Source of the DNA: a virus
IMG/VR virus record: IMGVR_UViG_3300004369_000650
Coordinates: 1-49,269 of that record
Reading direction: 5' to 3' (one strand)
Length of the DNA stretch: 49,269 bases
Position numbers and translations under genes: made by a program. Positions within the stretch are counted from its first letter, which is position 1; every line of letters starts with the position of its first letter. This document shows positions 1 to 49,269 of the stretch, in pieces. The notes below the pieces were generated by a model. The model was not told the origin of the DNA and searched no databases. It saw nothing but the letters and a program-made list of their open reading frames with translations.

Positions 1-394
1 GTTTGTGACTATCCCAAAATTCTCTGTTTCGAATTCCTGAAGATTTAGCTCGAAATATTTTCCCGTAGTCGACATGAATTCCGATACTGAAAAGTTCGGC
101 GGAGTTTCTGCCCCACACATGTTTGGTTTTAAAGATGTAGTCATCGATGTAATTTCCTGTTGTTGTAATGTTTAATTCGTCATCTTCCCTATTAGGTTCA
201 TTTAATGAATAGTTGGTTCTGAGAAAACTTTGATACACTCTCATGCCGTTTATTTTTACTTTGCTAGGCTCTTCGCTCATATAATGCCAGTGCAAATCTC
301 CTAGAATTTTGCTGACTTGATTTAGATTCAATGATCCATCAGCTAAAAGGTGCGGCATCCCCAATACGATTTTTGTTTCAACGCTTTCTGTCAT
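1..394 (-). CDS. LnmK / Pnap_2097-like acyl-handling protein, N-terminal part
   Basis: The reading frame begins at the ATG at 394 and runs off the left edge without a stop; 131 codons are visible. The N-terminus contains IVLGMPHLLADGSLNLNQ and later GDLHWHYMS, which resemble the conserved N-terminal block (GMPhL...LGdrHW) of the LnmK/Pnap_2097 double-hot-dog family of acyltransferase/decarboxylase proteins. The match is from memory of the pattern and only part of the protein is present. It lies just after queE in the same direction, so it is probably the last visible gene of the folE-queD-queE operon. What acyl chemistry would do there is unknown; another hot-dog protein is the main alternative. 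Confidence 0.5.
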   Translation of the reverse strand, partial: MTESVETKIVLGMPHLLADGSLNLNQVSKILGDLHWHYMSEEPSKVKINGMRVYQSFLRTNYSLNEPNREDDELNITTTGNYIDDYIFKTKHVWGRNSAELFSIGIHVDYGKIFRAKSSGIRNREFWDSHK

Positions 395-486
395 TCTGTC
401 ATATTCCACTGCTTCTAATCTTGTTCATTGTTTCTTCGTCCCAAACTTTAGCCTTCATCGCACGTTCATGTTGGGCATTCTTATAC

Positions 487-1359
487 TCAGGTTCCCCATG
501 CGTTGCCGAAGATGTCAACGTGGAGTCTTGGCGTATACCGCCATCCTCGCTCCATTGCCAAAGTGGCAACTCGCTTTGCGTTTTCTTTGTATTCATCATA
601 TCTACCCCCCAATGGCATCGTGTACACAGGGCATCCCACACCTGCTTGCCTATATATGTCAACAGCTCGAGTAACTTCATCAACATCATTGCTGTCAGCA
701 ACGACAAACTTAAGGTACAAATCACTGTTAGGCAAACTATTGTAAGAAGAAACAATTTCAGGGCAGATAGCATCATCCCAAAGTTCTCCCGATACCGATA
801 GTTTCGGACTACATGAGAAAGTGAACTGTATTTTGTTTTGAGAATTGACAAACTCCACGAAGTCTGGTCTAAGAGCTTGTGTACCATTAGTTTCAAATGT
901 AACATTTTTTAGATCCTGCATTTTTGGATGATTGAATAGTTCAATATAATTCCTTTGCCATCCCAACAAAGGTTCGCCACCGGTAACAATCAAATGTATA
1001 TCTTGACCGGTTTCTAGAGTCCATTTGCCTGTAGGAGTTAATGCAAGTAAACGTTCTACAACTTGATCGGTATCTAGATCTTGCATAAAACGTTTAAATT
1101 CTGGATAGATACTTGCATATGTATCACACCCTGTATGAATAATCGGAAGCTCTTCGAACTCCTTGTACTTATCGATGTTTTTAATAATTACAGCAACTTC
1201 TGGGTTAGGTTCATTTTTATCGTACTGCTCATTACGATCTCTGCCGAACTTCTTACAACGGAAATTACAACCAAACATACGTAGGAATACACTCGGTACA
1301 CCTACATACTTGCCTTCACCTTGCACACTGTAAAATGCTTCGCTTAAACGCCATTTCAT
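487..1359 (-). CDS. queE: 7-carboxy-7-deazaguanine synthase (QueE-like radical SAM enzyme)
   Basis: 290 residues. QueE converts 6-carboxy-tetrahydropterin to 7-carboxy-7-deazaguanine. The N-terminus shows the family signature SEAFYSVQGEGKYVG and FLRMFGCNFRC, the GGEP motif (VTGGEPLLGW) and the C-terminal HVDIFGNAWGT. The cluster cysteines are unusual: C-x3-C is followed by the third Cys (HTGCDTYAS) only after 42 residues, so an insertion separates the third ligand. This differs from the compact motifs of bacterial QueE. The start at 1359 was preferred over an upstream in-frame start because it gives the family N-terminus and has a GGAG box in the end of queD, 4 bases upstream. It follows queD in the same operon. 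A second frame stays open after its stop (see findings). Confidence 0.9.
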   Translation of the reverse strand: MKWRLSEAFYSVQGEGKYVGVPSVFLRMFGCNFRCKKFGRDRNEQYDKNEPNPEVAVIIKNIDKYKEFEELPIIHTGCDTYASIYPEFKRFMQDLDTDQVVERLLALTPTGKWTLETGQDIHLIVTGGEPLLGWQRNYIELFNHPKMQDLKNVTFETNGTQALRPDFVEFVNSQNKIQFTFSCSPKLSVSGELWDDAICPEIVSSYNSLPNSDLYLKFVVADSNDVDEVTRAVDIYRQAGVGCPVYTMPLGGRYDEYKENAKRVATLAMERGWRYTPRLHVDIFGNAWGT

Positions 1360-1363
1360 TATA

Positions 1364-1840
1364 TTAATCTCCGTACTTGTGTCGTTGTGTCGAAAAAGGA
1401 GTATAGATTGCTGAGTTAGCACCGTGTTCACTACACTCTACACTTTCGCACCAGCAACGATCGTTAGTTGCTTCTCTAATTAGTTTGTCGGCAAAACGCC
1501 ATGCATGTTCAGCAAACTTTTCTACTCCAACACCATCAAACTCACGCACTTCGCAGAGATCTAAATCTTGTAGTTTATAAAACTCAGCCTTATGTGGATC
1601 GTTTACATCAATGCAGGTCTTGTGGTCAAAACTATCTTCTAACCAAGCCTTCAAAGGTTTAAGTCCACCGAAGTCTACTGCCCAGTTCTTGTTGTCTAAA
1701 TTAGTGCATCCAAATGTAAATCTAAATGCTAGACTGTAACCATGTAGCAAATGACAGTGCGAATGATCTGCATTGGGTTGTCTAAATACTGCTGATAAGC
1801 CAATATTGTGTCCATATGTTTTTGTTGAGTAATGTGGCAT
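1364..1840 (-). CDS. queD: 6-carboxy-5,6,7,8-tetrahydropterin synthase (QueD-like)
   Basis: 158 residues of the 6-pyruvoyl-tetrahydropterin synthase fold. It makes carboxytetrahydropterin from 7,8-dihydroneopterin triphosphate, the step after FolE. The active-site stretch is NADHSHCHLLHGYS: catalytic Cys29 and the HG motif are present, but the second His of the usual HGH is Tyr. The C-terminal VECSEHGANSA carries the expected Glu and His. As I recall, an alphaproteobacterial QueD subfamily also has HGY and the following NWAVDFGGLK stretch, so the Tyr is probably native and hints at host lineage. It directly follows the 1841-2416 gene and precedes queE. Confidence 0.9.
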   Translation of the reverse strand: MPHYSTKTYGHNIGLSAVFRQPNADHSHCHLLHGYSLAFRFTFGCTNLDNKNWAVDFGGLKPLKAWLEDSFDHKTCIDVNDPHKAEFYKLQDLDLCEVREFDGVGVEKFAEHAWRFADKLIREATNDRCWCESVECSEHGANSAIYTPFSTQRHKYGD

Positions 1841-2416
1841 CTATATATCCTCTATTATGTTAGTATACTGTTTAGAAGCATAAATGTCAAATACTTCTTT
1901 TACCTTTTCTACAGATTCATGCATATGAATGCTGAACCATATTCTTTTTTCTGTTATGCTTACTTCATGTTCTTTAGTTATATTAATAACAACAGGAGTA
2001 TGCTTTACTGTTCCGTAACTAAACGTTTCATTATCTCCGTACACCGTTCCAACACCCTCGTTGTCATGTAAAGGATATACAAGACTGCACTGTCCATTTT
2101 TAGGACTGTCACGATGACGTGGAACATTCTGCGAACTATAACACACAGTAGCAGGCGTAAATGTAAGTTCAGGAAACTGTTGTTGGAACCAAGTGTCCAG
2201 TTCTTCAATGGGACCATACACAAAAAAATCATGGCTGGGACCACTTTTGCTGATCCAGCCACCTTCGGGCACATTTGCTACTATGCTTGCACCATCTTCG
2301 TAGATTATGTTGTTGCGATAGTCTTGGGAATGTACATACTCTGCAACTTGTTCAACTCGTTCTACTAGCTTGGTCCAATTATAGTCTATACATAGTTTAG
2401 GGAAAAATCCTAACAT
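1841..2416 (-). CDS. possible 2-oxoglutarate/Fe(II) oxygenase-like protein
   Basis: 191 residues. The core VPRHRDSPKNGQCSLVYPL offers an H-x-D metal pair, and INITKEHEVSITEKRIWFSI reads like the strand region carrying the distal His and the basic residue that binds 2-oxoglutarate in small phage oxygenases. An Fe(II)-binding double-stranded beta-helix is therefore plausible, but no exact family is recognised. It lies inside the 7-deazaguanine operon with one-base spacing to queD and overlaps the 2416 gene, so co-expression is clear. A role in modifying the base or a pathway intermediate is only an inference. Confidence 0.45.
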   Translation of the reverse strand: MLGFFPKLCIDYNWTKLVERVEQVAEYVHSQDYRNNIIYEDGASIVANVPEGGWISKSGPSHDFFVYGPIEELDTWFQQQFPELTFTPATVCYSSQNVPRHRDSPKNGQCSLVYPLHDNEGVGTVYGDNETFSYGTVKHTPVVINITKEHEVSITEKRIWFSIHMHESVEKVKEVFDIYASKQYTNIIEDI

Positions 2417-2658
2417 TACCTTTTATGTCCTGTCCAATGCAATGCGGCTAGTGTATGATCCTTCTCATCTGAAAAACTCAGAAGAGCATTTTCTCCTTGA
2501 AAATACCAACCCCATCTTTTTTTTATATTCCTGTTACACCATTCAATCACATACCCTGGTATGGCGCCGTCACGGGATACAAGCACATCATAGGATAGTT
2601 TTACATTGTAATCGCCGCGAATGTCTCTCATCAATGCTCCCAGGGAAATACTATCCAT
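2416..2658 (-). CDS. small conserved-looking phage protein, unknown
   Basis: 80 residues, starting at an ATG inside the end of the phosphoribosyltransferase gene and ending in a one-base overlap with the next gene. The middle GYVIEWCNRNIKKRWGWYF is aromatic and basic, followed by a short acidic stretch (SFSDEKDHT). There is no signal peptide or membrane segment. No family recognised. The tight overlaps on both sides support a real, translationally coupled gene. Confidence 0.7.
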   Translation of the reverse strand: MDSISLGALMRDIRGDYNVKLSYDVLVSRDGAIPGYVIEWCNRNIKKRWGWYFQGENALLSFSDEKDHTLAALHWTGHKR

Positions 2659-3149
2659 TCGTCCTTTTCAGCTTTGTTAATTTCAATAAAACTATAATCA
2701 GAACTAAACTCACTGCCTAGGTTTTCTATGCAAGACGCAAATCTCACACTTTTGTGCCAAACTTCATTCCATCGCTGTGTACCATTTGGATGACAACCAC
2801 TTTCCCAATCCTGTTTAATCCAGTTGAATGTAGCACCAGTATCGTTGATATCATCAATGATTAGAATATTTTTACCTTCGTAGCCATGTCCCATTTGGAA
2901 CTCTCCAAATGCATCTTCTGCCATCCAAAGATTGCTTTCGTTATCGCTATTCTCTCCGACATCACGCAACCTTACATCTAGTGTGTGCATTTTAATGCCA
3001 GTTAAGTGACTCATCAGTACGGCAGGAATTAAACCCCCGCGGGTAATACCTACAATATAATCGGGTCGCCATTGGTCTTTGAACATCTGAAAAGAGATGC
3101 GTGTAACAGCTTCTCGGATATCGATGTCACTTAGGTAACGCTTGTTCAT
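2631..3149 (-). CDS. phosphoribosyltransferase (type I PRTase fold)
   Basis: 172 residues. ILIIDDINDTGATF is the PRPP-binding motif of type I phosphoribosyltransferases, and YIVGITRGGLIPAVLMSHL is the preceding substrate-loop region, closest in style to xanthine/hypoxanthine-type enzymes. The likely job is base salvage, joining a purine or purine analogue to PRPP. In this operon the base could be a 7-deazaguanine precursor, which is an inference. The start at 3149 was chosen because it makes an ATGA overlap with the stop of the cupin gene; an ATG five codons upstream is the alternative. Confidence 0.85.
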   Translation of the reverse strand: MNKRYLSDIDIREAVTRISFQMFKDQWRPDYIVGITRGGLIPAVLMSHLTGIKMHTLDVRLRDVGENSDNESNLWMAEDAFGEFQMGHGYEGKNILIIDDINDTGATFNWIKQDWESGCHPNGTQRWNEVWHKSVRFASCIENLGSEFSSDYSFIEINKAEKDEWIVFPWEH

Positions 3150-3610
3150 TTGTTTAATCTCCATGCAAAATACTTGTCAAACTGCATCCATACACCATGA
3201 ACATCAAAACCCCAGTCCCGTCGCTTAGGTCCTGGCATAAACAATGTCCAACAAGTTATATCAGGTTCTAGTTCTACACGGTGGTAGCTATTGGCAGGGC
3301 ATAATCTAAAGTGGCCAGGACCTCGCCAAATCCGCTTGGTTATCAAAGACCCGTCAGCCTTGCGCGGCAACGATTCATCTTCAGGAACCACTTCCCAATA
3401 GCCACCACTTAGTATCAATGTGGCGTAGGGCCACGGATGGTCATGCAGATCATCAGGATCTCCTTTTAAAAACTTGTGCAGGAATATGTTAAACGGGAAC
3501 CGATTTCTATCTTTAAGAAATAGATAGTAACGTTCTAGATAAGGTTCGTTTTCAAGTCTATCATAGATAATACGTCTACGTCCTAGCTTTTCAAACAGAC
3601 TAGCGAGCAT
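3146..3610 (-). CDS. cupin-like protein
   Basis: 154 residues. FLKGDPDDLHDHPWPYATLILSG... is the first cupin motif with H-x-H metal ligands and a downstream acidic position; RGPGHFRLCPANSYHRVEL supplies the second motif with its His. These mark a small metal-binding beta-barrel. Start 3610 overlaps the end of folE by 11 bases and has AAGGG upstream. Small cupins include isomerases, dioxygenases and sugar-binding forms, and nothing here fixes the reaction. It sits between folE and the phosphoribosyltransferase, so a role in the pterin/deazaguanine branch is possible. Confidence 0.7.
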   Translation of the reverse strand: MLASLFEKLGRRRIIYDRLENEPYLERYYLFLKDRNRFPFNIFLHKFLKGDPDDLHDHPWPYATLILSGGYWEVVPEDESLPRKADGSLITKRIWRGPGHFRLCPANSYHRVELEPDITCWTLFMPGPKRRDWGFDVHGVWMQFDKYFAWRLNK

Positions 3611-4289
3611 GAGCAAACCCTTGCTGTAGTTTAATATTGTCCATGAATTCCTTCTTGGTACCGGGATCGTTATTAAACGCACCTTTAAGCACAGTGGTTT
3701 GTGTCAGACTGCTTGATGCCATAATGCCTCGGTTTTCACAACACCCGTGCGTCGCTTGAATGTAAACACCCACGTCTTCACTGCCGGTAGCTTTCATAAT
3801 CTCTTTAGCGATATCCATTGCAAGTTCTTCTTGCAGTGTACCACGACGGGAGCACCATTGTGCGATACGTGTATACTTGCTTAGTCCGATCAGTGTGTCT
3901 GCGGCAATAATACCAATATAAGCAACACCACGCACCGGTTGGTGATGATGGCTACACATACTGTTTAGCTCACTGCGAACCACCAGCATACCATCATATC
4001 TATCATTGGTATGATTAGGAAATGCTGTTGCGTCTGGCTTTGGATCATAGCGTCCACTCATGATCTCTTTAACATACATCTTAGCAAGACGTCTTGGTGT
4101 ATTTTGACTGTTGGGATCGTTGAAGCGATCTATTACTAAACTGTCCAGTACTGCTTCAAACTTTTCAGTGATCTCATCGATCAGAAGTGCTTTCTCGCCT
4201 TCTTCAATAAATTCGCTAATGTTGTCGCCAGCCCAGTATCGTCCTCGATTAGATTCGATACGCTGACGGATAGTTTCACTTATACTCAT
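3600..4289 (-). CDS. folE: GTP cyclohydrolase I
   Basis: 229 residues, the usual length. It opens GTP to dihydroneopterin triphosphate, the entry to folate and to 7-deazaguanines. Zinc ligands are visible in SMCSHHHQPVRG and HGCCENRGI, and the family stretch GLSKYTRIAQWCSRR is present. The N-terminus is phage-like (SISETIRQRIES). It is the first gene of the operon that contains queD and queE and lies behind a strong sigma70-type promoter at 4338-4366. The leader carries AACTAGGAG six bases from the ATG, a block shared with the leaders at 41213 and 41924. Confidence 0.95.
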   Translation of the reverse strand: MSISETIRQRIESNRGRYWAGDNISEFIEEGEKALLIDEITEKFEAVLDSLVIDRFNDPNSQNTPRRLAKMYVKEIMSGRYDPKPDATAFPNHTNDRYDGMLVVRSELNSMCSHHHQPVRGVAYIGIIAADTLIGLSKYTRIAQWCSRRGTLQEELAMDIAKEIMKATGSEDVGVYIQATHGCCENRGIMASSSLTQTTVLKGAFNNDPGTKKEFMDNIKLQQGFAHAR

Positions 4290-4337
4290 TTTTTTCTCCT
4301 AGTTATACACGGCGAGACGTGTGTTATACTACTTTGT

Positions 4338-4366
4338 AGTATACAGTTATTTAGGCAGTTTGTCAA
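4338..4366 (-). promoter_or_regulatory. sigma70-type early promoter for the folE operon
   Basis: On the minus strand: TTGACA (4366-4361), 17 bp spacer, TATACT (4343-4338). The spacer contains CCTAAATAA. The -10 lies inside a perfect inverted repeat TATACTAC-aaa-GTAGTATA (4325-4343), which could act as an operator or a 5' hairpin. The -35 overlaps the last codons of the DegT-like gene. Confidence 0.85.
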
Positions 4367-4947
4367 GCCCAAACAATATTTCTGCCATCCGGATATTTCC
4401 TAAATGTGGTACCAATTCGGTAATCGCGTAACCTGAGTTTCTGTAATCCAAATTCTGCTAGTTCCGGTGTTGGACGCATATGATACGCAATACGTGGTAA
4501 TGGTTCGTTATCCCAGGGAGCAACTTCCAAGTTTCGTCCGTCGTAGCGTTGTCGGATCACATTTTCATAAAACTTCTCGTCATCGGTTAGAATAGCGCCA
4601 CCCCATCCTAAATACAGAGGTTTGTCAAACCCAAAGCTCATACACTGTAGTTGGCCTGGTCTGTAAATGTTCTCGCCAAACATTCTAGCACTATCCCAGA
4701 TACGCGAACCTTTGAATTGATATTCACCCATCCACGGGTCGTCTTCGAGACGGTATTCAATGCCAAGACGATGTAACAGTTGATAGATACTTAGATAGGT
4801 ATAGCAGGTAAACTCTACGTTTTTAACCTGTTCATAACGAAAGCAAAGTTCGAGAGCGTTAGTACAGCAATCTGTCATGATTGCAAACGGAGCACCTGTT
4901 AGTTGTGCTAGCTCTGTTTCAAACTGTTTGATCTTTGCAAAACTCAT
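4363..4947 (-). CDS. short DegT/DnrJ/EryC1-like aminotransferase-fold protein
   Basis: 194 residues, about half the length of a complete DegT/DnrJ sugar aminotransferase. APFAIMTDCCTNALELCF matches the family's early SGTaAL block, WDSARMFG its DaAqa.G block, and SFGFDKPLYLGWGGAILT its PLP-lysine block, with the Lys kept. The C-terminal half of the family is missing, and the following gene is unrelated, so this is a reduced or partial-function form and not a simple frameshift. Start 4947 has GGAG upstream and overlaps the glycosyltransferase gene by 29 bases. It may work with that glycosyltransferase on an amino sugar; this is an inference. Confidence 0.6.
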   Translation of the reverse strand: MSFAKIKQFETELAQLTGAPFAIMTDCCTNALELCFRYEQVKNVEFTCYTYLSIYQLLHRLGIEYRLEDDPWMGEYQFKGSRIWDSARMFGENIYRPGQLQCMSFGFDKPLYLGWGGAILTDDEKFYENVIRQRYDGRNLEVAPWDNEPLPRIAYHMRPTPELAEFGLQKLRLRDYRIGTTFRKYPDGRNIVWA

Positions 4948-5998
4948 ACAGATGTTCTCCACTGAAATACTCTTTTGATAACTTCTCAACCTGTAGCTCG
5001 AGTGCATCTAAATATGAACTATAATTTTCCATATAATCAATAATACGATCAGCAAGTTCTCGATAGTTAATGGTTGAAAGTGATGTCCATTCGCTTGGAT
5101 ACTTAAATTCAGGTAGTGCCATTTCACTGTAACTGAGCCTGTCAGGAACCATTGGAATAGCATTTACCAATGCACCTTCATACCAACTAATACCAAGCGT
5201 CTCTTGTAAGTTAGCACTGAACACCATCTTTGCTTCGCCTAGCAAGTGGTGATATTCGTGTTTAGTTAATTGTTTTTCTTGACAGACGACAAATTCATAT
5301 TGAGGAAGTTGTTTGGCAAGTTCTTTAAATATGTCTAATTGTTTTTCGGGAGCAATGCGATGCGGAAATAGTATAAGGTTACGTTTTTCCATGCCCTTGT
5401 ATTGTTCAAGATTGCGCCTTAGATACTCCATAGGCCAACCTGTTCGGATAATTTTGCCGGTAGCTAAGTGAGATGCTTCTAACAAACTTCTATCAAAATT
5501 TAATAATTCACTTCCGAATAAATTAATATGAAAGTCAGTAGCAAAAAAGTTCTGATCATATACATAAAACATACTCTTTTCAGCATTTCTTACCCACTTG
5601 TCATTTCCAATTAGCCTGCCCAAGAAATCATGAGGATCATAACTACCAGCATGCCAAAGACCACCGATTCTAATGTTAACGCCCAGTAGCTCAGCCATGT
5701 AACGAAGCTGGATAACAGTCGGGTTCCAAGCGTCCGTATATAAGAAATAATCTCCATCTTTAATTTCACCTTTACAAAACATTTCGCCAATCTGTTCAAG
5801 CTGTTTACTCTTGTACACATTGGTACCGCCAAAGTTAAGGAAAGCCCCAGGCGTTGTCGCCTGAGGTGTTTCTCCTCCACTGATTACAACAACTTCTTTA
5901 TTTGTAGCTCGACGCAGTTGATCTGGAAGATAATCTTTCCATTGCTTTGTATAGCGTGTGTCTACTGCTTCAATGTCTACTATGTAAATCTTGGTCAT
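4919..5998 (-). CDS. GT-B glycosyltransferase (GT4-like)
   Basis: 359 residues. The C-terminal half has the GT4 pattern: NLILFPHRIAPEKQLDIF (nucleotide-sugar domain start), a middle YEFVVCQ strand and FSANLQETLGISWYEG, an E-x7-E-type donor-binding loop. The N-terminal half (VVVISGGETPQ, YFLYTDAW, GGLWHAGSYDP) is the acceptor-side Rossmann domain. There is no membrane segment, so it acts in the cytoplasm. Its start overlaps the end of the 5995 gene in ATGA fashion, and its end overlaps the DegT-like gene. Substrates could be phage DNA bases, a host envelope sugar or a virion glycan; the early-type promoter upstream favours DNA or a host target. Confidence 0.75.
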   Translation of the reverse strand: MTKIYIVDIEAVDTRYTKQWKDYLPDQLRRATNKEVVVISGGETPQATTPGAFLNFGGTNVYKSKQLEQIGEMFCKGEIKDGDYFLYTDAWNPTVIQLRYMAELLGVNIRIGGLWHAGSYDPHDFLGRLIGNDKWVRNAEKSMFYVYDQNFFATDFHINLFGSELLNFDRSLLEASHLATGKIIRTGWPMEYLRRNLEQYKGMEKRNLILFPHRIAPEKQLDIFKELAKQLPQYEFVVCQEKQLTKHEYHHLLGEAKMVFSANLQETLGISWYEGALVNAIPMVPDRLSYSEMALPEFKYPSEWTSLSTINYRELADRIIDYMENYSSYLDALELQVEKLSKEYFSGEHLYEFCKDQTV

Positions 5999-6291
5999 CT
6001 GTTCTCTTTGGTAAAAGTTTTAAAATTACGCTTTGGGCCGTTGTAGTTATTATTACGACGTTGGTTGTTGTTGTTATTGTAGGAATTATTTCCGTTACGC
6101 TTATTCATCTGCGAACGGTCAAAATTCCAATGGTTACGAATACGGTTACCTTCTTTAAACTGTTGATAATCCTGCCAATTAGAATCATTAACATTGTAAA
6201 GAGCTCGCTCATCAAAACGACGACCAAACTGAACACAGAAATTGCGATAAGCGTTCAAGTCATCGAAGATTGCAGTAACTTCGGGCTTCAT
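5995..6291 (-). CDS. small Asn/Arg-rich phage protein
   Basis: 98 residues in two parts. The first ~60 residues are ordinary (YRNFCVQFGRRFDE, DYQQFKEGNRIRNHW) and the last ~40 are a low-complexity Asn/Arg/Lys tail. A basic flexible tail suggests nucleic-acid contact, but no family is recognised. It is the first gene behind the consensus promoter at 6329-6357 and leads into the glycosyltransferase with a stop-start overlap. Confidence 0.7.
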   Translation of the reverse strand: MKPEVTAIFDDLNAYRNFCVQFGRRFDERALYNVNDSNWQDYQQFKEGNRIRNHWNFDRSQMNKRNGNNSYNNNNNQRRNNNYNGPKRNFKTFTKENR

Positions 6292-6328
6292 TTTTTTACT
6301 CTTCCTTCTAATAGAGTTGATGTTTTAG

Positions 6329-6357
6329 ATTATAGTAAGTTTTGTTGACTGTGTCAA
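6329..6357 (-). promoter_or_regulatory. consensus sigma70-type promoter
   Basis: Minus strand TTGACA (6357-6352), 17 bp spacer, TATAAT (6334-6329): both hexamers match the consensus fully. It lies between the 6354 gene end and the 6291 start and would drive the 5995, glycosyltransferase and DegT-like genes. Confidence 0.9.
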
Positions 6358-6767
6358 TAGGAAATTTCACAGCCGTTTTCGCCATCTTCGCTGACTTCGA
6401 TACGCACAGTACGACCGGGATACCTAGAAGCAATACGCAGATACAAGTCATCGGAGATCATTTCGCAACTTTTAAAATCAAGTTCCAGTACACCGTCGTT
6501 GTAAAGACTTTCACACCAACGTTTAAACTGAATAAACTCGATATCTCTATCGTCGTGAAATACTTGGATAGCAACCTTAAAGTGAAAGATGTGCCGATGT
6601 AGATATCCTAAGAAACTTACATCATCTTCTTTGCCAGTTGCTAGTTTAGGATCATCCAGCGCCGCTGGATATTTGTGTAAGCCTTCTTTGCGAAAGGTTA
6701 CCCAAATCATTTTGTAAGAGTTTTTGATTGCGTTATCAATCTTTTCTCGTTCTATTTGTACAATCAT
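6354..6767 (-). CDS. phage protein of unknown function
   Basis: 137 residues, soluble. Notable stretches are MIWVTFRKEGLHKYPAA, HRHIFHFKVAIQVFHDDR and DIEFIQFKRWCESLY. They look like a compact alpha/beta protein and I recall similar unnamed proteins in marine T4-like phages. The start at 6767 was chosen because AAAGG lies seven bases upstream and it clears the end of the 6778 gene; a frame-open upstream extension overlaps that gene and looks non-coding. The unit starts at the promoter near 7340. Confidence 0.7.
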   Translation of the reverse strand: MIVQIEREKIDNAIKNSYKMIWVTFRKEGLHKYPAALDDPKLATGKEDDVSFLGYLHRHIFHFKVAIQVFHDDRDIEFIQFKRWCESLYNDGVLELDFKSCEMISDDLYLRIASRYPGRTVRIEVSEDGENGCEISY

Positions 6768-6777
6768 TGATTTGCCT

Positions 6778-7293
6778 TTAGTTGGATTGTTTAGTAAACT
6801 TGCGAGGGGTATCACTGATGAATTCGTCCCATCGGGTGAAGTATTCTCGTTTGCGTAAGTTGTGTACTTCATGTGTCCATACTCCGCCATTACTGTCACC
6901 GTGTTTGGCATCATCTATTACAATACATGCATTATAACCTACGTTGTTGATATTTGCAAGAGATAATTTTACCAAAAGGATAAATCGATGATAGCCAACC
7001 AATGAAGATTGTTGAATTGCATTCCAATCTTCTGGATAGATTTCTAATGTACACCAGTGTTCTGCGTCTAGATAAAACCTAATTATCGATTCCCAACGCT
7101 TAAACTCTTCAACGTTAAGCGAGGAAGGCATTGGCCCAAAGCATATATGTTTACAATGCGGTTGTTTAATTGCGTTAATAGTTTTAAATGGATAGACTTT
7201 CGATACAAACAACGTTTGCATGTTGTTTGCAGGAGTTAATCGATGTTCTCTACCTAGTATAAAGTCTGCTTCTTCTCGAGATATCTTATACAT
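6778..7293 (-). CDS. phage protein of unknown function
   Basis: 171 residues, soluble, with no recognised motif. Distinct stretches are HCKHICFGPMPSSLN, EIYPEDWNAIQQSS and VGYNACIVIDDAKHGD, the last ending in several acidic and His residues that could bind metal. It follows a sigma70-type promoter with a palindrome on its -35, and the 6354 gene follows it 10 bases later, so the two form one early unit. Confidence 0.7.
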   Translation of the reverse strand: MYKISREEADFILGREHRLTPANNMQTLFVSKVYPFKTINAIKQPHCKHICFGPMPSSLNVEEFKRWESIIRFYLDAEHWCTLEIYPEDWNAIQQSSLVGYHRFILLVKLSLANINNVGYNACIVIDDAKHGDSNGGVWTHEVHNLRKREYFTRWDEFISDTPRKFTKQSN

Positions 7294-7325
7294 TAAGTGT
7301 AATACCTATTCTTCATGTTTAATTG

Positions 7326-7355
7326 ATTATAGCGTGTAAACTACTTGACCGTCAA
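7326..7355 (-). promoter_or_regulatory. sigma70-type promoter
   Basis: Minus strand TTGACG (7355-7350), 18 bp spacer, TATAAT (7331-7326), 33 bases before the 7293 start. The -35 lies inside the perfect inverted repeat at 7338-7362. Confidence 0.8.
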
Positions 7356-7362
7356 GTAGTTT
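7338..7362. promoter_or_regulatory. 25-bp inverted repeat, possible operator or terminator
   Basis: AAACTACTTGAC - c - GTCAAGTAGTTT, 12-base perfect arms around one base. It covers the -35 of the 7326-7355 promoter and abuts the stop codon of the Bax-inhibitor gene. As RNA it would form a hairpin after that gene. The T-run follows only on the plus strand, so an operator role is at least as likely. Confidence 0.55.
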
Positions 7363-8049
7363 TTATTCGTCTCTATTACCCAATAAACTCAAAAGCATTT
7401 GGAATAGATTGATAAAGTTAAGGTACAAGCTCATTGATGTGCTGATAGCAAATTTAGCCAATTCATCGGTTGGAGAATTAGCACTTAAAAATGCAGTTTT
7501 TGCATTTTGGGTATCATAAGCAGTTAATCCTGTAAAGATAAGAACTCCGATGATACTTACTGTAAATTGTAGTGCAGAGCTTGCTAGGAAGATGTTTACT
7601 ACACTTGCAATAATAATACCGATTAGTCCAATCAGTAAGAAACTACCCCAACCGCTGATATCTTTCTTAGTGGTGTAACCGTAAATACTTGCTCCTGCAA
7701 ATGTTGCCGCAGTGATAAAAAACACCTGTGCAATACTTGCCGCAGTATAAATTGCAAATACTGTACTAAGGCTTACACCCATTAGTGCTGTGAATACATA
7801 ATAGAAGTTTCTTAAGAATTCAAAACTCCAATTTTTTCCAGCAAGACTATACCAAAAGATCATACCAAGTGGCGCCAGGATGAACAGCCATAAAGCCGAT
7901 CCCATTGCTGCCATTGCACCAGTAGCATATGTTAGGTAAGCAGTAACTCCGCTTAACCCAATACCAAGCGCAACATTATTATAAATTGCCAACATAAACT
8001 GACGCAGGTATTCGTCATATTGTGTGCGGACTTCAGTAATTGTACTCAT
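7363..8049 (-). CDS. Bax inhibitor-1 family membrane protein (YccA/TMBIM-like)
   Basis: 228 residues, about the usual length, with roughly seven hydrophobic segments. GASIYGYTTKKDISGWGSFLLIGLIG and TGLTAYDTQNAKTAF match the family's GYTTKrDLs...G.FLfmgLiGl and G.iAYDTQ.I signatures, including the conserved Asp of AYDTQ. Members form pH-sensitive Ca2+ leak channels or, in bacteria, interact with FtsH. It has its own consensus-type early promoter. A virus might use it to calm host membrane stress or proteolysis; that is an inference. It is unexpected in a phage and may have come from a host yccA/ybhL-type gene. Confidence 0.9.
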   Translation of the reverse strand: MSTITEVRTQYDEYLRQFMLAIYNNVALGIGLSGVTAYLTYATGAMAAMGSALWLFILAPLGMIFWYSLAGKNWSFEFLRNFYYVFTALMGVSLSTVFAIYTAASIAQVFFITAATFAGASIYGYTTKKDISGWGSFLLIGLIGIIIASVVNIFLASSALQFTVSIIGVLIFTGLTAYDTQNAKTAFLSANSPTDELAKFAISTSMSLYLNFINLFQMLLSLLGNRDE

Positions 8050-8069
8050 TTGATTCTCCTATATCATTG

Positions 8070-8098
8070 ATTATAACGTATGTCTTATTTAGAGTCAA
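8070..8098 (-). promoter_or_regulatory. sigma70-type promoter for the Bax-inhibitor gene
   Basis: Minus strand TTGACT (8098-8093), 17 bp spacer, TATAAT (8075-8070), 21 bases before the ATG. The spacer begins CTAAATAA, as in two other early promoters of this window. AGGAG lies 6 bases before the ATG. Confidence 0.85.
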
Positions 8099-8115
8099 AC
8101 AAAATATTTGCCAAA

Positions 8116-8610
8116 TTAACGATAAACTTGGTTCTGATTTTGCAAAGATCGTTCTTTTCCATCTTTATGCAACTGTTTTTGTTCGACAAATTTGTAAAGT
8201 TCGATGCGTAAACCTTCATCATTATCAGGTTTACGTGTTCCTCTGACTCCTTTAGCTCCTTTAGCTTCGGCGGCCTCTTCACTTTTTTGATGTAACTGTT
8301 TGTGGGTTTGCTTGTTATAAGGAATCTCGTAACTCATTGGGTATGGACGCCCTTCTTCCATAATCCACAACCAAATAACACCTTGGCTCTCATTTGCTTT
8401 CCATGCCAAAATATCAAACTCTACTGGCACCGTTTTTGATGTTGGTGAACCTAATATGGATTCATACGTATAGATTCCGCTAGTTACTACAGCAACCATT
8501 AAAGGTATAGCAATAAACAAACCTTGCATACGTATTTTAATCAACAAGATTGCGGCTGTTATAAAGAACAAAATAACCAAAGCATACAAAAAGTAGAGAT
8601 TATCAATCAT
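8116..8610 (-). CDS. membrane protein of the ExbB/ExbD-like operon, unknown
   Basis: 164 residues. Two N-terminal hydrophobic segments (about residues 5-25 and 30-48) are followed by a soluble part with VIWLWIMEEGRPYPMSYEIPY and a Lys/Glu/Gly-rich hinge (EEAAEAKGAKGVRGTRKP). The start forms an ATGA overlap with the exbD-like stop, so the product is probably made together with that complex. No family recognised; it may be the third component of the channel assembly. Confidence 0.75.
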   Translation of the reverse strand: MIDNLYFLYALVILFFITAAILLIKIRMQGLFIAIPLMVAVVTSGIYTYESILGSPTSKTVPVEFDILAWKANESQGVIWLWIMEEGRPYPMSYEIPYNKQTHKQLHQKSEEAAEAKGAKGVRGTRKPDNDEGLRIELYKFVEQKQLHKDGKERSLQNQNQVYR

Positions 8611-9266
8611 TTTGTTTTTCCATATGGGTTACTGGTACTGGGATTTCCAAATGCATTGTAGTTGTTATCGCCTTCGAGTGCGTTAACAAACTTCTTAGGT
8701 AAATTGTTTATTTCCCCAACGTCGCCTTCATTGTTTAAGATGCTGAATCTTAAAACAGTAGTTTCCTCGCCCATAGTAGTTAAGATTACTTCTTGTGCCC
8801 ATATCGTTTGGAATGGGTTAAGTCTAATTACAGAAACCTTAATAGGATCTAGATTATCTGGTTCAGACAGTCGATATAAATGCAAGTTAACAATGTATTC
8901 GCCTTGTTGCTTTCCTCTAAGGGTAACAACTTCTTGGTTAATTTGTACCAAAGATACATTACCATCTTTTGTGACAAATGAGTCTGTCAAACCTCCCATG
9001 TCGTCCATATCCAGGTGCATAATGCCCATTTGTTTAGAACGAAAACTAACAACTTTCTGATCTGGACTCTCTACCCATAAATCAATGTCTGACCGACTAG
9101 ACTTATTCCACTCTAATATTATTAAGTATTCGGCTTTTTGTACAATTTCTGCTTTTTTAGCCACTGGATTGATTAACAATAGAGTCAGAATAAACAGACT
9201 CAGGAATGTTAACAACAGAATAAACAAGAAGTCTGTAAACTCTAGTGCGTTGCGTTTAATCTTCAT
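8607..9266 (-). CDS. ExbD/TolR-like stator protein with a DUF2135-like beta domain
   Basis: 219 residues. One N-terminal transmembrane helix carries Asp12 in LEFTDFLFILLLTFLSLF, matching the proton-carrying Asp of ExbD/TolR/MotB. The outer part contains SDIDLWVESPDQKVVSF, LDMDDMGG and QQGEYIVNLHLYRL, the pattern of DUF2135/YfaP-like beta-sandwiches (DiDLhV.dP.G), not the usual ExbD periplasmic domain. It follows the ExbB-like gene with an overlap; the ATG at 9266 was preferred to a GTG three codons upstream. The expected complex is a pmf-driven inner-membrane motor whose outer domain binds an envelope target. The target is unknown. Confidence 0.75.
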   Translation of the reverse strand: MKIKRNALEFTDFLFILLLTFLSLFILTLLLINPVAKKAEIVQKAEYLIILEWNKSSRSDIDLWVESPDQKVVSFRSKQMGIMHLDMDDMGGLTDSFVTKDGNVSLVQINQEVVTLRGKQQGEYIVNLHLYRLSEPDNLDPIKVSVIRLNPFQTIWAQEVILTTMGEETTVLRFSILNNEGDVGEINNLPKKFVNALEGDNNYNAFGNPSTSNPYGKTK

Positions 9267-9714
9267 CGTCTTCACGCCCTAACAATACAAACTGAGTACG
9301 GAGGTGCAAACTAGTGACTAATCCAACTAAGGTAGTATTCAGAGCTGTAAATAAACCTGAAGTCAGAGCACCAAGTAAACGCTTTACTGCTTGAACGTCA
9401 TTGAGCTCGATATTTCCAAAAGTTCCCGACAGCATAATCATAAAACCAATAACAGTACCAACCATACCTAACGTAATAGCAATACTGGCAATATAAGTTT
9501 CGATTCTGTATATTGCGTTTGTGCTAAACTTATAGTATTTCCAACCAATGCTGATTGTACTAAATGCTAATAGTCCTGTTATCAATCCTGTGATGTATGT
9601 TTTATCTTGCGTGTATATAGGATTTAGGATGTCGAAATCCCAGAGTATATACAGACATCCAACCGTTAAGCAGTTAAATAACCACCAATATAAAAAATTT
9701 CGTTTCACTTCCAC
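9256..9714 (-). CDS. ExbB/TolQ/MotA-type proton channel subunit
   Basis: 152 residues, shorter than ExbB or TolQ (about 230-245). Four hydrophobic segments are visible. The last two carry the family core: ITLGMVGTVIGFMIMLSG, then LLGALTSGLFTALNTTLVGL, matching LLGLlGTVxG and GIxxALxTTxxGL of ExbB/TolQ. The start is a GTG (9714), with another GTG two codons later; no ATG is available and AAAGG precedes it. It overlaps the ExbD-like gene, so the pair should form one complex. Confidence 0.8.
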   Translation of the reverse strand: MEVKRNFLYWWLFNCLTVGCLYILWDFDILNPIYTQDKTYITGLITGLLAFSTISIGWKYYKFSTNAIYRIETYIASIAITLGMVGTVIGFMIMLSGTFGNIELNDVQAVKRLLGALTSGLFTALNTTLVGLVTSLHLRTQFVLLGREDDED

Positions 9715-9756
9715 AAACCTTTATTCTAATTTTGTAGAAGACAAAAATTTTAACGC

Positions 9757-9963
9757 CTACTCATTTAGTTCTTTTTGTAAGCGAGAAATTTCATCTTTAA
9801 GATGCAGTTTCTTAAGTTTTAGAGCTCCAATACGTTCAGCATCACATGTTACATGTGATTGCATCTGGTCTACTGTATTATTTAACAAAGAATGGGTTCT
9901 TTCCAGACTTTCTAGTTTAGTTCTTAACTTTTCCTTAGGAATACTTTTTTTAATACCGGACAT
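9757..9963 (-). CDS. DUF465-like coiled-coil protein
   Basis: 68 residues, mostly helical. The C-terminal RIGALKLKKLHLKDEISRL matches the DUF465/YdcH signature (LKk.KL.lKDeI). The first half has heptad-like Leu spacing. The ATG overlaps the stop of the transglycosylase gene (TAATG). Function of the family is unknown; small size and coiled coil suggest an adaptor. Confidence 0.7.
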   Translation of the reverse strand: MSGIKKSIPKEKLRTKLESLERTHSLLNNTVDQMQSHVTCDAERIGALKLKKLHLKDEISRLQKELNE

Positions 9964-11432
9964 TAAGCCTCCTCTGTAAACAATGCGTTAAACATTGTAT
10001 TTGCGTTTTTAGCTTTCTTTCCTGTGTACCCGCGAGTTCCCTGGATATCCATCCAATAATTGTCGTATTTGTCAATCAACTTCATACTCGCATCTTTGGT
10101 TGGTGCTGAAAAGATATCGTTGACAATATCTCTAAAGTATGCATAGTCGCCTCGTTGGTTCCACATCATTGCCGGATGTTCACCAGCATCATAGCGTCTG
10201 TTTGCTTCTTGAACTGCTGTCAAGTGCATCCATACGTTATGATTCATTAGCAGGCAATAGCTGAAGCTATCCCATGATGTTTTGCCTTCTTTGCCTATCT
10301 TGTTAACGTCTCCAGGACCATAAACACAGATGTCACCAAGTTTTAGGTCTTTACTAATAGGAGAGTCTTCCCAGTTATCATATGCGCCTTCTTGTATAAC
10401 AGCATCACGAATCCAACGTGTATCTCGTGCTAGATTCTTGTTGTCAACAAACGAGCCCATGATGTAACTCCATTTGCCGTTGTGCGGGAATCTATTTTCT
10501 CTGTAGACTTGACCGTTAGCAGTTCCAAGGAATGGACTAGCACAGTCAAAGCTGATTTGGAAGTTTTCATTGTAGTTGCGTTGCACTGCACGTTGAATGT
10601 CTGTTAGCAGTAGTGCCCATTCAAGTTTGCTAGTGCCCAAAAAGTGCATCCAGTCATGTAAGCCTGGAAGTAGTAGCCCGTCATAGTGAAGTGAGACAAT
10701 GCGCTTGAGAATCAAGTGAACGTCACACATATTCTGTCCACCCATTGCCCATCCATTAAAATGATTGTCGGGGTACTTGTTTGGATCGCAGTAGTCTTTC
10801 ATCTGCTGATACCAATCTTCTGCGTCTGTGTGATTCTCACCTTGTAGAACGTTTAAGAATTTACACGCACCAGTACGATTGTTGATAAAGTAATCGTTGT
10901 TAACACGAGTTGCGTTAACTGCTTCTTGATATGTGCTAATACCTGTTGCTTTTGCGCCTTCTGGACTACGGGCTACCCATGCTGGAATATCCAACACCAT
11001 ACCATAGTCCATGAGAGAGTCCATCCATTCCAATACTTGTTTACGTTTTTTAGATGCGTGTGGGCAGTTAGGATCTTTCCAATCTCCAGGCCATTTACCT
11101 TTACCAATTTGGAAGCCGCCTGAATCACCTAGTACCCAACTATTTCCATCTTTTACACGTTTACGAAATACTTCTTCTCTGTCGTCTTGCTTGTTAAGGT
11201 CTAGGTTAGCGTGTCCTGCACTGTACAAACACCATTTGTAGTAGAACAAAGGATTGTTAGGATCTAAGAAGTTTAGACTTTCTACATCATTGGTAAGGTG
11301 TGCAGGAATACGGGCAGGGTCGATGTATGGATAGCGCATCCGCTGATACCCGATAAAACTAGAGTAAAAGCTAGATGTAGCAGGCAAAAACATTGCATAG
11401 TCTTTGCGCTGTTTGTTTGTTAAGTTATCCAT
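9963..11432 (-). CDS. dpdA: DpdA/TGT-like transglycosylase, candidate 7-deazaguanine DNA insertase
   Basis: 489 residues. VLGDSGGFQIGKGKWPGD contains the DSGGFQ motif of tRNA-guanine transglycosylases, whose first Asp is catalytic; FQISFDCASP matches the FDC(V)LP nucleophile region; and a G/H-rich PGLHDWMHFLG follows. The CxCxxC...H zinc site of bacterial tRNA enzymes is absent, as in phage/DNA-specific DpdA proteins. The expected reaction is exchange of guanine in DNA for a 7-deazaguanine made by the FolE-QueD-QueE branch, protecting phage DNA from host nucleases. It lies directly downstream of the sliding clamp gene, so it is co-expressed with replication. The DNA-versus-tRNA assignment is inferred from family and context. 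Confidence 0.85.
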   Translation of the reverse strand: MDNLTNKQRKDYAMFLPATSSFYSSFIGYQRMRYPYIDPARIPAHLTNDVESLNFLDPNNPLFYYKWCLYSAGHANLDLNKQDDREEVFRKRVKDGNSWVLGDSGGFQIGKGKWPGDWKDPNCPHASKKRKQVLEWMDSLMDYGMVLDIPAWVARSPEGAKATGISTYQEAVNATRVNNDYFINNRTGACKFLNVLQGENHTDAEDWYQQMKDYCDPNKYPDNHFNGWAMGGQNMCDVHLILKRIVSLHYDGLLLPGLHDWMHFLGTSKLEWALLLTDIQRAVQRNYNENFQISFDCASPFLGTANGQVYRENRFPHNGKWSYIMGSFVDNKNLARDTRWIRDAVIQEGAYDNWEDSPISKDLKLGDICVYGPGDVNKIGKEGKTSWDSFSYCLLMNHNVWMHLTAVQEANRRYDAGEHPAMMWNQRGDYAYFRDIVNDIFSAPTKDASMKLIDKYDNYWMDIQGTRGYTGKKAKNANTMFNALFTEEA

Positions 11433-11434
11433 TT

Positions 11435-12157
11435 TTACTTTGTTTGCGCTGGTAAAATGTAGTTGTATTCAATAAGACCGCTATCTACAGTAATCATACC
11501 TGCGCCGTCATCGCTGATCTTAAATGTTTTATCTCCTGGTAGGCTTAAAATTGCATTAACATAGGCAACAGGATAACTCCATGAATTTTTAAGTTTTCCG
11601 CTTACGCCTTGTTCAAACACAAACTCGCCACTGTGACTGCTAGGGTCGCCAAAGTAGACCATTAGTTTATTATCCTCGACACGCACACTGAACGTGGCTT
11701 CATCTGGGTGTGCTTGACTCATAAACTTCAAACGCTGAATACTTGTAACTGTGGGAACAATATCAACGTTCCAGGTAACGTTTGCAAACTTAAAGTTCTT
11801 AACAATAGTGTTAACAACATTCTCGCCCATAAAGCGATAGTCATTTTGGAAATCACCTTCTTTGTTTTCTAAGTGCAAACTAGTAGCAACACCGTTATCT
11901 TGTTGTACACTAATCTTTGCATCTTCTTTATAAACAGGAAGATTAAGTAGGGTATTGAGTCTGCCTAGGTTAGGCATACCAAATGTACCCATAAAGTCTG
12001 CAACTACATTCTTAAAGTTTGCTTCAATGACCACACTGGACCGGTCTTCACTGATGCTGTTTAACTTCATTGAATCCTTGGTGCCAGTAACTTTGGCAAT
12101 ATCAATTCCGCCCAAGCCATAGGTGTGCTGGACAATGTCTAATAGATAGTCTTTCAT
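11435..12157 (-). CDS. 45: DNA polymerase sliding clamp (gp45-like)
   Basis: 240 residues, close to T4 gp45 (228) and marine T4-like clamps. I recognise the overall pattern: VVIEANFKNVVADFMGTFGMPNL, LNTLLNLPVYKEDAKI, TVTSIQRLKFMSQAH and SWSYPVAYVNAILSL, ending with IEYNYILPAQTK. It forms a trimeric ring on DNA that tethers the polymerase and, in T4, also activates late transcription. A separate strong promoter lies 31-59 bases upstream. The dpdA-like gene starts 2 bases after it. Confidence 0.9.
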   Translation of the reverse strand: MKDYLLDIVQHTYGLGGIDIAKVTGTKDSMKLNSISEDRSSVVIEANFKNVVADFMGTFGMPNLGRLNTLLNLPVYKEDAKISVQQDNGVATSLHLENKEGDFQNDYRFMGENVVNTIVKNFKFANVTWNVDIVPTVTSIQRLKFMSQAHPDEATFSVRVEDNKLMVYFGDPSSHSGEFVFEQGVSGKLKNSWSYPVAYVNAILSLPGDKTFKISDDGAGMITVDSGLIEYNYILPAQTK

Positions 12158-12187
12158 TTATAGATCCTTTGTTCTAGATTGTGTATT

Positions 12188-12216
12188 AATATAACATACG
12201 TTATTTAGGCTGTCAA
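12188..12216 (-). promoter_or_regulatory. sigma70-type promoter for the clamp-dpdA-exb operon
   Basis: Minus strand TTGACA (12216-12211), 17 bp spacer beginning GCCTAAATAA, TATATT (12193-12188). The -35 lies in the end of the methyltransferase gene. AAAGGA precedes the clamp ATG. Confidence 0.85.
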
Positions 12217-13185
12217 ACTTTTTGGAGAACTTTTTATAGTTTTAATCTCCGCTAATGCTTGGTGTGCTTTGATAGTTTTTAGTTCGCCAGGCTTCTTGAT
12301 TTCAAGCCAACTCAAAGTGTTGTAGTCAAAGTCAGCAACTATATCGAATCCTAAGCTGGTAGCCAATGGAATTAAAAGACTCTTAGGCATGTAACTCATA
12401 AAGTAGTTTTCAGCATAAGAAGCCGCTGGACCTAGATCAGCGTTATTATATGTAAACATCATAACTCCGCCTGGGCGTAGCAGTTTAAAGATTTCAGATA
12501 GGTAGTCTTTGAATCCTTGGATGCTACGATAGTTAAAGTAATTGAAGCTGAATACGAAACCAAACTGTTCTTGTGGTAACATACTAAAATCAATTTGCAC
12601 TGTGTCGGTTGAGTTTACCGCAAAGTCGTGTATTAAATAAGAACGAATACGGTTTCTATACTGATCGTCAAATTGATTCATAGTGTTATCTATGAACTCT
12701 TGATAGTTGTCAGTGATGTATAGCGGATCACCTGCTACAAGATATTTGGTCATTTCGCCATCTCTACAGCCAAACTCGAGTACAGGATATCGCCAGTCTA
12801 CATAACGTCCAATACGGCTTAGGAAAGGTTGGAATGCTTCCTTAGGCACGTACAGTTGGCGAACTTCTCGAATACTTTGTGCTGTATCGTAAGCAAGTTC
12901 TAAGTCATAGTTCTGTGCATAGAATTTCCTACTTAGATGACCAATATCTTCGTCGATTTTATTGTTTCTGTCAGCAAGTGTTTGCTCAATTCTTGTTAAT
13001 TCATCTATTACTGCTTTTAAGTTGTCAATAGTTTTTTGCAAATACTCATTGTGTTCACCCGTGACATTCACATCGCGAATTGAAAGTATGGTGTTACAGA
13101 GTCCGTCGATATGCGTTTGTATACCGGCGACTTTAAGACTGTTGTTTAACCTGTTTTTAAAATTGACCAACTCACTCAGTTTCAT
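12205..13185 (-). CDS. SAM-dependent methyltransferase with N-terminal coiled coil
   Basis: 326 residues. Residues ~1-110 are helical with repeated hydrophobic spacing (coiled coil). The C-terminal domain has motif I VLEFGCRDGEMTKYL and the late-strand motif FKLLRPGGVMMFTYNN, both typical of class I methyltransferases; FGFVFSFNYFNY lies where motif IV is expected. Start 13185 has AAGGA six bases upstream; a GTG just before it is the alternative. It sits between the radical SAM gene and the clamp. The substrate (protein, small molecule or nucleic acid) cannot be told. Confidence 0.75.
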   Translation of the reverse strand: MKLSELVNFKNRLNNSLKVAGIQTHIDGLCNTILSIRDVNVTGEHNEYLQKTIDNLKAVIDELTRIEQTLADRNNKIDEDIGHLSRKFYAQNYDLELAYDTAQSIREVRQLYVPKEAFQPFLSRIGRYVDWRYPVLEFGCRDGEMTKYLVAGDPLYITDNYQEFIDNTMNQFDDQYRNRIRSYLIHDFAVNSTDTVQIDFSMLPQEQFGFVFSFNYFNYRSIQGFKDYLSEIFKLLRPGGVMMFTYNNADLGPAASYAENYFMSYMPKSLLIPLATSLGFDIVADFDYNTLSWLEIKKPGELKTIKAHQALAEIKTIKSSPKSLTA

Positions 13186-13216
13186 CACTGATCCTTATCG
13201 ATATATTAACTACTAC

Positions 13217-13224
13217 TATTTAAT
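13217..13224 (-). promoter_or_regulatory. weak late-promoter-like element
   Basis: ATTAAATA on the minus strand, 32 bases before the methyltransferase start, similar to the T4 late -10 element TATAAATA. One mismatch; low confidence. Confidence 0.35.
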
Positions 13225-13243
13225 CTTTGTGTCATTCATCTAA

Positions 13244-14377
13244 TCAATTTTTTAAGTGGCTAAGGTTATGTAACTCTACTTTCATCTCTCCGTTGACTAT
13301 TTCTGGCGAATTAATTATTTCTACTAGTTCCCCAAAGTTTGGATGATTGGGTAACCAAACTGCATGGTCGCTAAAAGTATTAGTTCCGCCTATTGTAAAA
13401 GTACCCCAATCAGTGATCTTTTGCAACTCGATTACATCTACACCTAGTTGATTACCTATGCGTACAAATTTGATGATATCTTTATAGTTAGATTTCTGTA
13501 CTACAAAGTTTAAGATAACATTCATATTGGGGTTGAATTCATTTTTCCAATCTACGATGTATTTTGTACTTTCTAGTAACTTGTTCCAACTGCCTCCCCT
13601 TCTAGTAATATTATACACTTCAGGGGAGCCTGCGTCAAAACTAATTTTAAATCGTCGAACAAAATTATGAATGCCTGTTAAATTTTTCCAATGATCTTTA
13701 ACTAGTATGCCATTGGTAACAATTTCTATAACTCGATCATGTAGGACATCCGGATCGATTTTTCCAAGTAATTGCCTATAGATATGACTAGCAAACGGAT
13801 CGCCATCTCCGCTTACAGTGAATTGCAACTCATGTTGATGATTGTTGATCAATTTAGCAATATGCTCTGACATACGCATACGTAGGTCAAAACTTTCGCC
13901 TTCTTTGTGAAAAATAAGTTCTGTTCGGCAGCTAGGACAACGAAGATTACAACTATTATCTATAGCAAAAATGATTCTAGTAACAGTGTCGGGCGTGTTC
14001 AAATTATCTCGAAGTTCGTTGTTTGCAATAATATGACAAGTTCGTTCGTCGCAGTATCTGTAACTCCCGTCAACGATTGATGCTTGAATTTCTTGTGCTT
14101 TAGGACTTTTAACAATGTCATCTAAACTATTAAAGTCCATGATGTTGCCAACAGGTATCGGTAACCATGCTTGACATATGCAAACAAAACATTCTCCGTA
14201 GCGGTCAATAGTAACATCATTAAATGGACTATGACAGTACTTTCCTTTTAGACCTAAGTCTTTTTGAAAGTTCATGCCAATAGAATCATAACGAAACTTG
14301 CTATCTCTACCCAAGTCGTCAACTGTTAGAGGTATACGTTCTAATGTTTTATAACTTTGGATATCTACATTAGTCAC
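13244..14377 (-). CDS. radical SAM protein with N-terminal SPASM-like cysteine cluster
   Basis: 377 residues. FAIDNSCNLRCPSCRTELIF holds the CxxxCxxC 4Fe-4S/SAM motif, followed by a glycine-rich FTVSGDGDPFAS and FKISFDAGSPEVY, as in peptide- or substrate-modifying radical SAM enzymes. Before the core, YCHSPFNDVTIDRYGECFVC and YCDERTCH form a Cys-rich block resembling a SPASM auxiliary cluster, which normally lies after the core. The GTG start follows the polymerase stop immediately, with GGAAG at a good distance. It probably shares the dsbA-polymerase transcript. The substrate is unknown; it is not QueE-like. Confidence 0.8.
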   Translation of the reverse strand: MTNVDIQSYKTLERIPLTVDDLGRDSKFRYDSIGMNFQKDLGLKGKYCHSPFNDVTIDRYGECFVCICQAWLPIPVGNIMDFNSLDDIVKSPKAQEIQASIVDGSYRYCDERTCHIIANNELRDNLNTPDTVTRIIFAIDNSCNLRCPSCRTELIFHKEGESFDLRMRMSEHIAKLINNHQHELQFTVSGDGDPFASHIYRQLLGKIDPDVLHDRVIEIVTNGILVKDHWKNLTGIHNFVRRFKISFDAGSPEVYNITRRGGSWNKLLESTKYIVDWKNEFNPNMNVILNFVVQKSNYKDIIKFVRIGNQLGVDVIELQKITDWGTFTIGGTNTFSDHAVWLPNHPNFGELVEIINSPEIVNGEMKVELHNLSHLKN

Positions 14378-17044
14378 TTAATCTTCCCATTCAAATAGGT
14401 TACCGATAGTTGTTTTGATATTGGTGGCTTCTGCGATATTCCAATCCAGCACACCTAGTAGGTTTTCCACTTTCTGGTCCACAATGGTAGATTCCATGTT
14501 GTTATCATCAAACGGAAGTTCTTTGTACCAATTTGGAATATGACTTTCATCTGTAGGATATGCTACACTGGTATACCCTAAAGGATTTGGTTTGAGCTTG
14601 CACACAATAACTTTCATACCGTCCATGATCTCTTGCGAGTATTTGTCACTGTGCATCTTTTTCAGATTGTTCCAGTTCATTGCCGCACGTACATGACCAG
14701 GCATGTTGGCTTTACCTTCACGTTTTTCTTTGGCAGTATACATGGTCAAGTTGTTAACACGTTTAGGTGTGCCTTTTTCCCAAGCAGGACGTTCAGCGAA
14801 CAGAATCTTAAAGTCACGCACCATCTTGATAACGTGATCTTTTGCATCGTCTTTGGTCAGCGTAGTAAGCAAGATTTCACTTAGAAAGTCTTGCACTACT
14901 TTGGGCGTGTCACTGCGTTTGAGGTCAAGTCCCATGGCTTTCACTTTGCCAACATTGCCGTGGGTATCAAGTCTTACGCCTTCGTTATCGTAGATCAATA
15001 CAGCATAGCGTTTCTTTTTAATAAACAAACCCTTGCTGGCTACCAGTTCACGACCTGCTTTGATGATTGACCCCATCTCTCTTGGGCAGTGACACGCCCG
15101 TTCCATAAACGCAGGGAATGAATCGTTAACTTGGTCCGCTATGGTGTCGTAGAGTTGGACACAAATATCACGATTCCATTCCATGCTACCAGACTCTGCA
15201 TCTTTCTTTAGCATAGGCCATGCACTAAAGTAAACAGAGTCTGTGTCCCCGTAGATGATGGATTCACCTACGTGGTCATACTTACCAGTGATACATTCGT
15301 TAACAAATGCATCCATGTGCTTTGCAATCACTCGCCCGGTAAGTGTAGTGCTTTGACCAATGCGATGGTCAAAGAAACGACAGTGGGGGTTAAGAATAGC
15401 GCCATACAAACTATTCAAGTTAATCTTCTTAACCAGCTGTCGTTTATCCCAGAACGCTCGTTCTTCTTTGTCAGTACACTCACGCATCTTAGCCTGTAGC
15501 TCTTTACGTTCCGCATACCAACGTTCCAACAAGCCTGGAATAATTCCTTTAAGGTCATAACGGAAAATGGTTCCGTTTGCACTTAATGTCCATGGTTGAT
15601 TACTGTCAAAAATTAATCGCCATACGTTAGCCGCTGACGTTGTGTCTTCTGTGCCATTTTCCCAATCAATAGTAATTTCTACACTCGGGTCCATGTCCAT
15701 CACAGCATTGTATTCAAGTGTGCCGAACATGTTTTCCCAAGCATCTGCAAAACTCTTGCCCTCATTTATTCGAGCATTGATTTTATTGTTGGTCATGGTT
15801 GGACGCAGTTGTCCTACAACAGTTTCTGGACCCATGTTTAGCGCACGAATGCAACTAGGATATAGACTGTTCAAGTCAATGGCGCCAATGTATTCGTGTG
15901 TACCTCGTTTCGGATACGCAACATACGCACCTGCGGCTTGTGTTTCTACGCCGTCTTGCTTTCTACTACGACTAGGAACAACCATACCACGTTCGTGTGC
16001 TTCATTAATGATTGCTTGTTCTGTAACCGCAACCGCACCCATTGTGGTTGGAAGTAGCACAGTATTGTCGTGTGCAAGTTCGTTAGCTAGATCAAGAAAA
16101 CGTAGTTTCTTGTCCATCTTAACCAACAGCAAAACGTCTTGTCTGTTATAGTCGATAAATGTTTCAAAGTCTCTGTTATAGAGTTGATCCAGTGTGCCTT
16201 CATAAGCAACTTTGCGTTCGTCAAGTTCATACTCGCCAATGGCGTCTAGACTGTAGCTGTGACGTTCTTCGTAGGTATACTTACGATAGAGTTGCATATA
16301 GTCCATATGCACCCGCCCAATCAAGTCAAATGTAATGTTCTCAGCACCAAATCGTTCGAATGTACGCTTCTTAGGAAACTGACCCCATAAGCAAAACTTG
16401 CGTGTATCATCTTTGCTGAGTACACGGCGGGTACGCATAACGAGATAGGGAATATCATAACCTTCCGAGTTCCAGCCACTCAGCACATCTGCGTCGTCGA
16501 TCAAATCTAAGAATGTTGAAATGAGGTCTTCTTCTCTATCAAACAGATAGGTGTTGTCGAAGTTTTTGCATAGATCCTGTGCAGTTTCCATACTCATACT
16601 CTTAGGAGGAATAGCCAGTGTGATTAACTGTTCCATCCAGTCAAGATAAAGTGTGATTGCAGTTACTTTGTTAAACGGATCTTCAGGCGAACTATATCCT
16701 CTCTCTGGGTCAAAGTCCACCTCGATGTCAAAGAAACATGTTTGTAACTTAGGCGAGGGTTTGCCTACGTAGTTTTCTGCTAGACAACGTAGCACAGGAT
16801 TGATGTCACTTTCATGCAGTTGTTTGCCTGAGCTAATCTTTAGTTCTTTTTGAAACTCTTTACCGTTGCGTGTGATGAAACGTGTACACGGAGTACCATA
16901 GATTGTTTTATGTTTGCCCTTAGGATCGTCATAATAGAAAACATAATTGGCATGGTAACTTTGGTATTCTCGTTTACCTTCTACTCGCTCCACAACATGA
17001 ATTTGGTCACGTTCTCTGTCAAATAGTGCATCAATATAGCTCAT
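14378..17044 (-). CDS. 43: family B replicative DNA polymerase (gp43-like)
   Basis: 888 residues, near T4 gp43 (898). Exonuclease motifs: CFFDIEVDFD (Exo I, about residue 105), LSGWNSEGYDIPYLV (Exo II) and YNRQDVLLLVKMD (Exo III). Polymerase motifs: GAIDLNSLYPSCIRALNMGP (A), KKINLNSLYGAI (B) and IYGDTDSVYFS (C), with the two catalytic Asp. All key residues are present, so it should be a proofreading replicase. No split or intron is seen, unlike some T4-like polymerase genes. It ends against the radical SAM gene and overlaps the preceding small membrane protein gene by 14 bases. Confidence 0.97.
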   Translation of the reverse strand: MSYIDALFDRERDQIHVVERVEGKREYQSYHANYVFYYDDPKGKHKTIYGTPCTRFITRNGKEFQKELKISSGKQLHESDINPVLRCLAENYVGKPSPKLQTCFFDIEVDFDPERGYSSPEDPFNKVTAITLYLDWMEQLITLAIPPKSMSMETAQDLCKNFDNTYLFDREEDLISTFLDLIDDADVLSGWNSEGYDIPYLVMRTRRVLSKDDTRKFCLWGQFPKKRTFERFGAENITFDLIGRVHMDYMQLYRKYTYEERHSYSLDAIGEYELDERKVAYEGTLDQLYNRDFETFIDYNRQDVLLLVKMDKKLRFLDLANELAHDNTVLLPTTMGAVAVTEQAIINEAHERGMVVPSRSRKQDGVETQAAGAYVAYPKRGTHEYIGAIDLNSLYPSCIRALNMGPETVVGQLRPTMTNNKINARINEGKSFADAWENMFGTLEYNAVMDMDPSVEITIDWENGTEDTTSAANVWRLIFDSNQPWTLSANGTIFRYDLKGIIPGLLERWYAERKELQAKMRECTDKEERAFWDKRQLVKKINLNSLYGAILNPHCRFFDHRIGQSTTLTGRVIAKHMDAFVNECITGKYDHVGESIIYGDTDSVYFSAWPMLKKDAESGSMEWNRDICVQLYDTIADQVNDSFPAFMERACHCPREMGSIIKAGRELVASKGLFIKKKRYAVLIYDNEGVRLDTHGNVGKVKAMGLDLKRSDTPKVVQDFLSEILLTTLTKDDAKDHVIKMVRDFKILFAERPAWEKGTPKRVNNLTMYTAKEKREGKANMPGHVRAAMNWNNLKKMHSDKYSQEIMDGMKVIVCKLKPNPLGYTSVAYPTDESHIPNWYKELPFDDNNMESTIVDQKVENLLGVLDWNIAEATNIKTTIGNLFEWED

Positions 17045-17264
17045 GATATACTAACCCAATTATATAAACTATTGTAAGACAAAAGTTAAGAACAATCAAG
17101 CTCTTTTCTTTCCAGAGTATACCTGTAGCAGTCCACACAGCATTGCTGAATATGAATAAGAAGTGGTGCAAGTATAGATGGGGGACGAAACTTGCCAGTA
17201 GTGCGGCAACTATCAAACCTCCTGTTCCTAACCAGGCCACCCATTGATATGGTTTAGTATCCAT
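17031..17264 (-). CDS. small three-helix membrane protein
   Basis: 77 residues with about three hydrophobic segments (WVAWLGTGGLIVAALLASF, HHFLFIFSNAVWTATGIL, SLIVLNFCLTIVYIIGLVY). The WKEKSLIVLN stretch before the last helix resembles small YgjV/PnuC-like proteins, but the match is weak. It is coupled by overlaps to both dsbA (one base) and the polymerase (14 bases). Function unknown. Confidence 0.7.
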   Translation of the reverse strand: MDTKPYQWVAWLGTGGLIVAALLASFVPHLYLHHFLFIFSNAVWTATGILWKEKSLIVLNFCLTIVYIIGLVYHELY

Positions 17265-17518
17265 TAAAGAGTGCGACCCACAGTTTCTAGAATCTCATTT
17301 AGAACTTCGTGTTCCTCATTGGTGTCAGTTAATTTGCTTTTGTGAGCAATAGAGATAGCTTTCTTTAGAACGCTTGGCTTAATTTCAAACTCCTCTGCAA
17401 TAGCCTTAACAGTATCATTGAGACCAGCATTGAGATCTTCAACTTCTTGTTTGACTTGAATGCCTTCATTAATTAGCTGAGTTAGCTTGGCCTTTTGTTC
17501 TGGATTAAACATTGACAT
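17264..17518 (-). CDS. dsbA: double-stranded DNA-binding protein DsbA-like
   Basis: 84 residues, like T4 DsbA (about 89). The pattern EVEDLNAGLNDTVKAIAEEF, then IKPSVLKKAISIAHKSKLTD and ending EILETVGRTL, matches the marine T4-like DsbA proteins I recall. T4 DsbA binds double-stranded DNA near late promoters and aids late transcription; it is not the thiol oxidase of the same name. It is first in the operon that leads to the polymerase, behind a sigma70-type promoter. Two in-frame ATGs (17518 and 17512) are possible; AAAGGAG fits both. Confidence 0.8.
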   Translation of the reverse strand: MSMFNPEQKAKLTQLINEGIQVKQEVEDLNAGLNDTVKAIAEEFEIKPSVLKKAISIAHKSKLTDTNEEHEVLNEILETVGRTL

Positions 17519-17543
17519 TAAATTTCTCCTTTGTATTCATCTA

Positions 17544-17572
17544 GTATACTTAATTTTCAAGGTTTCGTCAAC
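17544..17572 (-). promoter_or_regulatory. sigma70-type promoter for dsbA-polymerase operon
   Basis: Minus strand TTGACG (17572-17567), 17 bp spacer, TATACT (17549-17544), about 25 bases before the dsbA start. The -35 overlaps the last codon of the first cassette gene. Confidence 0.8.
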
Positions 17573-18755
17573 CCTCATATTTTTCCAAAAAGTAACGTAT
17601 GGCTTCTGTAACACCAGGTTCCCAAGGATACCAACCACAGTTGTTGTGGTCATAGTAGAACGGACTAATATCGAGTAGCCGTCTTTCTTTGTCGCTCGCT
17701 TGACTAGATATTTTAGCTTTATGATAATAATAGCGGTCATTTTTATCAAACTTATACAAATAATCCCGAGCTTGCCATTTGGTTCCTCTTTCACCTAAGG
17801 ATACCTTTTCGTAGAATGTTTGAAGATTACTATAACTCCATTGTTGCATACGTTCAGAATGGAAGAATACTTCTCGTATAAATCGTTCATACAAATCTTT
17901 ACGTAACCCGAGCTTGTAGTTTTTGACAAGATGTTGCAACGGACGTTGCATTGAGAATTGATACTTCAAATTAAAATAGTGCCACCACCAAAAGTCTGCG
18001 ATAGTGTATGCGTTTTCTAGATTGGCTTCAGCAAAGTTGTCTGCAACTTTGTTAACATACCATTCTCCAAATTCTGGATGTGCCCACTTGCTCTGTTGAC
18101 GGTCATAAAAAGTTTTGATGAGTTGTCTATTTTCATTCGCCGGCAATAAATGTTTCTTATCGTCTATTAGATGTTGAAAGGCACCAATACTAGGCCCATA
18201 CAAACAATCGCCTGGATCGCCGTGTAGTAGCATATGTTTTTCTAAAAACTCATTACTAACATCAATTTCATTGAGATGAACGATGTTAAGTTTATCAGTA
18301 ATATGTTGACGATAAAAGTCTGGATTTTCCAAATAACTGTCGGTGTTCATAACCACAGTTAATATACTTCGGTCAGCTTCACTTAATGTTTGCAAGAACG
18401 CGGCAAGCACGCCTGAGCTATCAATACCACCACTCCACATGATGTAGATATCTCTATCCGTGTCTCGAGCTTTTTGGAATAATTCTATGGCACGATCATT
18501 TAAGATGTCTTCCAACCTATCATTGATGTAGCGTAGTTTAGGAAATGCCCATAAGTCGTTACGATTAGGTGTGTTCCACGGTGTAGTAAATTTGCCAAAT
18601 CTAGGACGGATGTCTTTGACTCCGATATTTAAACGACTATAGCGTTGCCAATGCTTGCCCATTGGGTTATCGCATTTAACATACTCGATTAGCTGGTTAT
18701 CAACCATGCATGCTCGAGTAGCAATTTCATTCATATGTTCTTCAGTTGTTTGCAT
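17568..18755 (-). CDS. asparagine-synthetase-like ATP pyrophosphatase, cassette copy A
   Basis: 395 residues. WSGGIDSS (about 108-114) is the PP-loop of N-type ATP pyrophosphatases, and HGDPGDCLYGPS (about 178-189) lies where asparagine synthetases have SGxGADElFgGY. Asparagine synthetase normally has an N-terminal glutaminase domain; here the first ~100 residues are different and hold no catalytic Cys2. It would adenylate a carboxylate for attack by an amine or ammonia. Other blocks shared with copies B and C are FTTPW, DFWWWHYFNLK, QRPL, WSYSN and RDYLYKFDKND. It overlaps its partner gene by 14 bases. An alternative ATG lies at 18734. Substrate unknown. Confidence 0.8.
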   Translation of the reverse strand: MQTTEEHMNEIATRACMVDNQLIEYVKCDNPMGKHWQRYSRLNIGVKDIRPRFGKFTTPWNTPNRNDLWAFPKLRYINDRLEDILNDRAIELFQKARDTDRDIYIMWSGGIDSSGVLAAFLQTLSEADRSILTVVMNTDSYLENPDFYRQHITDKLNIVHLNEIDVSNEFLEKHMLLHGDPGDCLYGPSIGAFQHLIDDKKHLLPANENRQLIKTFYDRQQSKWAHPEFGEWYVNKVADNFAEANLENAYTIADFWWWHYFNLKYQFSMQRPLQHLVKNYKLGLRKDLYERFIREVFFHSERMQQWSYSNLQTFYEKVSLGERGTKWQARDYLYKFDKNDRYYYHKAKISSQASDKERRLLDISPFYYDHNNCGWYPWEPGVTEAIRYFLEKYEG

Positions 18756-19422
18756 CTAACCACTCTACTATTTTAGGTGTGATATAACGTTGCGGATGCG
18801 TCGTAATTGGAATTTCTGCAAATGCTCGTTTGATATCTTGTTTTATATCTTTAAGTTCTTTTTCAAGGTCGATATTGTACAGTATGTCGAATACATTGCC
18901 TTTGTACTGCCTTAGGTATTTCATCATACTGAAATTATAGTTGATTTCAAATTGAATTAAGTCTTGCAATGGTTCATCTTTAGGCATCAACAGTTTGCAA
19001 AAATCTCCCAGTTGCTCGAGTGCAATCTTTTGTGTGCGACTGCGTGTTCTTGTGACTTCTGCAAAAAATCCAAACTCTTTATTGAACTCTCGAATAAAAT
19101 CTCTATAAAATTCTGCTATCTCACAAAATTTTTCATGTTGAGGATTTTTTCCATCGCTAGCAACTAATTTGATCTTGTCATCGCTCTTGGGATGAATGTC
19201 AGTGCTGATGTTAAGCCGATTAGCATCAGCAAACCCTAACTTTTTATATCGTCCTTTTCCTAGCAACCCTTCTCTGTAATTCTGTACGTCACTAACACGC
19301 ACTGCATAAAACAACATGCGATGACTAAACAAAAACTGTATTTGTTTTAACAGTTCGTAGCTACGATCAGTAATTACAAATTTATTTGCTCTTACGTTAT
19401 ATAATGCATACAGTTCAGCCAT
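18742..19422 (-). CDS. cassette partner protein, copy A
   Basis: 226 residues, no known family. The N-terminus LYALYNVRANKFVITDRSYE, then LLKQIQFLF and LFYAVRV, shares with copies B and C a pattern of short strands, Y-x(3)-K-x-[IV]-Q-[FL] and a closing strand. The rest is helical and variable (AEFYRDFIREFNKEFGF, KDIKQDIKRAF). It starts 8 bases inside the end of copy B's enzyme gene and ends inside copy A's enzyme gene, so the pairing is translationally coupled. It probably selects the substrate or completes the enzyme, standing where the glutaminase half would be; this is an inference. Confidence 0.75.
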   Translation of the reverse strand: MAELYALYNVRANKFVITDRSYELLKQIQFLFSHRMLFYAVRVSDVQNYREGLLGKGRYKKLGFADANRLNISTDIHPKSDDKIKLVASDGKNPQHEKFCEIAEFYRDFIREFNKEFGFFAEVTRTRSRTQKIALEQLGDFCKLLMPKDEPLQDLIQFEINYNFSMMKYLRQYKGNVFDILYNIDLEKELKDIKQDIKRAFAEIPITTHPQRYITPKIVEWLDANN

Positions 19423-20608
19423 TGTACCTATCCAATAATTTAGTTGAAATCTCAGCTACAGCCGTGTCAAACCAGTAGTGGCCCTTCCATGATTGGTCAA
19501 AATAAAATGGTAAATCTGCTGTACGTCTAGAGTCAATATCAGCAGGTGCTCCTGCTGTTTTAATTTTAGTTGAGTAATATATTTCATTGCGATCAAGCTC
19601 GAAAATATAATCGCGAGCAAAGTGCTTGTGTGTGTTTCTTTCCAAACCAATTAAACGGTCCAAATTGGTATAACTCCACATCTGCCAGCTTGTTGTATTA
19701 AAATATGTATTTCGAGCATAGTCAGCTATTTGTTCTTGAGTAAACTCGGTTGTAGGATCTCGTCTGCTAAAGTACAACGGACGTTGGCAACTAAACTCCC
19801 ATTTAAAATTATAGTAAGTCCACCACCACCAATCTGCAACAGTTTTAACATTTTCAGGTGCAACTTCCTCTAGGTTGTTGCTAACACGATCTACAAACCA
19901 ATCACCGAACCCTTCTGTGTAATGAGGATTACTAGTGTGCATTTGGCAACTTTGTTTTAGTTCTGCAATATGGTTTTTCCAAGGCTGTTTATGCCTGCCG
20001 CCTGATATGAACCGTGCATAAGCAGGAACACTTGGGCCTTGTAAGCAATCTCCCGGGTCTCCGTGTATTACAATGTGCGTATTTAAAAATTCAGGTGTTA
20101 AATCAAATTCTTGATAATCCATACATTGCAATTTGTTGCTGATGTGATCAACATAGAATTGTGTATTTTCTAAAATACTGGTAAAATTACAACAAACTAC
20201 AATAAGGTCTCGATCTTCGGGAGACATATTTTTAATAAAACTACTCAACACAAATGTCGAATCGATGCCACCACTCCATAGCACTAGTAGCTTACGTTGT
20301 GTGCGCCTAGCTTCGTCTAGCAATTCTACTGCTCTGGCATTAGCAATATCGTCAAACGAGTCTGGTGTGTATGCCAATGCAGGCGCCGCAAATTCAGATT
20401 GACTAACACTGTTCCACGGATTATTAAATGTTCCAGTCCTACATCGCCAGTCGCTTACTCCAATAATGGTACGTATAATTCCAAACCATTTCTGTGCATC
20501 GGGATTGCGAAACCCTTTGTGATCTGGAATCATTATTGCTTGCACCATTCTAGATGATGCAAGCTCTTCAGTAATTAACCTATCAAAGTATTCTTCTACA
20601 CTAGACAT
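19415..20608 (-). CDS. asparagine-synthetase-like ATP pyrophosphatase, cassette copy B
   Basis: 397 residues, paralogue of the 17568 and 21447 genes. SGGIDST lies at about 112-118 and HGDPGDCLQGPS follows. Further shared blocks are FNNPW, DWWWWTYYNFKWEFS, QRPLYF, MWSYTNLDRL and FARDYIFELDRNEIY. The start at 20608 was chosen over an ATG five codons upstream because AAGGA lies at a proper distance. It overlaps its partner by 8 bases. Divergence from the other copies is high outside the blocks, so the duplication is old or the copies were acquired separately. Confidence 0.8.
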   Translation of the reverse strand: MSSVEEYFDRLITEELASSRMVQAIMIPDHKGFRNPDAQKWFGIIRTIIGVSDWRCRTGTFNNPWNSVSQSEFAAPALAYTPDSFDDIANARAVELLDEARRTQRKLLVLWSGGIDSTFVLSSFIKNMSPEDRDLIVVCCNFTSILENTQFYVDHISNKLQCMDYQEFDLTPEFLNTHIVIHGDPGDCLQGPSVPAYARFISGGRHKQPWKNHIAELKQSCQMHTSNPHYTEGFGDWFVDRVSNNLEEVAPENVKTVADWWWWTYYNFKWEFSCQRPLYFSRRDPTTEFTQEQIADYARNTYFNTTSWQMWSYTNLDRLIGLERNTHKHFARDYIFELDRNEIYYSTKIKTAGAPADIDSRRTADLPFYFDQSWKGHYWFDTAVAEISTKLLDRYNG

Positions 20609-21320
20609 TGCGTTTCCTTGCATCGTTTAATGCTTTTAAAGTTACAGCTTCTACTACTTTGCTTTGTCTCTCATTTCCGCCTGCTAGTATGTGTTGGAAC
20701 GATCTCAACTCGTATTGTATTCTGCTAACAATATGATCAGGATTAACTTCTTTAAAATTAGTATTCATTAAAACTTTAAAAAGTTGTCGCTTGTGGTTTT
20801 CAATCGCACCTGAGCTTAACCGTATACGCTCCGATTCGTTCTTAGTAAGTAAGCTAACAAACGGATCGGGTCCCGTTTGCAATAGCAAAAATTTAGAAAA
20901 TTGTTCAACTCCGCCAATCTTTTGATCTAACGCTTTTTGTCTACGTTCCGATAACAAATCAATTCTAACATTGTACTCTGTTAAAAATCTGCATAAAAAA
21001 TAAAAATTCTCTGACAGACGCTTCTGTGCATCTGTAAGTTCTGCAAGCCCAAACTCTTCTCTTAGGCCAATATAGTGATCATCTTTGGTTAGTTTGATTT
21101 GTGACTTATCGGGTTCGAAGAATTTAGACAGTCTGGGTGATGCGGCCCAGTTAAACCGATTGTCGTGTCTGATACTATTAGGCCTACATTCGTATATATC
21201 AAAGTTTACACAGCTAGTAGGGATCTGCGATCCTGTGATGAATTGCACAAGTTTAATTGTGTTATAATCTTTGTTCAACAGCAAGAAGTAATTATCGTGA
21301 AAACTTAATAATCCATACAT
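20601..21320 (-). CDS. cassette partner protein, copy B
   Basis: 239 residues. The N-terminus LLSFHDNYFLLLNKDYNTIK with LVQFITG keeps the partner pattern. The remainder contains FFEPDKSQIKLTKDDHYIGL and long helices (LSENFYFLCRFLTEYNVRID). Its ATG overlaps the stop of the tiny membrane gene at 21320-21445 (TGATG), which argues for this start rather than a longer frame-open N-terminus. GGAAGG lies 14 bases upstream, so re-initiation after the tiny gene is likely. Function unknown. Confidence 0.75.
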   Translation of the reverse strand: MYGLLSFHDNYFLLLNKDYNTIKLVQFITGSQIPTSCVNFDIYECRPNSIRHDNRFNWAASPRLSKFFEPDKSQIKLTKDDHYIGLREEFGLAELTDAQKRLSENFYFLCRFLTEYNVRIDLLSERRQKALDQKIGGVEQFSKFLLLQTGPDPFVSLLTKNESERIRLSSGAIENHKRQLFKVLMNTNFKEVNPDHIVSRIQYELRSFQHILAGGNERQSKVVEAVTLKALNDARKRNV

Positions 21321-21445
21321 CAGCGTAACATATGCCTTCCAAGAGTGTGCCCTGGAGGATTGTGTTGATCTCCAGGCGGAATGATAGTTAATACTATAAC
21401 AGCAGATGCTATGCATGTCAAGACTAAAATTATTGCTGATCTCAT
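21320..21445 (-). CDS. tiny single-pass membrane protein inside the cassette array
   Basis: 41 residues. Residues 4-22 (AIILVLTCIASAVIVLTII) form one transmembrane helix, followed by a Pro/Gly/His-rich tail (PPGDQHNPPGHTLGRH). The start ATG lies one base after the stop of the copy-C enzyme, with AAGGA upstream, and its stop overlaps the start of partner B as TGATG. These overlaps show it is translated. It has no equivalent between copies A and B. A membrane anchor or a substrate peptide are two readings; neither is shown. Confidence 0.7.
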   Translation of the reverse strand: MRSAIILVLTCIASAVIVLTIIPPGDQHNPPGHTLGRHMLR

Positions 21446-21446
21446 A

Positions 21447-22616
21447 TTATCCTTGAAATTCATTTAATAACTCTCGAATAGTATTTTTTAATTTTGGAGA
21501 CTGTGAGTGTCCAACCCAGTTTTTATCATAGACCAATGGAATATTGCTGTCACCGTATGCAGTGTTCAAGTTAGTACGGCGACTGCCTTTAAATTTCTTG
21601 TATTGCCTATATAGTTGATTTTGGTCAACATCAAAAATGTAATCACGCATCAATGGTTTGTAATTGAACGGATCTTGAGCCATACGTTCTATATTGGAAT
21701 AACTCCAGTTTTGAAAATCTTCATTAATATAAAAACAAGTATCGTAATAGTAACGAAACTCTTCAGGAGTAATAGCTTTGTCGACTGTTTTACGTGTAAA
21801 ATAAAACGGACGCAACATACTACCGTGCCATTTAAAGTTTACATAGTGCCACCACCAAAATGCCGCAATAGACTGGGCTTGCTCTAACTGTGGGATAGAT
21901 GATGCTAATTTATTAACATACCATTCGGTCCATCCTGCTGGAACATTTTTGTTGATTCCTACGAAGCTGTTTACTCCGTCTATTAGAGTTCCTATGTTTT
22001 CTCGAAATGGGAGTAGATGTTTTCTGTCGGGTATTAAATTCTGAAAGGCAGCAACAGTAGGTATACTCAAAAGTGCATTAGCAGGGTCTCCGTGTAACAC
22101 GATAGTGTTCTGCAATAATTCTTCCGTCAAATCAAGTTCTAACCAGTTAATGCAGTCAAACTTGTTATGGACAAATTTTTGATAAAAGTAAAAATTTTCG
22201 GCAATAGTGTTTGCACTCATTACAATACTGTAACGATGTTTAAGCTCATTTTCTGGAATGTTTTTAATAAAAGCACTTAGTAATGTGGTGCTATCTATTC
22301 CCCCACTCCACATAATCCAAACTTCTTTATTGTCTCTGCATGCAATTTCGTGCAATTCAATTGCACGTTGGTCGATGATATCACTCAATGATTTGTTTGT
22401 ATATGACAGTTTGGGTAACTGCATATAGTCCAGATGAGTTTGATTAAGCCATGGCGTAGTAAAAGGAAGACTGCGACTACGCAAGTCGTTAAGCATAGGA
22501 ATTGCTTTAAAGGAAAATAGCCAATAGTCGCCGTATTTTCCAAAATCTTCGTTCTCAAATATTCCTGCAATGCAGGTATTATCTACCAGGTAATTAGATT
22601 CGAACACTTCTCTCAT
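21447..22616 (-). CDS. asparagine-synthetase-like ATP pyrophosphatase, cassette copy C
   Basis: 389 residues. SGGIDST at about 104-110. The second motif is altered to HGDPANALLSIPT, losing the Asp-Cys and Gly-Pro of the other two copies, so its chemistry or metal binding may differ. FTTPW, AFWWWHYVNFKWHGSM, LRPFYF, NWSYSNIERM and MRDYIFDVDQNQLY are shared. It overlaps its partner's stop as ATGA. It is the first enzyme of the array in transcription order. Confidence 0.8.
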   Translation of the reverse strand: MREVFESNYLVDNTCIAGIFENEDFGKYGDYWLFSFKAIPMLNDLRSRSLPFTTPWLNQTHLDYMQLPKLSYTNKSLSDIIDQRAIELHEIACRDNKEVWIMWSGGIDSTTLLSAFIKNIPENELKHRYSIVMSANTIAENFYFYQKFVHNKFDCINWLELDLTEELLQNTIVLHGDPANALLSIPTVAAFQNLIPDRKHLLPFRENIGTLIDGVNSFVGINKNVPAGWTEWYVNKLASSIPQLEQAQSIAAFWWWHYVNFKWHGSMLRPFYFTRKTVDKAITPEEFRYYYDTCFYINEDFQNWSYSNIERMAQDPFNYKPLMRDYIFDVDQNQLYRQYKKFKGSRRTNLNTAYGDSNIPLVYDKNWVGHSQSPKLKNTIRELLNEFQG

Positions 22617-23308
22617 TGTTTTGACCTGTCTAGTACTGCATGGGCATGCTTATTTGGATATTCTTGACTTAGGGTAGAAAAGATATTTTGTATATCTAGA
22701 TTAGGTTTACCAAAGTCTAGTGCTAGTATTTTATTTGAAAATGCACCTTTAAGTTTATCTAAAGTGTCGTTAAAGGAAAGTTCGTCGTCGATATCCTTAT
22801 TAAACATTCCTGCCAACATTTTGTCTTTTCCGATAGTCAGTTCACAAAATTCTTGGAACATTCGATAGCCCTTTACAGTATCAGCAAACATTTGCTCAGT
22901 GTGTTTTCTTCTGAGTTCAACTGCATTGTAAAAGTCTTCAATAACATTGCTAACAACTCTTAGATTGGATGCAATTTGTTTTTCTTGCTCTGTGATAGGC
23001 TTTGCAAGTCTGACATGAGTCTCTCTAAGTCTGAAAGGTGCGACATCCAGTTCTACCTGCAATGCAGGAGCGTTATTGGTAGTGAATTCGGTACAGTTAT
23101 GTTCATTAATCTCACGTATTGGTTCTTGTTTCATTTTAGCTTCGACATGATACTTTCGAAGCATTAATTTGTTAACAGGAAGCAAATATAAGAGATCATT
23201 ACGCATATAGTGTAACTGTATGCGTTTGGCAACTTCATAGTCTTGACTAAAAAATAAGAATCGGGCAGAGCTAATCAAACCAAACCCTAATAGATGATCA
23301 CTACTCAT
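22613..23308 (-). CDS. cassette partner protein, copy C
   Basis: 231 residues. The N-terminus LGFGLISSARFLFFSQDYEV, then AKRIQLHYM and LLYLLPV, fits the partner pattern. The middle holds EVELDVAPF-like strands (ALQVELDVAPFRLRETHVRL) and long helices. It is the first gene of the array. No Shine-Dalgarno is seen; the ATG lies inside a 12-bp palindrome ACTCATATGAGT, just 5 bases after a late-promoter-like element, and is enclosed by an 11-bp inverted repeat. Expression may thus be leaderless from the late promoter and blocked in read-through RNA. Confidence 0.75.
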   Translation of the reverse strand: MSSDHLLGFGLISSARFLFFSQDYEVAKRIQLHYMRNDLLYLLPVNKLMLRKYHVEAKMKQEPIREINEHNCTEFTTNNAPALQVELDVAPFRLRETHVRLAKPITEQEKQIASNLRVVSNVIEDFYNAVELRRKHTEQMFADTVKGYRMFQEFCELTIGKDKMLAGMFNKDIDDELSFNDTLDKLKGAFSNKILALDFGKPNLDIQNIFSTLSQEYPNKHAHAVLDRSKQ

Positions 23309-23339
23309 ATGAGTATTTAAACGTGAACCTATTAGGGTT
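23283..23339 (-). promoter_or_regulatory. start-flanking inverted repeat with late-promoter element (cassette array)
   Basis: Perfect 11-base arms: AACCCTAATAG at 23283-23293 and CTATTAGGGTT at 23329-23339, 35 bases apart. Between them lie TTTAAATA (23321-23314, minus strand, T4-late-like) and the start codon of partner C (23308-23306). RNA reading through from the right would contain both arms; RNA begun at the inner promoter would lack the first arm. Confidence 0.6.
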
Positions 23340-23348
23340 AAAAATTAT

Positions 23349-24344
23349 TTACTTGGTGAAATAGCCTGCTTCGGCGTATTCGCGGATCATTGACTCCATG
23401 CCAACCATACGCTTTAGTTTGCGTTCGTCAGTCTTTTTTTTAGACTCTGACGATTCGTTAGGACCTCTTGCCCAATCGGGAACCATTTTCTTTTCGTCTT
23501 TTTTAACGTTTTCTAGGTCTTTATTATTTGGGCCTTTTAAAACATCAAATGGACTAACTTTGGGTTTGGATGCTCCGTAAGATGTACCTTGCACTTTTCT
23601 GCCAGGCAAGTCATCCATTTTAACCTCGTCGAGATCTTTTTCTTTTTCTTTGTCTACTTTAGCTTTGGCTGCTAATTGATTAAGTTTATCTCTACCATCA
23701 AATGATGCTCTGTTTCGTAAATTAGCTAAAGAGCGTTCTTTTACTGTTGATTCTTTAATACCTAGTTCGTGTAGTACTTCGCGAACCATAATGCTGATGT
23801 CGCTGGAACCTAGTTCTTCCGCGCCTGCGTGAAATTCTGCTACACTGTCGATAGCGTTCATTACACCTTCAATTCCGTTAGGTGATGCCTTAAGTGCTTT
23901 TTCTAATAAATCTGTATTGTGCATTAAACGTCTTGCAATAGCACTAGCAACTTCTTCTGCGGTTGCACCATCTTCGTGGTCATTGCCCCATTCATTGATA
24001 TACTGTTTAGCACTGCTTAAACTGTATTTGCTTTCTTTAACACAGTTGTTAACTTTTACTCCACCCTTCATTTTAGTTCCTTGCTTTTTGTAACCCTTCC
24101 AGCATTTAGGATCAAGTCTTGTTTTAGTCTTGCCTTTGCCTTCAGTAATAATGCCTAGCTCACGTGCGGCAATCCAACGGAAACCTGCGTGTATTTCTGG
24201 ACTTGGACTTTGGTCACCATACTTGGCATATAGCTTCTGACGTGTTAAGTTCTCGACAGCATTCGCTGTATGAGCATCAAAGCCATTTGCTTTCATGTCG
24301 TGTATTGTTAAAAAGCCTTCGCCTAAAAATAACTTATAAGTCAT
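23349..24344 (-). CDS. virion-type phage protein with CWKGY motif
   Basis: 331 residues, Lys/Glu-rich and mostly helical. LDPKCWKGYKKQGTKMKGG followed by VKVNNCVKE is a motif I recall in unnamed T4-like marine phage proteins. The C-terminus is charged and low in complexity, then a short helix (RMVGMESMIREYAEAGYF). ATG 24344 was chosen over a TTG upstream; it overlaps the preceding gene by 11 bases. It ends the late unit led by 26859. Likely a virion or assembly protein; the role is not shown. Confidence 0.6.
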   Translation of the reverse strand: MTYKLFLGEGFLTIHDMKANGFDAHTANAVENLTRQKLYAKYGDQSPSPEIHAGFRWIAARELGIITEGKGKTKTRLDPKCWKGYKKQGTKMKGGVKVNNCVKESKYSLSSAKQYINEWGNDHEDGATAEEVASAIARRLMHNTDLLEKALKASPNGIEGVMNAIDSVAEFHAGAEELGSSDISIMVREVLHELGIKESTVKERSLANLRNRASFDGRDKLNQLAAKAKVDKEKEKDLDEVKMDDLPGRKVQGTSYGASKPKVSPFDVLKGPNNKDLENVKKDEKKMVPDWARGPNESSESKKKTDERKLKRMVGMESMIREYAEAGYFTK

Positions 24345-25707
24345 CTTCGTCCTCGGAATCACCACCTTGTGCAATATCGTTTATTAAACTTTCAAGTGTT
24401 GTGTTATATTTGTTACTGCTAGTGCCAAAGTTAAATGCATCATATGCTTCACCTTGGCTATATTGACTTGGAAAGTGCTCCTGCATAATACTTGCGGCAG
24501 CATCGCCTAGACCTTCTAGTTCATTCATGATGTCACGCAACTCTCTTAGAGCTTGATCTTTATTTTCAGTGACTTTGCTTTCCATTGTATTACCAGCATT
24601 TAGTTCCTCTGTCCAACGCTCTTCAAAATATTTGGCAGCTTCTATACGCACTGCTGGTGAAAAGATCTTAAATCCATCATCGTTGCCATGTTCTTTGCCA
24701 TACTTCTTAGCGGCACGATCTGCATGATACTTCCACAACTTAACAGCAAGTGCAGGATCATATGTACCCTTCTTGTGCTTGCGTGTCAGATTCTTCATGA
24801 TCGGAACAGCACTCTGAGAATATAATTGACTGTCGTTTTCTGCATAAAGTACTAGCTCATGAGCTTCGTCACTTATGTCTTCAGCTTCTAATTTAATCTT
24901 CTTACCGTCTGGGCCATCAATTTTGTCGCCTTTTTCTGCACCGTCCATTTTAGCTTTGCGAACTGCATGTGCGTATGCATTGCCTTCTTTTGTGACCATT
25001 GAGTTCATTTCAATCCACTGCATTAGTGGATATAGAGTGTTTACAATTTGGTTACCAAAATGTCCATCGCTTCCCGAACCTGTTTCACGCTCCATGCCTT
25101 TTGCTTTTTTGCGTAGTTCGATCACAGGACCTAATACTTTTTGATAGTTTGGTTCATTTGTGTCTAGGTTATTTTCGACCCAGCTAATTACATCGTATAC
25201 ATCGTTAACATACATGTTGGCTAGATTACCGTCATATGTCTCTTGACCTCTTTCAATGCTTTTACCGATCTTACGTAGTGCGCCTAAGGTCTTAATAGCA
25301 TCTTGCGATGTTTTGATATATGCTTCTTTTAAATCAGCTTCTTCAACATCTTCTTCGCTGTCTTTGTAGTCTTTGTCAAACTTGCCTTTAGCATCTTCGT
25401 ACTTTTTAACGAGCCCTTGTTCTTTAGCGGCTTTAAAAACAGCCATAACGCTTTGTATATTTTCTTTTGAAGCCTTACTGTTTTCGATTGCTTCGATGTC
25501 ACGCATTACTTTTAGTGTAAGTTCATCTGATTTAATACGTGGTAGTAAATCGTTAACAACGTGTAGTATAAAACGACCGTCGCTTTCGTAACCAGCTGGA
25601 TATAGTTCGCGCCCTGTTTCAGGACCAAATTCGATATCCGCTTCAGTTAGTGTATGTTCTACTAGTTTGCTTCGTTTTTTAACAGAGCTGAATTCTTGTA
25701 ATAGCAT
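24334..25707 (-). CDS. virion-type phage protein, unknown
   Basis: 457 residues, acidic, helical, with no signal peptide. A conserved-looking block is DEAHELVLYAENDSQLYSQS followed by PIMKNLTRKHKKGTYDPALA and AVKLWKYHADRAAKKYGKEHG, a module I recall as a repeated insert in marine phage proteins. The C-terminus is rich in Glu/Asp (EDEDDL). It lies in the late run of 23349-27284. Possibly an internal head or scaffold-like protein; unproven. Confidence 0.6.
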   Translation of the reverse strand: MLLQEFSSVKKRSKLVEHTLTEADIEFGPETGRELYPAGYESDGRFILHVVNDLLPRIKSDELTLKVMRDIEAIENSKASKENIQSVMAVFKAAKEQGLVKKYEDAKGKFDKDYKDSEEDVEEADLKEAYIKTSQDAIKTLGALRKIGKSIERGQETYDGNLANMYVNDVYDVISWVENNLDTNEPNYQKVLGPVIELRKKAKGMERETGSGSDGHFGNQIVNTLYPLMQWIEMNSMVTKEGNAYAHAVRKAKMDGAEKGDKIDGPDGKKIKLEAEDISDEAHELVLYAENDSQLYSQSAVPIMKNLTRKHKKGTYDPALAVKLWKYHADRAAKKYGKEHGNDDGFKIFSPAVRIEAAKYFEERWTEELNAGNTMESKVTENKDQALRELRDIMNELEGLGDAAASIMQEHFPSQYSQGEAYDAFNFGTSSNKYNTTLESLINDIAQGGDSEDEDDL

Positions 25708-25722
25708 TGTTTCCTACCCTTT

Positions 25723-26859
25723 TTAGTCTTTTACTTTTCCGAGAACGCCCTTGAGCTGTTGTCCTAGGGCAGGATCAGCCATAGCGGCTGCAACCTTAGA
25801 ACCAACTTCTTTATTAAACGCAGGATCTTCTGTTCCTTTTGTAGGATCAATGTCAACTCCAGCGGCTTTCATTTGGTTCAGGTTCGTTGTAATTGTTTGT
25901 TGTTTTCTGATTTCTTCTGGATCTTGTGGAGCTGGATCCATTTCAGATAGTTGTTCTTTAAAGCTCTGTAGACGTTGTGTTAGCTCATTAACACGTTGAG
26001 CTAAACGTTGCTCACGCATGTCTCCGGCCTCGCCGCATTCTTCAATGGAGTCTTGACTTTCTTCCATGTCATCGTCGCTCATACTGTCAAGATGTGCAAT
26101 TGCTTCGTAGTGACCGTCTTGGACATTATCGTATAAGTTATCTAGTTTCTGTTTAATGTTATATAAGGAACTAGGATCTCCACCAATATTCTTAATAGTA
26201 TCTGCTAGACGTGGCTTTTCTACCATCTTAGTTATAGTGTCAACAAAGTTTAACATCTTATTAAATGAACTGTCAACATACTTCTCTTCGTCGTACGATT
26301 CTTCAACTTCTTCTTCCGCCACTAGTGGAACTTTTACTAGAATCTCATCTTTACCACGACCGGTTTTACCACCAATTTTACAATTTTCTTTACCGTACTT
26401 TTTGCAGGCTTCTTCGTAGCTCATACTGGTCTGTTTCCAAACTAGTTCTTTATCATCTTGCTTCTTGCCATTAATCCAGCTTGCTTCGTCGAACTGTCCA
26501 TGGTCATAATCATCGCCGCCATCTAGATCTTGATATTCGTCGTGTGAACTTGGTTGTCCATCGTCGTCATCGCCAGTGAACCTGTATTCGTCAACAATCT
26601 TGTCCATTAACAGTTCGATCATTTTATCTTGGTCGTTAATGACATCATTCATGCCTTTGCTGGCCAGGTAATCAGCAAGATCTGCCATCATATCTTCCAG
26701 TGCGATTTGTAGTTCGTCGCCTTTGAGGCCTTCTATAGCATCAATTAGGTCTTCCTCGTCTCCGCTTTTTGCAATACGATGTAGTTCCATGTCTACATCA
26801 TTGGTAAAACCTTCTTCAAGTTCACGTAGTCTTTCTAAGATAGCACTAAAGTCACTCAT
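25723..26859 (-). CDS. acidic virion-type phage protein, unknown
   Basis: 378 residues, strongly acidic (FTGDDDDGQ, DLDGGDDYDHGQ, MSDDDMEESQ). CKKYGKENCKIGGKTGRGKDE and a Gln-rich coiled coil near the C-terminus (QRLAQRVNELTQRLQSFKEQ) stand out, as does a PPP-free proline hinge PAPQDPEE. No family recognised. The start overlaps the stop of the 26859 gene, so it is coupled to it. Confidence 0.6.
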   Translation of the reverse strand: MSDFSAILERLRELEEGFTNDVDMELHRIAKSGDEEDLIDAIEGLKGDELQIALEDMMADLADYLASKGMNDVINDQDKMIELLMDKIVDEYRFTGDDDDGQPSSHDEYQDLDGGDDYDHGQFDEASWINGKKQDDKELVWKQTSMSYEEACKKYGKENCKIGGKTGRGKDEILVKVPLVAEEEVEESYDEEKYVDSSFNKMLNFVDTITKMVEKPRLADTIKNIGGDPSSLYNIKQKLDNLYDNVQDGHYEAIAHLDSMSDDDMEESQDSIEECGEAGDMREQRLAQRVNELTQRLQSFKEQLSEMDPAPQDPEEIRKQQTITTNLNQMKAAGVDIDPTKGTEDPAFNKEVGSKVAAAMADPALGQQLKGVLGKVKD

Positions 26860-27284
26860 TATGCTGTTTCCTTCCGCTTCTTAGTTCCTGGACCGCCGTT
26901 TGCAAAACCGTTGCCGCCGCCCATGCTGGTAGCAACTGCACCACTAGTGGTTGTTTCCATTGCGGTGTTGTAACGATTTTCGAAAGCTTCAGGATCTGCG
27001 CCGGGTACTGTAACTACATCCTCAATGCTGTCTTCAATTTGGTCATATTCTAAATTGTCTGCAACTGCGCTTAGGTATTCGGCGGCTTTGGTAATCTTGC
27101 TTTGCATCCATCCTTCAAGACCTTCCATTTCTGAAATACCTTTTAGTAAACTGTGGATTCTAATAGCATCTTTAGCGGCATTATAGCACTGCTGACGTGC
27201 CATTTGCACTTCGTGATCGAGATCCATGTTTAATGCCTTCTCAGGCAAATCTGATCTTTCTATTAAAAAATCTTTTGAATTCAT
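26859..27284 (-). CDS. small helical virion-type protein
   Basis: 141 residues. Residues ~25-80 form a helical module (QCYNAAKDAIRIHSLLKGIS, LEGWMQSKITKAAEYLSAVA) of a kind found in several marine phage structural proteins. The C-terminus is a Gly/Ala/Ser-rich tail (SMGGGNGFANGGPG) ending in a basic KKRKE. A late-promoter-like element lies 32 bases before the ATG. It is first in the run 26859 to 23349. Confidence 0.6.
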   Translation of the reverse strand: MNSKDFLIERSDLPEKALNMDLDHEVQMARQQCYNAAKDAIRIHSLLKGISEMEGLEGWMQSKITKAAEYLSAVADNLEYDQIEDSIEDVVTVPGADPEAFENRYNTAMETTTSGAVATSMGGGNGFANGGPGTKKRKETA

Positions 27285-27315
27285 TTTATAGTACCCTAAC
27301 TATTTAAATTGTCTA

Positions 27316-27323
27316 GTATTTAT
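27316..27323 (-). promoter_or_regulatory. late-promoter-like element
   Basis: ATAAATAC on the minus strand, 32 bases before the 27284 start, overlapping the stop of the 27320 gene. Confidence 0.6.
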
Positions 27324-27598
27324 TCCGAAAAGCTAAAGAACGCTTCTTCATTTTCGAACTGGATTTCTAAATTTTGTGCAGTAAATTCGCCCAACCCAGT
27401 TAAATTTTCAATACGAATAATGTTTGTTGAGCCTGGCTCAACATCTAGTGTTATATTTTCGCGGAGGAAATTATCATAGGTCTTCCAGCGAAATTCACGT
27501 TCAACAATCATAGTGTCATTAACCCAAAATCGGTATACAGGATGCATGTCATCGGGTTTTTCACAGTATAGATCAAATTTAATATGTGCGATACTCAT
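27320..27598 (-). CDS. small beta-sandwich protein
   Basis: 92 residues with alternating strand-like stretches. PVYRFWVNDTMIVEREFRWK followed by NIIRIENL resembles the first half of the 29042 product (PRYNITVNDEVVVPEVEFGP), so the two share one domain type. Such P-x-Y-x-[IF]-x-VND patterns occur in carbohydrate-binding modules; a virion decoration or adhesion role is an inference. The ATG overlaps the adenylyltransferase stop. Confidence 0.6.
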   Translation of the reverse strand: MSIAHIKFDLYCEKPDDMHPVYRFWVNDTMIVEREFRWKTYDNFLRENITLDVEPGSTNIIRIENLTGLGEFTAQNLEIQFENEEAFFSFSE

Positions 27599-28998
27599 AG
27601 ATTAATTCCTCTGCTTTTAACCCCGCCCTTGCGTTTGATTTCTCTGAGATCATCGTATGCTTGCTGTAATGCATTCATCATAGGGATTAGAGGGCTTTTT
27701 GTTAGTAAATATCTTGCTTGTTCCGCTTGATCGGGACTCATCGACGCCATGCGTTCGGATAGATCTTTGAATTTTTCTGCTAAATTTTTATGTAAGGTCT
27801 TTATATTATAACGACCCATCCCGCTGATTAGCACTTCGCTGTTCATTGGATCATCGCGGTCAAGTTTGTATAAACTTTCTGTAAGTCCTAGATTAAATGC
27901 AACATTAGTTGACTTGCCTTTTACTTTTTTACTTAATGTTGGTGGACGACCGTCTTTATCTACTTTGCTACCAAACTTTGCGGCTTCAATACTGACCTGG
28001 TTTACTCCAACGTCTGGAGTTGTGTTAACACCTTTTACAATACGACCAACACCTTCACGCACACTTTCATTGCTGCCTTTGATGGTAGCATTATCGCTCC
28101 AACGATTTTGTGTCGGGGGAGTGATGTCATTTCTATTTTGTAGTCTTAGATTACGACTATTTGCATCACGACGAAGTTGATTTTTAAGTTCTTGATTTAT
28201 CTCTGCTTCAACTCCACTTTTAGTAATCTGACTAATATTACCATAAGACCTAGATAGCTTAACTATAGCATCTAGTATTTCGCTACTGTGAGCTGTAGCA
28301 GGTGCGCTAGCGACACCCAATGCAACTGCGGCAGTGGATAATGACTTGCGCCAGTCTTCTGTAACTTCTGTGGAAATGTTATTGCCAATTTTATTGTCCA
28401 TGATATGCTTGATATCTTCGCTGTAAGTACCGTAAAGATCATTGATGATGGCTTTGCGTGTGTCATCATCAGCTGCCGCATACTTGGCACGTAGTTCTGT
28501 AGCACTACGCATTGGCTCGCCTAGTACTGTGAAATCTAATGTAGGTAGTGTAGTAATATAACCATGTTGGTCCAAGGTCTTGGCATTTTTAAGATCATCC
28601 GGCAATTTTTGCAAGTAACTTGGCGACCCATCTTTCTTTGGTGCAAAACTAAAGCGAGGGTCCTCATCCATATCCTTTTCACTAACAGCAAAAATTAAAA
28701 TAGTGTTGGTAGGATCAAAGTTACCAACGATTTCTTGTGCTTGATATGGGTTGCGTGTTTCGACAATTTTGTCAGCAGGAATTCCAGCGACACGCATCAT
28801 CTGTGCTTTGTCACTGAAACTAAAAGGAGATTTGGGTTGTTCTACTTTATTGCTGGTTGCAATAAAACTACGGTCACGCCCGTACCTGCTAACAAGTTGC
28901 TGGTACATATAGGCATGACCTTTATGGAAAGGATGAAAACGTCCAGGAAAAATAGCAACCACTGAACGAGCATCTTCTAATAAATCTGCAACAAACAT
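27595..28998 (-). CDS. nucleotidyltransferase (NMNAT-like) fused to a virion-type region
   Basis: 467 residues. The N-terminal ~190 residues are a cytidylyltransferase-fold domain: VVAIFPGRFHPFHKGHAYMY contains the HxGH motif (HKGH), and MRSATELRAKYA the second ATP-binding SxTxxR-like stretch, as in NMN adenylyltransferases. After about residue 215 comes an Ala-rich SLSTAAVALGVASAPATAHS that looks like an internal signal/cleavage or membrane-crossing segment. The last ~120 residues (DDPMNSEVLISGMGRYNIKT and helices) resemble a module of marine phage structural proteins. The enzyme may make NAD+, or may adenylate something carried by the particle. Confidence 0.75.
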   Translation of the reverse strand: MFVADLLEDARSVVAIFPGRFHPFHKGHAYMYQQLVSRYGRDRSFIATSNKVEQPKSPFSFSDKAQMMRVAGIPADKIVETRNPYQAQEIVGNFDPTNTILIFAVSEKDMDEDPRFSFAPKKDGSPSYLQKLPDDLKNAKTLDQHGYITTLPTLDFTVLGEPMRSATELRAKYAAADDDTRKAIINDLYGTYSEDIKHIMDNKIGNNISTEVTEDWRKSLSTAAVALGVASAPATAHSSEILDAIVKLSRSYGNISQITKSGVEAEINQELKNQLRRDANSRNLRLQNRNDITPPTQNRWSDNATIKGSNESVREGVGRIVKGVNTTPDVGVNQVSIEAAKFGSKVDKDGRPPTLSKKVKGKSTNVAFNLGLTESLYKLDRDDPMNSEVLISGMGRYNIKTLHKNLAEKFKDLSERMASMSPDQAEQARYLLTKSPLIPMMNALQQAYDDLREIKRKGGVKSRGINL

Positions 28999-29019
28999 AC
29001 AATAAGTTCCTCTGTTGCA

Positions 29020-29027
29020 GTATTTAT
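29020..29027 (-). promoter_or_regulatory. late-promoter-like element
   Basis: ATAAATAC on the minus strand, 22 bases before the adenylyltransferase start; embedded in AGCATAAATACTGC. Confidence 0.65.
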
Positions 29028-29041
29028 GCTAGTTTAAATCG

Positions 29042-29554
29042 TTAACTAATTTGATCTAAGAGCCACAGGTATACAGGAGTTTTAAAGTCATAACAGTAAG
29101 ATCCGTTCCATCCCATATGTGTACAGCCTTGGATTTTAGTAGTATTTTCGACACCTTTGTAGGTTACCGGTTCATTTACTGTATAATAGCCTACTGCATC
29201 GGTTTCAACGTCAAAGTCTTGGCCCACCGGCAAACTAATACCATCAATTTCAATTTCTTTGACAATTAACAACATATCATCAACGATTTTAAAATTACTA
29301 GGATCCTCATATTGATCCTTTTTAGTGTCTGTTGATTCCTTGTTTAAGAAATTAATTTTTAATATATGCTCTTGTTCCTCAGTAGTCAAATCAACGCTAA
29401 AAACATGTTCTACTACCGCACCTCTAGGTGGCCCGAATTCGACTTCTGGCACAACTACTTCATCGTTAACGGTAATGTTATACCTAGGTTTTTTATCCCA
29501 ATATTCTGCACTAACTTTGACGACAAAGTCAATGGATTCTGTTGTATTACTCAT
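29042..29554 (-). CDS. beta-sandwich protein, possible carbohydrate-binding domains
   Basis: 170 residues, acidic, strand-rich. Its first half (PRYNITVNDEVVVPEVEFGP, HVFSVDLTTEEQEHILKINF) parallels the small 27320 protein; the second half ends TKIQGCTHMGWNGSYCYDFK and YLWLLDQIS, with Trp and Cys. ATG 29554 has AAAGG upstream and overlaps the glycosyltransferase gene. Likely a particle-surface protein; unproven. Confidence 0.6.
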   Translation of the reverse strand: MSNTTESIDFVVKVSAEYWDKKPRYNITVNDEVVVPEVEFGPPRGAVVEHVFSVDLTTEEQEHILKINFLNKESTDTKKDQYEDPSNFKIVDDMLLIVKEIEIDGISLPVGQDFDVETDAVGYYTVNEPVTYKGVENTTKIQGCTHMGWNGSYCYDFKTPVYLWLLDQIS

Positions 29555-30368
29555 CTGTTGTTTCACCTTTTAATTTTGGCGGCCTACTCATCTTCAGTGT
29601 ATCAATTAAAGATTGTGGCATGCCTTCGATATTCTCAACGTCACTGGCGTCACCCGTAGGTTGGGCAAATTGTGGTAGTTTACTTAGGTCCCCTTCAAAC
29701 TCATGGAATCCTGTATGATTTAACAGTACATCTCCATGTGCCCAAATCTGTCCGCCTAGTCTTTTCCAACGCCTACAAAAAGTCCAGTCTTCACTCAGAT
29801 AATGGTGGTTATGATCAATTTGTGTATCGAAGATAGCATACATATATGGTTCATATTCTTTACCATAAGATACATCATCAATATACTTTGTTTCTGGATG
29901 TGCGTCGCACAGGCGTTCATACACCTGTCGTTTCATCATCATGAAACCGTTTCCTATAGTGTCAACAGTAAACAAACTGCCTTGAACTTCAGTTTCTTCA
30001 TTGAGGTTAACAGCATAACCGATCGGATATCCTTTTTTAGGATATAATCCACCGATAACATCTTTATTCGCGGCGAGCATTAGAAATATTGATTTTGGGT
30101 CAAATCGAATGTCGCTGTCAATAAACATAAAATGTGTGGCGTCTTTGTTAGCCATCATTTTACTCATAAGATTACAACGTGCTCGTGTAACCAATGACTC
30201 GTTTGAAATGCTATCAAAACTCCAATTCAAACCAACTGAATTAGCCATCAGAATAAATCGGAACATACTTGACATCGTAGGTTCACTTACTTGCCCTGCG
30301 TAGCATGGCATAGCAATATGTAAGTGAAATCCGCTAAAGTCTAGTTGTTGCTGTTCAGTTTCCGTCAT
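29547..30368 (-). CDS. GT-A family glycosyltransferase
   Basis: 273 residues. HIAMPCYAGQVSEPTMSSMF opens a GT2-like nucleotide-binding domain; THFMFIDSDIRFDP holds the D-x-D metal motif; GLYPKKGYP and GNGFMMMKRQVYERL are acceptor-side blocks; HYLSEDWTFCRRWKRLGG carries the ED-x(3)-[CR] catalytic stretch. No membrane segment. The ATG at 30368 overlaps the small 30355 gene; a TTG two codons earlier is possible. In a late unit it may glycosylate virion proteins or a host surface glycan. Confidence 0.8.
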   Translation of the reverse strand: MTETEQQQLDFSGFHLHIAMPCYAGQVSEPTMSSMFRFILMANSVGLNWSFDSISNESLVTRARCNLMSKMMANKDATHFMFIDSDIRFDPKSIFLMLAANKDVIGGLYPKKGYPIGYAVNLNEETEVQGSLFTVDTIGNGFMMMKRQVYERLCDAHPETKYIDDVSYGKEYEPYMYAIFDTQIDHNHHYLSEDWTFCRRWKRLGGQIWAHGDVLLNHTGFHEFEGDLSKLPQFAQPTGDASDVENIEGMPQSLIDTLKMSRPPKLKGETTDE

Positions 30369-30534
30369 GTTCAACAGTCTCTACTTCAACAATTACGCCG
30401 TCGCCAGCCAATTCTTGTGCTACTGCTTCTAAGCTACTGCCTAGGTCGCTAGGGATAATGTGTTGATGTGGAGAGTCATCTTTAACAAGTTTGCTAAATT
30501 TAATGACAACCATTTGGGTAGTAATTTTGGCCAT
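30355..30534 (-). CDS. small phage protein, unknown
   Basis: 59 residues (MAKITTQMVVIKFSKLVKDD at the start). It reads as a strand, a His/Pro turn (SPHQHIIPSDLG), a helix (SSLEAVAQELA) and a final strand (DGVIVEVETVEHDG), a small alpha/beta fold. AAGGAGG lies 6 bases before the ATG, the strongest ribosome site near here, and a late-type element lies 24 bases upstream. It overlaps the glycosyltransferase start. Confidence 0.7.
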   Translation of the reverse strand: MAKITTQMVVIKFSKLVKDDSPHQHIIPSDLGSSLEAVAQELAGDGVIVEVETVEHDGN

Positions 30535-30557
30535 AAAGCCCTCCTTGAATTAACTGA

Positions 30558-30565
30558 GTATTTAT
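30558..30565 (-). promoter_or_regulatory. late-promoter-like element
   Basis: ATAAATAC on the minus strand, 24 bases before the 30534 start, within the last codons of the 30562 gene. Confidence 0.6.
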
Positions 30566-31272
30566 TTGACTATTTCGATGGTCTTTACTTTTAGAACACA
30601 ATTTGGATAAATCAAATCTAGAATAGGTAAAAATGAAATGTCATTACTGTAAAACCAAATGTGTGAAAAAATGTTCTTATGTTCTAAGTTATGTCGAACA
30701 GCTTTACTAACCTTTACTTGGTCTTCGAGATTGTCTAGATACTTTATAAAACTTGATGCAGTAATATAGTCGCGAACAAAACGGTCTCTGATTACAATTT
30801 TATATCGGTAACCAGTACCACGCTTCATTATGACAGTATTAGCTGTCAACAGTTTAGGATTGGATGGGATATTTAAATGAATGACTCTATCTGTATTACC
30901 AATGCTAGAAACAACTAATTTTAATAAGTCTTCATCGTCTCCGTAAAATGTTAGATTGGGTTCTTCCATCCTGTATTTTATCTTATTGCTTGTTACAAGA
31001 CTTAATGCGTTCTCGATTTGATCGAGACGAATTTGCTCAATCCAATTAGATCTAGGAAACCAACTACCTACAGCCCGATAGTTTTTTTGTGTTTCAATTC
31101 GATATTCGAGATATGCACTCGGTTGACCCCAAAATCGTTTAGAGTAGTCACGCAAGTAACTACTACCAGGACAGAAATACTGAACACGATAACTGTACTT
31201 GTTAAAGAACAGTTTTGGTGTTGGCTCTATTTTATCCCTTAGGTTTAAACTGGTCCAGTACGATGTATCCAT
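30562..31272 (-). CDS. phage protein of unknown function
   Basis: 236 residues, basic and aromatic. Stretches such as YSYRVQYFCPGSSYLRDYSK, YRYKIVIRDRFVRDYITASS and FSHIWFYSNDISFLPILDLI look like an alpha/beta protein with nucleic-acid-friendly charge. No family recognised. It begins 41 bases inside clpA's end and so is coupled to it. Conserved in style with unnamed T4-like phage proteins. Confidence 0.65.
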   Translation of the reverse strand: MDTSYWTSLNLRDKIEPTPKLFFNKYSYRVQYFCPGSSYLRDYSKRFWGQPSAYLEYRIETQKNYRAVGSWFPRSNWIEQIRLDQIENALSLVTSNKIKYRMEEPNLTFYGDDEDLLKLVVSSIGNTDRVIHLNIPSNPKLLTANTVIMKRGTGYRYKIVIRDRFVRDYITASSFIKYLDNLEDQVKVSKAVRHNLEHKNIFSHIWFYSNDISFLPILDLIYPNCVLKVKTIEIVK

Positions 31273-33538
31273 TAGTATCTACACTTGGTTGTGAAAAGTC
31301 TACTTCCACAGACTTTACTTCAAAATTTATTTCTTCATTTTTGTAATCAACAACAATTATTGTGTTGCTAGGAATATTTTCAAAAATGATCTTTCTACTT
31401 AGCGGAATTTTAATTAATTCGTTAATTTTACGTCCGATAGGTCTTGCACCCATCTTAGGATCGTAGCCAACATTTGCAATATATTTAATTGCTTCTTCAG
31501 TTAAACGTACACGCATTTCTTTTTCGCCGAGCAGGTCATTGAGTTCGTTCACAAACTTGCAAACAATTTTCTTGATAGCTTGTTCGTTAAGTTTACTAAA
31601 CTTACAAATGCCATCGAGCCTATTACGGAACTCTGGCTTAAAGAAGTTTTTAACCGCTTTGTCGTCCTCGCCTTGTTTTTGGAAATCACGACCAACGCCG
31701 ATAGCGTTAGCATCGCCAGCCGCGGCGCCAAGATTTGATGTCAGGATAATAATTGCATTACGTGCGTCAGCTTTCTTACCATTACTACTTGTTACAGAAC
31801 CTTCGTCTAGCAGTGTCAGCAATACATTGGTTACGTCTCGGTGTGCTTTCTCGATCTCATCAAAGAGTATGACACAATTAGGATTCTTCTCAATGTCTGA
31901 AACCAATAAGCCGCCACCTAGGTTACTGTCATCGTAACCCACGTAACCTGGAGGAGCACCAATCAATTTTGCTGCCGCATGTTTCTCCTGATACTCACTC
32001 ATATCATATCGTAGCAACTTCATGCCCATAAACTCACTGAGTAGTTTAGCAAGTTCTGTCTTACCTGTACCAGTAGGACCGATAAACAAATAACTTCCAA
32101 TTGGCTTGTTAACTGCTTTAAGTCCTGCTTTACTAACATACACTGTTTCTAGTAGTTGGTCAACAACTTCATCTTGCCCAAACAGTTTGTCCTTGATCTG
32201 TGCTTCCAGTTTGGTAATCATTTGATTGTCATCTCCAATACCTAACTGTTCCACAGGAATCTTAGTTGCTTTGCTAAGTGATTCTACAATATCTCTACGT
32301 GTGAGCTCCCAATCAATCTTGCGTAGTTTTACCTTTGCACAGGCTGTGTCTACAAGATCCAATGCTTTGTCTGGCAACTTCTTGTCGCTTTGATATCTAA
32401 CGCTCAGATCAACTGCACTGTCTAGTGCTTCGTCTGTGATCTTACCACCATGAAATTCTTCAAAATATTTTCGGATTCCACGTAGTATATCTTTGGCTAC
32501 CTCTGGTGTAGGCTCTTCGATGGTCATTCTATAGAATCTACGCATCAGCGCACGATCTTTTTCAAATGACTCGGTGTATTCTTCCCAAGTTGTTGATGCA
32601 ATAACTTTGACTTCGCCTTTGCCAATGGCAGGCTTAATCATATTCGCAAAGTCTACGCTAGAACCTGACCCAGCACCTGCACCACGCATTTGGTGTGCTT
32701 CGTCTACAAACAAGATACACTTCTTCTTAGACTTTAGCGCACGAATAACATTCTGTAGTTTTTCTTCAAACTCGCCTCGGTACTTAGATCCAGCAAGTAG
32801 CGTACCGATATCCAAACTCCAGATTGTATGATCTAACAGGTATTCGGGAACATTCTTTTCTACAATACGTTTGGCAAAGCCTTCTGCGATTGCTGTTTTA
32901 CCTACACCGGGATCGCCGACCATTAGTACGTTACTCTTGGTACGCTTTGCAAGTACCTGTACGATCTCATCAATTTCGTGTTCACGACCAATAACAGGAT
33001 CGATACGATCTTCTTGTGCGAGCTTGTTTAGGTTAATACAAAATTCTTCAAGGATAGCATCTGCTTGGTTGGTAGCCATAACCTGTTTGGTTGTAATACC
33101 ACTCCAGCGTTCGTTATATAGGTCTACGAGCTTGCCACGGTCAATGCCATACTTTATCATAAAGTATACAGCATGACTATTATTTTCGTTGCCGATGCTT
33201 AAGAACAAATCAATCACTTGTACATGACTACGTCCACTAAACAGTACCTGTGTAAATGAACGATTGAAAACTCTTTCTAGTGCGTGTGTTTTCTTAGGTG
33301 TAGCTTCTTTTCCTTGTACCTTAGGTACAAGGTGTATTTGCTTTCGAACATAATGGTCAATGTCTGCAACTAGTCCTTCAGTATCGATCTCCATATGTTC
33401 TAGTAGCTTATTAAATGCCGGATACGAAACAATAGCATATAGTAAGTGTTCTAGCGTAACGTATTCGTGTTTGTTTTTAACAGCATAATCCATAGCAGAC
33501 TGTACAATGGATTCGATCTCTGGATTAGATTGTATCAT
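31232..33538 (-). CDS. clpA: ClpA-like AAA+ unfoldase
   Basis: 768 residues, ClpA length (E. coli 758). Order: N-terminal Clp repeat region ([13 protein letters not shown]), first AAA module with [14 protein letters not shown] (about 208) and [12 protein letters not shown], second with [14 protein letters not shown] and [12 protein letters not shown], then the D2 small domain ([16 protein letters not shown]). There is no ClpB middle domain, so it is ClpA-type. The ClpP-docking tripeptide is IGV ([10 protein letters not shown]) where host ClpA has IGL/IGF. It may recruit ClpP poorly or act as a disaggregase. It follows dnaJ with a stop-start overlap in a late unit with holin and spanin genes nearby. 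Confidence 0.92.
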
Positions 33539-34488
33539 AATTTATTTTTCTCTCTCGTTATTGTTTCTCTGAGTTTTGAAATTTCATTTATGGCTTCGTC
33601 GCCTTCTAACTTTGGAATAATCACGTCAATGGTGATATATAGATTTCCCCTATTACTCGTAGTGTTATCTTTATATAGTCCTTGATTGGCTATTCGCATT
33701 TTTGTGTTAGGTTGAGTGCCTGGAGGAATGGTCATGGCAAAACGCTTGCCATCGAGCGAGTCAATGACTGTGTCGCCGCCAACCATGGCATCTAGAGCAG
33801 ATATTTCTATACGTGTATGTAAGTCATCGTTATTATATGTAAACTTTTCATGTTTGTCAATAGCAATTTCAATAAACAGATCTCCCCTGGGTAAACTGGT
33901 AAACATATCGTCCCCAAGACCAGGATAACGTATACGAGTACCATCTCGGGTAGTTCTAGGAACAGTTACATAAAGTGTTTCAGACTGACCGTTACTTTTA
34001 GTAATGCTGAGTGTTTTACTTTGACTTTCTAGTAATTCTGATAAAGCAATAATTAATTTAACTCTTACATCTTTATTACGACGCTCTTGTCCAGGATTCG
34101 AACTTCCTCGCGGCGCTCTGCCGGTCATATGTCGAAATAAATCTCCAATATCATTTGGAAATGTTCCGTCATCGTATCCACCAGCATTCATACCATCATC
34201 GGTAAAAGTAAAACTAAAGTCGCCAAAATCTCCGTTACGAAAAGGATTAGTAGAACGTTGTTGTCTAAACGTATTACCAAATGGGTTTGCTCCCATTCGT
34301 CTTTGTGCATCATATTGCTGACGTGTATTGTCGTCTCTTAGAATGTGATATGCCTCGTTTACTTGCTTAAACTTTTCAGCATCTCCTCCTTTGTCGGGAT
34401 GATGCTCAGCCGCCAACTTACGGAAGGCTTGCTTAATATCCGTAGATGACGCATTTTCTTTAATACCGAGTGTAGCATAGTGAGACAT
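33535..34488 (-). CDS. DnaJ/CbpA-like J-domain co-chaperone
   Basis: 317 residues. The J domain occupies the first ~65 residues with HPD at 30-32 (LAAEHHPDKGGDAEKF). A Gly/Phe/Asn-rich stretch follows (GANPFGNTFRQQRSTNPF), then two beta-rich substrate domains (DGTRIRYPGLGDDMF, RGDLFIEIAIDKHEKF). No CxxCxGxG zinc repeats, so the type is DnaJB/CbpA. It should act on host DnaK. The pairing with clpA implies a proteostasis pair for late gene products. Start has weak upstream GCAATG context but is the only one that gives MSHYATLG. Confidence 0.92.
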   Translation of the reverse strand: MSHYATLGIKENASSTDIKQAFRKLAAEHHPDKGGDAEKFKQVNEAYHILRDDNTRQQYDAQRRMGANPFGNTFRQQRSTNPFRNGDFGDFSFTFTDDGMNAGGYDDGTFPNDIGDLFRHMTGRAPRGSSNPGQERRNKDVRVKLIIALSELLESQSKTLSITKSNGQSETLYVTVPRTTRDGTRIRYPGLGDDMFTSLPRGDLFIEIAIDKHEKFTYNNDDLHTRIEISALDAMVGGDTVIDSLDGKRFAMTIPPGTQPNTKMRIANQGLYKDNTTSNRGNLYITIDVIIPKLEGDEAINEISKLRETITREKNKL

Positions 34489-34509
34489 TGCACACTTATT
34501 TACTGCTAA

Positions 34510-34899
34510 TTATTTGATATCAAATTTATTAGAAGTGGGTTTTTTAGCAGACGCTGGGTCGGGTTTGTTTACAGGCTCAACGGTTCTTGTTGTTGTGGTT
34601 TGTGTTTCTGACACACGTATTAGTGGACTTTGTGGATCTTTACCGCTACTGCCAACACTGTTAACATATAAACCAAACCATGCGGCACCTGCACCGACCA
34701 CTACTGACACAAGACCTGCTTGGTTCATGTTTGGGTCTGGTAACGCCATAAACCATTCTACCACTCTGTAGAGTAGATAGATGTACATGCTAATAAATGC
34801 TCTTGGGAATAAACGCCAACGACTAAAATATTCTGGTGCATACCACCACCAGTCCATCTTCGGACGTGTTGGTGTTATTTCATCTCGGTCCTCGCTCAT
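34510..34899 (-). CDS. membrane protein of the lysis region, holin candidate
   Basis: 129 residues. Two hydrophobic segments (FISMYIYLLYRVVEWFMAL and AGLVSVVVGAGAAWFGLYVN) are preceded by WWWYAPEYFSRWRLFPR and followed by a long hydrophilic Thr/Pro-rich tail. This organisation and the neighbours (spanin-like pair and endolysin) suggest a class II-like holin, but no holin family is recognised and a structural role is possible. GGAG lies 8 bases before the ATG and a late-type element 35 bases upstream. Confidence 0.55.
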   Translation of the reverse strand: MSEDRDEITPTRPKMDWWWYAPEYFSRWRLFPRAFISMYIYLLYRVVEWFMALPDPNMNQAGLVSVVVGAGAAWFGLYVNSVGSSGKDPQSPLIRVSETQTTTTRTVEPVNKPDPASAKKPTSNKFDIK

Positions 34900-34933
34900 A
34901 AAACTCGCTCCTCAATTATTATTGATTATACGA

Positions 34934-34941
34934 GTATTTAC
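34934..34941 (-). promoter_or_regulatory. late-promoter-like element
   Basis: GTAAATAC on the minus strand, 35 bases before the 34899 start. Confidence 0.55.
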
Positions 34942-34953
34942 CGTTATTTTTAA

Positions 34954-35325
34954 CTATTTAGAGTCCGTATGCTGATCTTGGGAAGGCAAGTAGTAGTCTT
35001 TGTATGCTTTAATCACTGCATTTTGTTGTACAATATATCTACGCAACTCTGCAACACTTAGGCTTAGTGCTTTGTATCCGTCATCAGTTAATGCAAAAAA
35101 CACAACATCTTTACCAGAATCTTTGAGCTCTTTAAGTTTTGCTTCGACATTTTCTGGAGTTATGAGAATAAAGTCAAATGGATAACCAATAGCAGGTCTT
35201 GGAGTTTGTACAGTCAGTGGGGGACGCTCTACTACCTGAGGACTAACTGTAAGTATTTCCTTCATTGAAGTACAACCCGACACTAAGAACAGTAATGGAA
35301 TTGCTAGTAATAATACTTTTTTCAT
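34954..35325 (-). CDS. lipoprotein, outer-membrane spanin candidate
   Basis: 123 residues. The signal peptide ends with lipobox LVSGC (KVLLLAIPLLFLVSGCTS), so the mature protein is a Cys-lipidated lipoprotein. A proline-rich segment follows (VVERPPLTVQTPRPAIGYP), then a helix-rich C-terminus. Its start overlaps the end of the membrane coiled-coil gene 35322 by 4 bases. Lipoprotein plus coiled coil beside an endolysin is the o-spanin/i-spanin arrangement (Rz1/Rz-like). Confidence 0.7.
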   Translation of the reverse strand: MKKVLLLAIPLLFLVSGCTSMKEILTVSPQVVERPPLTVQTPRPAIGYPFDFILITPENVEAKLKELKDSGKDVVFFALTDDGYKALSLSVAELRRYIVQQNAVIKAYKDYYLPSQDQHTDSK

Positions 35326-35834
35326 TTCACTGATCCCCTAATACTTGATGATGATTCTTTAACTGGCTCTTCTTTTTTCTCAGTTGTACTAGGTACAAGT
35401 TCGGGACATTGGCTGTTTGTTTCACCAGGCTTTGGTTCTGCCCCGGTTACAAGTTCACCACAGCGTATAGCATCACGTGATGCACGATTGATAATCTTTT
35501 CTACAGCATCCGGTTTAGATGCCGCATCTGCTCCAATATCACGTGGCTTGCCTGCACTGTTTTGTGAAAACTTAGTGTCTAAATCACGCACACTCTTTTC
35601 AGCTGCCTGCATCTTTTTGTTTAGATCTGTGGTGATTGTCTGGACACGAGCAATGTCTTTTTGTAGCTGATCCAATGTTGCTGCCTGCTGGTTAACAACA
35701 TCCATCGCACGAGCTGTTTGTGCTTGTTGTGCTTCAAGATCACTGCGAAGAGATTGCACATAAAACCAGCCACCTGCAACAGCGCCTGCTAATCCTAGTG
35801 CTAGAGCAACTTTAAGTCCGATACTTGCAAACAT
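35322..35834 (-). CDS. membrane coiled-coil protein, inner-membrane spanin candidate
   Basis: 170 residues. One N-terminal membrane helix (ALALGLAGAVAGGWFYV) is followed by a long coiled coil (SLRSDLEAQQAQTARAMDVV, DIARVQTITTDLNKKMQAAE) and a Ser/Pro/Glu-rich C-terminus with two Cys. This is Rz-like topology: anchored in the inner membrane, spanning the periplasm. It follows the endolysin gene 4 bases later. Confidence 0.7.
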   Translation of the reverse strand: MFASIGLKVALALGLAGAVAGGWFYVQSLRSDLEAQQAQTARAMDVVNQQAATLDQLQKDIARVQTITTDLNKKMQAAEKSVRDLDTKFSQNSAGKPRDIGADAASKPDAVEKIINRASRDAIRCGELVTGAEPKPGETNSQCPELVPSTTEKKEEPVKESSSSIRGSVK

Positions 35835-35838
35835 TTTC

Positions 35839-36456
35839 TTAGCCTAATAATACTTCTAGATTACGTATCAAACGTTCTTTGCGATCATCAATGCCGTGTG
35901 TGCCACCATTAATACGTTTGGTCATTGCAGTATTATCACGTTCGTCCGCCATTGCGTTTAGACCGTTTTTCTTCCAGAACCACGCCGCACTTTCAACAGC
36001 ACCTTGTAGAGTTTCTAGGTACTCAACTGCACCCTCAAGGTCCATGCCAGCATCTGATGCAAATTTAGAATAGTTATCGTGACCAGTTAGCTGAATTGCT
36101 CCACGACCGCGGTAGCGCCATCCGTCGCCTGATTCCTCGCTGCCGTTGCCCATGCGATCTCTGTATGCACGGTTTGCAATACGTTCTGGGTTTCTGTGAT
36201 AGTAATCTTTATTATCTTGGTTGAAGTGTTTTGGCCAGACACGACATAGTGCGTCGCCAGAATAATTTAGGTTTTCTTTAAGAGCTGTGAAATCTCTGCT
36301 TTCGTGACCACACTGTGCAACAAATGCGGCAAATCGATCTTCAGTATCGATTTCATACTTAGGACATACTTCTAATAGTGCATCGTATAATGCTTCAACG
36401 TCCTTGTTAGCGGGTACCATTTCACGTAGCTGATCTACTGTTAATTCAAAGTTCAC
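35839..36456 (-). CDS. GH19 chitinase-like endolysin
   Basis: 205 residues. FAAFVAQCGHESRDFTALKE contains the catalytic Glu region of glycoside hydrolase family 19, and RYRGRGAIQLTGHDNYSKFA is the family's RGxxQLTG motif. It cleaves the glycan strands of peptidoglycan. No signal peptide, so it needs the holin to reach the wall. It leads the lysis unit under the 36486-36493 late-type element. Confidence 0.92.
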   Translation of the reverse strand: MNFELTVDQLREMVPANKDVEALYDALLEVCPKYEIDTEDRFAAFVAQCGHESRDFTALKENLNYSGDALCRVWPKHFNQDNKDYYHRNPERIANRAYRDRMGNGSEESGDGWRYRGRGAIQLTGHDNYSKFASDAGMDLEGAVEYLETLQGAVESAAWFWKKNGLNAMADERDNTAMTKRINGGTHGIDDRKERLIRNLEVLLG

Positions 36457-36485
36457 TCGAGTTCTCCATGTTATAATGCTACAGG

Positions 36486-36493
36486 GTATTTAT
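36486..36493 (-). promoter_or_regulatory. late-promoter-like element
   Basis: ATAAATAC on the minus strand, 30 bases before the endolysin start; context GCATAAATACCC resembles that at 29020. Confidence 0.6.
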
Positions 36494-37320
36494 GCTAGCC
36501 TTTTAGCTACTAAAAAGTTGCGCCATTGTTGTAGCTGAGCTTCTGTTAGATTTTTAAACACATCTCTGTGTATGCTTGCTGTGAGTACATGAGACTGATT
36601 CATTTCGTTTAATTTTTCTTCAAACATTTCATACTCGTCTCTTGCAATATTAATAGGTTCCCAATTTTGTATACCTGTATAGGTTTTGTCGTACCCATCT
36701 TCAGCAAAATAAATCCAGCTAGCATATGTTAAGAATTCAGTTATCAAGGTCGGGTACAAACTGTATTTAATATACCAGTCGATGAAATTACGTCCTTCGT
36801 GCTTTTTGATCCAATCACGTAGGCTTTTAAGTTTCTCAGTATTAAAAATGTAGGGCACGCCGCTTGGCCCAGGTTGACAGTTGGGATCTTCAATACCGAA
36901 ACGGTTTAGTAAAAAGTTCCATCCAGCTCTGAAGGGTTCTTGTATGTTTTGTAGTTTTACGTTGATGCGGTCGCCGTCAAATATAAGACTAGGATCAAAA
37001 TCTTTAACGAACCATGTTTTAGCATCAAACACAAGGCTCCAATCACTAGAGCTGTTCATACCACAGACGAGCTTGCAGAGTTGTTGACTGTCCCAGCCTG
37101 TTCCATAATCTGGTATGAGATATTGTCTACGAGTGCGTACTCGAACACGGTCTTGCATAGTTCCCCACCATGCACGATCAATTTCGTATGCTACACTTTC
37201 GTCGTCGTTGACCACAACCCAAATAGTTTCAGGTATGTTGTGAGCATACAGTTCTATACTTTTCGCTTGAACCGGTAACATATCCAGTTCGTCACGATAG
37301 ACAACTGTAATAAAATCCAT
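36490..37320 (-). CDS. DUF6492-like glycosyltransferase-fold protein
   Basis: 276 residues. GTGWDSQQLCKLVCG and WSLVFDAKTWFVKDF resemble the DUF6492 pattern (GW.sQQllKL..., .lDaKT.fvr), a predicted GT-A fold; FDAKT may replace the D-x-D metal site. PSGVPYIFNTEKLKSLRDWI fits the acceptor region. No membrane segment. It lies between the virion-type genes and the endolysin in late orientation. Probably transfers a sugar to a particle or surface target. Confidence 0.6.
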   Translation of the reverse strand: MDFITVVYRDELDMLPVQAKSIELYAHNIPETIWVVVNDDESVAYEIDRAWWGTMQDRVRVRTRRQYLIPDYGTGWDSQQLCKLVCGMNSSSDWSLVFDAKTWFVKDFDPSLIFDGDRINVKLQNIQEPFRAGWNFLLNRFGIEDPNCQPGPSGVPYIFNTEKLKSLRDWIKKHEGRNFIDWYIKYSLYPTLITEFLTYASWIYFAEDGYDKTYTGIQNWEPINIARDEYEMFEEKLNEMNQSHVLTASIHRDVFKNLTEAQLQQWRNFLVAKRLA

Positions 37321-37326
37321 TGTAAA

Positions 37327-37893
37327 TTAAATAATACCTGCTTGTGCTCTTAAGGTATTTAACTCTTCAGTTTCGGGAGCTTTACTTTTTGTGGGTATTC
37401 CGGCAAGGTCTTTGAGCTTGTCCATTTCCTTATCCTGATAACGTTCTAGGTATACAGAAGGATCTGTTGGTACTACACTTGCGAGGGCTTCAACAGTTAG
37501 AGGCATCACTTTATCAAATTGATTGCGATATGTGAACTTCCAATCTTCTTCTTGATTCTCTGTTAGGTTACACACATCTGAAATGATCTTAACAAGGTTC
37601 TCGAGTACATTCTCGTCACGATCAAACTCTACGAAAACTTCGTATTGTCCTTCTTGGTTTTCACCTGGACTAAGATCACTGTCGATTACAAAGTCATAGC
37701 CACGTTCAATAAAGCTCATTAGGTCTTTTGCGGCGTCTTTGTCGTTGACTAAAAAGTTAGCAACAACCACATCTTCGTCACGACCAATCTTGCTTTTGAA
37801 TCGATCTACTTGTACAGTTTTTTCTACTAGACCCCTATTGAGGTCGCCTTGTTCGAGACCCTCACGCAGGAGCGGTTTGTGGCTCTTCTTCAT
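37327..37893 (-). CDS. virion-type phage protein, unknown
   Basis: 188 residues, acidic. KDLMSFIERGYDFVIDSDLS and GQYEVFVEFDRDENVLENLV read as an alpha/beta domain; EEDWKFTYRNQFDKVMPLTV and a helical C-terminus follow. No family recognised. ATG 37893 was preferred to a TTG two codons upstream; GGAGACG lies upstream. It overlaps the 37862 gene, and the pair forms one late unit. Confidence 0.65.
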   Translation of the reverse strand: MKKSHKPLLREGLEQGDLNRGLVEKTVQVDRFKSKIGRDEDVVVANFLVNDKDAAKDLMSFIERGYDFVIDSDLSPGENQEGQYEVFVEFDRDENVLENLVKIISDVCNLTENQEEDWKFTYRNQFDKVMPLTVEALASVVPTDPSVYLERYQDKEMDKLKDLAGIPTKSKAPETEELNTLRAQAGII

Positions 37894-38398
37894 TTCCAAC
37901 GTCTCCGGTTACTTCTTGTTTGTCAGCGCCTGTTTCATAGGCTGTTTCTAGTTCTTCAGCATCAATAGTCTCGCCGTCTAGTTCAACACTGCCTCGATAA
38001 ATCTCTGCCATTAGGCTCTTGGGCATTGTGATTTCAACCAACCAAATTGGATAGTTTTTCAACTTGGGATAGTGTGTGCCTGGCTCATAATCATCTGAGC
38101 TTTCAACTTTTACAGGTGCTTCTAATTCACTACGACGAAAACGCACATAGCAATCATATTCTAACAGTCTCTCTGCACCTACTGGGTCTGGCATCATTTT
38201 GTAGGGCCACATCAGTGTGCAGGTAACAAAATACTTTTCGTAGATTGGGCCTTCAACAATCTCGCCGTCAATCCAGTTTTTAAAAGCATATAGGTCAAGC
38301 TCATCTAACACACGCTCAAAATCCATGAGCGTGGCCAGGCTGCTTGATGTTCCGTAGATATTTTTTACGTTATCGATAATATTGTAAAGCTGAGCCAT
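37862..38398 (-). CDS. virion-type phage protein, unknown
   Basis: 178 residues. DFERVLDELDLYAFKNWIDG, EGPIYEKYFVTCTLMWPYKM and MPDPVGAERLLEYDCYVRFR look like a conserved phage alpha/beta protein, perhaps of the neck, tail or baseplate. The C-terminus is acidic (VTGDVGNEEEPQTAPA). A late-type element lies 27 bases upstream. It is the first gene left of the divergent phoH region. Confidence 0.65.
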   Translation of the reverse strand: MAQLYNIIDNVKNIYGTSSSLATLMDFERVLDELDLYAFKNWIDGEIVEGPIYEKYFVTCTLMWPYKMMPDPVGAERLLEYDCYVRFRRSELEAPVKVESSDDYEPGTHYPKLKNYPIWLVEITMPKSLMAEIYRGSVELDGETIDAEELETAYETGADKQEVTGDVGNEEEPQTAPA

Positions 38399-38424
38399 AT
38401 TATAGGTACCTGTCCTCGTTACTA

Positions 38425-38432
38425 GTATTTAC
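38425..38432 (-). promoter_or_regulatory. late-promoter-like element
   Basis: GTAAATAC on the minus strand, 27 bases before the 38398 start. Confidence 0.55.
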
Positions 38433-38569
38433 CATGTTTAAAAAAGTTATCAGAGTTTGTTTTTATCTGTTTGACTTCAAAAATACTAGCTATACATTAC
38501 TTTTTGGATTGGTGAGTTAAATATTTTTGTGGACACATACAACCAGATCAGGTTAACACTGGTCCACTA

Positions 38570-38628
38570 AGACAAAGTTAGCCTGATTGTGTCTGCTTTA
38601 CCTTGCCCAAAGGAGGCTAACTTTGTCT
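38570..38628 (+). promoter_or_regulatory. hairpin that covers the phoH start
   Basis: Perfect 15-base arms at 38570-38584 (AGACAAAGTTAGCCT) and 38614-38628 (AGGCTAACTTTGTCT), with a 29-base loop. The 3' arm contains part of the AGGAGG box (38611-38616) and the TTG start codon (38623-38625) of phoH. In RNA carrying both arms ribosome access would be blocked. No promoter element was found in the loop. Confidence 0.75.
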
Positions 38629-39378
38629 AGAAAACGTAGAACACAAGCTCGCTTAGAGCAAAAACAAAATCGCACACACCCCCACACTGAAGAAAATCTA
38701 ATAAACTTTGAAACATATCGATCTCGTAAGACACAAATTACACTAGTACCAAAAACCCTTACACAAGAAAAGTATCTTGACTTACTGGACGATGAGTTAG
38801 CAAAGATAGTATTTGCAACAGGTCCTGCTGGTACAGGCAAAACAATGCTAGCGGTGATCTCAGCACTAAAACAATTTAGAAAAGGAGATTACAAACGTAT
38901 TGTAATTACACGCCCAGCTGTTGGCGTTGATGATGAAAAACATGGGTTTTTACCAGGCGATTTAAATTCAAAAATGGAACCTTGGACAAGACCTATATTT
39001 GATTACATCCAAGAATATTACACCAAATCCCAGATCAGTAAAATGTTAGATGAATCAGTAATAGAGATTTCTCCCCTAGCTTTTATGCGTGGTCGCACTT
39101 TTAAACATAGTTTTATTATTGCAGACGAAATGCAAAACGCGACTCCAGGTCAAATGAAAATGTTGCTTACCCGCCTTGGGGAAGGTAGTAAAATCGTAGT
39201 TACAGGTGATACAAGACAAGCGGATAGAAAGGATCCGGATAATGGCCTGTTAGATTTTAAACGACTAGTTGAAAGCTACGGAGACTTAGAATACGTGCGT
39301 GGCGTCACATTTAAAGGAAATGATATCCAACGTGACCCTGCTGTAGTAGAAGTTCTACGTTTGTACAACGAAATTTAA
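38623..39378 (+). CDS. phoH: PhoH-like P-loop ATPase
   Basis: 251 residues. FATGPAGTGKTMLAVISALK is Walker A and SFIIADEMQNATPGQMKMLL Walker B, both in PhoH form, with KIVVTGDTRQADRKD (sensor/PhoH signature) after. PhoH is common in marine phages; its role is disputed (RNA or NTP-linked). The start is probably TTG at 38623, with AAAGGAGG (38609-38616) at good distance; no ATG is available before the Walker region. It is one of only two genes on the plus strand in this part, after a bidirectional gap. The start lies in a 15-base hairpin, so translation is probably regulated. Confidence 0.95.
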   Translation: MSRKRRTQARLEQKQNRTHPHTEENLINFETYRSRKTQITLVPKTLTQEKYLDLLDDELAKIVFATGPAGTGKTMLAVISALKQFRKGDYKRIVITRPAVGVDDEKHGFLPGDLNSKMEPWTRPIFDYIQEYYTKSQISKMLDESVIEISPLAFMRGRTFKHSFIIADEMQNATPGQMKMLLTRLGEGSKIVVTGDTRQADRKDPDNGLLDFKRLVESYGDLEYVRGVTFKGNDIQRDPAVVEVLRLYNEI

Positions 39379-39392
39379 GTAATGCCAAGATA

Positions 39393-39442
39393 AGTGTATC
39401 GCGTGATAAATAACTGTGTGTATAAAAATCGCGCGATACACT
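39393..39442 (+). promoter_or_regulatory. long inverted repeat with late-promoter-like element before the TRAP-type gene
   Basis: AGTGTATCGCG (39393-39403) pairs with CGCGATACACT (39432-39442); with one T-G pair the stem extends to 15 bases (39393-39407/39428-39442). ATAAATAA (39406-39413) lies in the inner part. The ribosome box AAGGAG is outside at about 39462, preceded by palindrome CTTGTACAAG (39454-39463). It could also end the phoH transcript, but there is no T-run. Confidence 0.55.
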
Positions 39443-39473
39443 ATTATACAAATCTTGTACAAGGAGAAAATAA

Positions 39474-40589
39474 ATGAATGAACCTCGCAAAGTCAGATGG
39501 ATCATTGCTCATTTTCCAGTTAAACTATTCATTAGAGCCGCTGAAAAATTCAGAGAAGAACTAAATGTTTTAGCACCTGGTCAATTTGACATTGAGATTA
39601 TCACTGGCATGGGCCAATATCTACAAAAATACGGCAACGAATTGCCAGAAGAGTTTAAAGCAAAACTTCATCAGTTTTCTGTTGACATTCCAGGATTAGA
39701 AGATCCACGTGCATCTATTAAAGAATTTGCGCCAAATCTAACTGACGAAGAAATTGAAGCAATGCTTGACACTAAGCAAGTAAAAGACTTTAACGGTCTA
39801 AAGGGCCGCTGGCAAGCATTTTTTGAAGCTATGAAAGCCGGCGCTTTTGAAATGAGTCAAACTCAAATCAACTTAATTGGCGCTCACCTAGACACAAATA
39901 TGCATGCTATTGACCTTCCATATCTATTCAAAGGACACGATCACGTTGCAGAAGCACTTGATGGTGAAATTGGTATGGAACTCGCTCGTCGTGTTAAGGA
40001 AAAAACAGGTATTGAAGCACTAGGTTATACATACTCTGGTGGTTATCGTATTATTGGTAGTACCGAAGATATTACATGTTTAGACGATCTCGCCGCACAG
40101 AAGTTTATCAGCTTCACAGCACCAAGCACACGTTTCTTTAAAGGTGCTAGCATTGATGCGTTACCAAGATATCGCACAACAGCTGAAGACTTAGGTGATG
40201 TTGCTGAAAACGGTGGTGCTATTGAAACTACATATATTCGTTTCAATGGTAAAAACGTTCTAAAGACCAACCACTCGATGTTTATGACTTCTATCTTAAC
40301 CAGTGAAAACTTCATGAACAGCCTAACTGAAGAACAGAGAGAAGCATTTGTTGAGGCCGCACGCCGTGTTTCTAAAGCAGAACGTGCATGGTCAATAGAA
40401 GATGCTGAAGAATATGAGCGTAAAGCTGAAGAGCGTGGTGTTAAAATTGTTGACATCAGTGCTGAAGACGAAGCAAGACTACGCAAAGCTTCAACCTCAG
40501 TTTACAAGTCTTCAACCTTAGAAAAACTAGGCATCGATCCAACAATCGTTGCTGAAATTATGCATATGGGTAAGAAGTATAAAAACTGA
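39474..40589 (+). CDS. TRAP-type (DctP-like) solute-binding protein without signal peptide
   Basis: 371 residues. The DctP-family pattern is visible: LPYLFKGHDHVAEALDGEIG, GIEALGYTYSGGYRIIGSTE (substrate-binding domain, with the Arg that normally grips the carboxylate), KFISFTAPSTRFFKGASIDA, and YIRFNGKNVLKTNHSMFMT. Unlike the family, it starts MNEPRKVRWIIAHFPVKLF with no cleavable signal, so it should stay in the cytoplasm or in the particle. AAGGAG lies 7 bases before the ATG. It is followed by a strong terminator. A function in host metabolite capture needs export that is not visible. Confidence 0.85.
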   Translation: MNEPRKVRWIIAHFPVKLFIRAAEKFREELNVLAPGQFDIEIITGMGQYLQKYGNELPEEFKAKLHQFSVDIPGLEDPRASIKEFAPNLTDEEIEAMLDTKQVKDFNGLKGRWQAFFEAMKAGAFEMSQTQINLIGAHLDTNMHAIDLPYLFKGHDHVAEALDGEIGMELARRVKEKTGIEALGYTYSGGYRIIGSTEDITCLDDLAAQKFISFTAPSTRFFKGASIDALPRYRTTAEDLGDVAENGGAIETTYIRFNGKNVLKTNHSMFMTSILTSENFMNSLTEEQREAFVEAARRVSKAERAWSIEDAEEYERKAEERGVKIVDISAEDEARLRKASTSVYKSSTLEKLGIDPTIVAEIMHMGKKYKN

Positions 40590-40607
40590 TACTGCTAATA
40601 CAGTAAG

Positions 40608-40638
40608 ATAAAACCGCCCTTAGTGGCGGTTTTATTTT
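40608..40638. terminator. bidirectional rho-independent terminator
   Basis: AAAACCGCC (40610-40618) and GGCGGTTTT (40625-40633) with a 6-base loop, followed by ATTTT on the plus strand and A-rich sequence on the other side. It lies between the converging TRAP-type gene and the 40632 gene and would stop both. Confidence 0.9.
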
Positions 40639-41213
40639 GACGATGTTACGGTCTCGTAAATTTCTTGCCAGTTCTTAACAAACGGAGCATCGCCTTCATA
40701 GTGTAGGTTAAATGCATGCTCCATAATCAAACTTTTAAGTCCTAAACGCAAACCCAGTTCTGCGTTAGTGGGCTTGTCTTCGATCCAATACAAGCCTGTA
40801 TCTTTGTACTGCTCTAGTACTGCATCTTTGTCCTCGCCTGTATCGAGGTAGATAAACTTATCAAACACATCACCAAACAGTTTCTGTAAGTTCTTGGTTC
40901 GCAGGTGTTGTGCGTTCGGATCCTTACTTAAACTTGTAATACAGTGGAAACGATAACCCAAGTTACCTAACAGTTTGACATAGTGTTCTGCATCGCGTAG
41001 TGCAGGTAAAAATCCAATGCTAGCACTTTCGTTAAAGAACCTTGTCATTTTGTTGCCTTCTTCAGATGACAGTCCATAACGTTTGGCTACATTGTAAATG
41101 AAGTTACCATTTTCGATCATTTCATGACCGTGTGACTCCATCCATACACCAAAAGCGTACTCCCAGTTAGTAAGTACACCATCGCAGTCTGTTAGTATAA
41201 TCTTATTGTTCAT
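40632..41213 (-). CDS. HAD-family phosphatase, 5'(3')-deoxyribonucleotidase-like
   Basis: 193 residues. ILTDCDGVLTNWEYAFGVWM is HAD motif I (DxDG), FHCITSLSKDPNAQHLRTKN motif II with Ser/Thr, and GLYWIEDKPTNAELGLRLGL motif IV with Asp. The type resembles phage and bacterial 5'-nucleotidases of the NT5C/YqfW kind. Probably dephosphorylates deoxynucleotides. A sigma70-type promoter lies 30-58 bases upstream and the leader carries AACTAGGAG. The gene ends at the terminator. Confidence 0.85.
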   Translation of the reverse strand: MNNKIILTDCDGVLTNWEYAFGVWMESHGHEMIENGNFIYNVAKRYGLSSEEGNKMTRFFNESASIGFLPALRDAEHYVKLLGNLGYRFHCITSLSKDPNAQHLRTKNLQKLFGDVFDKFIYLDTGEDKDAVLEQYKDTGLYWIEDKPTNAELGLRLGLKSLIMEHAFNLHYEGDAPFVKNWQEIYETVTSSK

Positions 41214-41242
41214 TTTTTCTCCTAGTTCCTTATTGTGTTTAT

Positions 41243-41271
41243 ACTATAACAGACTTTTGCCAAAATGTCAA
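41243..41271 (-). promoter_or_regulatory. sigma70-type promoter for the HAD gene
   Basis: Minus strand TTGACA (41271-41266), 17 bp spacer, TATAGT (41248-41243), 30 bases before the ATG. Confidence 0.85.
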
Positions 41272-41276
41272 CAGTT

Positions 41277-41924
41277 TTACAACTCCTTGACATAGTTCAT
41301 TTGTGTAACACGGCTATTGCCAGCAAACCTGCTGATTTCGTGTTTCTTAATACGACCTTGTAGCATGGTCTCTTTGGCTACTTCGATGTTGCTCCAGAAA
41401 GCAATCAAGTTGCCTGCATCATCTTGGCCTAAGTTGGTCCATTTGTCGAAATTTTGTAGGTAACGGCTACGAATTGGAATGTATTTGACACACAGTTTTG
41501 CACCGATAGTACCAACATATTGGCTATTAATGCCAGTAGCCTGTAGCTCAACATCTGCTTCTTCACGTTTGACGTTGTCTGCCATCACTTTGGGTGCCCA
41601 AACCAGCAATCCAATGCTGTACTTAGGAGTGGTATCGGCTACTACATTGCCGTAGATGTTGGTGAAAAACTCATTGGGACGGAGACCTTTAAGCTCGTCC
41701 ACCATACGCTTCTGTAAGATATTCTGACGTAGCTCACGAGCACGTTCCTGTAGCTCTTCGTTTGGCTCAAACCCTTCATCTAGCAGTTGCAGAGCACGGG
41801 TCTTGCTGGAGAGCGCACTATCGGTTGGCTCCTTAATAACAGTTTGGGTGTTCTCGTCGAATACGTGGATAGCAATAGCAAGTAATTTGTGTGTATCTAC
41901 AAATTCTACATTTCTGCGAGCCAT
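41277..41924 (-). CDS. early phage protein of unknown function
   Basis: 215 residues, soluble. KRMVDELKGLRPNEFFTNIY, YSIGLLVWAPKVMADNVKRE and RSRYLQNFDKWTNLGQDDAG look like a compact alpha/beta protein; basic and acidic patches alternate. I could not place it in a family; a DNA-metabolism role is suggested only by its early-type promoter and leader AACTAGGAG. It ends just before the HAD promoter. Confidence 0.65.
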   Translation of the reverse strand: MARRNVEFVDTHKLLAIAIHVFDENTQTVIKEPTDSALSSKTRALQLLDEGFEPNEELQERARELRQNILQKRMVDELKGLRPNEFFTNIYGNVVADTTPKYSIGLLVWAPKVMADNVKREEADVELQATGINSQYVGTIGAKLCVKYIPIRSRYLQNFDKWTNLGQDDAGNLIAFWSNIEVAKETMLQGRIKKHEISRFAGNSRVTQMNYVKEL

Positions 41925-41955
41925 TTCAGTTCTCCTAGTTGCTAACTATAAACAT

Positions 41956-41983
41956 AGTATAGCACATCTAACCAAAATGTCAA
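41956..41983 (-). promoter_or_regulatory. sigma70-type promoter
   Basis: Minus strand TTGACA (41983-41978), 16 bp spacer, TATACT (41961-41956), 32 bases before the 41924 start. Confidence 0.8.
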
Positions 41984-42001
41984 CCAAAAAATGCTAGAAT
42001 T

Positions 42002-42034
42002 TTTAAGAAAATAGTACTATTTTAGTACTATTTT
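42002..42034 (-). terminator. rho-independent terminator after the metalloprotease gene
   Basis: AAAATAGTACT (42008-42018) and AGTACTATTTT (42024-42034), 11-base arms with a 5-base loop; read on the minus strand a T-rich TTTTCTT follows. The stop codon of the 42028 gene lies inside the stem. Confidence 0.65.
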
Positions 42035-42471
42035 TTGCGATTTCTGCGTCTGAACGCTTTATATAAGCAAGTTTGTTGCCCAAAGGCTTCAACCTCCCAC
42101 GGTTGTAGCCAGTATTCTAGGTCCGGATCCATCTCTTCTCCATTCCAAAAATCTGTGTTTTTTCTAAATGTTAATTCTCGACGGGCATACTGTTTAGCAT
42201 GAGTAAGCTCGTGAGCTATAATTCCCATCTTACGTTTCAGGCTTACATTTTCCTCTACGTGAATAAGAAAACGTCTTGGATTAGGAGAGTCGTCAATTAC
42301 TGTACATAATCCTTCATAGCCTTCTGCTTTTGTAAATTTTTTAAAACTAACCGTTATTTCGCAATTACGATTTAGTTTAGGTCCCAGTAGTTGGTTTCCT
42401 GCCCAAACTGCAAATTCACGGACGAGCTCACGTTCCTTCAGATCCTTGGCTCGTATAATTCTCAACTTCAT
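42028..42471 (-). CDS. small zinc metalloprotease-like protein (HExxH)
   Basis: 147 residues. MGIIAHELTHAKQYARREL carries HELTH, the zinc-binding HExxH helix; WEVEAFGQQ supplies the downstream Glu/Ala region, as in small phage SprT-like or metallopeptidase proteins. It has no signal peptide. Function may be in protein processing or in a host-directed step; the substrate is unknown. The gene overlaps the preceding 42428 gene by 44 bases. Confidence 0.75.
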   Translation of the reverse strand: MKLRIIRAKDLKERELVREFAVWAGNQLLGPKLNRNCEITVSFKKFTKAEGYEGLCTVIDDSPNPRRFLIHVEENVSLKRKMGIIAHELTHAKQYARRELTFRKNTDFWNGEEMDPDLEYWLQPWEVEAFGQQTCLYKAFRRRNRKK

Positions 42472-42631
42472 TTTTTAACTCCTGGTATTTTGCATATAGG
42501 AATTCTTTTTGCATAATATAATATTCTTCTTCTTTATATGGAGGCTCCGACTTATTCCATGTCCGATATTCTTCTACATGCTCGTACCATACTTGTCGTC
42601 GCCAATTTTCAAAACTACTATTATCTAGCAT
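42428..42631 (-). CDS. small acidic aromatic phage protein
   Basis: 67 residues (LDNSSFENWRRQVWYEHVEE at the start), rich in Tyr, Trp and Glu. No family recognised. The ATG 42631 was chosen because GGAGGTG lies 5 bases upstream, the strongest box of the region; an in-frame extension to 42679 covers the promoter. It leads the metalloprotease unit. Confidence 0.7.
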   Translation of the reverse strand: MLDNSSFENWRRQVWYEHVEEYRTWNKSEPPYKEEEYYIMQKEFLYAKYQELKNEVENYTSQGSEGT

Positions 42632-42649
42632 AAACACCTCCGATACTAT

Positions 42650-42679
42650 ATTATATATCCAATAATCGTTTTTTGTCAA
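42650..42679 (-). promoter_or_regulatory. sigma70-type promoter
   Basis: Minus strand TTGACA (42679-42674), 18 bp spacer, TATAAT (42655-42650), 19 bases before the 42631 start. Confidence 0.85.
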
Positions 42680-42696
42680 GTACTAGGTTGAAACTT

Positions 42697-42704
42697 GTAA
42701 ATAG
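42697..42704 (+). promoter_or_regulatory. weak late-promoter-like element
   Basis: GTAAATAG on the plus strand, 36 bases before the 42740 start; one palindromic GCTAAATAGC follows. Low confidence. Confidence 0.4.
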
Positions 42705-42739
42705 TAGTATAACCGCTAAATAGCAAAGGAGAACAAAAT

Positions 42740-43066
42740 ATGTCAGATACTGCACTCGGTGGAATTGACCTAATTTGGGCAGGCGTTGGAGCCGACAGTT
42801 GGGAGATGATTGAGCAAGGAGCTACAGAATTAGTAACAGATGGCGATTTAAACAGTGTCGGCTCACGTATTCTTGAAGTTGTAAAAAACAATGACAGAAA
42901 CTGGTGGGAAGTTGAACAAATCATCAACGAATGGTTCAAAAATACTACCGTTAAGCAAATGAGCGACGAAGAAGTAGCCGCAAGAGCTATTTCCCAAGGT
43001 ATGACAAGCGATGGTGTTACACCTCAAGGTACTGTATGGAATGAAGAACTAGGAGTTTGGGAATAA
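42740..43066 (+). CDS. small acidic phage protein, unknown
   Basis: 108 residues. GGIDLIWAGVGADSWEMIEQ starts it; VVKNNDRNWWEVEQIINEWF and EEVAARAISQGMTSDGVTPQ follow. Soluble, acidic, with many Trp. AAAGGAG lies 8 bases before the ATG. It is followed after one base by the membrane gene at 43068, so the two are coupled. No family recognised. Confidence 0.7.
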   Translation: MSDTALGGIDLIWAGVGADSWEMIEQGATELVTDGDLNSVGSRILEVVKNNDRNWWEVEQIINEWFKNTTVKQMSDEEVAARAISQGMTSDGVTPQGTVWNEELGVWE

Positions 43067-43067
43067 C

Positions 43068-43346
43068 ATGTGGGAAATGATTGAACGTATGACTAGTGAC
43101 AGACTCTGGATTTATACTGGAATTGTAGGTTCAATCTTTGGAGCATTATTTGTTGCATACTTGTCTACAACACGCATTGGGCTATGGGCATATACTAAAT
43201 GGGATCAACTATTAGATTGGGTTGTACTAAAAACTGGTTGGACTTGGTTTGAACAACCTGAAGATGCCTGGCGTAAACAAAGTCCAAAGATTGCTAAGAA
43301 AATCGATGAATTGGAAGAGCGTCTAAACAAGCTAGAAAACCGATAA
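43068..43346 (+). CDS. single-pass membrane protein
   Basis: 92 residues. One membrane helix (IYTGIVGSIFGALFVAYLS), an aromatic amphipathic part (WDQLLDWVVLKTGWTWFEQP) and a C-terminal coiled coil (KIAKKIDELEERLNKLENR). It starts one base after the 42740 gene stop. A small membrane-associated assembly or lysis factor is possible; no family is recognised. Confidence 0.7.
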   Translation: MWEMIERMTSDRLWIYTGIVGSIFGALFVAYLSTTRIGLWAYTKWDQLLDWVVLKTGWTWFEQPEDAWRKQSPKIAKKIDELEERLNKLENR

Positions 43347-43350
43347 ATAC
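43343..43350 (+). promoter_or_regulatory. late-promoter-like element
   Basis: ATAAATAC on the plus strand, 28 bases before the 43378 start, overlapping the previous stop codon. Confidence 0.55.
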
Positions 43351-43377
43351 TCTACTAGAAATTTAAGAGTATTTTAT

Positions 43378-44040
43378 TTGACTATTTCACACCCAACCAC
43401 TGATGAAGAAGCATGGGAACACTATTCTAGTCTTCGCCATCTTTTTAATAAACTAGACTTGGCTTTAAGATTGTCTTATCAAGCTGGACCAAGTTTAGTT
43501 TCGGTCCCCGAAACAAAAAAATACATTATTCGTCCTATATATAACTTAGGAGGAATGGGTTCGTATGCTCATTTTAAAGAAATCAAACAAGGTGATACAG
43601 TTAACATTCCAGGAAGTTTTTGGTGTGAAGCATTTGAAGGTAGACATATCTGCGTAGAATATGCCAAACACAAAGGCGAACTGTATGTGCAAAAAATTAC
43701 TGAAGGATTTAGGAACAGTAGCGAATTATATAGATTTGATCGTTGGGTAATATTAGATAAACTACCAGACAACATTAAGTTACCAGCTTGGTTGGAGCAG
43801 GATCTGGCTGGTGCTTATCATTCAAATGTTGAATTTATTGGTGGTAAGGTCATTGAAGTACACCTAAGAAAGATTCCAGACTTTCCCAATGGAGCAAAAG
43901 AGATTATTCCAATTTGGAGCGATGAAGATCTACAACAGGCGCATCTAACCTGGTCACAAGCAGGATATACTTGGAAAGTAAGCGAAGATGACAACGACGG
44001 AACTATTCCTGTTAAACGCTTGGGATTTTATTATCGTTGA
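43378..44040 (+). CDS. phage protein, possibly ATP-grasp-like
   Basis: 220 residues, soluble. YIIRPIYNLGGMGSYAHFKE resembles the RP..N.gGmG glycine-rich loop of ATP-grasp ligases, and GSFWCEAFEGRHICVEYAKH the next strand; the C-terminal PIWSDEDLQQAHLTWSQAGY is less typical. The match is weak and partial. No ATG is present before residue 55; the start is TTG 43378, with only AAGAG near it, so it may be weakly translated. It converges with the 44031 gene with a 10-base overlap. Confidence 0.5.
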   Translation: MTISHPTTDEEAWEHYSSLRHLFNKLDLALRLSYQAGPSLVSVPETKKYIIRPIYNLGGMGSYAHFKEIKQGDTVNIPGSFWCEAFEGRHICVEYAKHKGELYVQKITEGFRNSSELYRFDRWVILDKLPDNIKLPAWLEQDLAGAYHSNVEFIGGKVIEVHLRKIPDFPNGAKEIIPIWSDEDLQQAHLTWSQAGYTWKVSEDDNDGTIPVKRLGFYYR

Positions 44041-44258
44041 CGTTCTAGTCGTGTAACGTCATTTTGTAGTCTGCGAATATAACGTTCTTGTGCTTCTACT
44101 AGACCAGTTAAACGTGTAACAGCTTCACGCAATTCATCTAAACTAGTTGTTTGTTCTTTGAGCTTCTTTTCATGACTAAAAAGATTGGGCGGCGTATAAC
44201 CGTCGGGCATTTTACGCTTCTTCTTAGGCTTATACATGTCAAACATTGAAGGTTCCAT
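44031..44258 (-). CDS. small coiled-coil protein
   Basis: 75 residues. The N-terminus is basic (MYKPKKKRKMPDGYTPP), the rest coiled coil (SLDELREAVTRLTGLVEAQE, YIRRLQNDVTRLERQR). A perfect TATAAATA late element ends 6 bases before the ATG, so the RNA is nearly leaderless; an ATG four codons in (44246) has GGAA upstream and is a good alternative. Unknown function. Confidence 0.65.
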   Translation of the reverse strand: MEPSMFDMYKPKKKRKMPDGYTPPNLFSHEKKLKEQTTSLDELREAVTRLTGLVEAQERYIRRLQNDVTRLERQR

Positions 44259-44263
44259 AACGA

Positions 44264-44271
44264 TATTTATA
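44264..44271 (-). promoter_or_regulatory. perfect T4-late-type element TATAAATA
   Basis: TATAAATA on the minus strand, immediately before the 44258 gene and overlapping the stop of the 44267 gene. Confidence 0.65.
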
Positions 44272-44662
44272 CCTCTTGCGGGTTATTAATTAACCCCGCG
44301 GCTTGTGCCTTCATTAGTTGTACTTCTGCGTTGAGATCTTTAAACATACGATCGTCAAGTTTCTCTAGTTCGTCGTGTATAAACTTTGCGTTATGCTTCA
44401 TAAAGTAGTCCCATGTTAGCCAAAAGTTTGGAACTGTGCCGTCTACGGCAATAGAGTTCTTTTCAACTACACGCTGACTTAGATTTACAATAACATCGTT
44501 GTTGGCACGCCTTTGTGCTTTCATGCGATTAGTAACTTCGACACGTTCAGTCCACTGAAAGTTAGCTTCGTTTTTGTTCCAACCGGGAATCTTTTTATCA
44601 ACTCCTTCACGGACCACACGCTTGTAACGTGCGAGGATGAAAATGTCTTTTTTACTAGGCAT
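44267..44662 (-). CDS. phage protein next to the clamp loader, unknown
   Basis: 131 residues, basic, helical. FILARYKRVVREGVDKKIPG, NRMKAQRRANNDVIVNLSQR and NFWLTWDYFMKHNAKFIHDE stand out. In T4-like genomes gp62, the small clamp-loader subunit, follows gp44, and this gene overlaps the gp44-like gene by 8 bases; but its sequence does not show the gp62 pattern I recall, so that name is only a possibility. Confidence 0.65.
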   Translation of the reverse strand: MPSKKDIFILARYKRVVREGVDKKIPGWNKNEANFQWTERVEVTNRMKAQRRANNDVIVNLSQRVVEKNSIAVDGTVPNFWLTWDYFMKHNAKFIHDELEKLDDRMFKDLNAEVQLMKAQAAGLINNPQEV

Positions 44663-45578
44663 CGATAGTTGTTAGCTCTACTAGAGTAGCACTGAGGTTA
44701 ATTTCTGGATCTGCTACCATGCTGTGGTTAACCATACCATCTCGTATTGCTAGAATTGCTTTGTCTTGACCTTCGGAATTAGAGCTCCAAAGTTCTAGAT
44801 TGTCATACATCCAACGGAAGATTTCGTCAATGTCTTCGGAACCTGCATGTTTGCAAATAGCCTCTCTACCTTTAACGATTTCGCCTCGTTTGAATAGTTC
44901 GACTGCACCTAGTTTCCAGTCTGCTACTGCACGATCATTTTCGCCTGGACGTTCGAGTGTGCCTGATGTGCTGTTGGACTGTAGTAGGTTCAAACATTTA
45001 CGCAGGTCTGGATAAGTTGCTTTAACATAACTGTCCAGTGTCTCGAGTTGAAACTCAATGCTTTCTTCAACAAGAATAGTTGCCGCTCTTGCTGTAAACT
45101 CTACTTGATCTGTTTTGTTAATATGAAAACCTTGACAACGACTATGCAGTGCTGGCATAATCTTGTGTGGCATATTACAGGTTAGAATAAAACGTGCGGC
45201 TTCGTGATAGGTCTCCATTAAACCACGCATGATTGCTTGTGCGTTGTGCGACAAGTAATCAGCCTCATCTAACAGCACAACCTTGAAGTCTCCAAACGGC
45301 ATAGTCTGCACAAAGTTTTCGACCTTGGTTTTGATATAGTCTACGCTGTTGTCCCGACTTGCGTTGACTAGTAGTACATCGAAGTCCTGTACTTCTAGTT
45401 CGTTAATCAAAACTTTTGCTAGTGTAGTCTTACCTGTGCCTGGGGAACCACTCAGTAATAGATGCGGAATGCTTTTATCCCGTATCCATGTTTCAATCAT
45501 TTTCTTTTGATTGTTGTCTGTAAAGACGTATTCGCTAACAGTCTTAGGACGATACTTTTCTACCCATAATTCTTTCAT
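44655..45578 (-). CDS. 44: clamp loader ATPase subunit (gp44-like)
   Basis: 307 residues, near T4 gp44 (319). LLLSGSPGTGKTTLAKVL is Walker A, FKVVLLDEADYLSHNAQAIM Walker B, and MPALHSRCQGFHI the SRC motif of RFC-type loaders. It loads the gp45-like clamp onto primed DNA with ATP. The start at 45578 makes an ATGA overlap with the 45575 gene; a GTG two codons earlier is possible. Confidence 0.95.
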   Translation of the reverse strand: MKELWVEKYRPKTVSEYVFTDNNQKKMIETWIRDKSIPHLLLSGSPGTGKTTLAKVLINELEVQDFDVLLVNASRDNSVDYIKTKVENFVQTMPFGDFKVVLLDEADYLSHNAQAIMRGLMETYHEAARFILTCNMPHKIMPALHSRCQGFHINKTDQVEFTARAATILVEESIEFQLETLDSYVKATYPDLRKCLNLLQSNSTSGTLERPGENDRAVADWKLGAVELFKRGEIVKGREAICKHAGSEDIDEIFRWMYDNLELWSSNSEGQDKAILAIRDGMVNHSMVADPEINLSATLVELTTIDA

Positions 45579-45838
45579 AACCACCTCAGATGTTCAAGCA
45601 ATGCTTGTTTATTATCAGTAAATTCTAACACAATTTCGTCAAGACCGCAAGTCTTAAATTGGAAATCTTTACCATATTCTAGACTGTATTGTCCCAAACG
45701 GTTTGCAATAATAGCAAGTGCTTCTACATCTCGGTAGTTAGCGTTTAAGGCACCGCCTTCTTGGCTAGTACCTGTTGATTCACCAATGTAACGATCCCTC
45801 GATGTCACATTAATTGATTTAATGCGAACTTCAGCCAT
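45575..45838 (-). CDS. small phage protein, unknown
   Basis: 87 residues. AEVRIKSINVTSRDRYIGES, a Gly-rich turn and ANYRDVEALAIIANRLGQYS, then LDEIVLEFTDNKQALLEHLR, suggest an alpha/beta fold. It overlaps the GroES-like gene before it and the gp44 gene after it. No family recognised. Confidence 0.65.
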   Translation of the reverse strand: MAEVRIKSINVTSRDRYIGESTGTSQEGGALNANYRDVEALAIIANRLGQYSLEYGKDFQFKTCGLDEIVLEFTDNKQALLEHLRWL

Positions 45839-46199
45839 GGGCAATATGGTCTCCTGCTAGTCCTTCATCCTGAGGTTCCTCATCACTTAGTGCAAGAATT
45901 GCATTTGGATCTACACGATGGATAACTTTATCTACACCGTCAAATTCAATTTTAATGCCGCGAGTCCAACGACCGTGTTCTACTAAAACCCATTGTCCAA
46001 CTTGTAAATCCTTTTGTTCTGGGCCAATGGCAAGAACTTTGCCCCATCGTGGACGAATGCCTGTTGTTTTAGCATCGTCATCTAATAAGATAACACCTGT
46101 TTTAGTCTTACGTTGACCAAATTTAATTTCTTCAACAATGACATGATCGCGGAGTGCGCGAATGCCACTGCTACTCTGAATTGGAATATAGTTAGCCAT
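45831..46199 (-). CDS. GroES/gp31-like co-chaperonin
   Basis: 122 residues. IRALRDHVIVEEIKFGQRKT, then GVILLDDDAKTTGIRPRWGK and KVLAIGPEQKDLQVGQWVLV, follow the GroES pattern (RPL.DRVLVkr...GIvLP....k...GkVlAvG), with an atypical longer C-terminus. As with T4 gp31, it would cap host GroEL for folding phage capsid protein. Third chaperone-type gene in the window. Confidence 0.85.
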   Translation of the reverse strand: MANYIPIQSSSGIRALRDHVIVEEIKFGQRKTKTGVILLDDDAKTTGIRPRWGKVLAIGPEQKDLQVGQWVLVEHGRWTRGIKIEFDGVDKVIHRVDPNAILALSDEEPQDEGLAGDHIAHG

Positions 46200-46212
46200 T
46201 GATAGTTTCCTC

Positions 46213-46713
46213 TTATTTCAACCGTTGCGGACCATCAGGTTTGCGAGGGTCCTTTTCTAATTCTTGTGTAACAGTCTTTTGGCTAGCTACACTGGAGGCT
46301 AAACTGCCACGCATGTAATTTTGTTTTTGAATATTTTTTTGTTCTTGTTCTTGCATTGCTTTAAGTTCTTCAGGCGACAGTGGCTCCTGGTCATCGACGT
46401 CTTCCGGAAATTCAATTGGAACAACTGGTGCTTGCACGGCTTTCTGAACCTGGGCATTATCTGCTGTCGCCTTTCTTGGCGAATTTTGTGGAACCGTAGG
46501 ATTGGATTGTGCCTTAGGTTGGGCATCCATCTCTCTTTTGCGTTCTGCTTGAATCTCTTCGCGTGTTCTAACAATCTTGCCGCCTGGCCCTAGTTCATCG
46601 CCACGAGCGTTGACTCTCATATTGCCTACAGCAATATATGTCTCATTTGCCATTCGCAGTGCATCCATATCCACTGGTTTGCCACTTGCAGTTCGATAGA
46701 CTCTCTTATTCAT
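46213..46713 (-). CDS. conserved-looking phage protein, possible virion component
   Basis: 166 residues. RVYRTASGKPVDMDALRMAN and IAVGNMRVNARGDELGPGGK form a conserved N-terminal block I recall in many marine T4-like phages without a named function. The C-terminal half is low-complexity (Gln, Pro, Glu), with NYMRGSLASSVASQKTVTQE near the end. No domain known. A role in head assembly is often guessed for such proteins but is not shown here. Confidence 0.65.
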   Translation of the reverse strand: MNKRVYRTASGKPVDMDALRMANETYIAVGNMRVNARGDELGPGGKIVRTREEIQAERKREMDAQPKAQSNPTVPQNSPRKATADNAQVQKAVQAPVVPIEFPEDVDDQEPLSPEELKAMQEQEQKNIQKQNYMRGSLASSVASQKTVTQELEKDPRKPDGPQRLK

Positions 46714-46740
46714 ATTAACTCTCCATTATATGCGTACATT

Positions 46741-47253
46741 TTATCTTAGAAATTCACTGATTTCTAAATCATAATATATGCTGTTTATTTTGTGGACACC
46801 TATTAAGTATAGCACAAAACTTGCAACGCTCGAGCCTCTACCCACACCCCATACGATGTTGTTTGCCCTTAGCGTATCTACAAAGTATTTAAGAAATTTT
46901 AGTAAGTTAAACAAATTCTTTTCTTGGTAAAGCAATAGTTCTTCACCCACACGCTGTAGTTCTGCGTCATGCGAACATTGTTCTAATACCCAACGTGCGA
47001 TATCCATATTACGATATTCATCAGGCATAGACCATTGTTCTTGACACAAGCGATCAAATTCATCTACATCAACGTCCAGCATCTTGTAGGATTTTAGTTT
47101 TTCAAACTCATTATAGTAGCGTTCAACGCTAGAATTAAACTGCTCGGGATCAGTCAACATAAACTTAGACAAATCCTGCTCTGGGTTAGTATAGAGCAAG
47201 TTGCATAGTTCTTTTTCAGTACAATATGCTTGTCCAAATTTATCGTAGTTCAT
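46741..47253 (-). CDS. DNA polymerase III alpha-like fragment protein
   Basis: 170 residues, ending NNIVWGVGRGSSVASFVLYL IGVHKINSIYYDLEISEFLR. This resembles the bacterial PolIII alpha (family C) stretch GPGRGSaaGSlvaYllgiT.iDPl.ydLlFeRFL, at the same order and spacing, but stops before the PDxDxD residues that catalyse polymerisation. It is not a broken reading of a longer frame: the next gene is separate. The product may bind nucleotides or primer, or replace a cofactor. Upstream it overlaps the 47250 gene. Confidence 0.7.
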   Translation of the reverse strand: MNYDKFGQAYCTEKELCNLLYTNPEQDLSKFMLTDPEQFNSSVERYYNEFEKLKSYKMLDVDVDEFDRLCQEQWSMPDEYRNMDIARWVLEQCSHDAELQRVGEELLLYQEKNLFNLLKFLKYFVDTLRANNIVWGVGRGSSVASFVLYLIGVHKINSIYYDLEISEFLR

Positions 47254-47507
47254 TTTTTGCTTACATTGATTAGTTTGTCTGTCTTATCCATCTCGCCTCT
47301 AGCACGCCGATCTTCCATCTTCTTTAGCATACGTGCATTGCGATCCATAAGTTCTTGTTGACAGTCGTACAGCAACATATTAACTTGACGTAGCAGATCT
47401 GCATTGCCAAATTGATATGAAGCTATACGTTTTCTGTTTAGCTCTGATATTCGTGACTGTAGTTCATCGTCACTGAGTTTTGAAAGATCGGAGCCTAACG
47501 GATGCAT
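47250..47507 (-). CDS. small helical phage protein
   Basis: 85 residues, all-helical, basic: SKLSDDELQSRISELNRKRI, then VNMLLYDCQQELMDRNARML. I recall the LsddEL..ri.eL.rK pattern in unnamed T4-like phage proteins. The ATG at 47507 follows the stop of the histone-like gene by one base, which decides the start; a longer frame-open N-terminus overlaps that gene. Confidence 0.65.
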   Translation of the reverse strand: MHPLGSDLSKLSDDELQSRISELNRKRIASYQFGNADLLRQVNMLLYDCQQELMDRNARMLKKMEDRRARGEMDKTDKLINVSKK

Positions 47508-47508
47508 A

Positions 47509-47685
47509 TTACATACCGTTCTTTTTGTCTTGGATTTCTTTACGACGTTCCTTAACAGCCTTGCCAATTTCACCGAGTGCTTTACGAGCTCGAGCAGCCG
47601 CGGCCTTTACGCCCTTTTCTTCAAATGCCGCATGTTCTTTAAGATATGCTTCCATTTGTTCAACGATAGTATTATGATTAGACAT
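47509..47685 (-). CDS. histone H1/Hc1-like DNA-binding protein
   Basis: 58 residues. EEKGVKAAAARARKALGEIG, then KAVKERRKEIQDKKN, is the Lys/Arg/Ala-rich helical pattern of small Hc1-like proteins found in marine T4-like phages. It would coat or compact DNA. AAGGAG lies 9 bases before the ATG; TTTAAATA, a late-type element, lies 27 bases upstream, in the end of mazG. Confidence 0.75.
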   Translation of the reverse strand: MSNHNTIVEQMEAYLKEHAAFEEKGVKAAAARARKALGEIGKAVKERRKEIQDKKNGM

Positions 47686-47711
47686 TCATTTCTCCTTGTG
47701 TTAATCACTGT

Positions 47712-47719
47712 TATTTAAA
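47712..47719 (-). promoter_or_regulatory. late-promoter-like element
   Basis: TTTAAATA on the minus strand, 27 bases before the 47685 start. Confidence 0.5.
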
Positions 47720-48130
47720 CTATAAGTCACCTTCTGTTCGATTTTCACTATAATGAGCATCGAACTCTCCGCCTGGATAGCGAGCTTTGAGTTTGTTAAC
47801 ATTTTCTGCTACAACCTCATTTGGGTCTAAGCCTAAGGCCATACAGGCATTAGCCCAATACCACATAATATCTCCGAGCTCACGTTTCATATGAAAGATG
47901 TTGTCATCATCCAATGGCTTGCCTTGGAACACAATCTTTTTAACAATTTCTGTAAACTCGCCGCCTTCTGCTGTAAGTCCTAGTGCGGCTGTAACCAATC
48001 TAGGTAAGTTAGCATTACGCTGGTTAACTAGCGTGGTCCAACGATACGAAAAGTCGTCGTTGTTTTTACTTTCTTTGCTGGTAACAGCATCTACAAATTC
48101 TGAATACTTGTTTAGATCAATTTGGCCCAT
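47720..48130 (-). CDS. mazG: MazG-like nucleotide pyrophosphohydrolase
   Basis: 136 residues. LGLTAEGGEFTEIVKKIVFQ and FHMKRELGDIMWYWANACMA carry the ExxE and ExxD metal ligands of the MazG fold, ending VNKLKARYPGGEFD. It hydrolyses (d)NTPs to the monophosphate; phage MazG has been tied to ppGpp levels, which is not settled. It has a sigma70-type promoter and an SD-containing inverted repeat, so it may be tightly regulated. Confidence 0.92.
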   Translation of the reverse strand: MGQIDLNKYSEFVDAVTSKESKNNDDFSYRWTTLVNQRNANLPRLVTAALGLTAEGGEFTEIVKKIVFQGKPLDDDNIFHMKRELGDIMWYWANACMALGLDPNEVVAENVNKLKARYPGGEFDAHYSENRTEGDL

Positions 48131-48136
48131 TAAAAA

Positions 48137-48183
48137 ACTCCTCTAACTATTACGTATATTATATACACGAAAGTTAGAGGAGT
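48137..48183 (-). promoter_or_regulatory. inverted repeat over the mazG ribosome site
   Basis: ACTCCTCTAACT (48137-48148) and AGTTAGAGGAGT (48172-48183), perfect 12-base arms. On the minus-strand RNA the arm nearest the gene carries the GAGGAG ribosome box; the other arm lies between the -35 and -10 of the mazG promoter. RNA started at that promoter lacks the far arm, while read-through RNA has both. Confidence 0.75.
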
Positions 48184-48186
48184 CAA
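48158..48186 (-). promoter_or_regulatory. sigma70-type promoter for mazG
   Basis: Minus strand TTGACT (48186-48181), 17 bp spacer, TATAAT (48163-48158), about 28 bases before the ATG. Confidence 0.85.
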
Positions 48187-48209
48187 TTAAGTTTTTTACC
48201 AAAAGGTGA

Positions 48210-48983
48210 TTAAATCATCTTATGCCAGGCTGTACCATCATAAAAAACTGGGTAAGCGCCTGTACCGCCTTGGGAGGCAGGATCCCATCCTGTTAGTTCG
48301 CCATCAGCAACTGCTACAGTTCCAACAATAGCCGCTGTTGGTTCTAGGCTTAACGGGGCGAATGTTACAATGTTTGAAACATTCAAAGAAGTAACTTTAT
48401 CTCTGTTGCGACTTAGATCTACAATGTAAAAACTGCTTCCGTTGAATGAACTAATTTCCCACAAATAGTTACCAGACGAAGCAAAAGTTACGCTATCGTT
48501 TACAGCATTAAAGCCTTCGATGGTGTCAGCTCCTACCATAATACCTGTTGGAAGTGTGATAGTATGACTAGCATTAACGTTTAACCAAATACGCACTGTA
48601 GCATAGGCATTGTTTGGAAATCCGCTAAAACTTAGTGTGGTGCTTTGGTTTGTTTGTAAGTAATAGCAATTTGCGGCCCCAAAGTCAATTTCAACACTTG
48701 CACCTGGGCTGGTATTGTTAACTGTGGTGCTTCGCCATGATTTTAGTTCAGCATTGGTTAGTACCGTGCCGTTTAGGTTATTATATGCGGCATCGGTTGC
48801 GAGCTCGCCACTAAGTGGCTGCTTGAGCACAACCTTTCTCTGCAAATCTTCTAATTCTGTTTTTGTAATATTAAAGTTATTACGTGTATTGGTAAAGTTA
48901 TCGCGAAAGCCTTGACTATCATTGTCTTGACCCGCGATAGGAAAATTACCATTAATGTTAAATGGGTTAATTTCGGATGACAT
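48210..48983 (-). CDS. virion protein, tail-fibre/baseplate-like
   Basis: 257 residues, Asn/Thr/Ser-rich, with strand-like stretches as in phage fibre or decoration proteins. FRDNFTNTRNNFNITKTELE near the start resembles the N-terminus of marine T4-like structural proteins; ATVRIWLNVNASHTITLPTG and GNYLWEISSFNGSSFYIVDL form a beta-rich middle; GGTGAYPVFYDGTAWHKMI ends it. No enzyme motif. It starts 2 bases after the 48985 gene and has a late-type element 36 bases upstream. Confidence 0.7.
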   Translation of the reverse strand: MSSEINPFNINGNFPIAGQDNDSQGFRDNFTNTRNNFNITKTELEDLQRKVVLKQPLSGELATDAAYNNLNGTVLTNAELKSWRSTTVNNTSPGASVEIDFGAANCYYLQTNQSTTLSFSGFPNNAYATVRIWLNVNASHTITLPTGIMVGADTIEGFNAVNDSVTFASSGNYLWEISSFNGSSFYIVDLSRNRDKVTSLNVSNIVTFAPLSLEPTAAIVGTVAVADGELTGWDPASQGGTGAYPVFYDGTAWHKMI

Positions 48984-48984
48984 C

Positions 48985-49269
48985 TTATATAAACACTCCT
49001 ATCTGTGGGAACTTCAAATATTTATCTCCAGACTCTGGATCGTGATAACTATCTCTATAATCGAAGAAACGGGTTCCGCCGCCGTCAAATCTTGTATAAT
49101 TTCTTCTTTCGGAACCCGGCTCAGCCTCAATGCTACCTTCCCAGTATTTATATCTAGGAACAGTCTGATCTATGTCTAATGTAGCATCATAAGTTAAGAA
49201 TGTAAAGCCCCAACTGTTACCTTTGCCAACCTTAACTTTTTGTCCAATTTCAACTTCTCTAACAAACTC
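48985..49269 (-). CDS. virion-type protein, C-terminal part
   Basis: Frame open from the right edge; 94 codons then TAA. Visible: NSWGFTFLTYDATLDIDQTV, RYKYWEGSIEAEPGSERRNY and the end DKYLKFPQIGVFI. Beta-rich and aromatic, in the style of baseplate or fibre proteins. It ends 1 base before the 48983 start, so both belong to one late unit. N-terminus lies outside the window. Confidence 0.65.
   Translation of the reverse strand, partial: EFVREVEIGQKVKVGKGNSWGFTFLTYDATLDIDQTVPRYKYWEGSIEAEPGSERRNYTRFDGGGTRFFDYRDSYHDPESGDKYLKFPQIGVFI
49019..49026 (-). promoter_or_regulatory. late-promoter-like element
   Basis: GATAAATA on the minus strand, 36 bases before the 48983 start, inside the end of the 48985 gene. 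Coding constraint could explain it. Confidence 0.4.

Follow-up and report, generated by a model that had tools for sequence, protein, structure and literature searches.

To our knowledge, the 5:2 ion motors described so far are all cellular and serve flagella, the Ton and Tol systems, gliding, secretion, or Zorya. What might a phage do with one? The question is raised by three small membrane-protein genes in the IMG/VR virus record IMGVR_UViG_3300004369_000650, which was analyzed over a stretch of 49,269 nucleotides (hereafter, the window). A sequence-only reading, made without database searches, had described them as an ExbB/ExbD-like motor with a DUF2135-like outer domain and a third membrane protein, and had suggested that the complex might block superinfection, remodel the envelope, or act in a defence-like fashion as ZorAB does. 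We call the genes B, D, and T; together they look like a small proton-driven membrane motor encoded in a phage.

The B-D-T Operon

The three ORFs were found where they had been placed, on the minus strand at 8116-9714, and they overlap to form an operon read in the order B, D, T (Table 1). The overlaps, which are 20 bases long between B and D and 4 bases long between D and T, resemble those of a translationally coupled operon. A gene for a small DUF465 protein (9757-9963, E 1e-11) lies immediately upstream of B, and a full-length Bax inhibitor-1 family protein (7363-8049; PF01027, E 3e-52) is encoded after T on the same strand. No relatives of the latter were detected by blastp near other B-D-T loci, so this neighbor seems to be specific to the window. 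The other neighbors here are phage genes without known function. Two names given earlier to nearby genes were not borne out: the "DpdA-like" gene (9963-11432) retrieved no match in Pfam or PHROG, and the "clamp" gene (11435-12157) matches phrog_12062, whose function is unknown. Genes for a radical SAM/SPASM protein and a methyltransferase (13244-14377 and 12205-13188) adjoin a DNA polymerase gene. The cassette is positioned near replication genes in the window, it is amid replication genes in the rhizobial phage AF3, and recognized lysis genes are not adjacent to it.

Table 1. Positions in the window of the B-D-T genes and of the residues and domains discussed in the text.
Feature	Position	Strand	Description
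B	9256..9714	-	152 aa, GTG start, about four TM helices; short MotA/TolQ/ExbB-family subunit
B Thr87	9454..9456	-	GxxGT motif, preceding pore helix
B Thr128	9331..9333	-	Last helix; predicted to face the pore, by homology
D	8607..9275	-	222 aa, GTG start, in-frame ATG at 9266; ExbD/MotB-like with TerD/DUF2135-like periplasmic domain
D transmembrane helix, residues 8-35	9171..9254	-	Single helix in the model
D Asp15	9231-9233	-	Near the cytoplasmic end of the D helix
D periplasmic beta-sandwich, residues 46-200	8676..9140	-	From model and conservation; DxDLWVxSP-type motif
T	8116..8610	-	Third subunit of 164 aa with two TM helices; its start overlaps the stop of D
T C-terminal predicted periplasmic domain, residues 60-143	8182..8433	-	Weakly OB-like

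B and D as an Ion-Motor Pair

The assignment of B and D to an ExbB/ExbD-type pair held up. B passes the Pfam MotA_ExbB model (PF01618) with an E-value of 2.3e-7 and 31.0 bits against a cut-off of 22.9, and it scored 33.2 bits for the same family in a search of the whole record. A profile of the B family retrieved TolQ, MotA, and PomA chains from the PDB (E 0.003-0.06), with an alignment that spans the two pore helices. D has a single helix with a conserved Asp, followed, as had been described, by a beta-domain carrying the DxDLWVxSP-type motif. Conservation of the Asp and of the pore Thr positions among relatives had been chosen beforehand as one check on the motor assignment, and it was found in nearly all proteins: Thr128 is invariant in 90/90 diverse B proteins, Thr87 is Thr in 87/90, and position 15 of D is Asp in all 51 viral rows and in 38/40 bacterial ones. 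The exceptions are the sister bacterial genomes L164 and L167, both of which also carry two T copies; their Ala is, as the alignment reads, a natural loss of the putative motor residue.

B proteins of viruses are small. The window's B extends only 24 residues beyond Thr128, and the median length is 162 aa in viruses versus 242 aa in bacteria, while a rough motif search put the conserved Asp37 55 residues from the GxxGT helix in viral proteins versus 88 in bacterial ones. Both differences suggest that viral B has less cytoplasmic sequence.

For D, the predicted structure (pLDDT 84.7) and a profile of relatives built from 50 sequences were used. No ExbD match was found in Pfam for the window's D, nor was ExbD among the families matched by the 50 D proteins. 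The closest PDB folds to the periplasmic domain were those of TerD proteins (3ibz, Z 11.6 over 142 residues with an rmsd of 4.6 A; 2qng, Z 9.9 over 132 residues; 2qz7, Z 9.3; rmsd range 3.5-4.6 A), and the next, unrelated folds scored about 6. Foldseek searches of the PDB with the whole D and whole T models returned nothing below E 1e-3, and hhalign of D against six TerD proteins gave nothing significant (E 0.28 over 12 columns). The link to TerD is therefore one of predicted fold, which by itself would say nothing about function. The earlier description of the domain as DUF2135-like finds support in a weak sequence similarity, since hhalign of the D profile against one DUF2135 domain gave an E-value of 3.8e-5, though the Pfam DUF2135 model (PF09906) stayed below its cut-off (best 15.6 bits versus 22, E 0.02) and TerD is the nearest predicted fold. 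Ten residues (W56, D63, D65, L88, D91, D92, G94, E115, R120, and E171) are identical in 91/91 D proteins, and the acidic ones among them, D63, D65, D91, D92, and E115, are compatible with putative calcium binding.

T and Its Fusion to Lysozyme

The third membrane protein was likewise recognized as coupled to the pair. Two transmembrane helices are present in 87/91 T proteins, and K/R residues average 2.1 in the loop between them versus 0.3 at the N-terminus, a positive-inside pattern from which both termini of T are predicted to lie outside. Model confidence for the C-terminal domain is about 90 (pLDDT) at residues 60-110 and drops to 70-77 beyond; against PDB folds its top Z was only 6.3, within background, so that no decisive match was obtained. 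A search of the viral library with T gave three significant matches, all T-sized, the single named one being from a Rhizobium phage. The first 60 residues of T contain no conserved His (among 91 rows, 15 or more His occur in no column), and T thus lacks the SHLS motor-binding motif of TolA/TonB, as defined in PMC12204202.

At 13 viral loci (L006, L007, L008, L014, L016, L031, L035, L036, L041, L049, L055, L063, and L066), T is fused in frame to a complete phage lysozyme (PF00959, best E 8.5e-53), which follows the predicted periplasmic domain of T. All of these fusions fall within one clade and are probably the product of one event. Internal ATG or GTG codons occur in the T-lysozyme genes, preceded in several loci by a Shine-Dalgarno-like GGAG, and would possibly yield free lysozyme alongside the tethered form. 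An apparent second T in L058 proved to be a free lysozyme and was dropped; the T profile had taken in the fusion's lysozyme during iteration.

Distribution in Phages

With D as the tblastn query, 27 of 50,697 phage records matched, every one of them a Rhizobium or Sinorhizobium phage. The carriers belong to unrelated groups and include T4-like Pootjesviridae (AF3, P10VF, RL38J1), RHph_I1_18, 68-kb pol I phages (RHph_N3_13), and the temperate phage 16-3; the gene neighborhoods around the cassette are very different, and the four rhizobial phages examined in full all have B, D, and T in order. A scan with the window's D as a single protein found no viral relatives, and an alignment was needed as the query, with which IMG/VR yielded 217 relatives, 80 of whose loci were examined. 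B-D-T is found in hundreds of viral contigs, and many marine phages carry it.

The order B-D-T was kept in 85/85 viral loci. D and T were always present, and B was missing solely from L006 and L038, whose contigs start inside D. Gaps of at most 60 bases separate 79/83 B-D pairs and 78/85 D-T pairs. An extra ORF separates B and D in L008 (1650-2081), 0.9 kb separates D and T in L053 (4424-5339), and in RHph_X2_25 an HNH endonuclease gene (L178, 4529-5071) follows D, with a 142-residue ORF then occupying the T position. Among the 135 phage genes neighboring B-D-T, ClpP (6), ClpS (4), and HSP20 (3) lend a proteostasis flavor, and Na/Pi transporter and SbmA/BacA genes lie near some phage copies.

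Copies in Bacterial Genomes

The module had been presented as a phage peculiarity, a view that did not survive a survey of cellular genomes (a GTDB scan plus genome samples). The cassette is present in 49/337 genomes of the Alphaproteobacteria, sampled as the class of a Pelagibacteraceae MAG, and in 28/229 of the Gammaproteobacteria, the class of a Legionellales MAG, which amounts to roughly one sampled proteobacterial genome in eight. By comparison, 1/148 genomes in the phylum of a Desulfobacterales MAG and 1/332 in that of a Harrisonbacteria MAG were positive, in each case the seed genome itself. The candidate phylum bacteria L097 and L098, which we take to lack an outer membrane, also carry B-D-T.

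B-D-T order was kept in 52/52 loci from cellular genomes, a count that includes three loci (L089, L093, and L095) that look like phage contigs. These and L086 are MAG contigs that resemble phage by their neighbors, and they were excluded as proof of bacterial copies; taken as chromosomal were L087, L090, and L092, L094 (on a 7-Mb contig), L096, and the large contigs of the two class samples. In the alphaproteobacterial MAGs L087, L090, and L092 the cassette adjoins sufB, and in L096 it adjoins an EF-P-like gene. The constant order in viruses and bacteria argues for a real module, beyond what chance would give.

A tree of 91 D proteins requires at least five changes between viruses and bacteria, so the module moves between phages and cells, in one direction or both. 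The D of 16-3 clusters, on a long branch, with a separate set from the alphaproteobacterial class.

Neighbors Related to the Cell Wall

At about 7/20 gammaproteobacterial loci, the genes for a YkuD L,D-transpeptidase and a DUF302 protein precede B, D, and T on the same strand, often with a VWA-FHA gene after them. A DUF3108-like lipoprotein gene lies close downstream of T in nine loci from both classes, on the same strand in eight. Together with the T-lysozyme fusion, these bacterial partners shift the likeliest target of the complex toward peptidoglycan or the periplasm. Further associations occur in phages: in L015, which sits elsewhere in the tree from the fusion clade, a lysozyme is encoded by an ORF of its own, two genes past T; an M15 peptidase gene lies directly upstream of the cassette in L089, which is probably a phage contig; and a trypsin-like peptidase gene is close to B-D-T in some rhizobial phages. 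Phage neighbors of the cassette (ClpP, ClpS, HSP20) are nevertheless mostly unrelated to the cell wall, and RHph_N3_13 has a separate lysozyme gene 17 kb away on the opposite strand.

Comparison with Known Systems

B-D-T shares with ExbBD, TolQR, and MotAB (PF01618) homologous pore helices in B with a conserved pore Thr, one D helix with a conserved Asp, and adjacent B and D genes. It differs in that the periplasmic part of D is a TerD/DUF2135-type beta-sandwich where the known motors have an ExbD/TolR or OmpA-like domain, in that an obligate T with two transmembrane helices and no SHLS motif is present, and in the very short B of viruses. With TerD and DUF2135 domains, D has in common the beta-sandwich fold and an Asp-rich conserved loop, but its domain is anchored in the membrane through an ion-motor helix and is predicted to be periplasmic.

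VWA proteins have been described as themselves the transducer, or as a dimeric partner, in TolQ-like motor pairs (PMC12204202). Those systems resemble B-D-T in pairing motor genes with a novel type of periplasmic output module, and a VWA protein is also present in some bacterial B-D-T operons; B-D-T differs by its separate ExbD-like D, constant T, and optional VWA. Literature searches on phage-encoded ExbB/ExbD, on DUF2135, and on TerD with membrane or VWA found no description of B-D-T, and in the section consulted of a survey of GIT motors (PMC12505986), assorted DUF appendages are mentioned and B-D-T is not among them.

Zorya ZorAB has a similar MotA-type membrane core, and a setting of biological conflict is possible for both. 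The similarity of B to ZorA models was weak (PADLOC E 3e-6; NCBIfam 15.8 bits against a cut-off of 500) and confined to the shared membrane core. PADLOC returned no match for D, T, or the tested bacterial neighbors, and D matched no peptidoglycan-binding domain in Pfam or PADLOC. B is without the long cytoplasmic ZorA tail, and Zorya needs both that tail and the peptidoglycan domain (PMC11890865). The Zorya partner genes had been noted as missing, and indeed no ZorC, ZorD, or ZorE gene lies beside the cassette in the window or among the tested bacterial neighbors. Identity with Zorya was rejected on the absence of the tail, of ZorC/D/E, and of a PADLOC match for D, and the defence-like role suggested earlier gained nothing beyond the weak ZorA similarity of B.

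Possible Functions of the Complex

We tentatively favor, at somewhat less than an even chance, the reading that B-D-T is a pmf-powered machine of the cell wall or periplasm, by which an infecting phage would control or reshape the wall of its host. B, D, and T would assemble in the inner membrane into a single ion-driven complex of the 5:2 kind. B would make up the ring, and D a dimer at its center with the proton-binding Asp on the D helix; by homology, protons would flow past Thr87 and Thr128 of B and Asp15 of D and move D relative to B. T would sit beside B and D in the membrane with a periplasmic domain of its own, and output would pass through it and through the beta-sandwich of D. As target, the peptidoglycan layer or an enzyme of the cell wall would be most likely; in some phages T itself carries such an enzyme, the lysozyme, and in the gammaproteobacterial operon the partners would be the L,D-transpeptidase and the envelope proteins.

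This wall-machine reading draws on the family membership of B, the conserved Asp and Thr residues, the obligate gene order, the predicted fold of D and its DUF2135 similarity, and also on the T-lysozyme fusion, the lysozyme near T in L015, the transpeptidase operon, and the predicted outside position of the C-terminus of T. It is weakened by the restriction of the fusion to a single clade, with free lysozyme as a possible product, by the distant lysozyme of RHph_N3_13, by the replication-gene setting and the non-wall phage neighbors, by the two Ala-bearing D proteins, and by the lack of a sequence link between D and TerD. In the bolder form, which we regard as quite unlikely, a rotary-type proton-driven phage motor that has its own dedicated third subunit would power or gate a wall enzyme tethered to the membrane, and so couple the host's pmf directly to wall cutting during infection.

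Superinfection exclusion or envelope protection is an unlikely explanation that still deserves serious weight. A complex made in early or mid-infection would stiffen or sense the periplasm and stop DNA entry by a second phage, for which the envelope is the right place; the replication and sigma-factor genes nearby in AF3 and the polymerase gene near the cassette in the window suggest early or middle expression, and the carriers are very different phages, one of them temperate. Chromosomal homologues are, however, widespread and accompanied by cell-wall partners, and a fused lysozyme would make little sense.

The fusion also speaks for a role in lysis timing, in which the motor would use pmf to restrain or drive a membrane-tethered muralytic enzyme until a fall in pmf triggers lysis, and the lysozyme near T in L015 and the adjoining M15 peptidase in L089 point the same way. 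We consider this decidedly unlikely, given that most loci have no lysozyme inside the B-D-T operon, that the bacterial homologues are stable chromosomal genes, and that RHph_N3_13 has a separate endolysin; the position of the cassette amid or near replication genes in AF3 and the window also speaks against a simple lysis gene.

An auxiliary Ton/Tol-like module, energizing the envelope to sustain nutrient uptake or outer-membrane integrity in the infected cell, appears improbable: it accords with the likeness of B to TolQ/MotA, the conserved lipoproteins downstream in bacteria, and the Na/Pi transporter and SbmA/BacA genes that neighbor the cassette in some phages, but not with T helices that lack a conserved His and hence SHLS, nor with the carriage of the module by L097 and L098, presumably without an outer membrane. 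A Zorya-like conflict system, or a decoy disarming the host's Zorya, is very improbable, since its support, the weak match of B to ZorA models, is limited to the shared core and far below the NCBIfam cut-off, and the ZorA tail, ZorC/D/E, and a PADLOC match for D are all missing.

The motor core of B-D-T belongs to a known superfamily. Unreported in the literature searched is its combination of a TerD/DUF2135-type output domain, an obligate two-helix T, and carriage by phages. Many phages retain this compact ion motor as an intact three-gene unit, which is also common, and uncharacterized, in proteobacteria. As isolated rhizobial phages (16-3, AF3, P10VF, RL38J1, and the RHph series) carry B-D-T, its role is open to gene-deletion tests.

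Follow-up and report, generated by a model that had tools for sequence, protein, structure and literature searches.

The minus strand of the window (the whole 49,269-nucleotide stretch analysed, from a T4-like virus that infects bacteria) carries at positions 17568-23308 an operon of three partner-enzyme (P-E) gene pairs and a 47-aa open reading frame. The enzyme, E, is a glutaminase-less synthetase domain of the AsnB-type N-type ATP pyrophosphatases and represents a previously unnamed branch of ATP-dependent ligases. With a probability of about 0.5, the pair is an ATP-dependent, carboxylate-activating, amide-forming two-protein ligase in which the partner, P, provides specificity; a phage protein would be the most likely client. 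The operon and its downstream neighbours are as follows.

22613..23308, minus strand: P_C, partner of pair C, 231 aa; ATGA-type 4-nt overlap with E_C
21447..22616, minus strand: E_C, AsnB-like glutaminase-less synthetase, 389 aa, with the motif HGDPANALLS (class C)
21320..21463, minus strand: 47-aa ORF; overlaps the end of E_C and is TGATG-coupled to P_B
20601..21320, minus strand: P_B, partner of pair B, 239 aa; start corrected from 21416 (listed ORF)
19415..20623, minus strand: E_B, AsnB-like glutaminase-less synthetase, 402 aa; copy used for the structure model
18742..19422, minus strand: P_A, partner of pair A, 226 aa; copy used for the structure model
17568..18755, minus strand: E_A, AsnB-like glutaminase-less synthetase, 395 aa
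17264..17518, minus strand: small protein, phrog_12534 / phrog_639 ('transcriptional regulator'), kept directly downstream of E in relatives
14378..17044, minus strand: T4-like DNA polymerase, a conserved downstream neighbour

The threefold enzyme-partner pairing proposed in the initial annotation proved to be real: all three E frames are open on the minus strand, the shared enzyme motifs are invariant, and with E_B as query exactly three places in the record matched, namely the three E genes. The enzyme lengths of 389-397 residues given there hold for E_A and E_C; E_B has 402 aa, or 397 if an internal ATG is the start. As described, a partner of about 230 residues (226-239 aa) lies directly upstream of each E, and each pair is coupled by an overlap (14 nt for P_A/E_A, 8-23 nt for P_B/E_B and 4 nt for P_C/E_C); E_B and P_A also overlap, by 8 nt.

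The 47-aa ORF, an addition to the earlier gene set, occupies the only gap of the operon. It is of membrane type, with a hydrophobic helix and a conserved tail, PPGDxxxPPGHTLGRHMLR, and is kept in three relatives (L005, L007, L008) and more loosely in L010. A strong sigma-70-like site at 21421-21393 sits within this conserved ORF, and its reading as a promoter was dropped. Late-type control, suggested previously, was not borne out: the late-promoter consensus TATAAATA has two matches in the window, neither of them near the operon, against 4.4 expected by chance.

The copies are as highly diverged as first described (34-37% identity to the first copy for E, 18-21% for P), and the three E copies share invariant SGGIDS, HGDP, WWW.Y.N.K, RP, WSY.N, RDY and D.N elements. 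Among 67 diverse E homologues, W-SGGIDS[ST] is near-invariant, and E152, the G[DE]..D..G block and K333/K353 are 85-100% conserved in most. The second motif is conserved among homologues in the form G[DE]..D.L.G, and GDP..DC.[YQ]G of E sits at the position of GE.ADELFGG in AsnB. The alteration of this motif in copy C was confirmed: class C has HGDPANALLS instead of HGDPGDCLYG, with Asn in place of the Asp that is retained in classes A and B. HGDPAN, found in four genomes, is a conserved class-C trait and not decay; the loss of the conserved Asp is nevertheless a point against the ATP-ligase reading. In 45 of 50 E proteins of the window group, the C-terminal residue is exactly Gly, mostly as [YF]-x-Gly-COOH.

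The assignment of E as an AsnB-like ATP enzyme lacking a glutaminase was upheld by its motifs, the short segment before the P-loop and its fold and profile neighbours. Like the AsnB/ASNS family (PF00733; beta-lactam synthetase, TsnB9), which supplies its top fold and profile neighbours, E has the SGG.DS P-loop, the GE..D.LFG-type motif and the C-terminal lysines. Unlike AsnB, it has no N-terminal class-II glutamine amidotransferase (Ntn) domain: the P-loop starts at residue 117 of E_B, and the preceding segment, which is new, is too short for a glutaminase. A small partner encoded upstream and Pfam scores below the cut-off also set the window copies apart from AsnB. E_A scores 13.6 bits against the curated PF00733 cut-off of 21 and E_B and E_C gave no match; the best PF00733 E-value among the 67 homologues was 0.0017, and neither E nor P is a Pfam or PHROG family. 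In profile comparison AsnB was matched by E with a probability of 96% in the P-loop region, and by the cellular branch of E with 93% over 261 columns across the synthetase domain; the match to E. coli QueC was 41% over 24 columns, in the P-loop only. The AlphaFold model of E_B is confident (pLDDT 94). Its best PDB fold matches were human ASNS, E. coli AsnB, LarE, TsnB9 and beta-lactam synthetase, with human asparagine synthetase alone at E<=0.001 in Foldseek. The TM-scores are low (about 0.3), and the active-site geometry of E is therefore argued from the motifs.

The model of P_A shows an N-terminal beta-beta-alpha-beta unit followed by long helices. Profile and fold searches of P against the PDB returned designed or generic helical proteins only, nothing convincing; in BFVD, four uncultured-phage proteins came on top (best E 2e-5). 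The P_A sequence used alone as a scan query returned already-known contigs only. With an HMM built from the three P sequences, homologues were found in the fetched loci only directly upstream of E genes, so that P does not occur there alone as an unrelated protein. A second partner family precedes other E genes and shares the N-terminal ~60 residues of P (a weak match, hhalign E=1.4e-3); homology of P to the group-2 partner c5 was not detectable, and a partner homologous to P was not found at cellular E loci.

In about 30 group-1 loci the P gene immediately precedes the E gene and overlaps it or almost does. P-E units recur in dozens of IMG/VR contigs, at one to three per genome and mostly adjoining a T4-like DNA polymerase. 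The P and E trees show the same A, B and C classes (r=0.78); among 10,368 within-genome permutations (mean 0.42), the true pairing alone attains this value, and each P is thus cognate to its E. These results bear out the earlier proposals of a dedicated partner and of three versions kept, and they support three ancient, separately maintained pair classes. As a sign of selection, dN between the window and the relative L007 is 0.11-0.57 while dS is saturated. P-E units are common across aquatic viruses; the E branch, widespread among T4-like phages of such waters, also occurs in diverse bacteria. A GenBank phage search with E_B, a group-1 E (L018) and the group-2 partner c5 gave no matches; distant relatives of E were found in one cultured phage, Pseudomonas phage Cygsa01 (complete genome), which has two E homologues, annotated as mnmA.

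In the proposed mechanism, P and E would form a complex in which the SGGIDS loop of E binds ATP. By AsnB chemistry, E would activate a carboxylate as an acyl-adenylate with release of pyrophosphate, and the acyl group would then be transferred from E to an amine. As E has no glutaminase, glutamine would not be the nitrogen source; free ammonia or an amine on the acceptor would be. P may be a subunit dedicated to docking or specificity, or may itself be the acceptor; the N-terminal unit of P would be the element common to all, with a variable helical C-terminal domain. Classes A, B and C may have been retained side by side because each serves a different client. Lasso-peptide cyclases are a case of the AsnB-like fold turned to peptide amide formation; lasso clusters require a recognition element, a protease and a precursor, none of which was recognised at the P-E loci, where P has no Pfam or PHROG match.

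The likeliest client would be a phage protein. The modification of particle material envisaged initially gains nothing from the operon itself, around which no adhesin was found. Elsewhere, in four other phage lineages, the genes adjoining distant E homologues encode adhesins (Gp38-type or glycine-rich), an S74 fibre or a poly-proline fibre, which suits virion-protein modification; 2OG/Asp-Asn hydroxylases and cupins lie near some E genes and are a further hint at a protein client. This tail-fibre linkage is limited to distant E branches and could also arise if extra genes tend to insert at one shared site. A six-frame search for Gp38 in whole records gave no matches, even in L078, where hmmscan detects Gp38, and so carries no weight.

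A small-molecule ligase of auxiliary metabolism, in which a DctP-like binding protein brings an organic acid that E-P converts to an amide, is rather unlikely. In G009/G022, G011 and G018 a DctP-like protein with no signal peptide seen is encoded on the strand of E, <=300 bp downstream of it, and a DctP-like gene lies directly upstream of E in G020; SSF symporters adjoin E in some loci, and cellular E homologues are accompanied by a cupin gene. A small-molecule substrate fits the cupin and DctP-like neighbours equally well. However, the DctP-like gene of the window (39474-40589) is 16 kb from E on the strand opposite to the operon, no complete pathway surrounds P-E, and a threefold, co-diverging protein partner would be unusual for a metabolic ligase. 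A RiPP reading was also considered from YcaO and a SagB-type nitroreductase near E in two candidate-phylum loci, and was rejected as most other cellular loci show no such sign.

The window-type phages appear equipped for synthesis of 7-carboxy-7-deazaguanine (CDG), with the following genes in the window.

487..1431, minus strand: QueE-like radical SAM protein (7-carboxy-7-deazaguanine synthase)
1364..1840, minus strand: QueD-like 6-pyruvoyl/carboxy-tetrahydropterin synthase
3600..4289, minus strand: FolE, GTP cyclohydrolase I (match 3633-4166)

Six group-1 records (G000-G004, G006) have FolE and QueE, and five of these also have QueD. At a threshold of E=0.001 no QueC emerged from G000-G004 (up to 228 kb), while the identical search detects it in G016. 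With FolE, QueD and QueE present and QueC undetected, CDG is a candidate substrate. The initial annotation offered amidation of CDG in place of QueC as an alternative; E-P would then convert CDG to ADG, which would serve to modify DNA or tRNA. The points in its favour are circumstantial, and we consider it unlikely. QueC (PF06508) employs ammonia and a PP-loop in ATP-dependent amide formation, as E would. Unlike QueC, E has a different second motif and a partner, its profile is nearer to AsnB, and PF06508 has no match in the window record, so E is not QueC-family by profile; a conserved cysteine motif comparable to the C-terminal zinc motif of QueC is absent from E. QueC replacement also leaves the three diverged copies and the partner unexplained. 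The CDG genes lie 13-16 kb from E, Cygsa01 has E without FolE, QueD or QueE, a real QueC stands beside E in G016, and QueC can come from the host. TGT/DpdA was not seen with PF01702, a weak test.

It is doubtful, though conceivable, that E joins a small carboxylic acid such as CDG either to P or to a virion protein that P selects, in three parallel specificities; if so, P-E would be the phage's own version of the bacterial anti-phage Cap9/QatBC modification. QatB-QatC, a helical partner and a PP-loop enzyme, are jointly sufficient for defence against some phages, and Cap9 attaches CDG to an N-terminal glycine (PMC13279940). That P-E is a direct counterpart, conjugating CDG or another acid onto a protein with P itself as the target, is quite unlikely. 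The layouts agree, each unit pairing a PP-loop ATP enzyme with a mostly helical protein, and CDG genes are in the same genome. Against this, QatB-QatC and Cap9 are QueC-family systems of bacterial defence, whereas P-E is phage-borne, AsnB-type and in tandem triplicate; E lacks their conserved cysteines, and P lacks a conserved N-terminal glycine and, in its model, a long flexible N-terminal tail.

That the three pairs assemble as subunits into a single hetero-oligomer, or are non-catalytic in view of the conserved class-C change, is very improbable: the genes are adjacent and coupled, but many relatives have a single pair, so three are not needed for function.

The P-E family has been overlooked by Pfam and PHROGs, and the fold of its partner was previously unseen. 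A virion protein as client of the proposed two-protein ligase would mean that phages carry dedicated enzymes for modifying proteins of their own; CDG as client would explain how the window-type phages do without a QueC step. The cultured phage Cygsa01 and the small, expressible pairs make both readings testable.

The initial annotation had described a three-fold repeated gene pair in the window, an asparagine-synthetase-like enzyme (E) preceded by a partner protein (P). The positions of all six ORFs were confirmed, each of the three E proteins carries all the shared motifs named there, and the glutaminase domain is absent, as had been proposed. The genes lie on the minus strand in the order P_C, E_C, P_B, E_B, P_A, E_A; downstream of E_A come a small gene of phrog_639 type, then a short gene and the gene for a T4-like DNA polymerase. 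Identity of the E copies to the first is 34-37%. Searched at the protein level, the entire record yielded the three known copies and no fourth. The P copies are barely similar pairwise (18-21% identity) and are united by a single profile. The gap between E_C and P_B is occupied by a seventh ORF.

21463-21320, minus strand: 47-codon ORF, TGATG-coupled to P_B

Its 47-aa membrane-type product, which has a hydrophobic helix and the tail PPGDxxxPPGHTLGRHMLR, is kept in loci L005, L007 and L008, with looser conservation in L010. Elsewhere on the minus strand of the window, a radical SAM/SPASM gene (13244-14377) is flanked by the DNA polymerase and a methyltransferase-like gene, and a Bax1-I family membrane protein (E 3e-52) is encoded at 7363-8049.

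Matches of E to Pfam and PHROG were weak or sub-threshold and located around the P-loop. W-SGGIDS, E152, G188, G196, WW267-268, Q314, W316, K333 and K353 are near-invariant in a 67-row alignment; class C has a distinct second motif, HGDPAN, kept in four genomes. The two PDB matches to the E_B model (pLDDT 94) at E<=0.001 were to human asparagine synthetase, followed by AsnB, LarE, TsnB9 and beta-lactam synthetase; TM-scores were low, so these matches give the fold class and not the details. Profile comparison favours AsnB (96%; 93% over 261 columns for the cellular E branch) over QueC (41%, confined to the P-loop). E resembles AsnB in its expected mode of action, but lies outside that family by Pfam threshold and by domain make-up.

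No relatives of E_B were found in GenBank phages, and 76 loci were obtained from IMG/VR. At most group-1 loci (L004-L041), which carry one to three P–E copies, the unit lies immediately upstream of a phrog_639-type gene and DNA polymerase. C-terminal Gly is present in 45 of 50 group-1 E proteins, mostly as [YF]-x-Gly-COOH, an ending not seen in group 2 (L042-L079). There, E follows other partner genes, often c5, and sometimes a cupin gene, c13. At L048 (3-1811), collagen-like GPTG repeats link upstream sequence in frame to E, either a real fusion or an assembly artefact. Cellular E occurs in Bacteroidetes, Planctomycetes, Verrucomicrobia, Gammaproteobacteria and candidate phyla, often accompanied by a cupin and by small genes upstream. 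This cupin is a homologue of c13 (hhalign E 7e-51); among the small genes, g4 is a homologue of c5 (E about 1e-6). In candidate-phylum bacteria (L080, L083), YcaO and SagB-type nitroreductase genes lie a few kb from g4 and E. The sole cultured phage found was Pseudomonas phage Cygsa01, in which the mnmA label is probably a misannotation.

PP179332.1 11421-13570 (= L126 12688-14837): two distant E homologues, annotated mnmA

In the P_A model (pLDDT 91), a short beta-beta-alpha-beta unit at the N terminus is accompanied by long helices. The model has no significant PDB match, and its BFVD matches are a few unnamed phage proteins. A second partner family, preceding other E genes (L129, L130, L131), has its N-terminal ~60 residues in common with P at weak significance. 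Across 29 pairs, distances in the P tree and in the E tree correlate at 0.78. When copies were re-paired within each multi-copy genome, 0.78 was reached only by the real pairing among all 10,368 arrangements (mean 0.42). As genome background is held fixed in this control, the result argues for pair-specific co-divergence and for joint duplication of P and E. In classes A, B and C alike, P evolves faster than E; dN is much smaller than dS, with dS saturated.

Apart from Pfam-matched genes, roles of neighbours around distant E were assigned by reading the sequences. In Cygsa01, baseplate genes, two fibre-like genes and a glycine-rich adhesin-like protein precede the two E homologues. The glycine-rich protein of L078 exceeds the Pfam Gp38 adhesin cut-off; between it and E lie a probable oxygenase, a PP-loop gene and a gene probably for fibre assembly. 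In L061/G011, two E genes lie between an S74 fibre protein and an adhesin-like protein, and a third E comes after the latter; a Xanthomonas albilineans prophage-like locus has Baseplate J, a poly-proline ORF, g17 and E. Asp/Asn hydroxylase and 2OG-oxygenase genes lie near some E genes. Around E in L049 and L130 are two more PP-loop proteins (c17, c18), a porin-like protein, an Asp/Asn hydroxylase and a TctC receptor. In several contigs E is directly adjoined by a DctP-like protein with no visible signal peptide, and the window encodes one.

39474-40589, plus strand: DctP-like (TRAP transporter) binding protein, no visible signal peptide

Its start resembles KIRWVIAHEPI.LFLRAA. It also occurs in L027, L048, L060, L061, L079, L127, L128 and L131, in other phages often immediately next to E. 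Large phage contigs (L136 19066-19898, L128 1-1306) have ORFs resembling DctQ/DctM, subunits of the TRAP permease, together with one like a further DctP. The fibre, adhesin, oxygenase and DctP neighbours are associations from distant branches; no adhesin adjoins the window's own operon.

The window encodes QueE, QueD and FolE, the last adjoined by a phrog_4786 cysteine-dioxygenase-like protein (3146-3682, minus strand); FolE and QueE are also present in records G001-G004 and G006. QueC, which would amidate the QueE product 7-carboxy-7-deazaguanine (CDG), was not found in G000 (the window record) to G004 by a search that was positive in G016. From this gene content, the phage likely makes CDG, which could serve E as a substrate. 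Cygsa01 is without FolE, QueD and QueE, and G016 has both QueC and E; CDG is thus not the general substrate of E, if phage-made CDG is required. In anti-phage defence, PP-loop enzymes attach CDG to a partner protein (PMC13279940). P–E has a layout similar to these pairs, but an N-terminal glycine like theirs is not conserved in P, and by profile E falls outside their QueC family. P–E is a real, conserved and unnamed two-protein family, and its probable chemistry is that of an ATP-dependent ligase.
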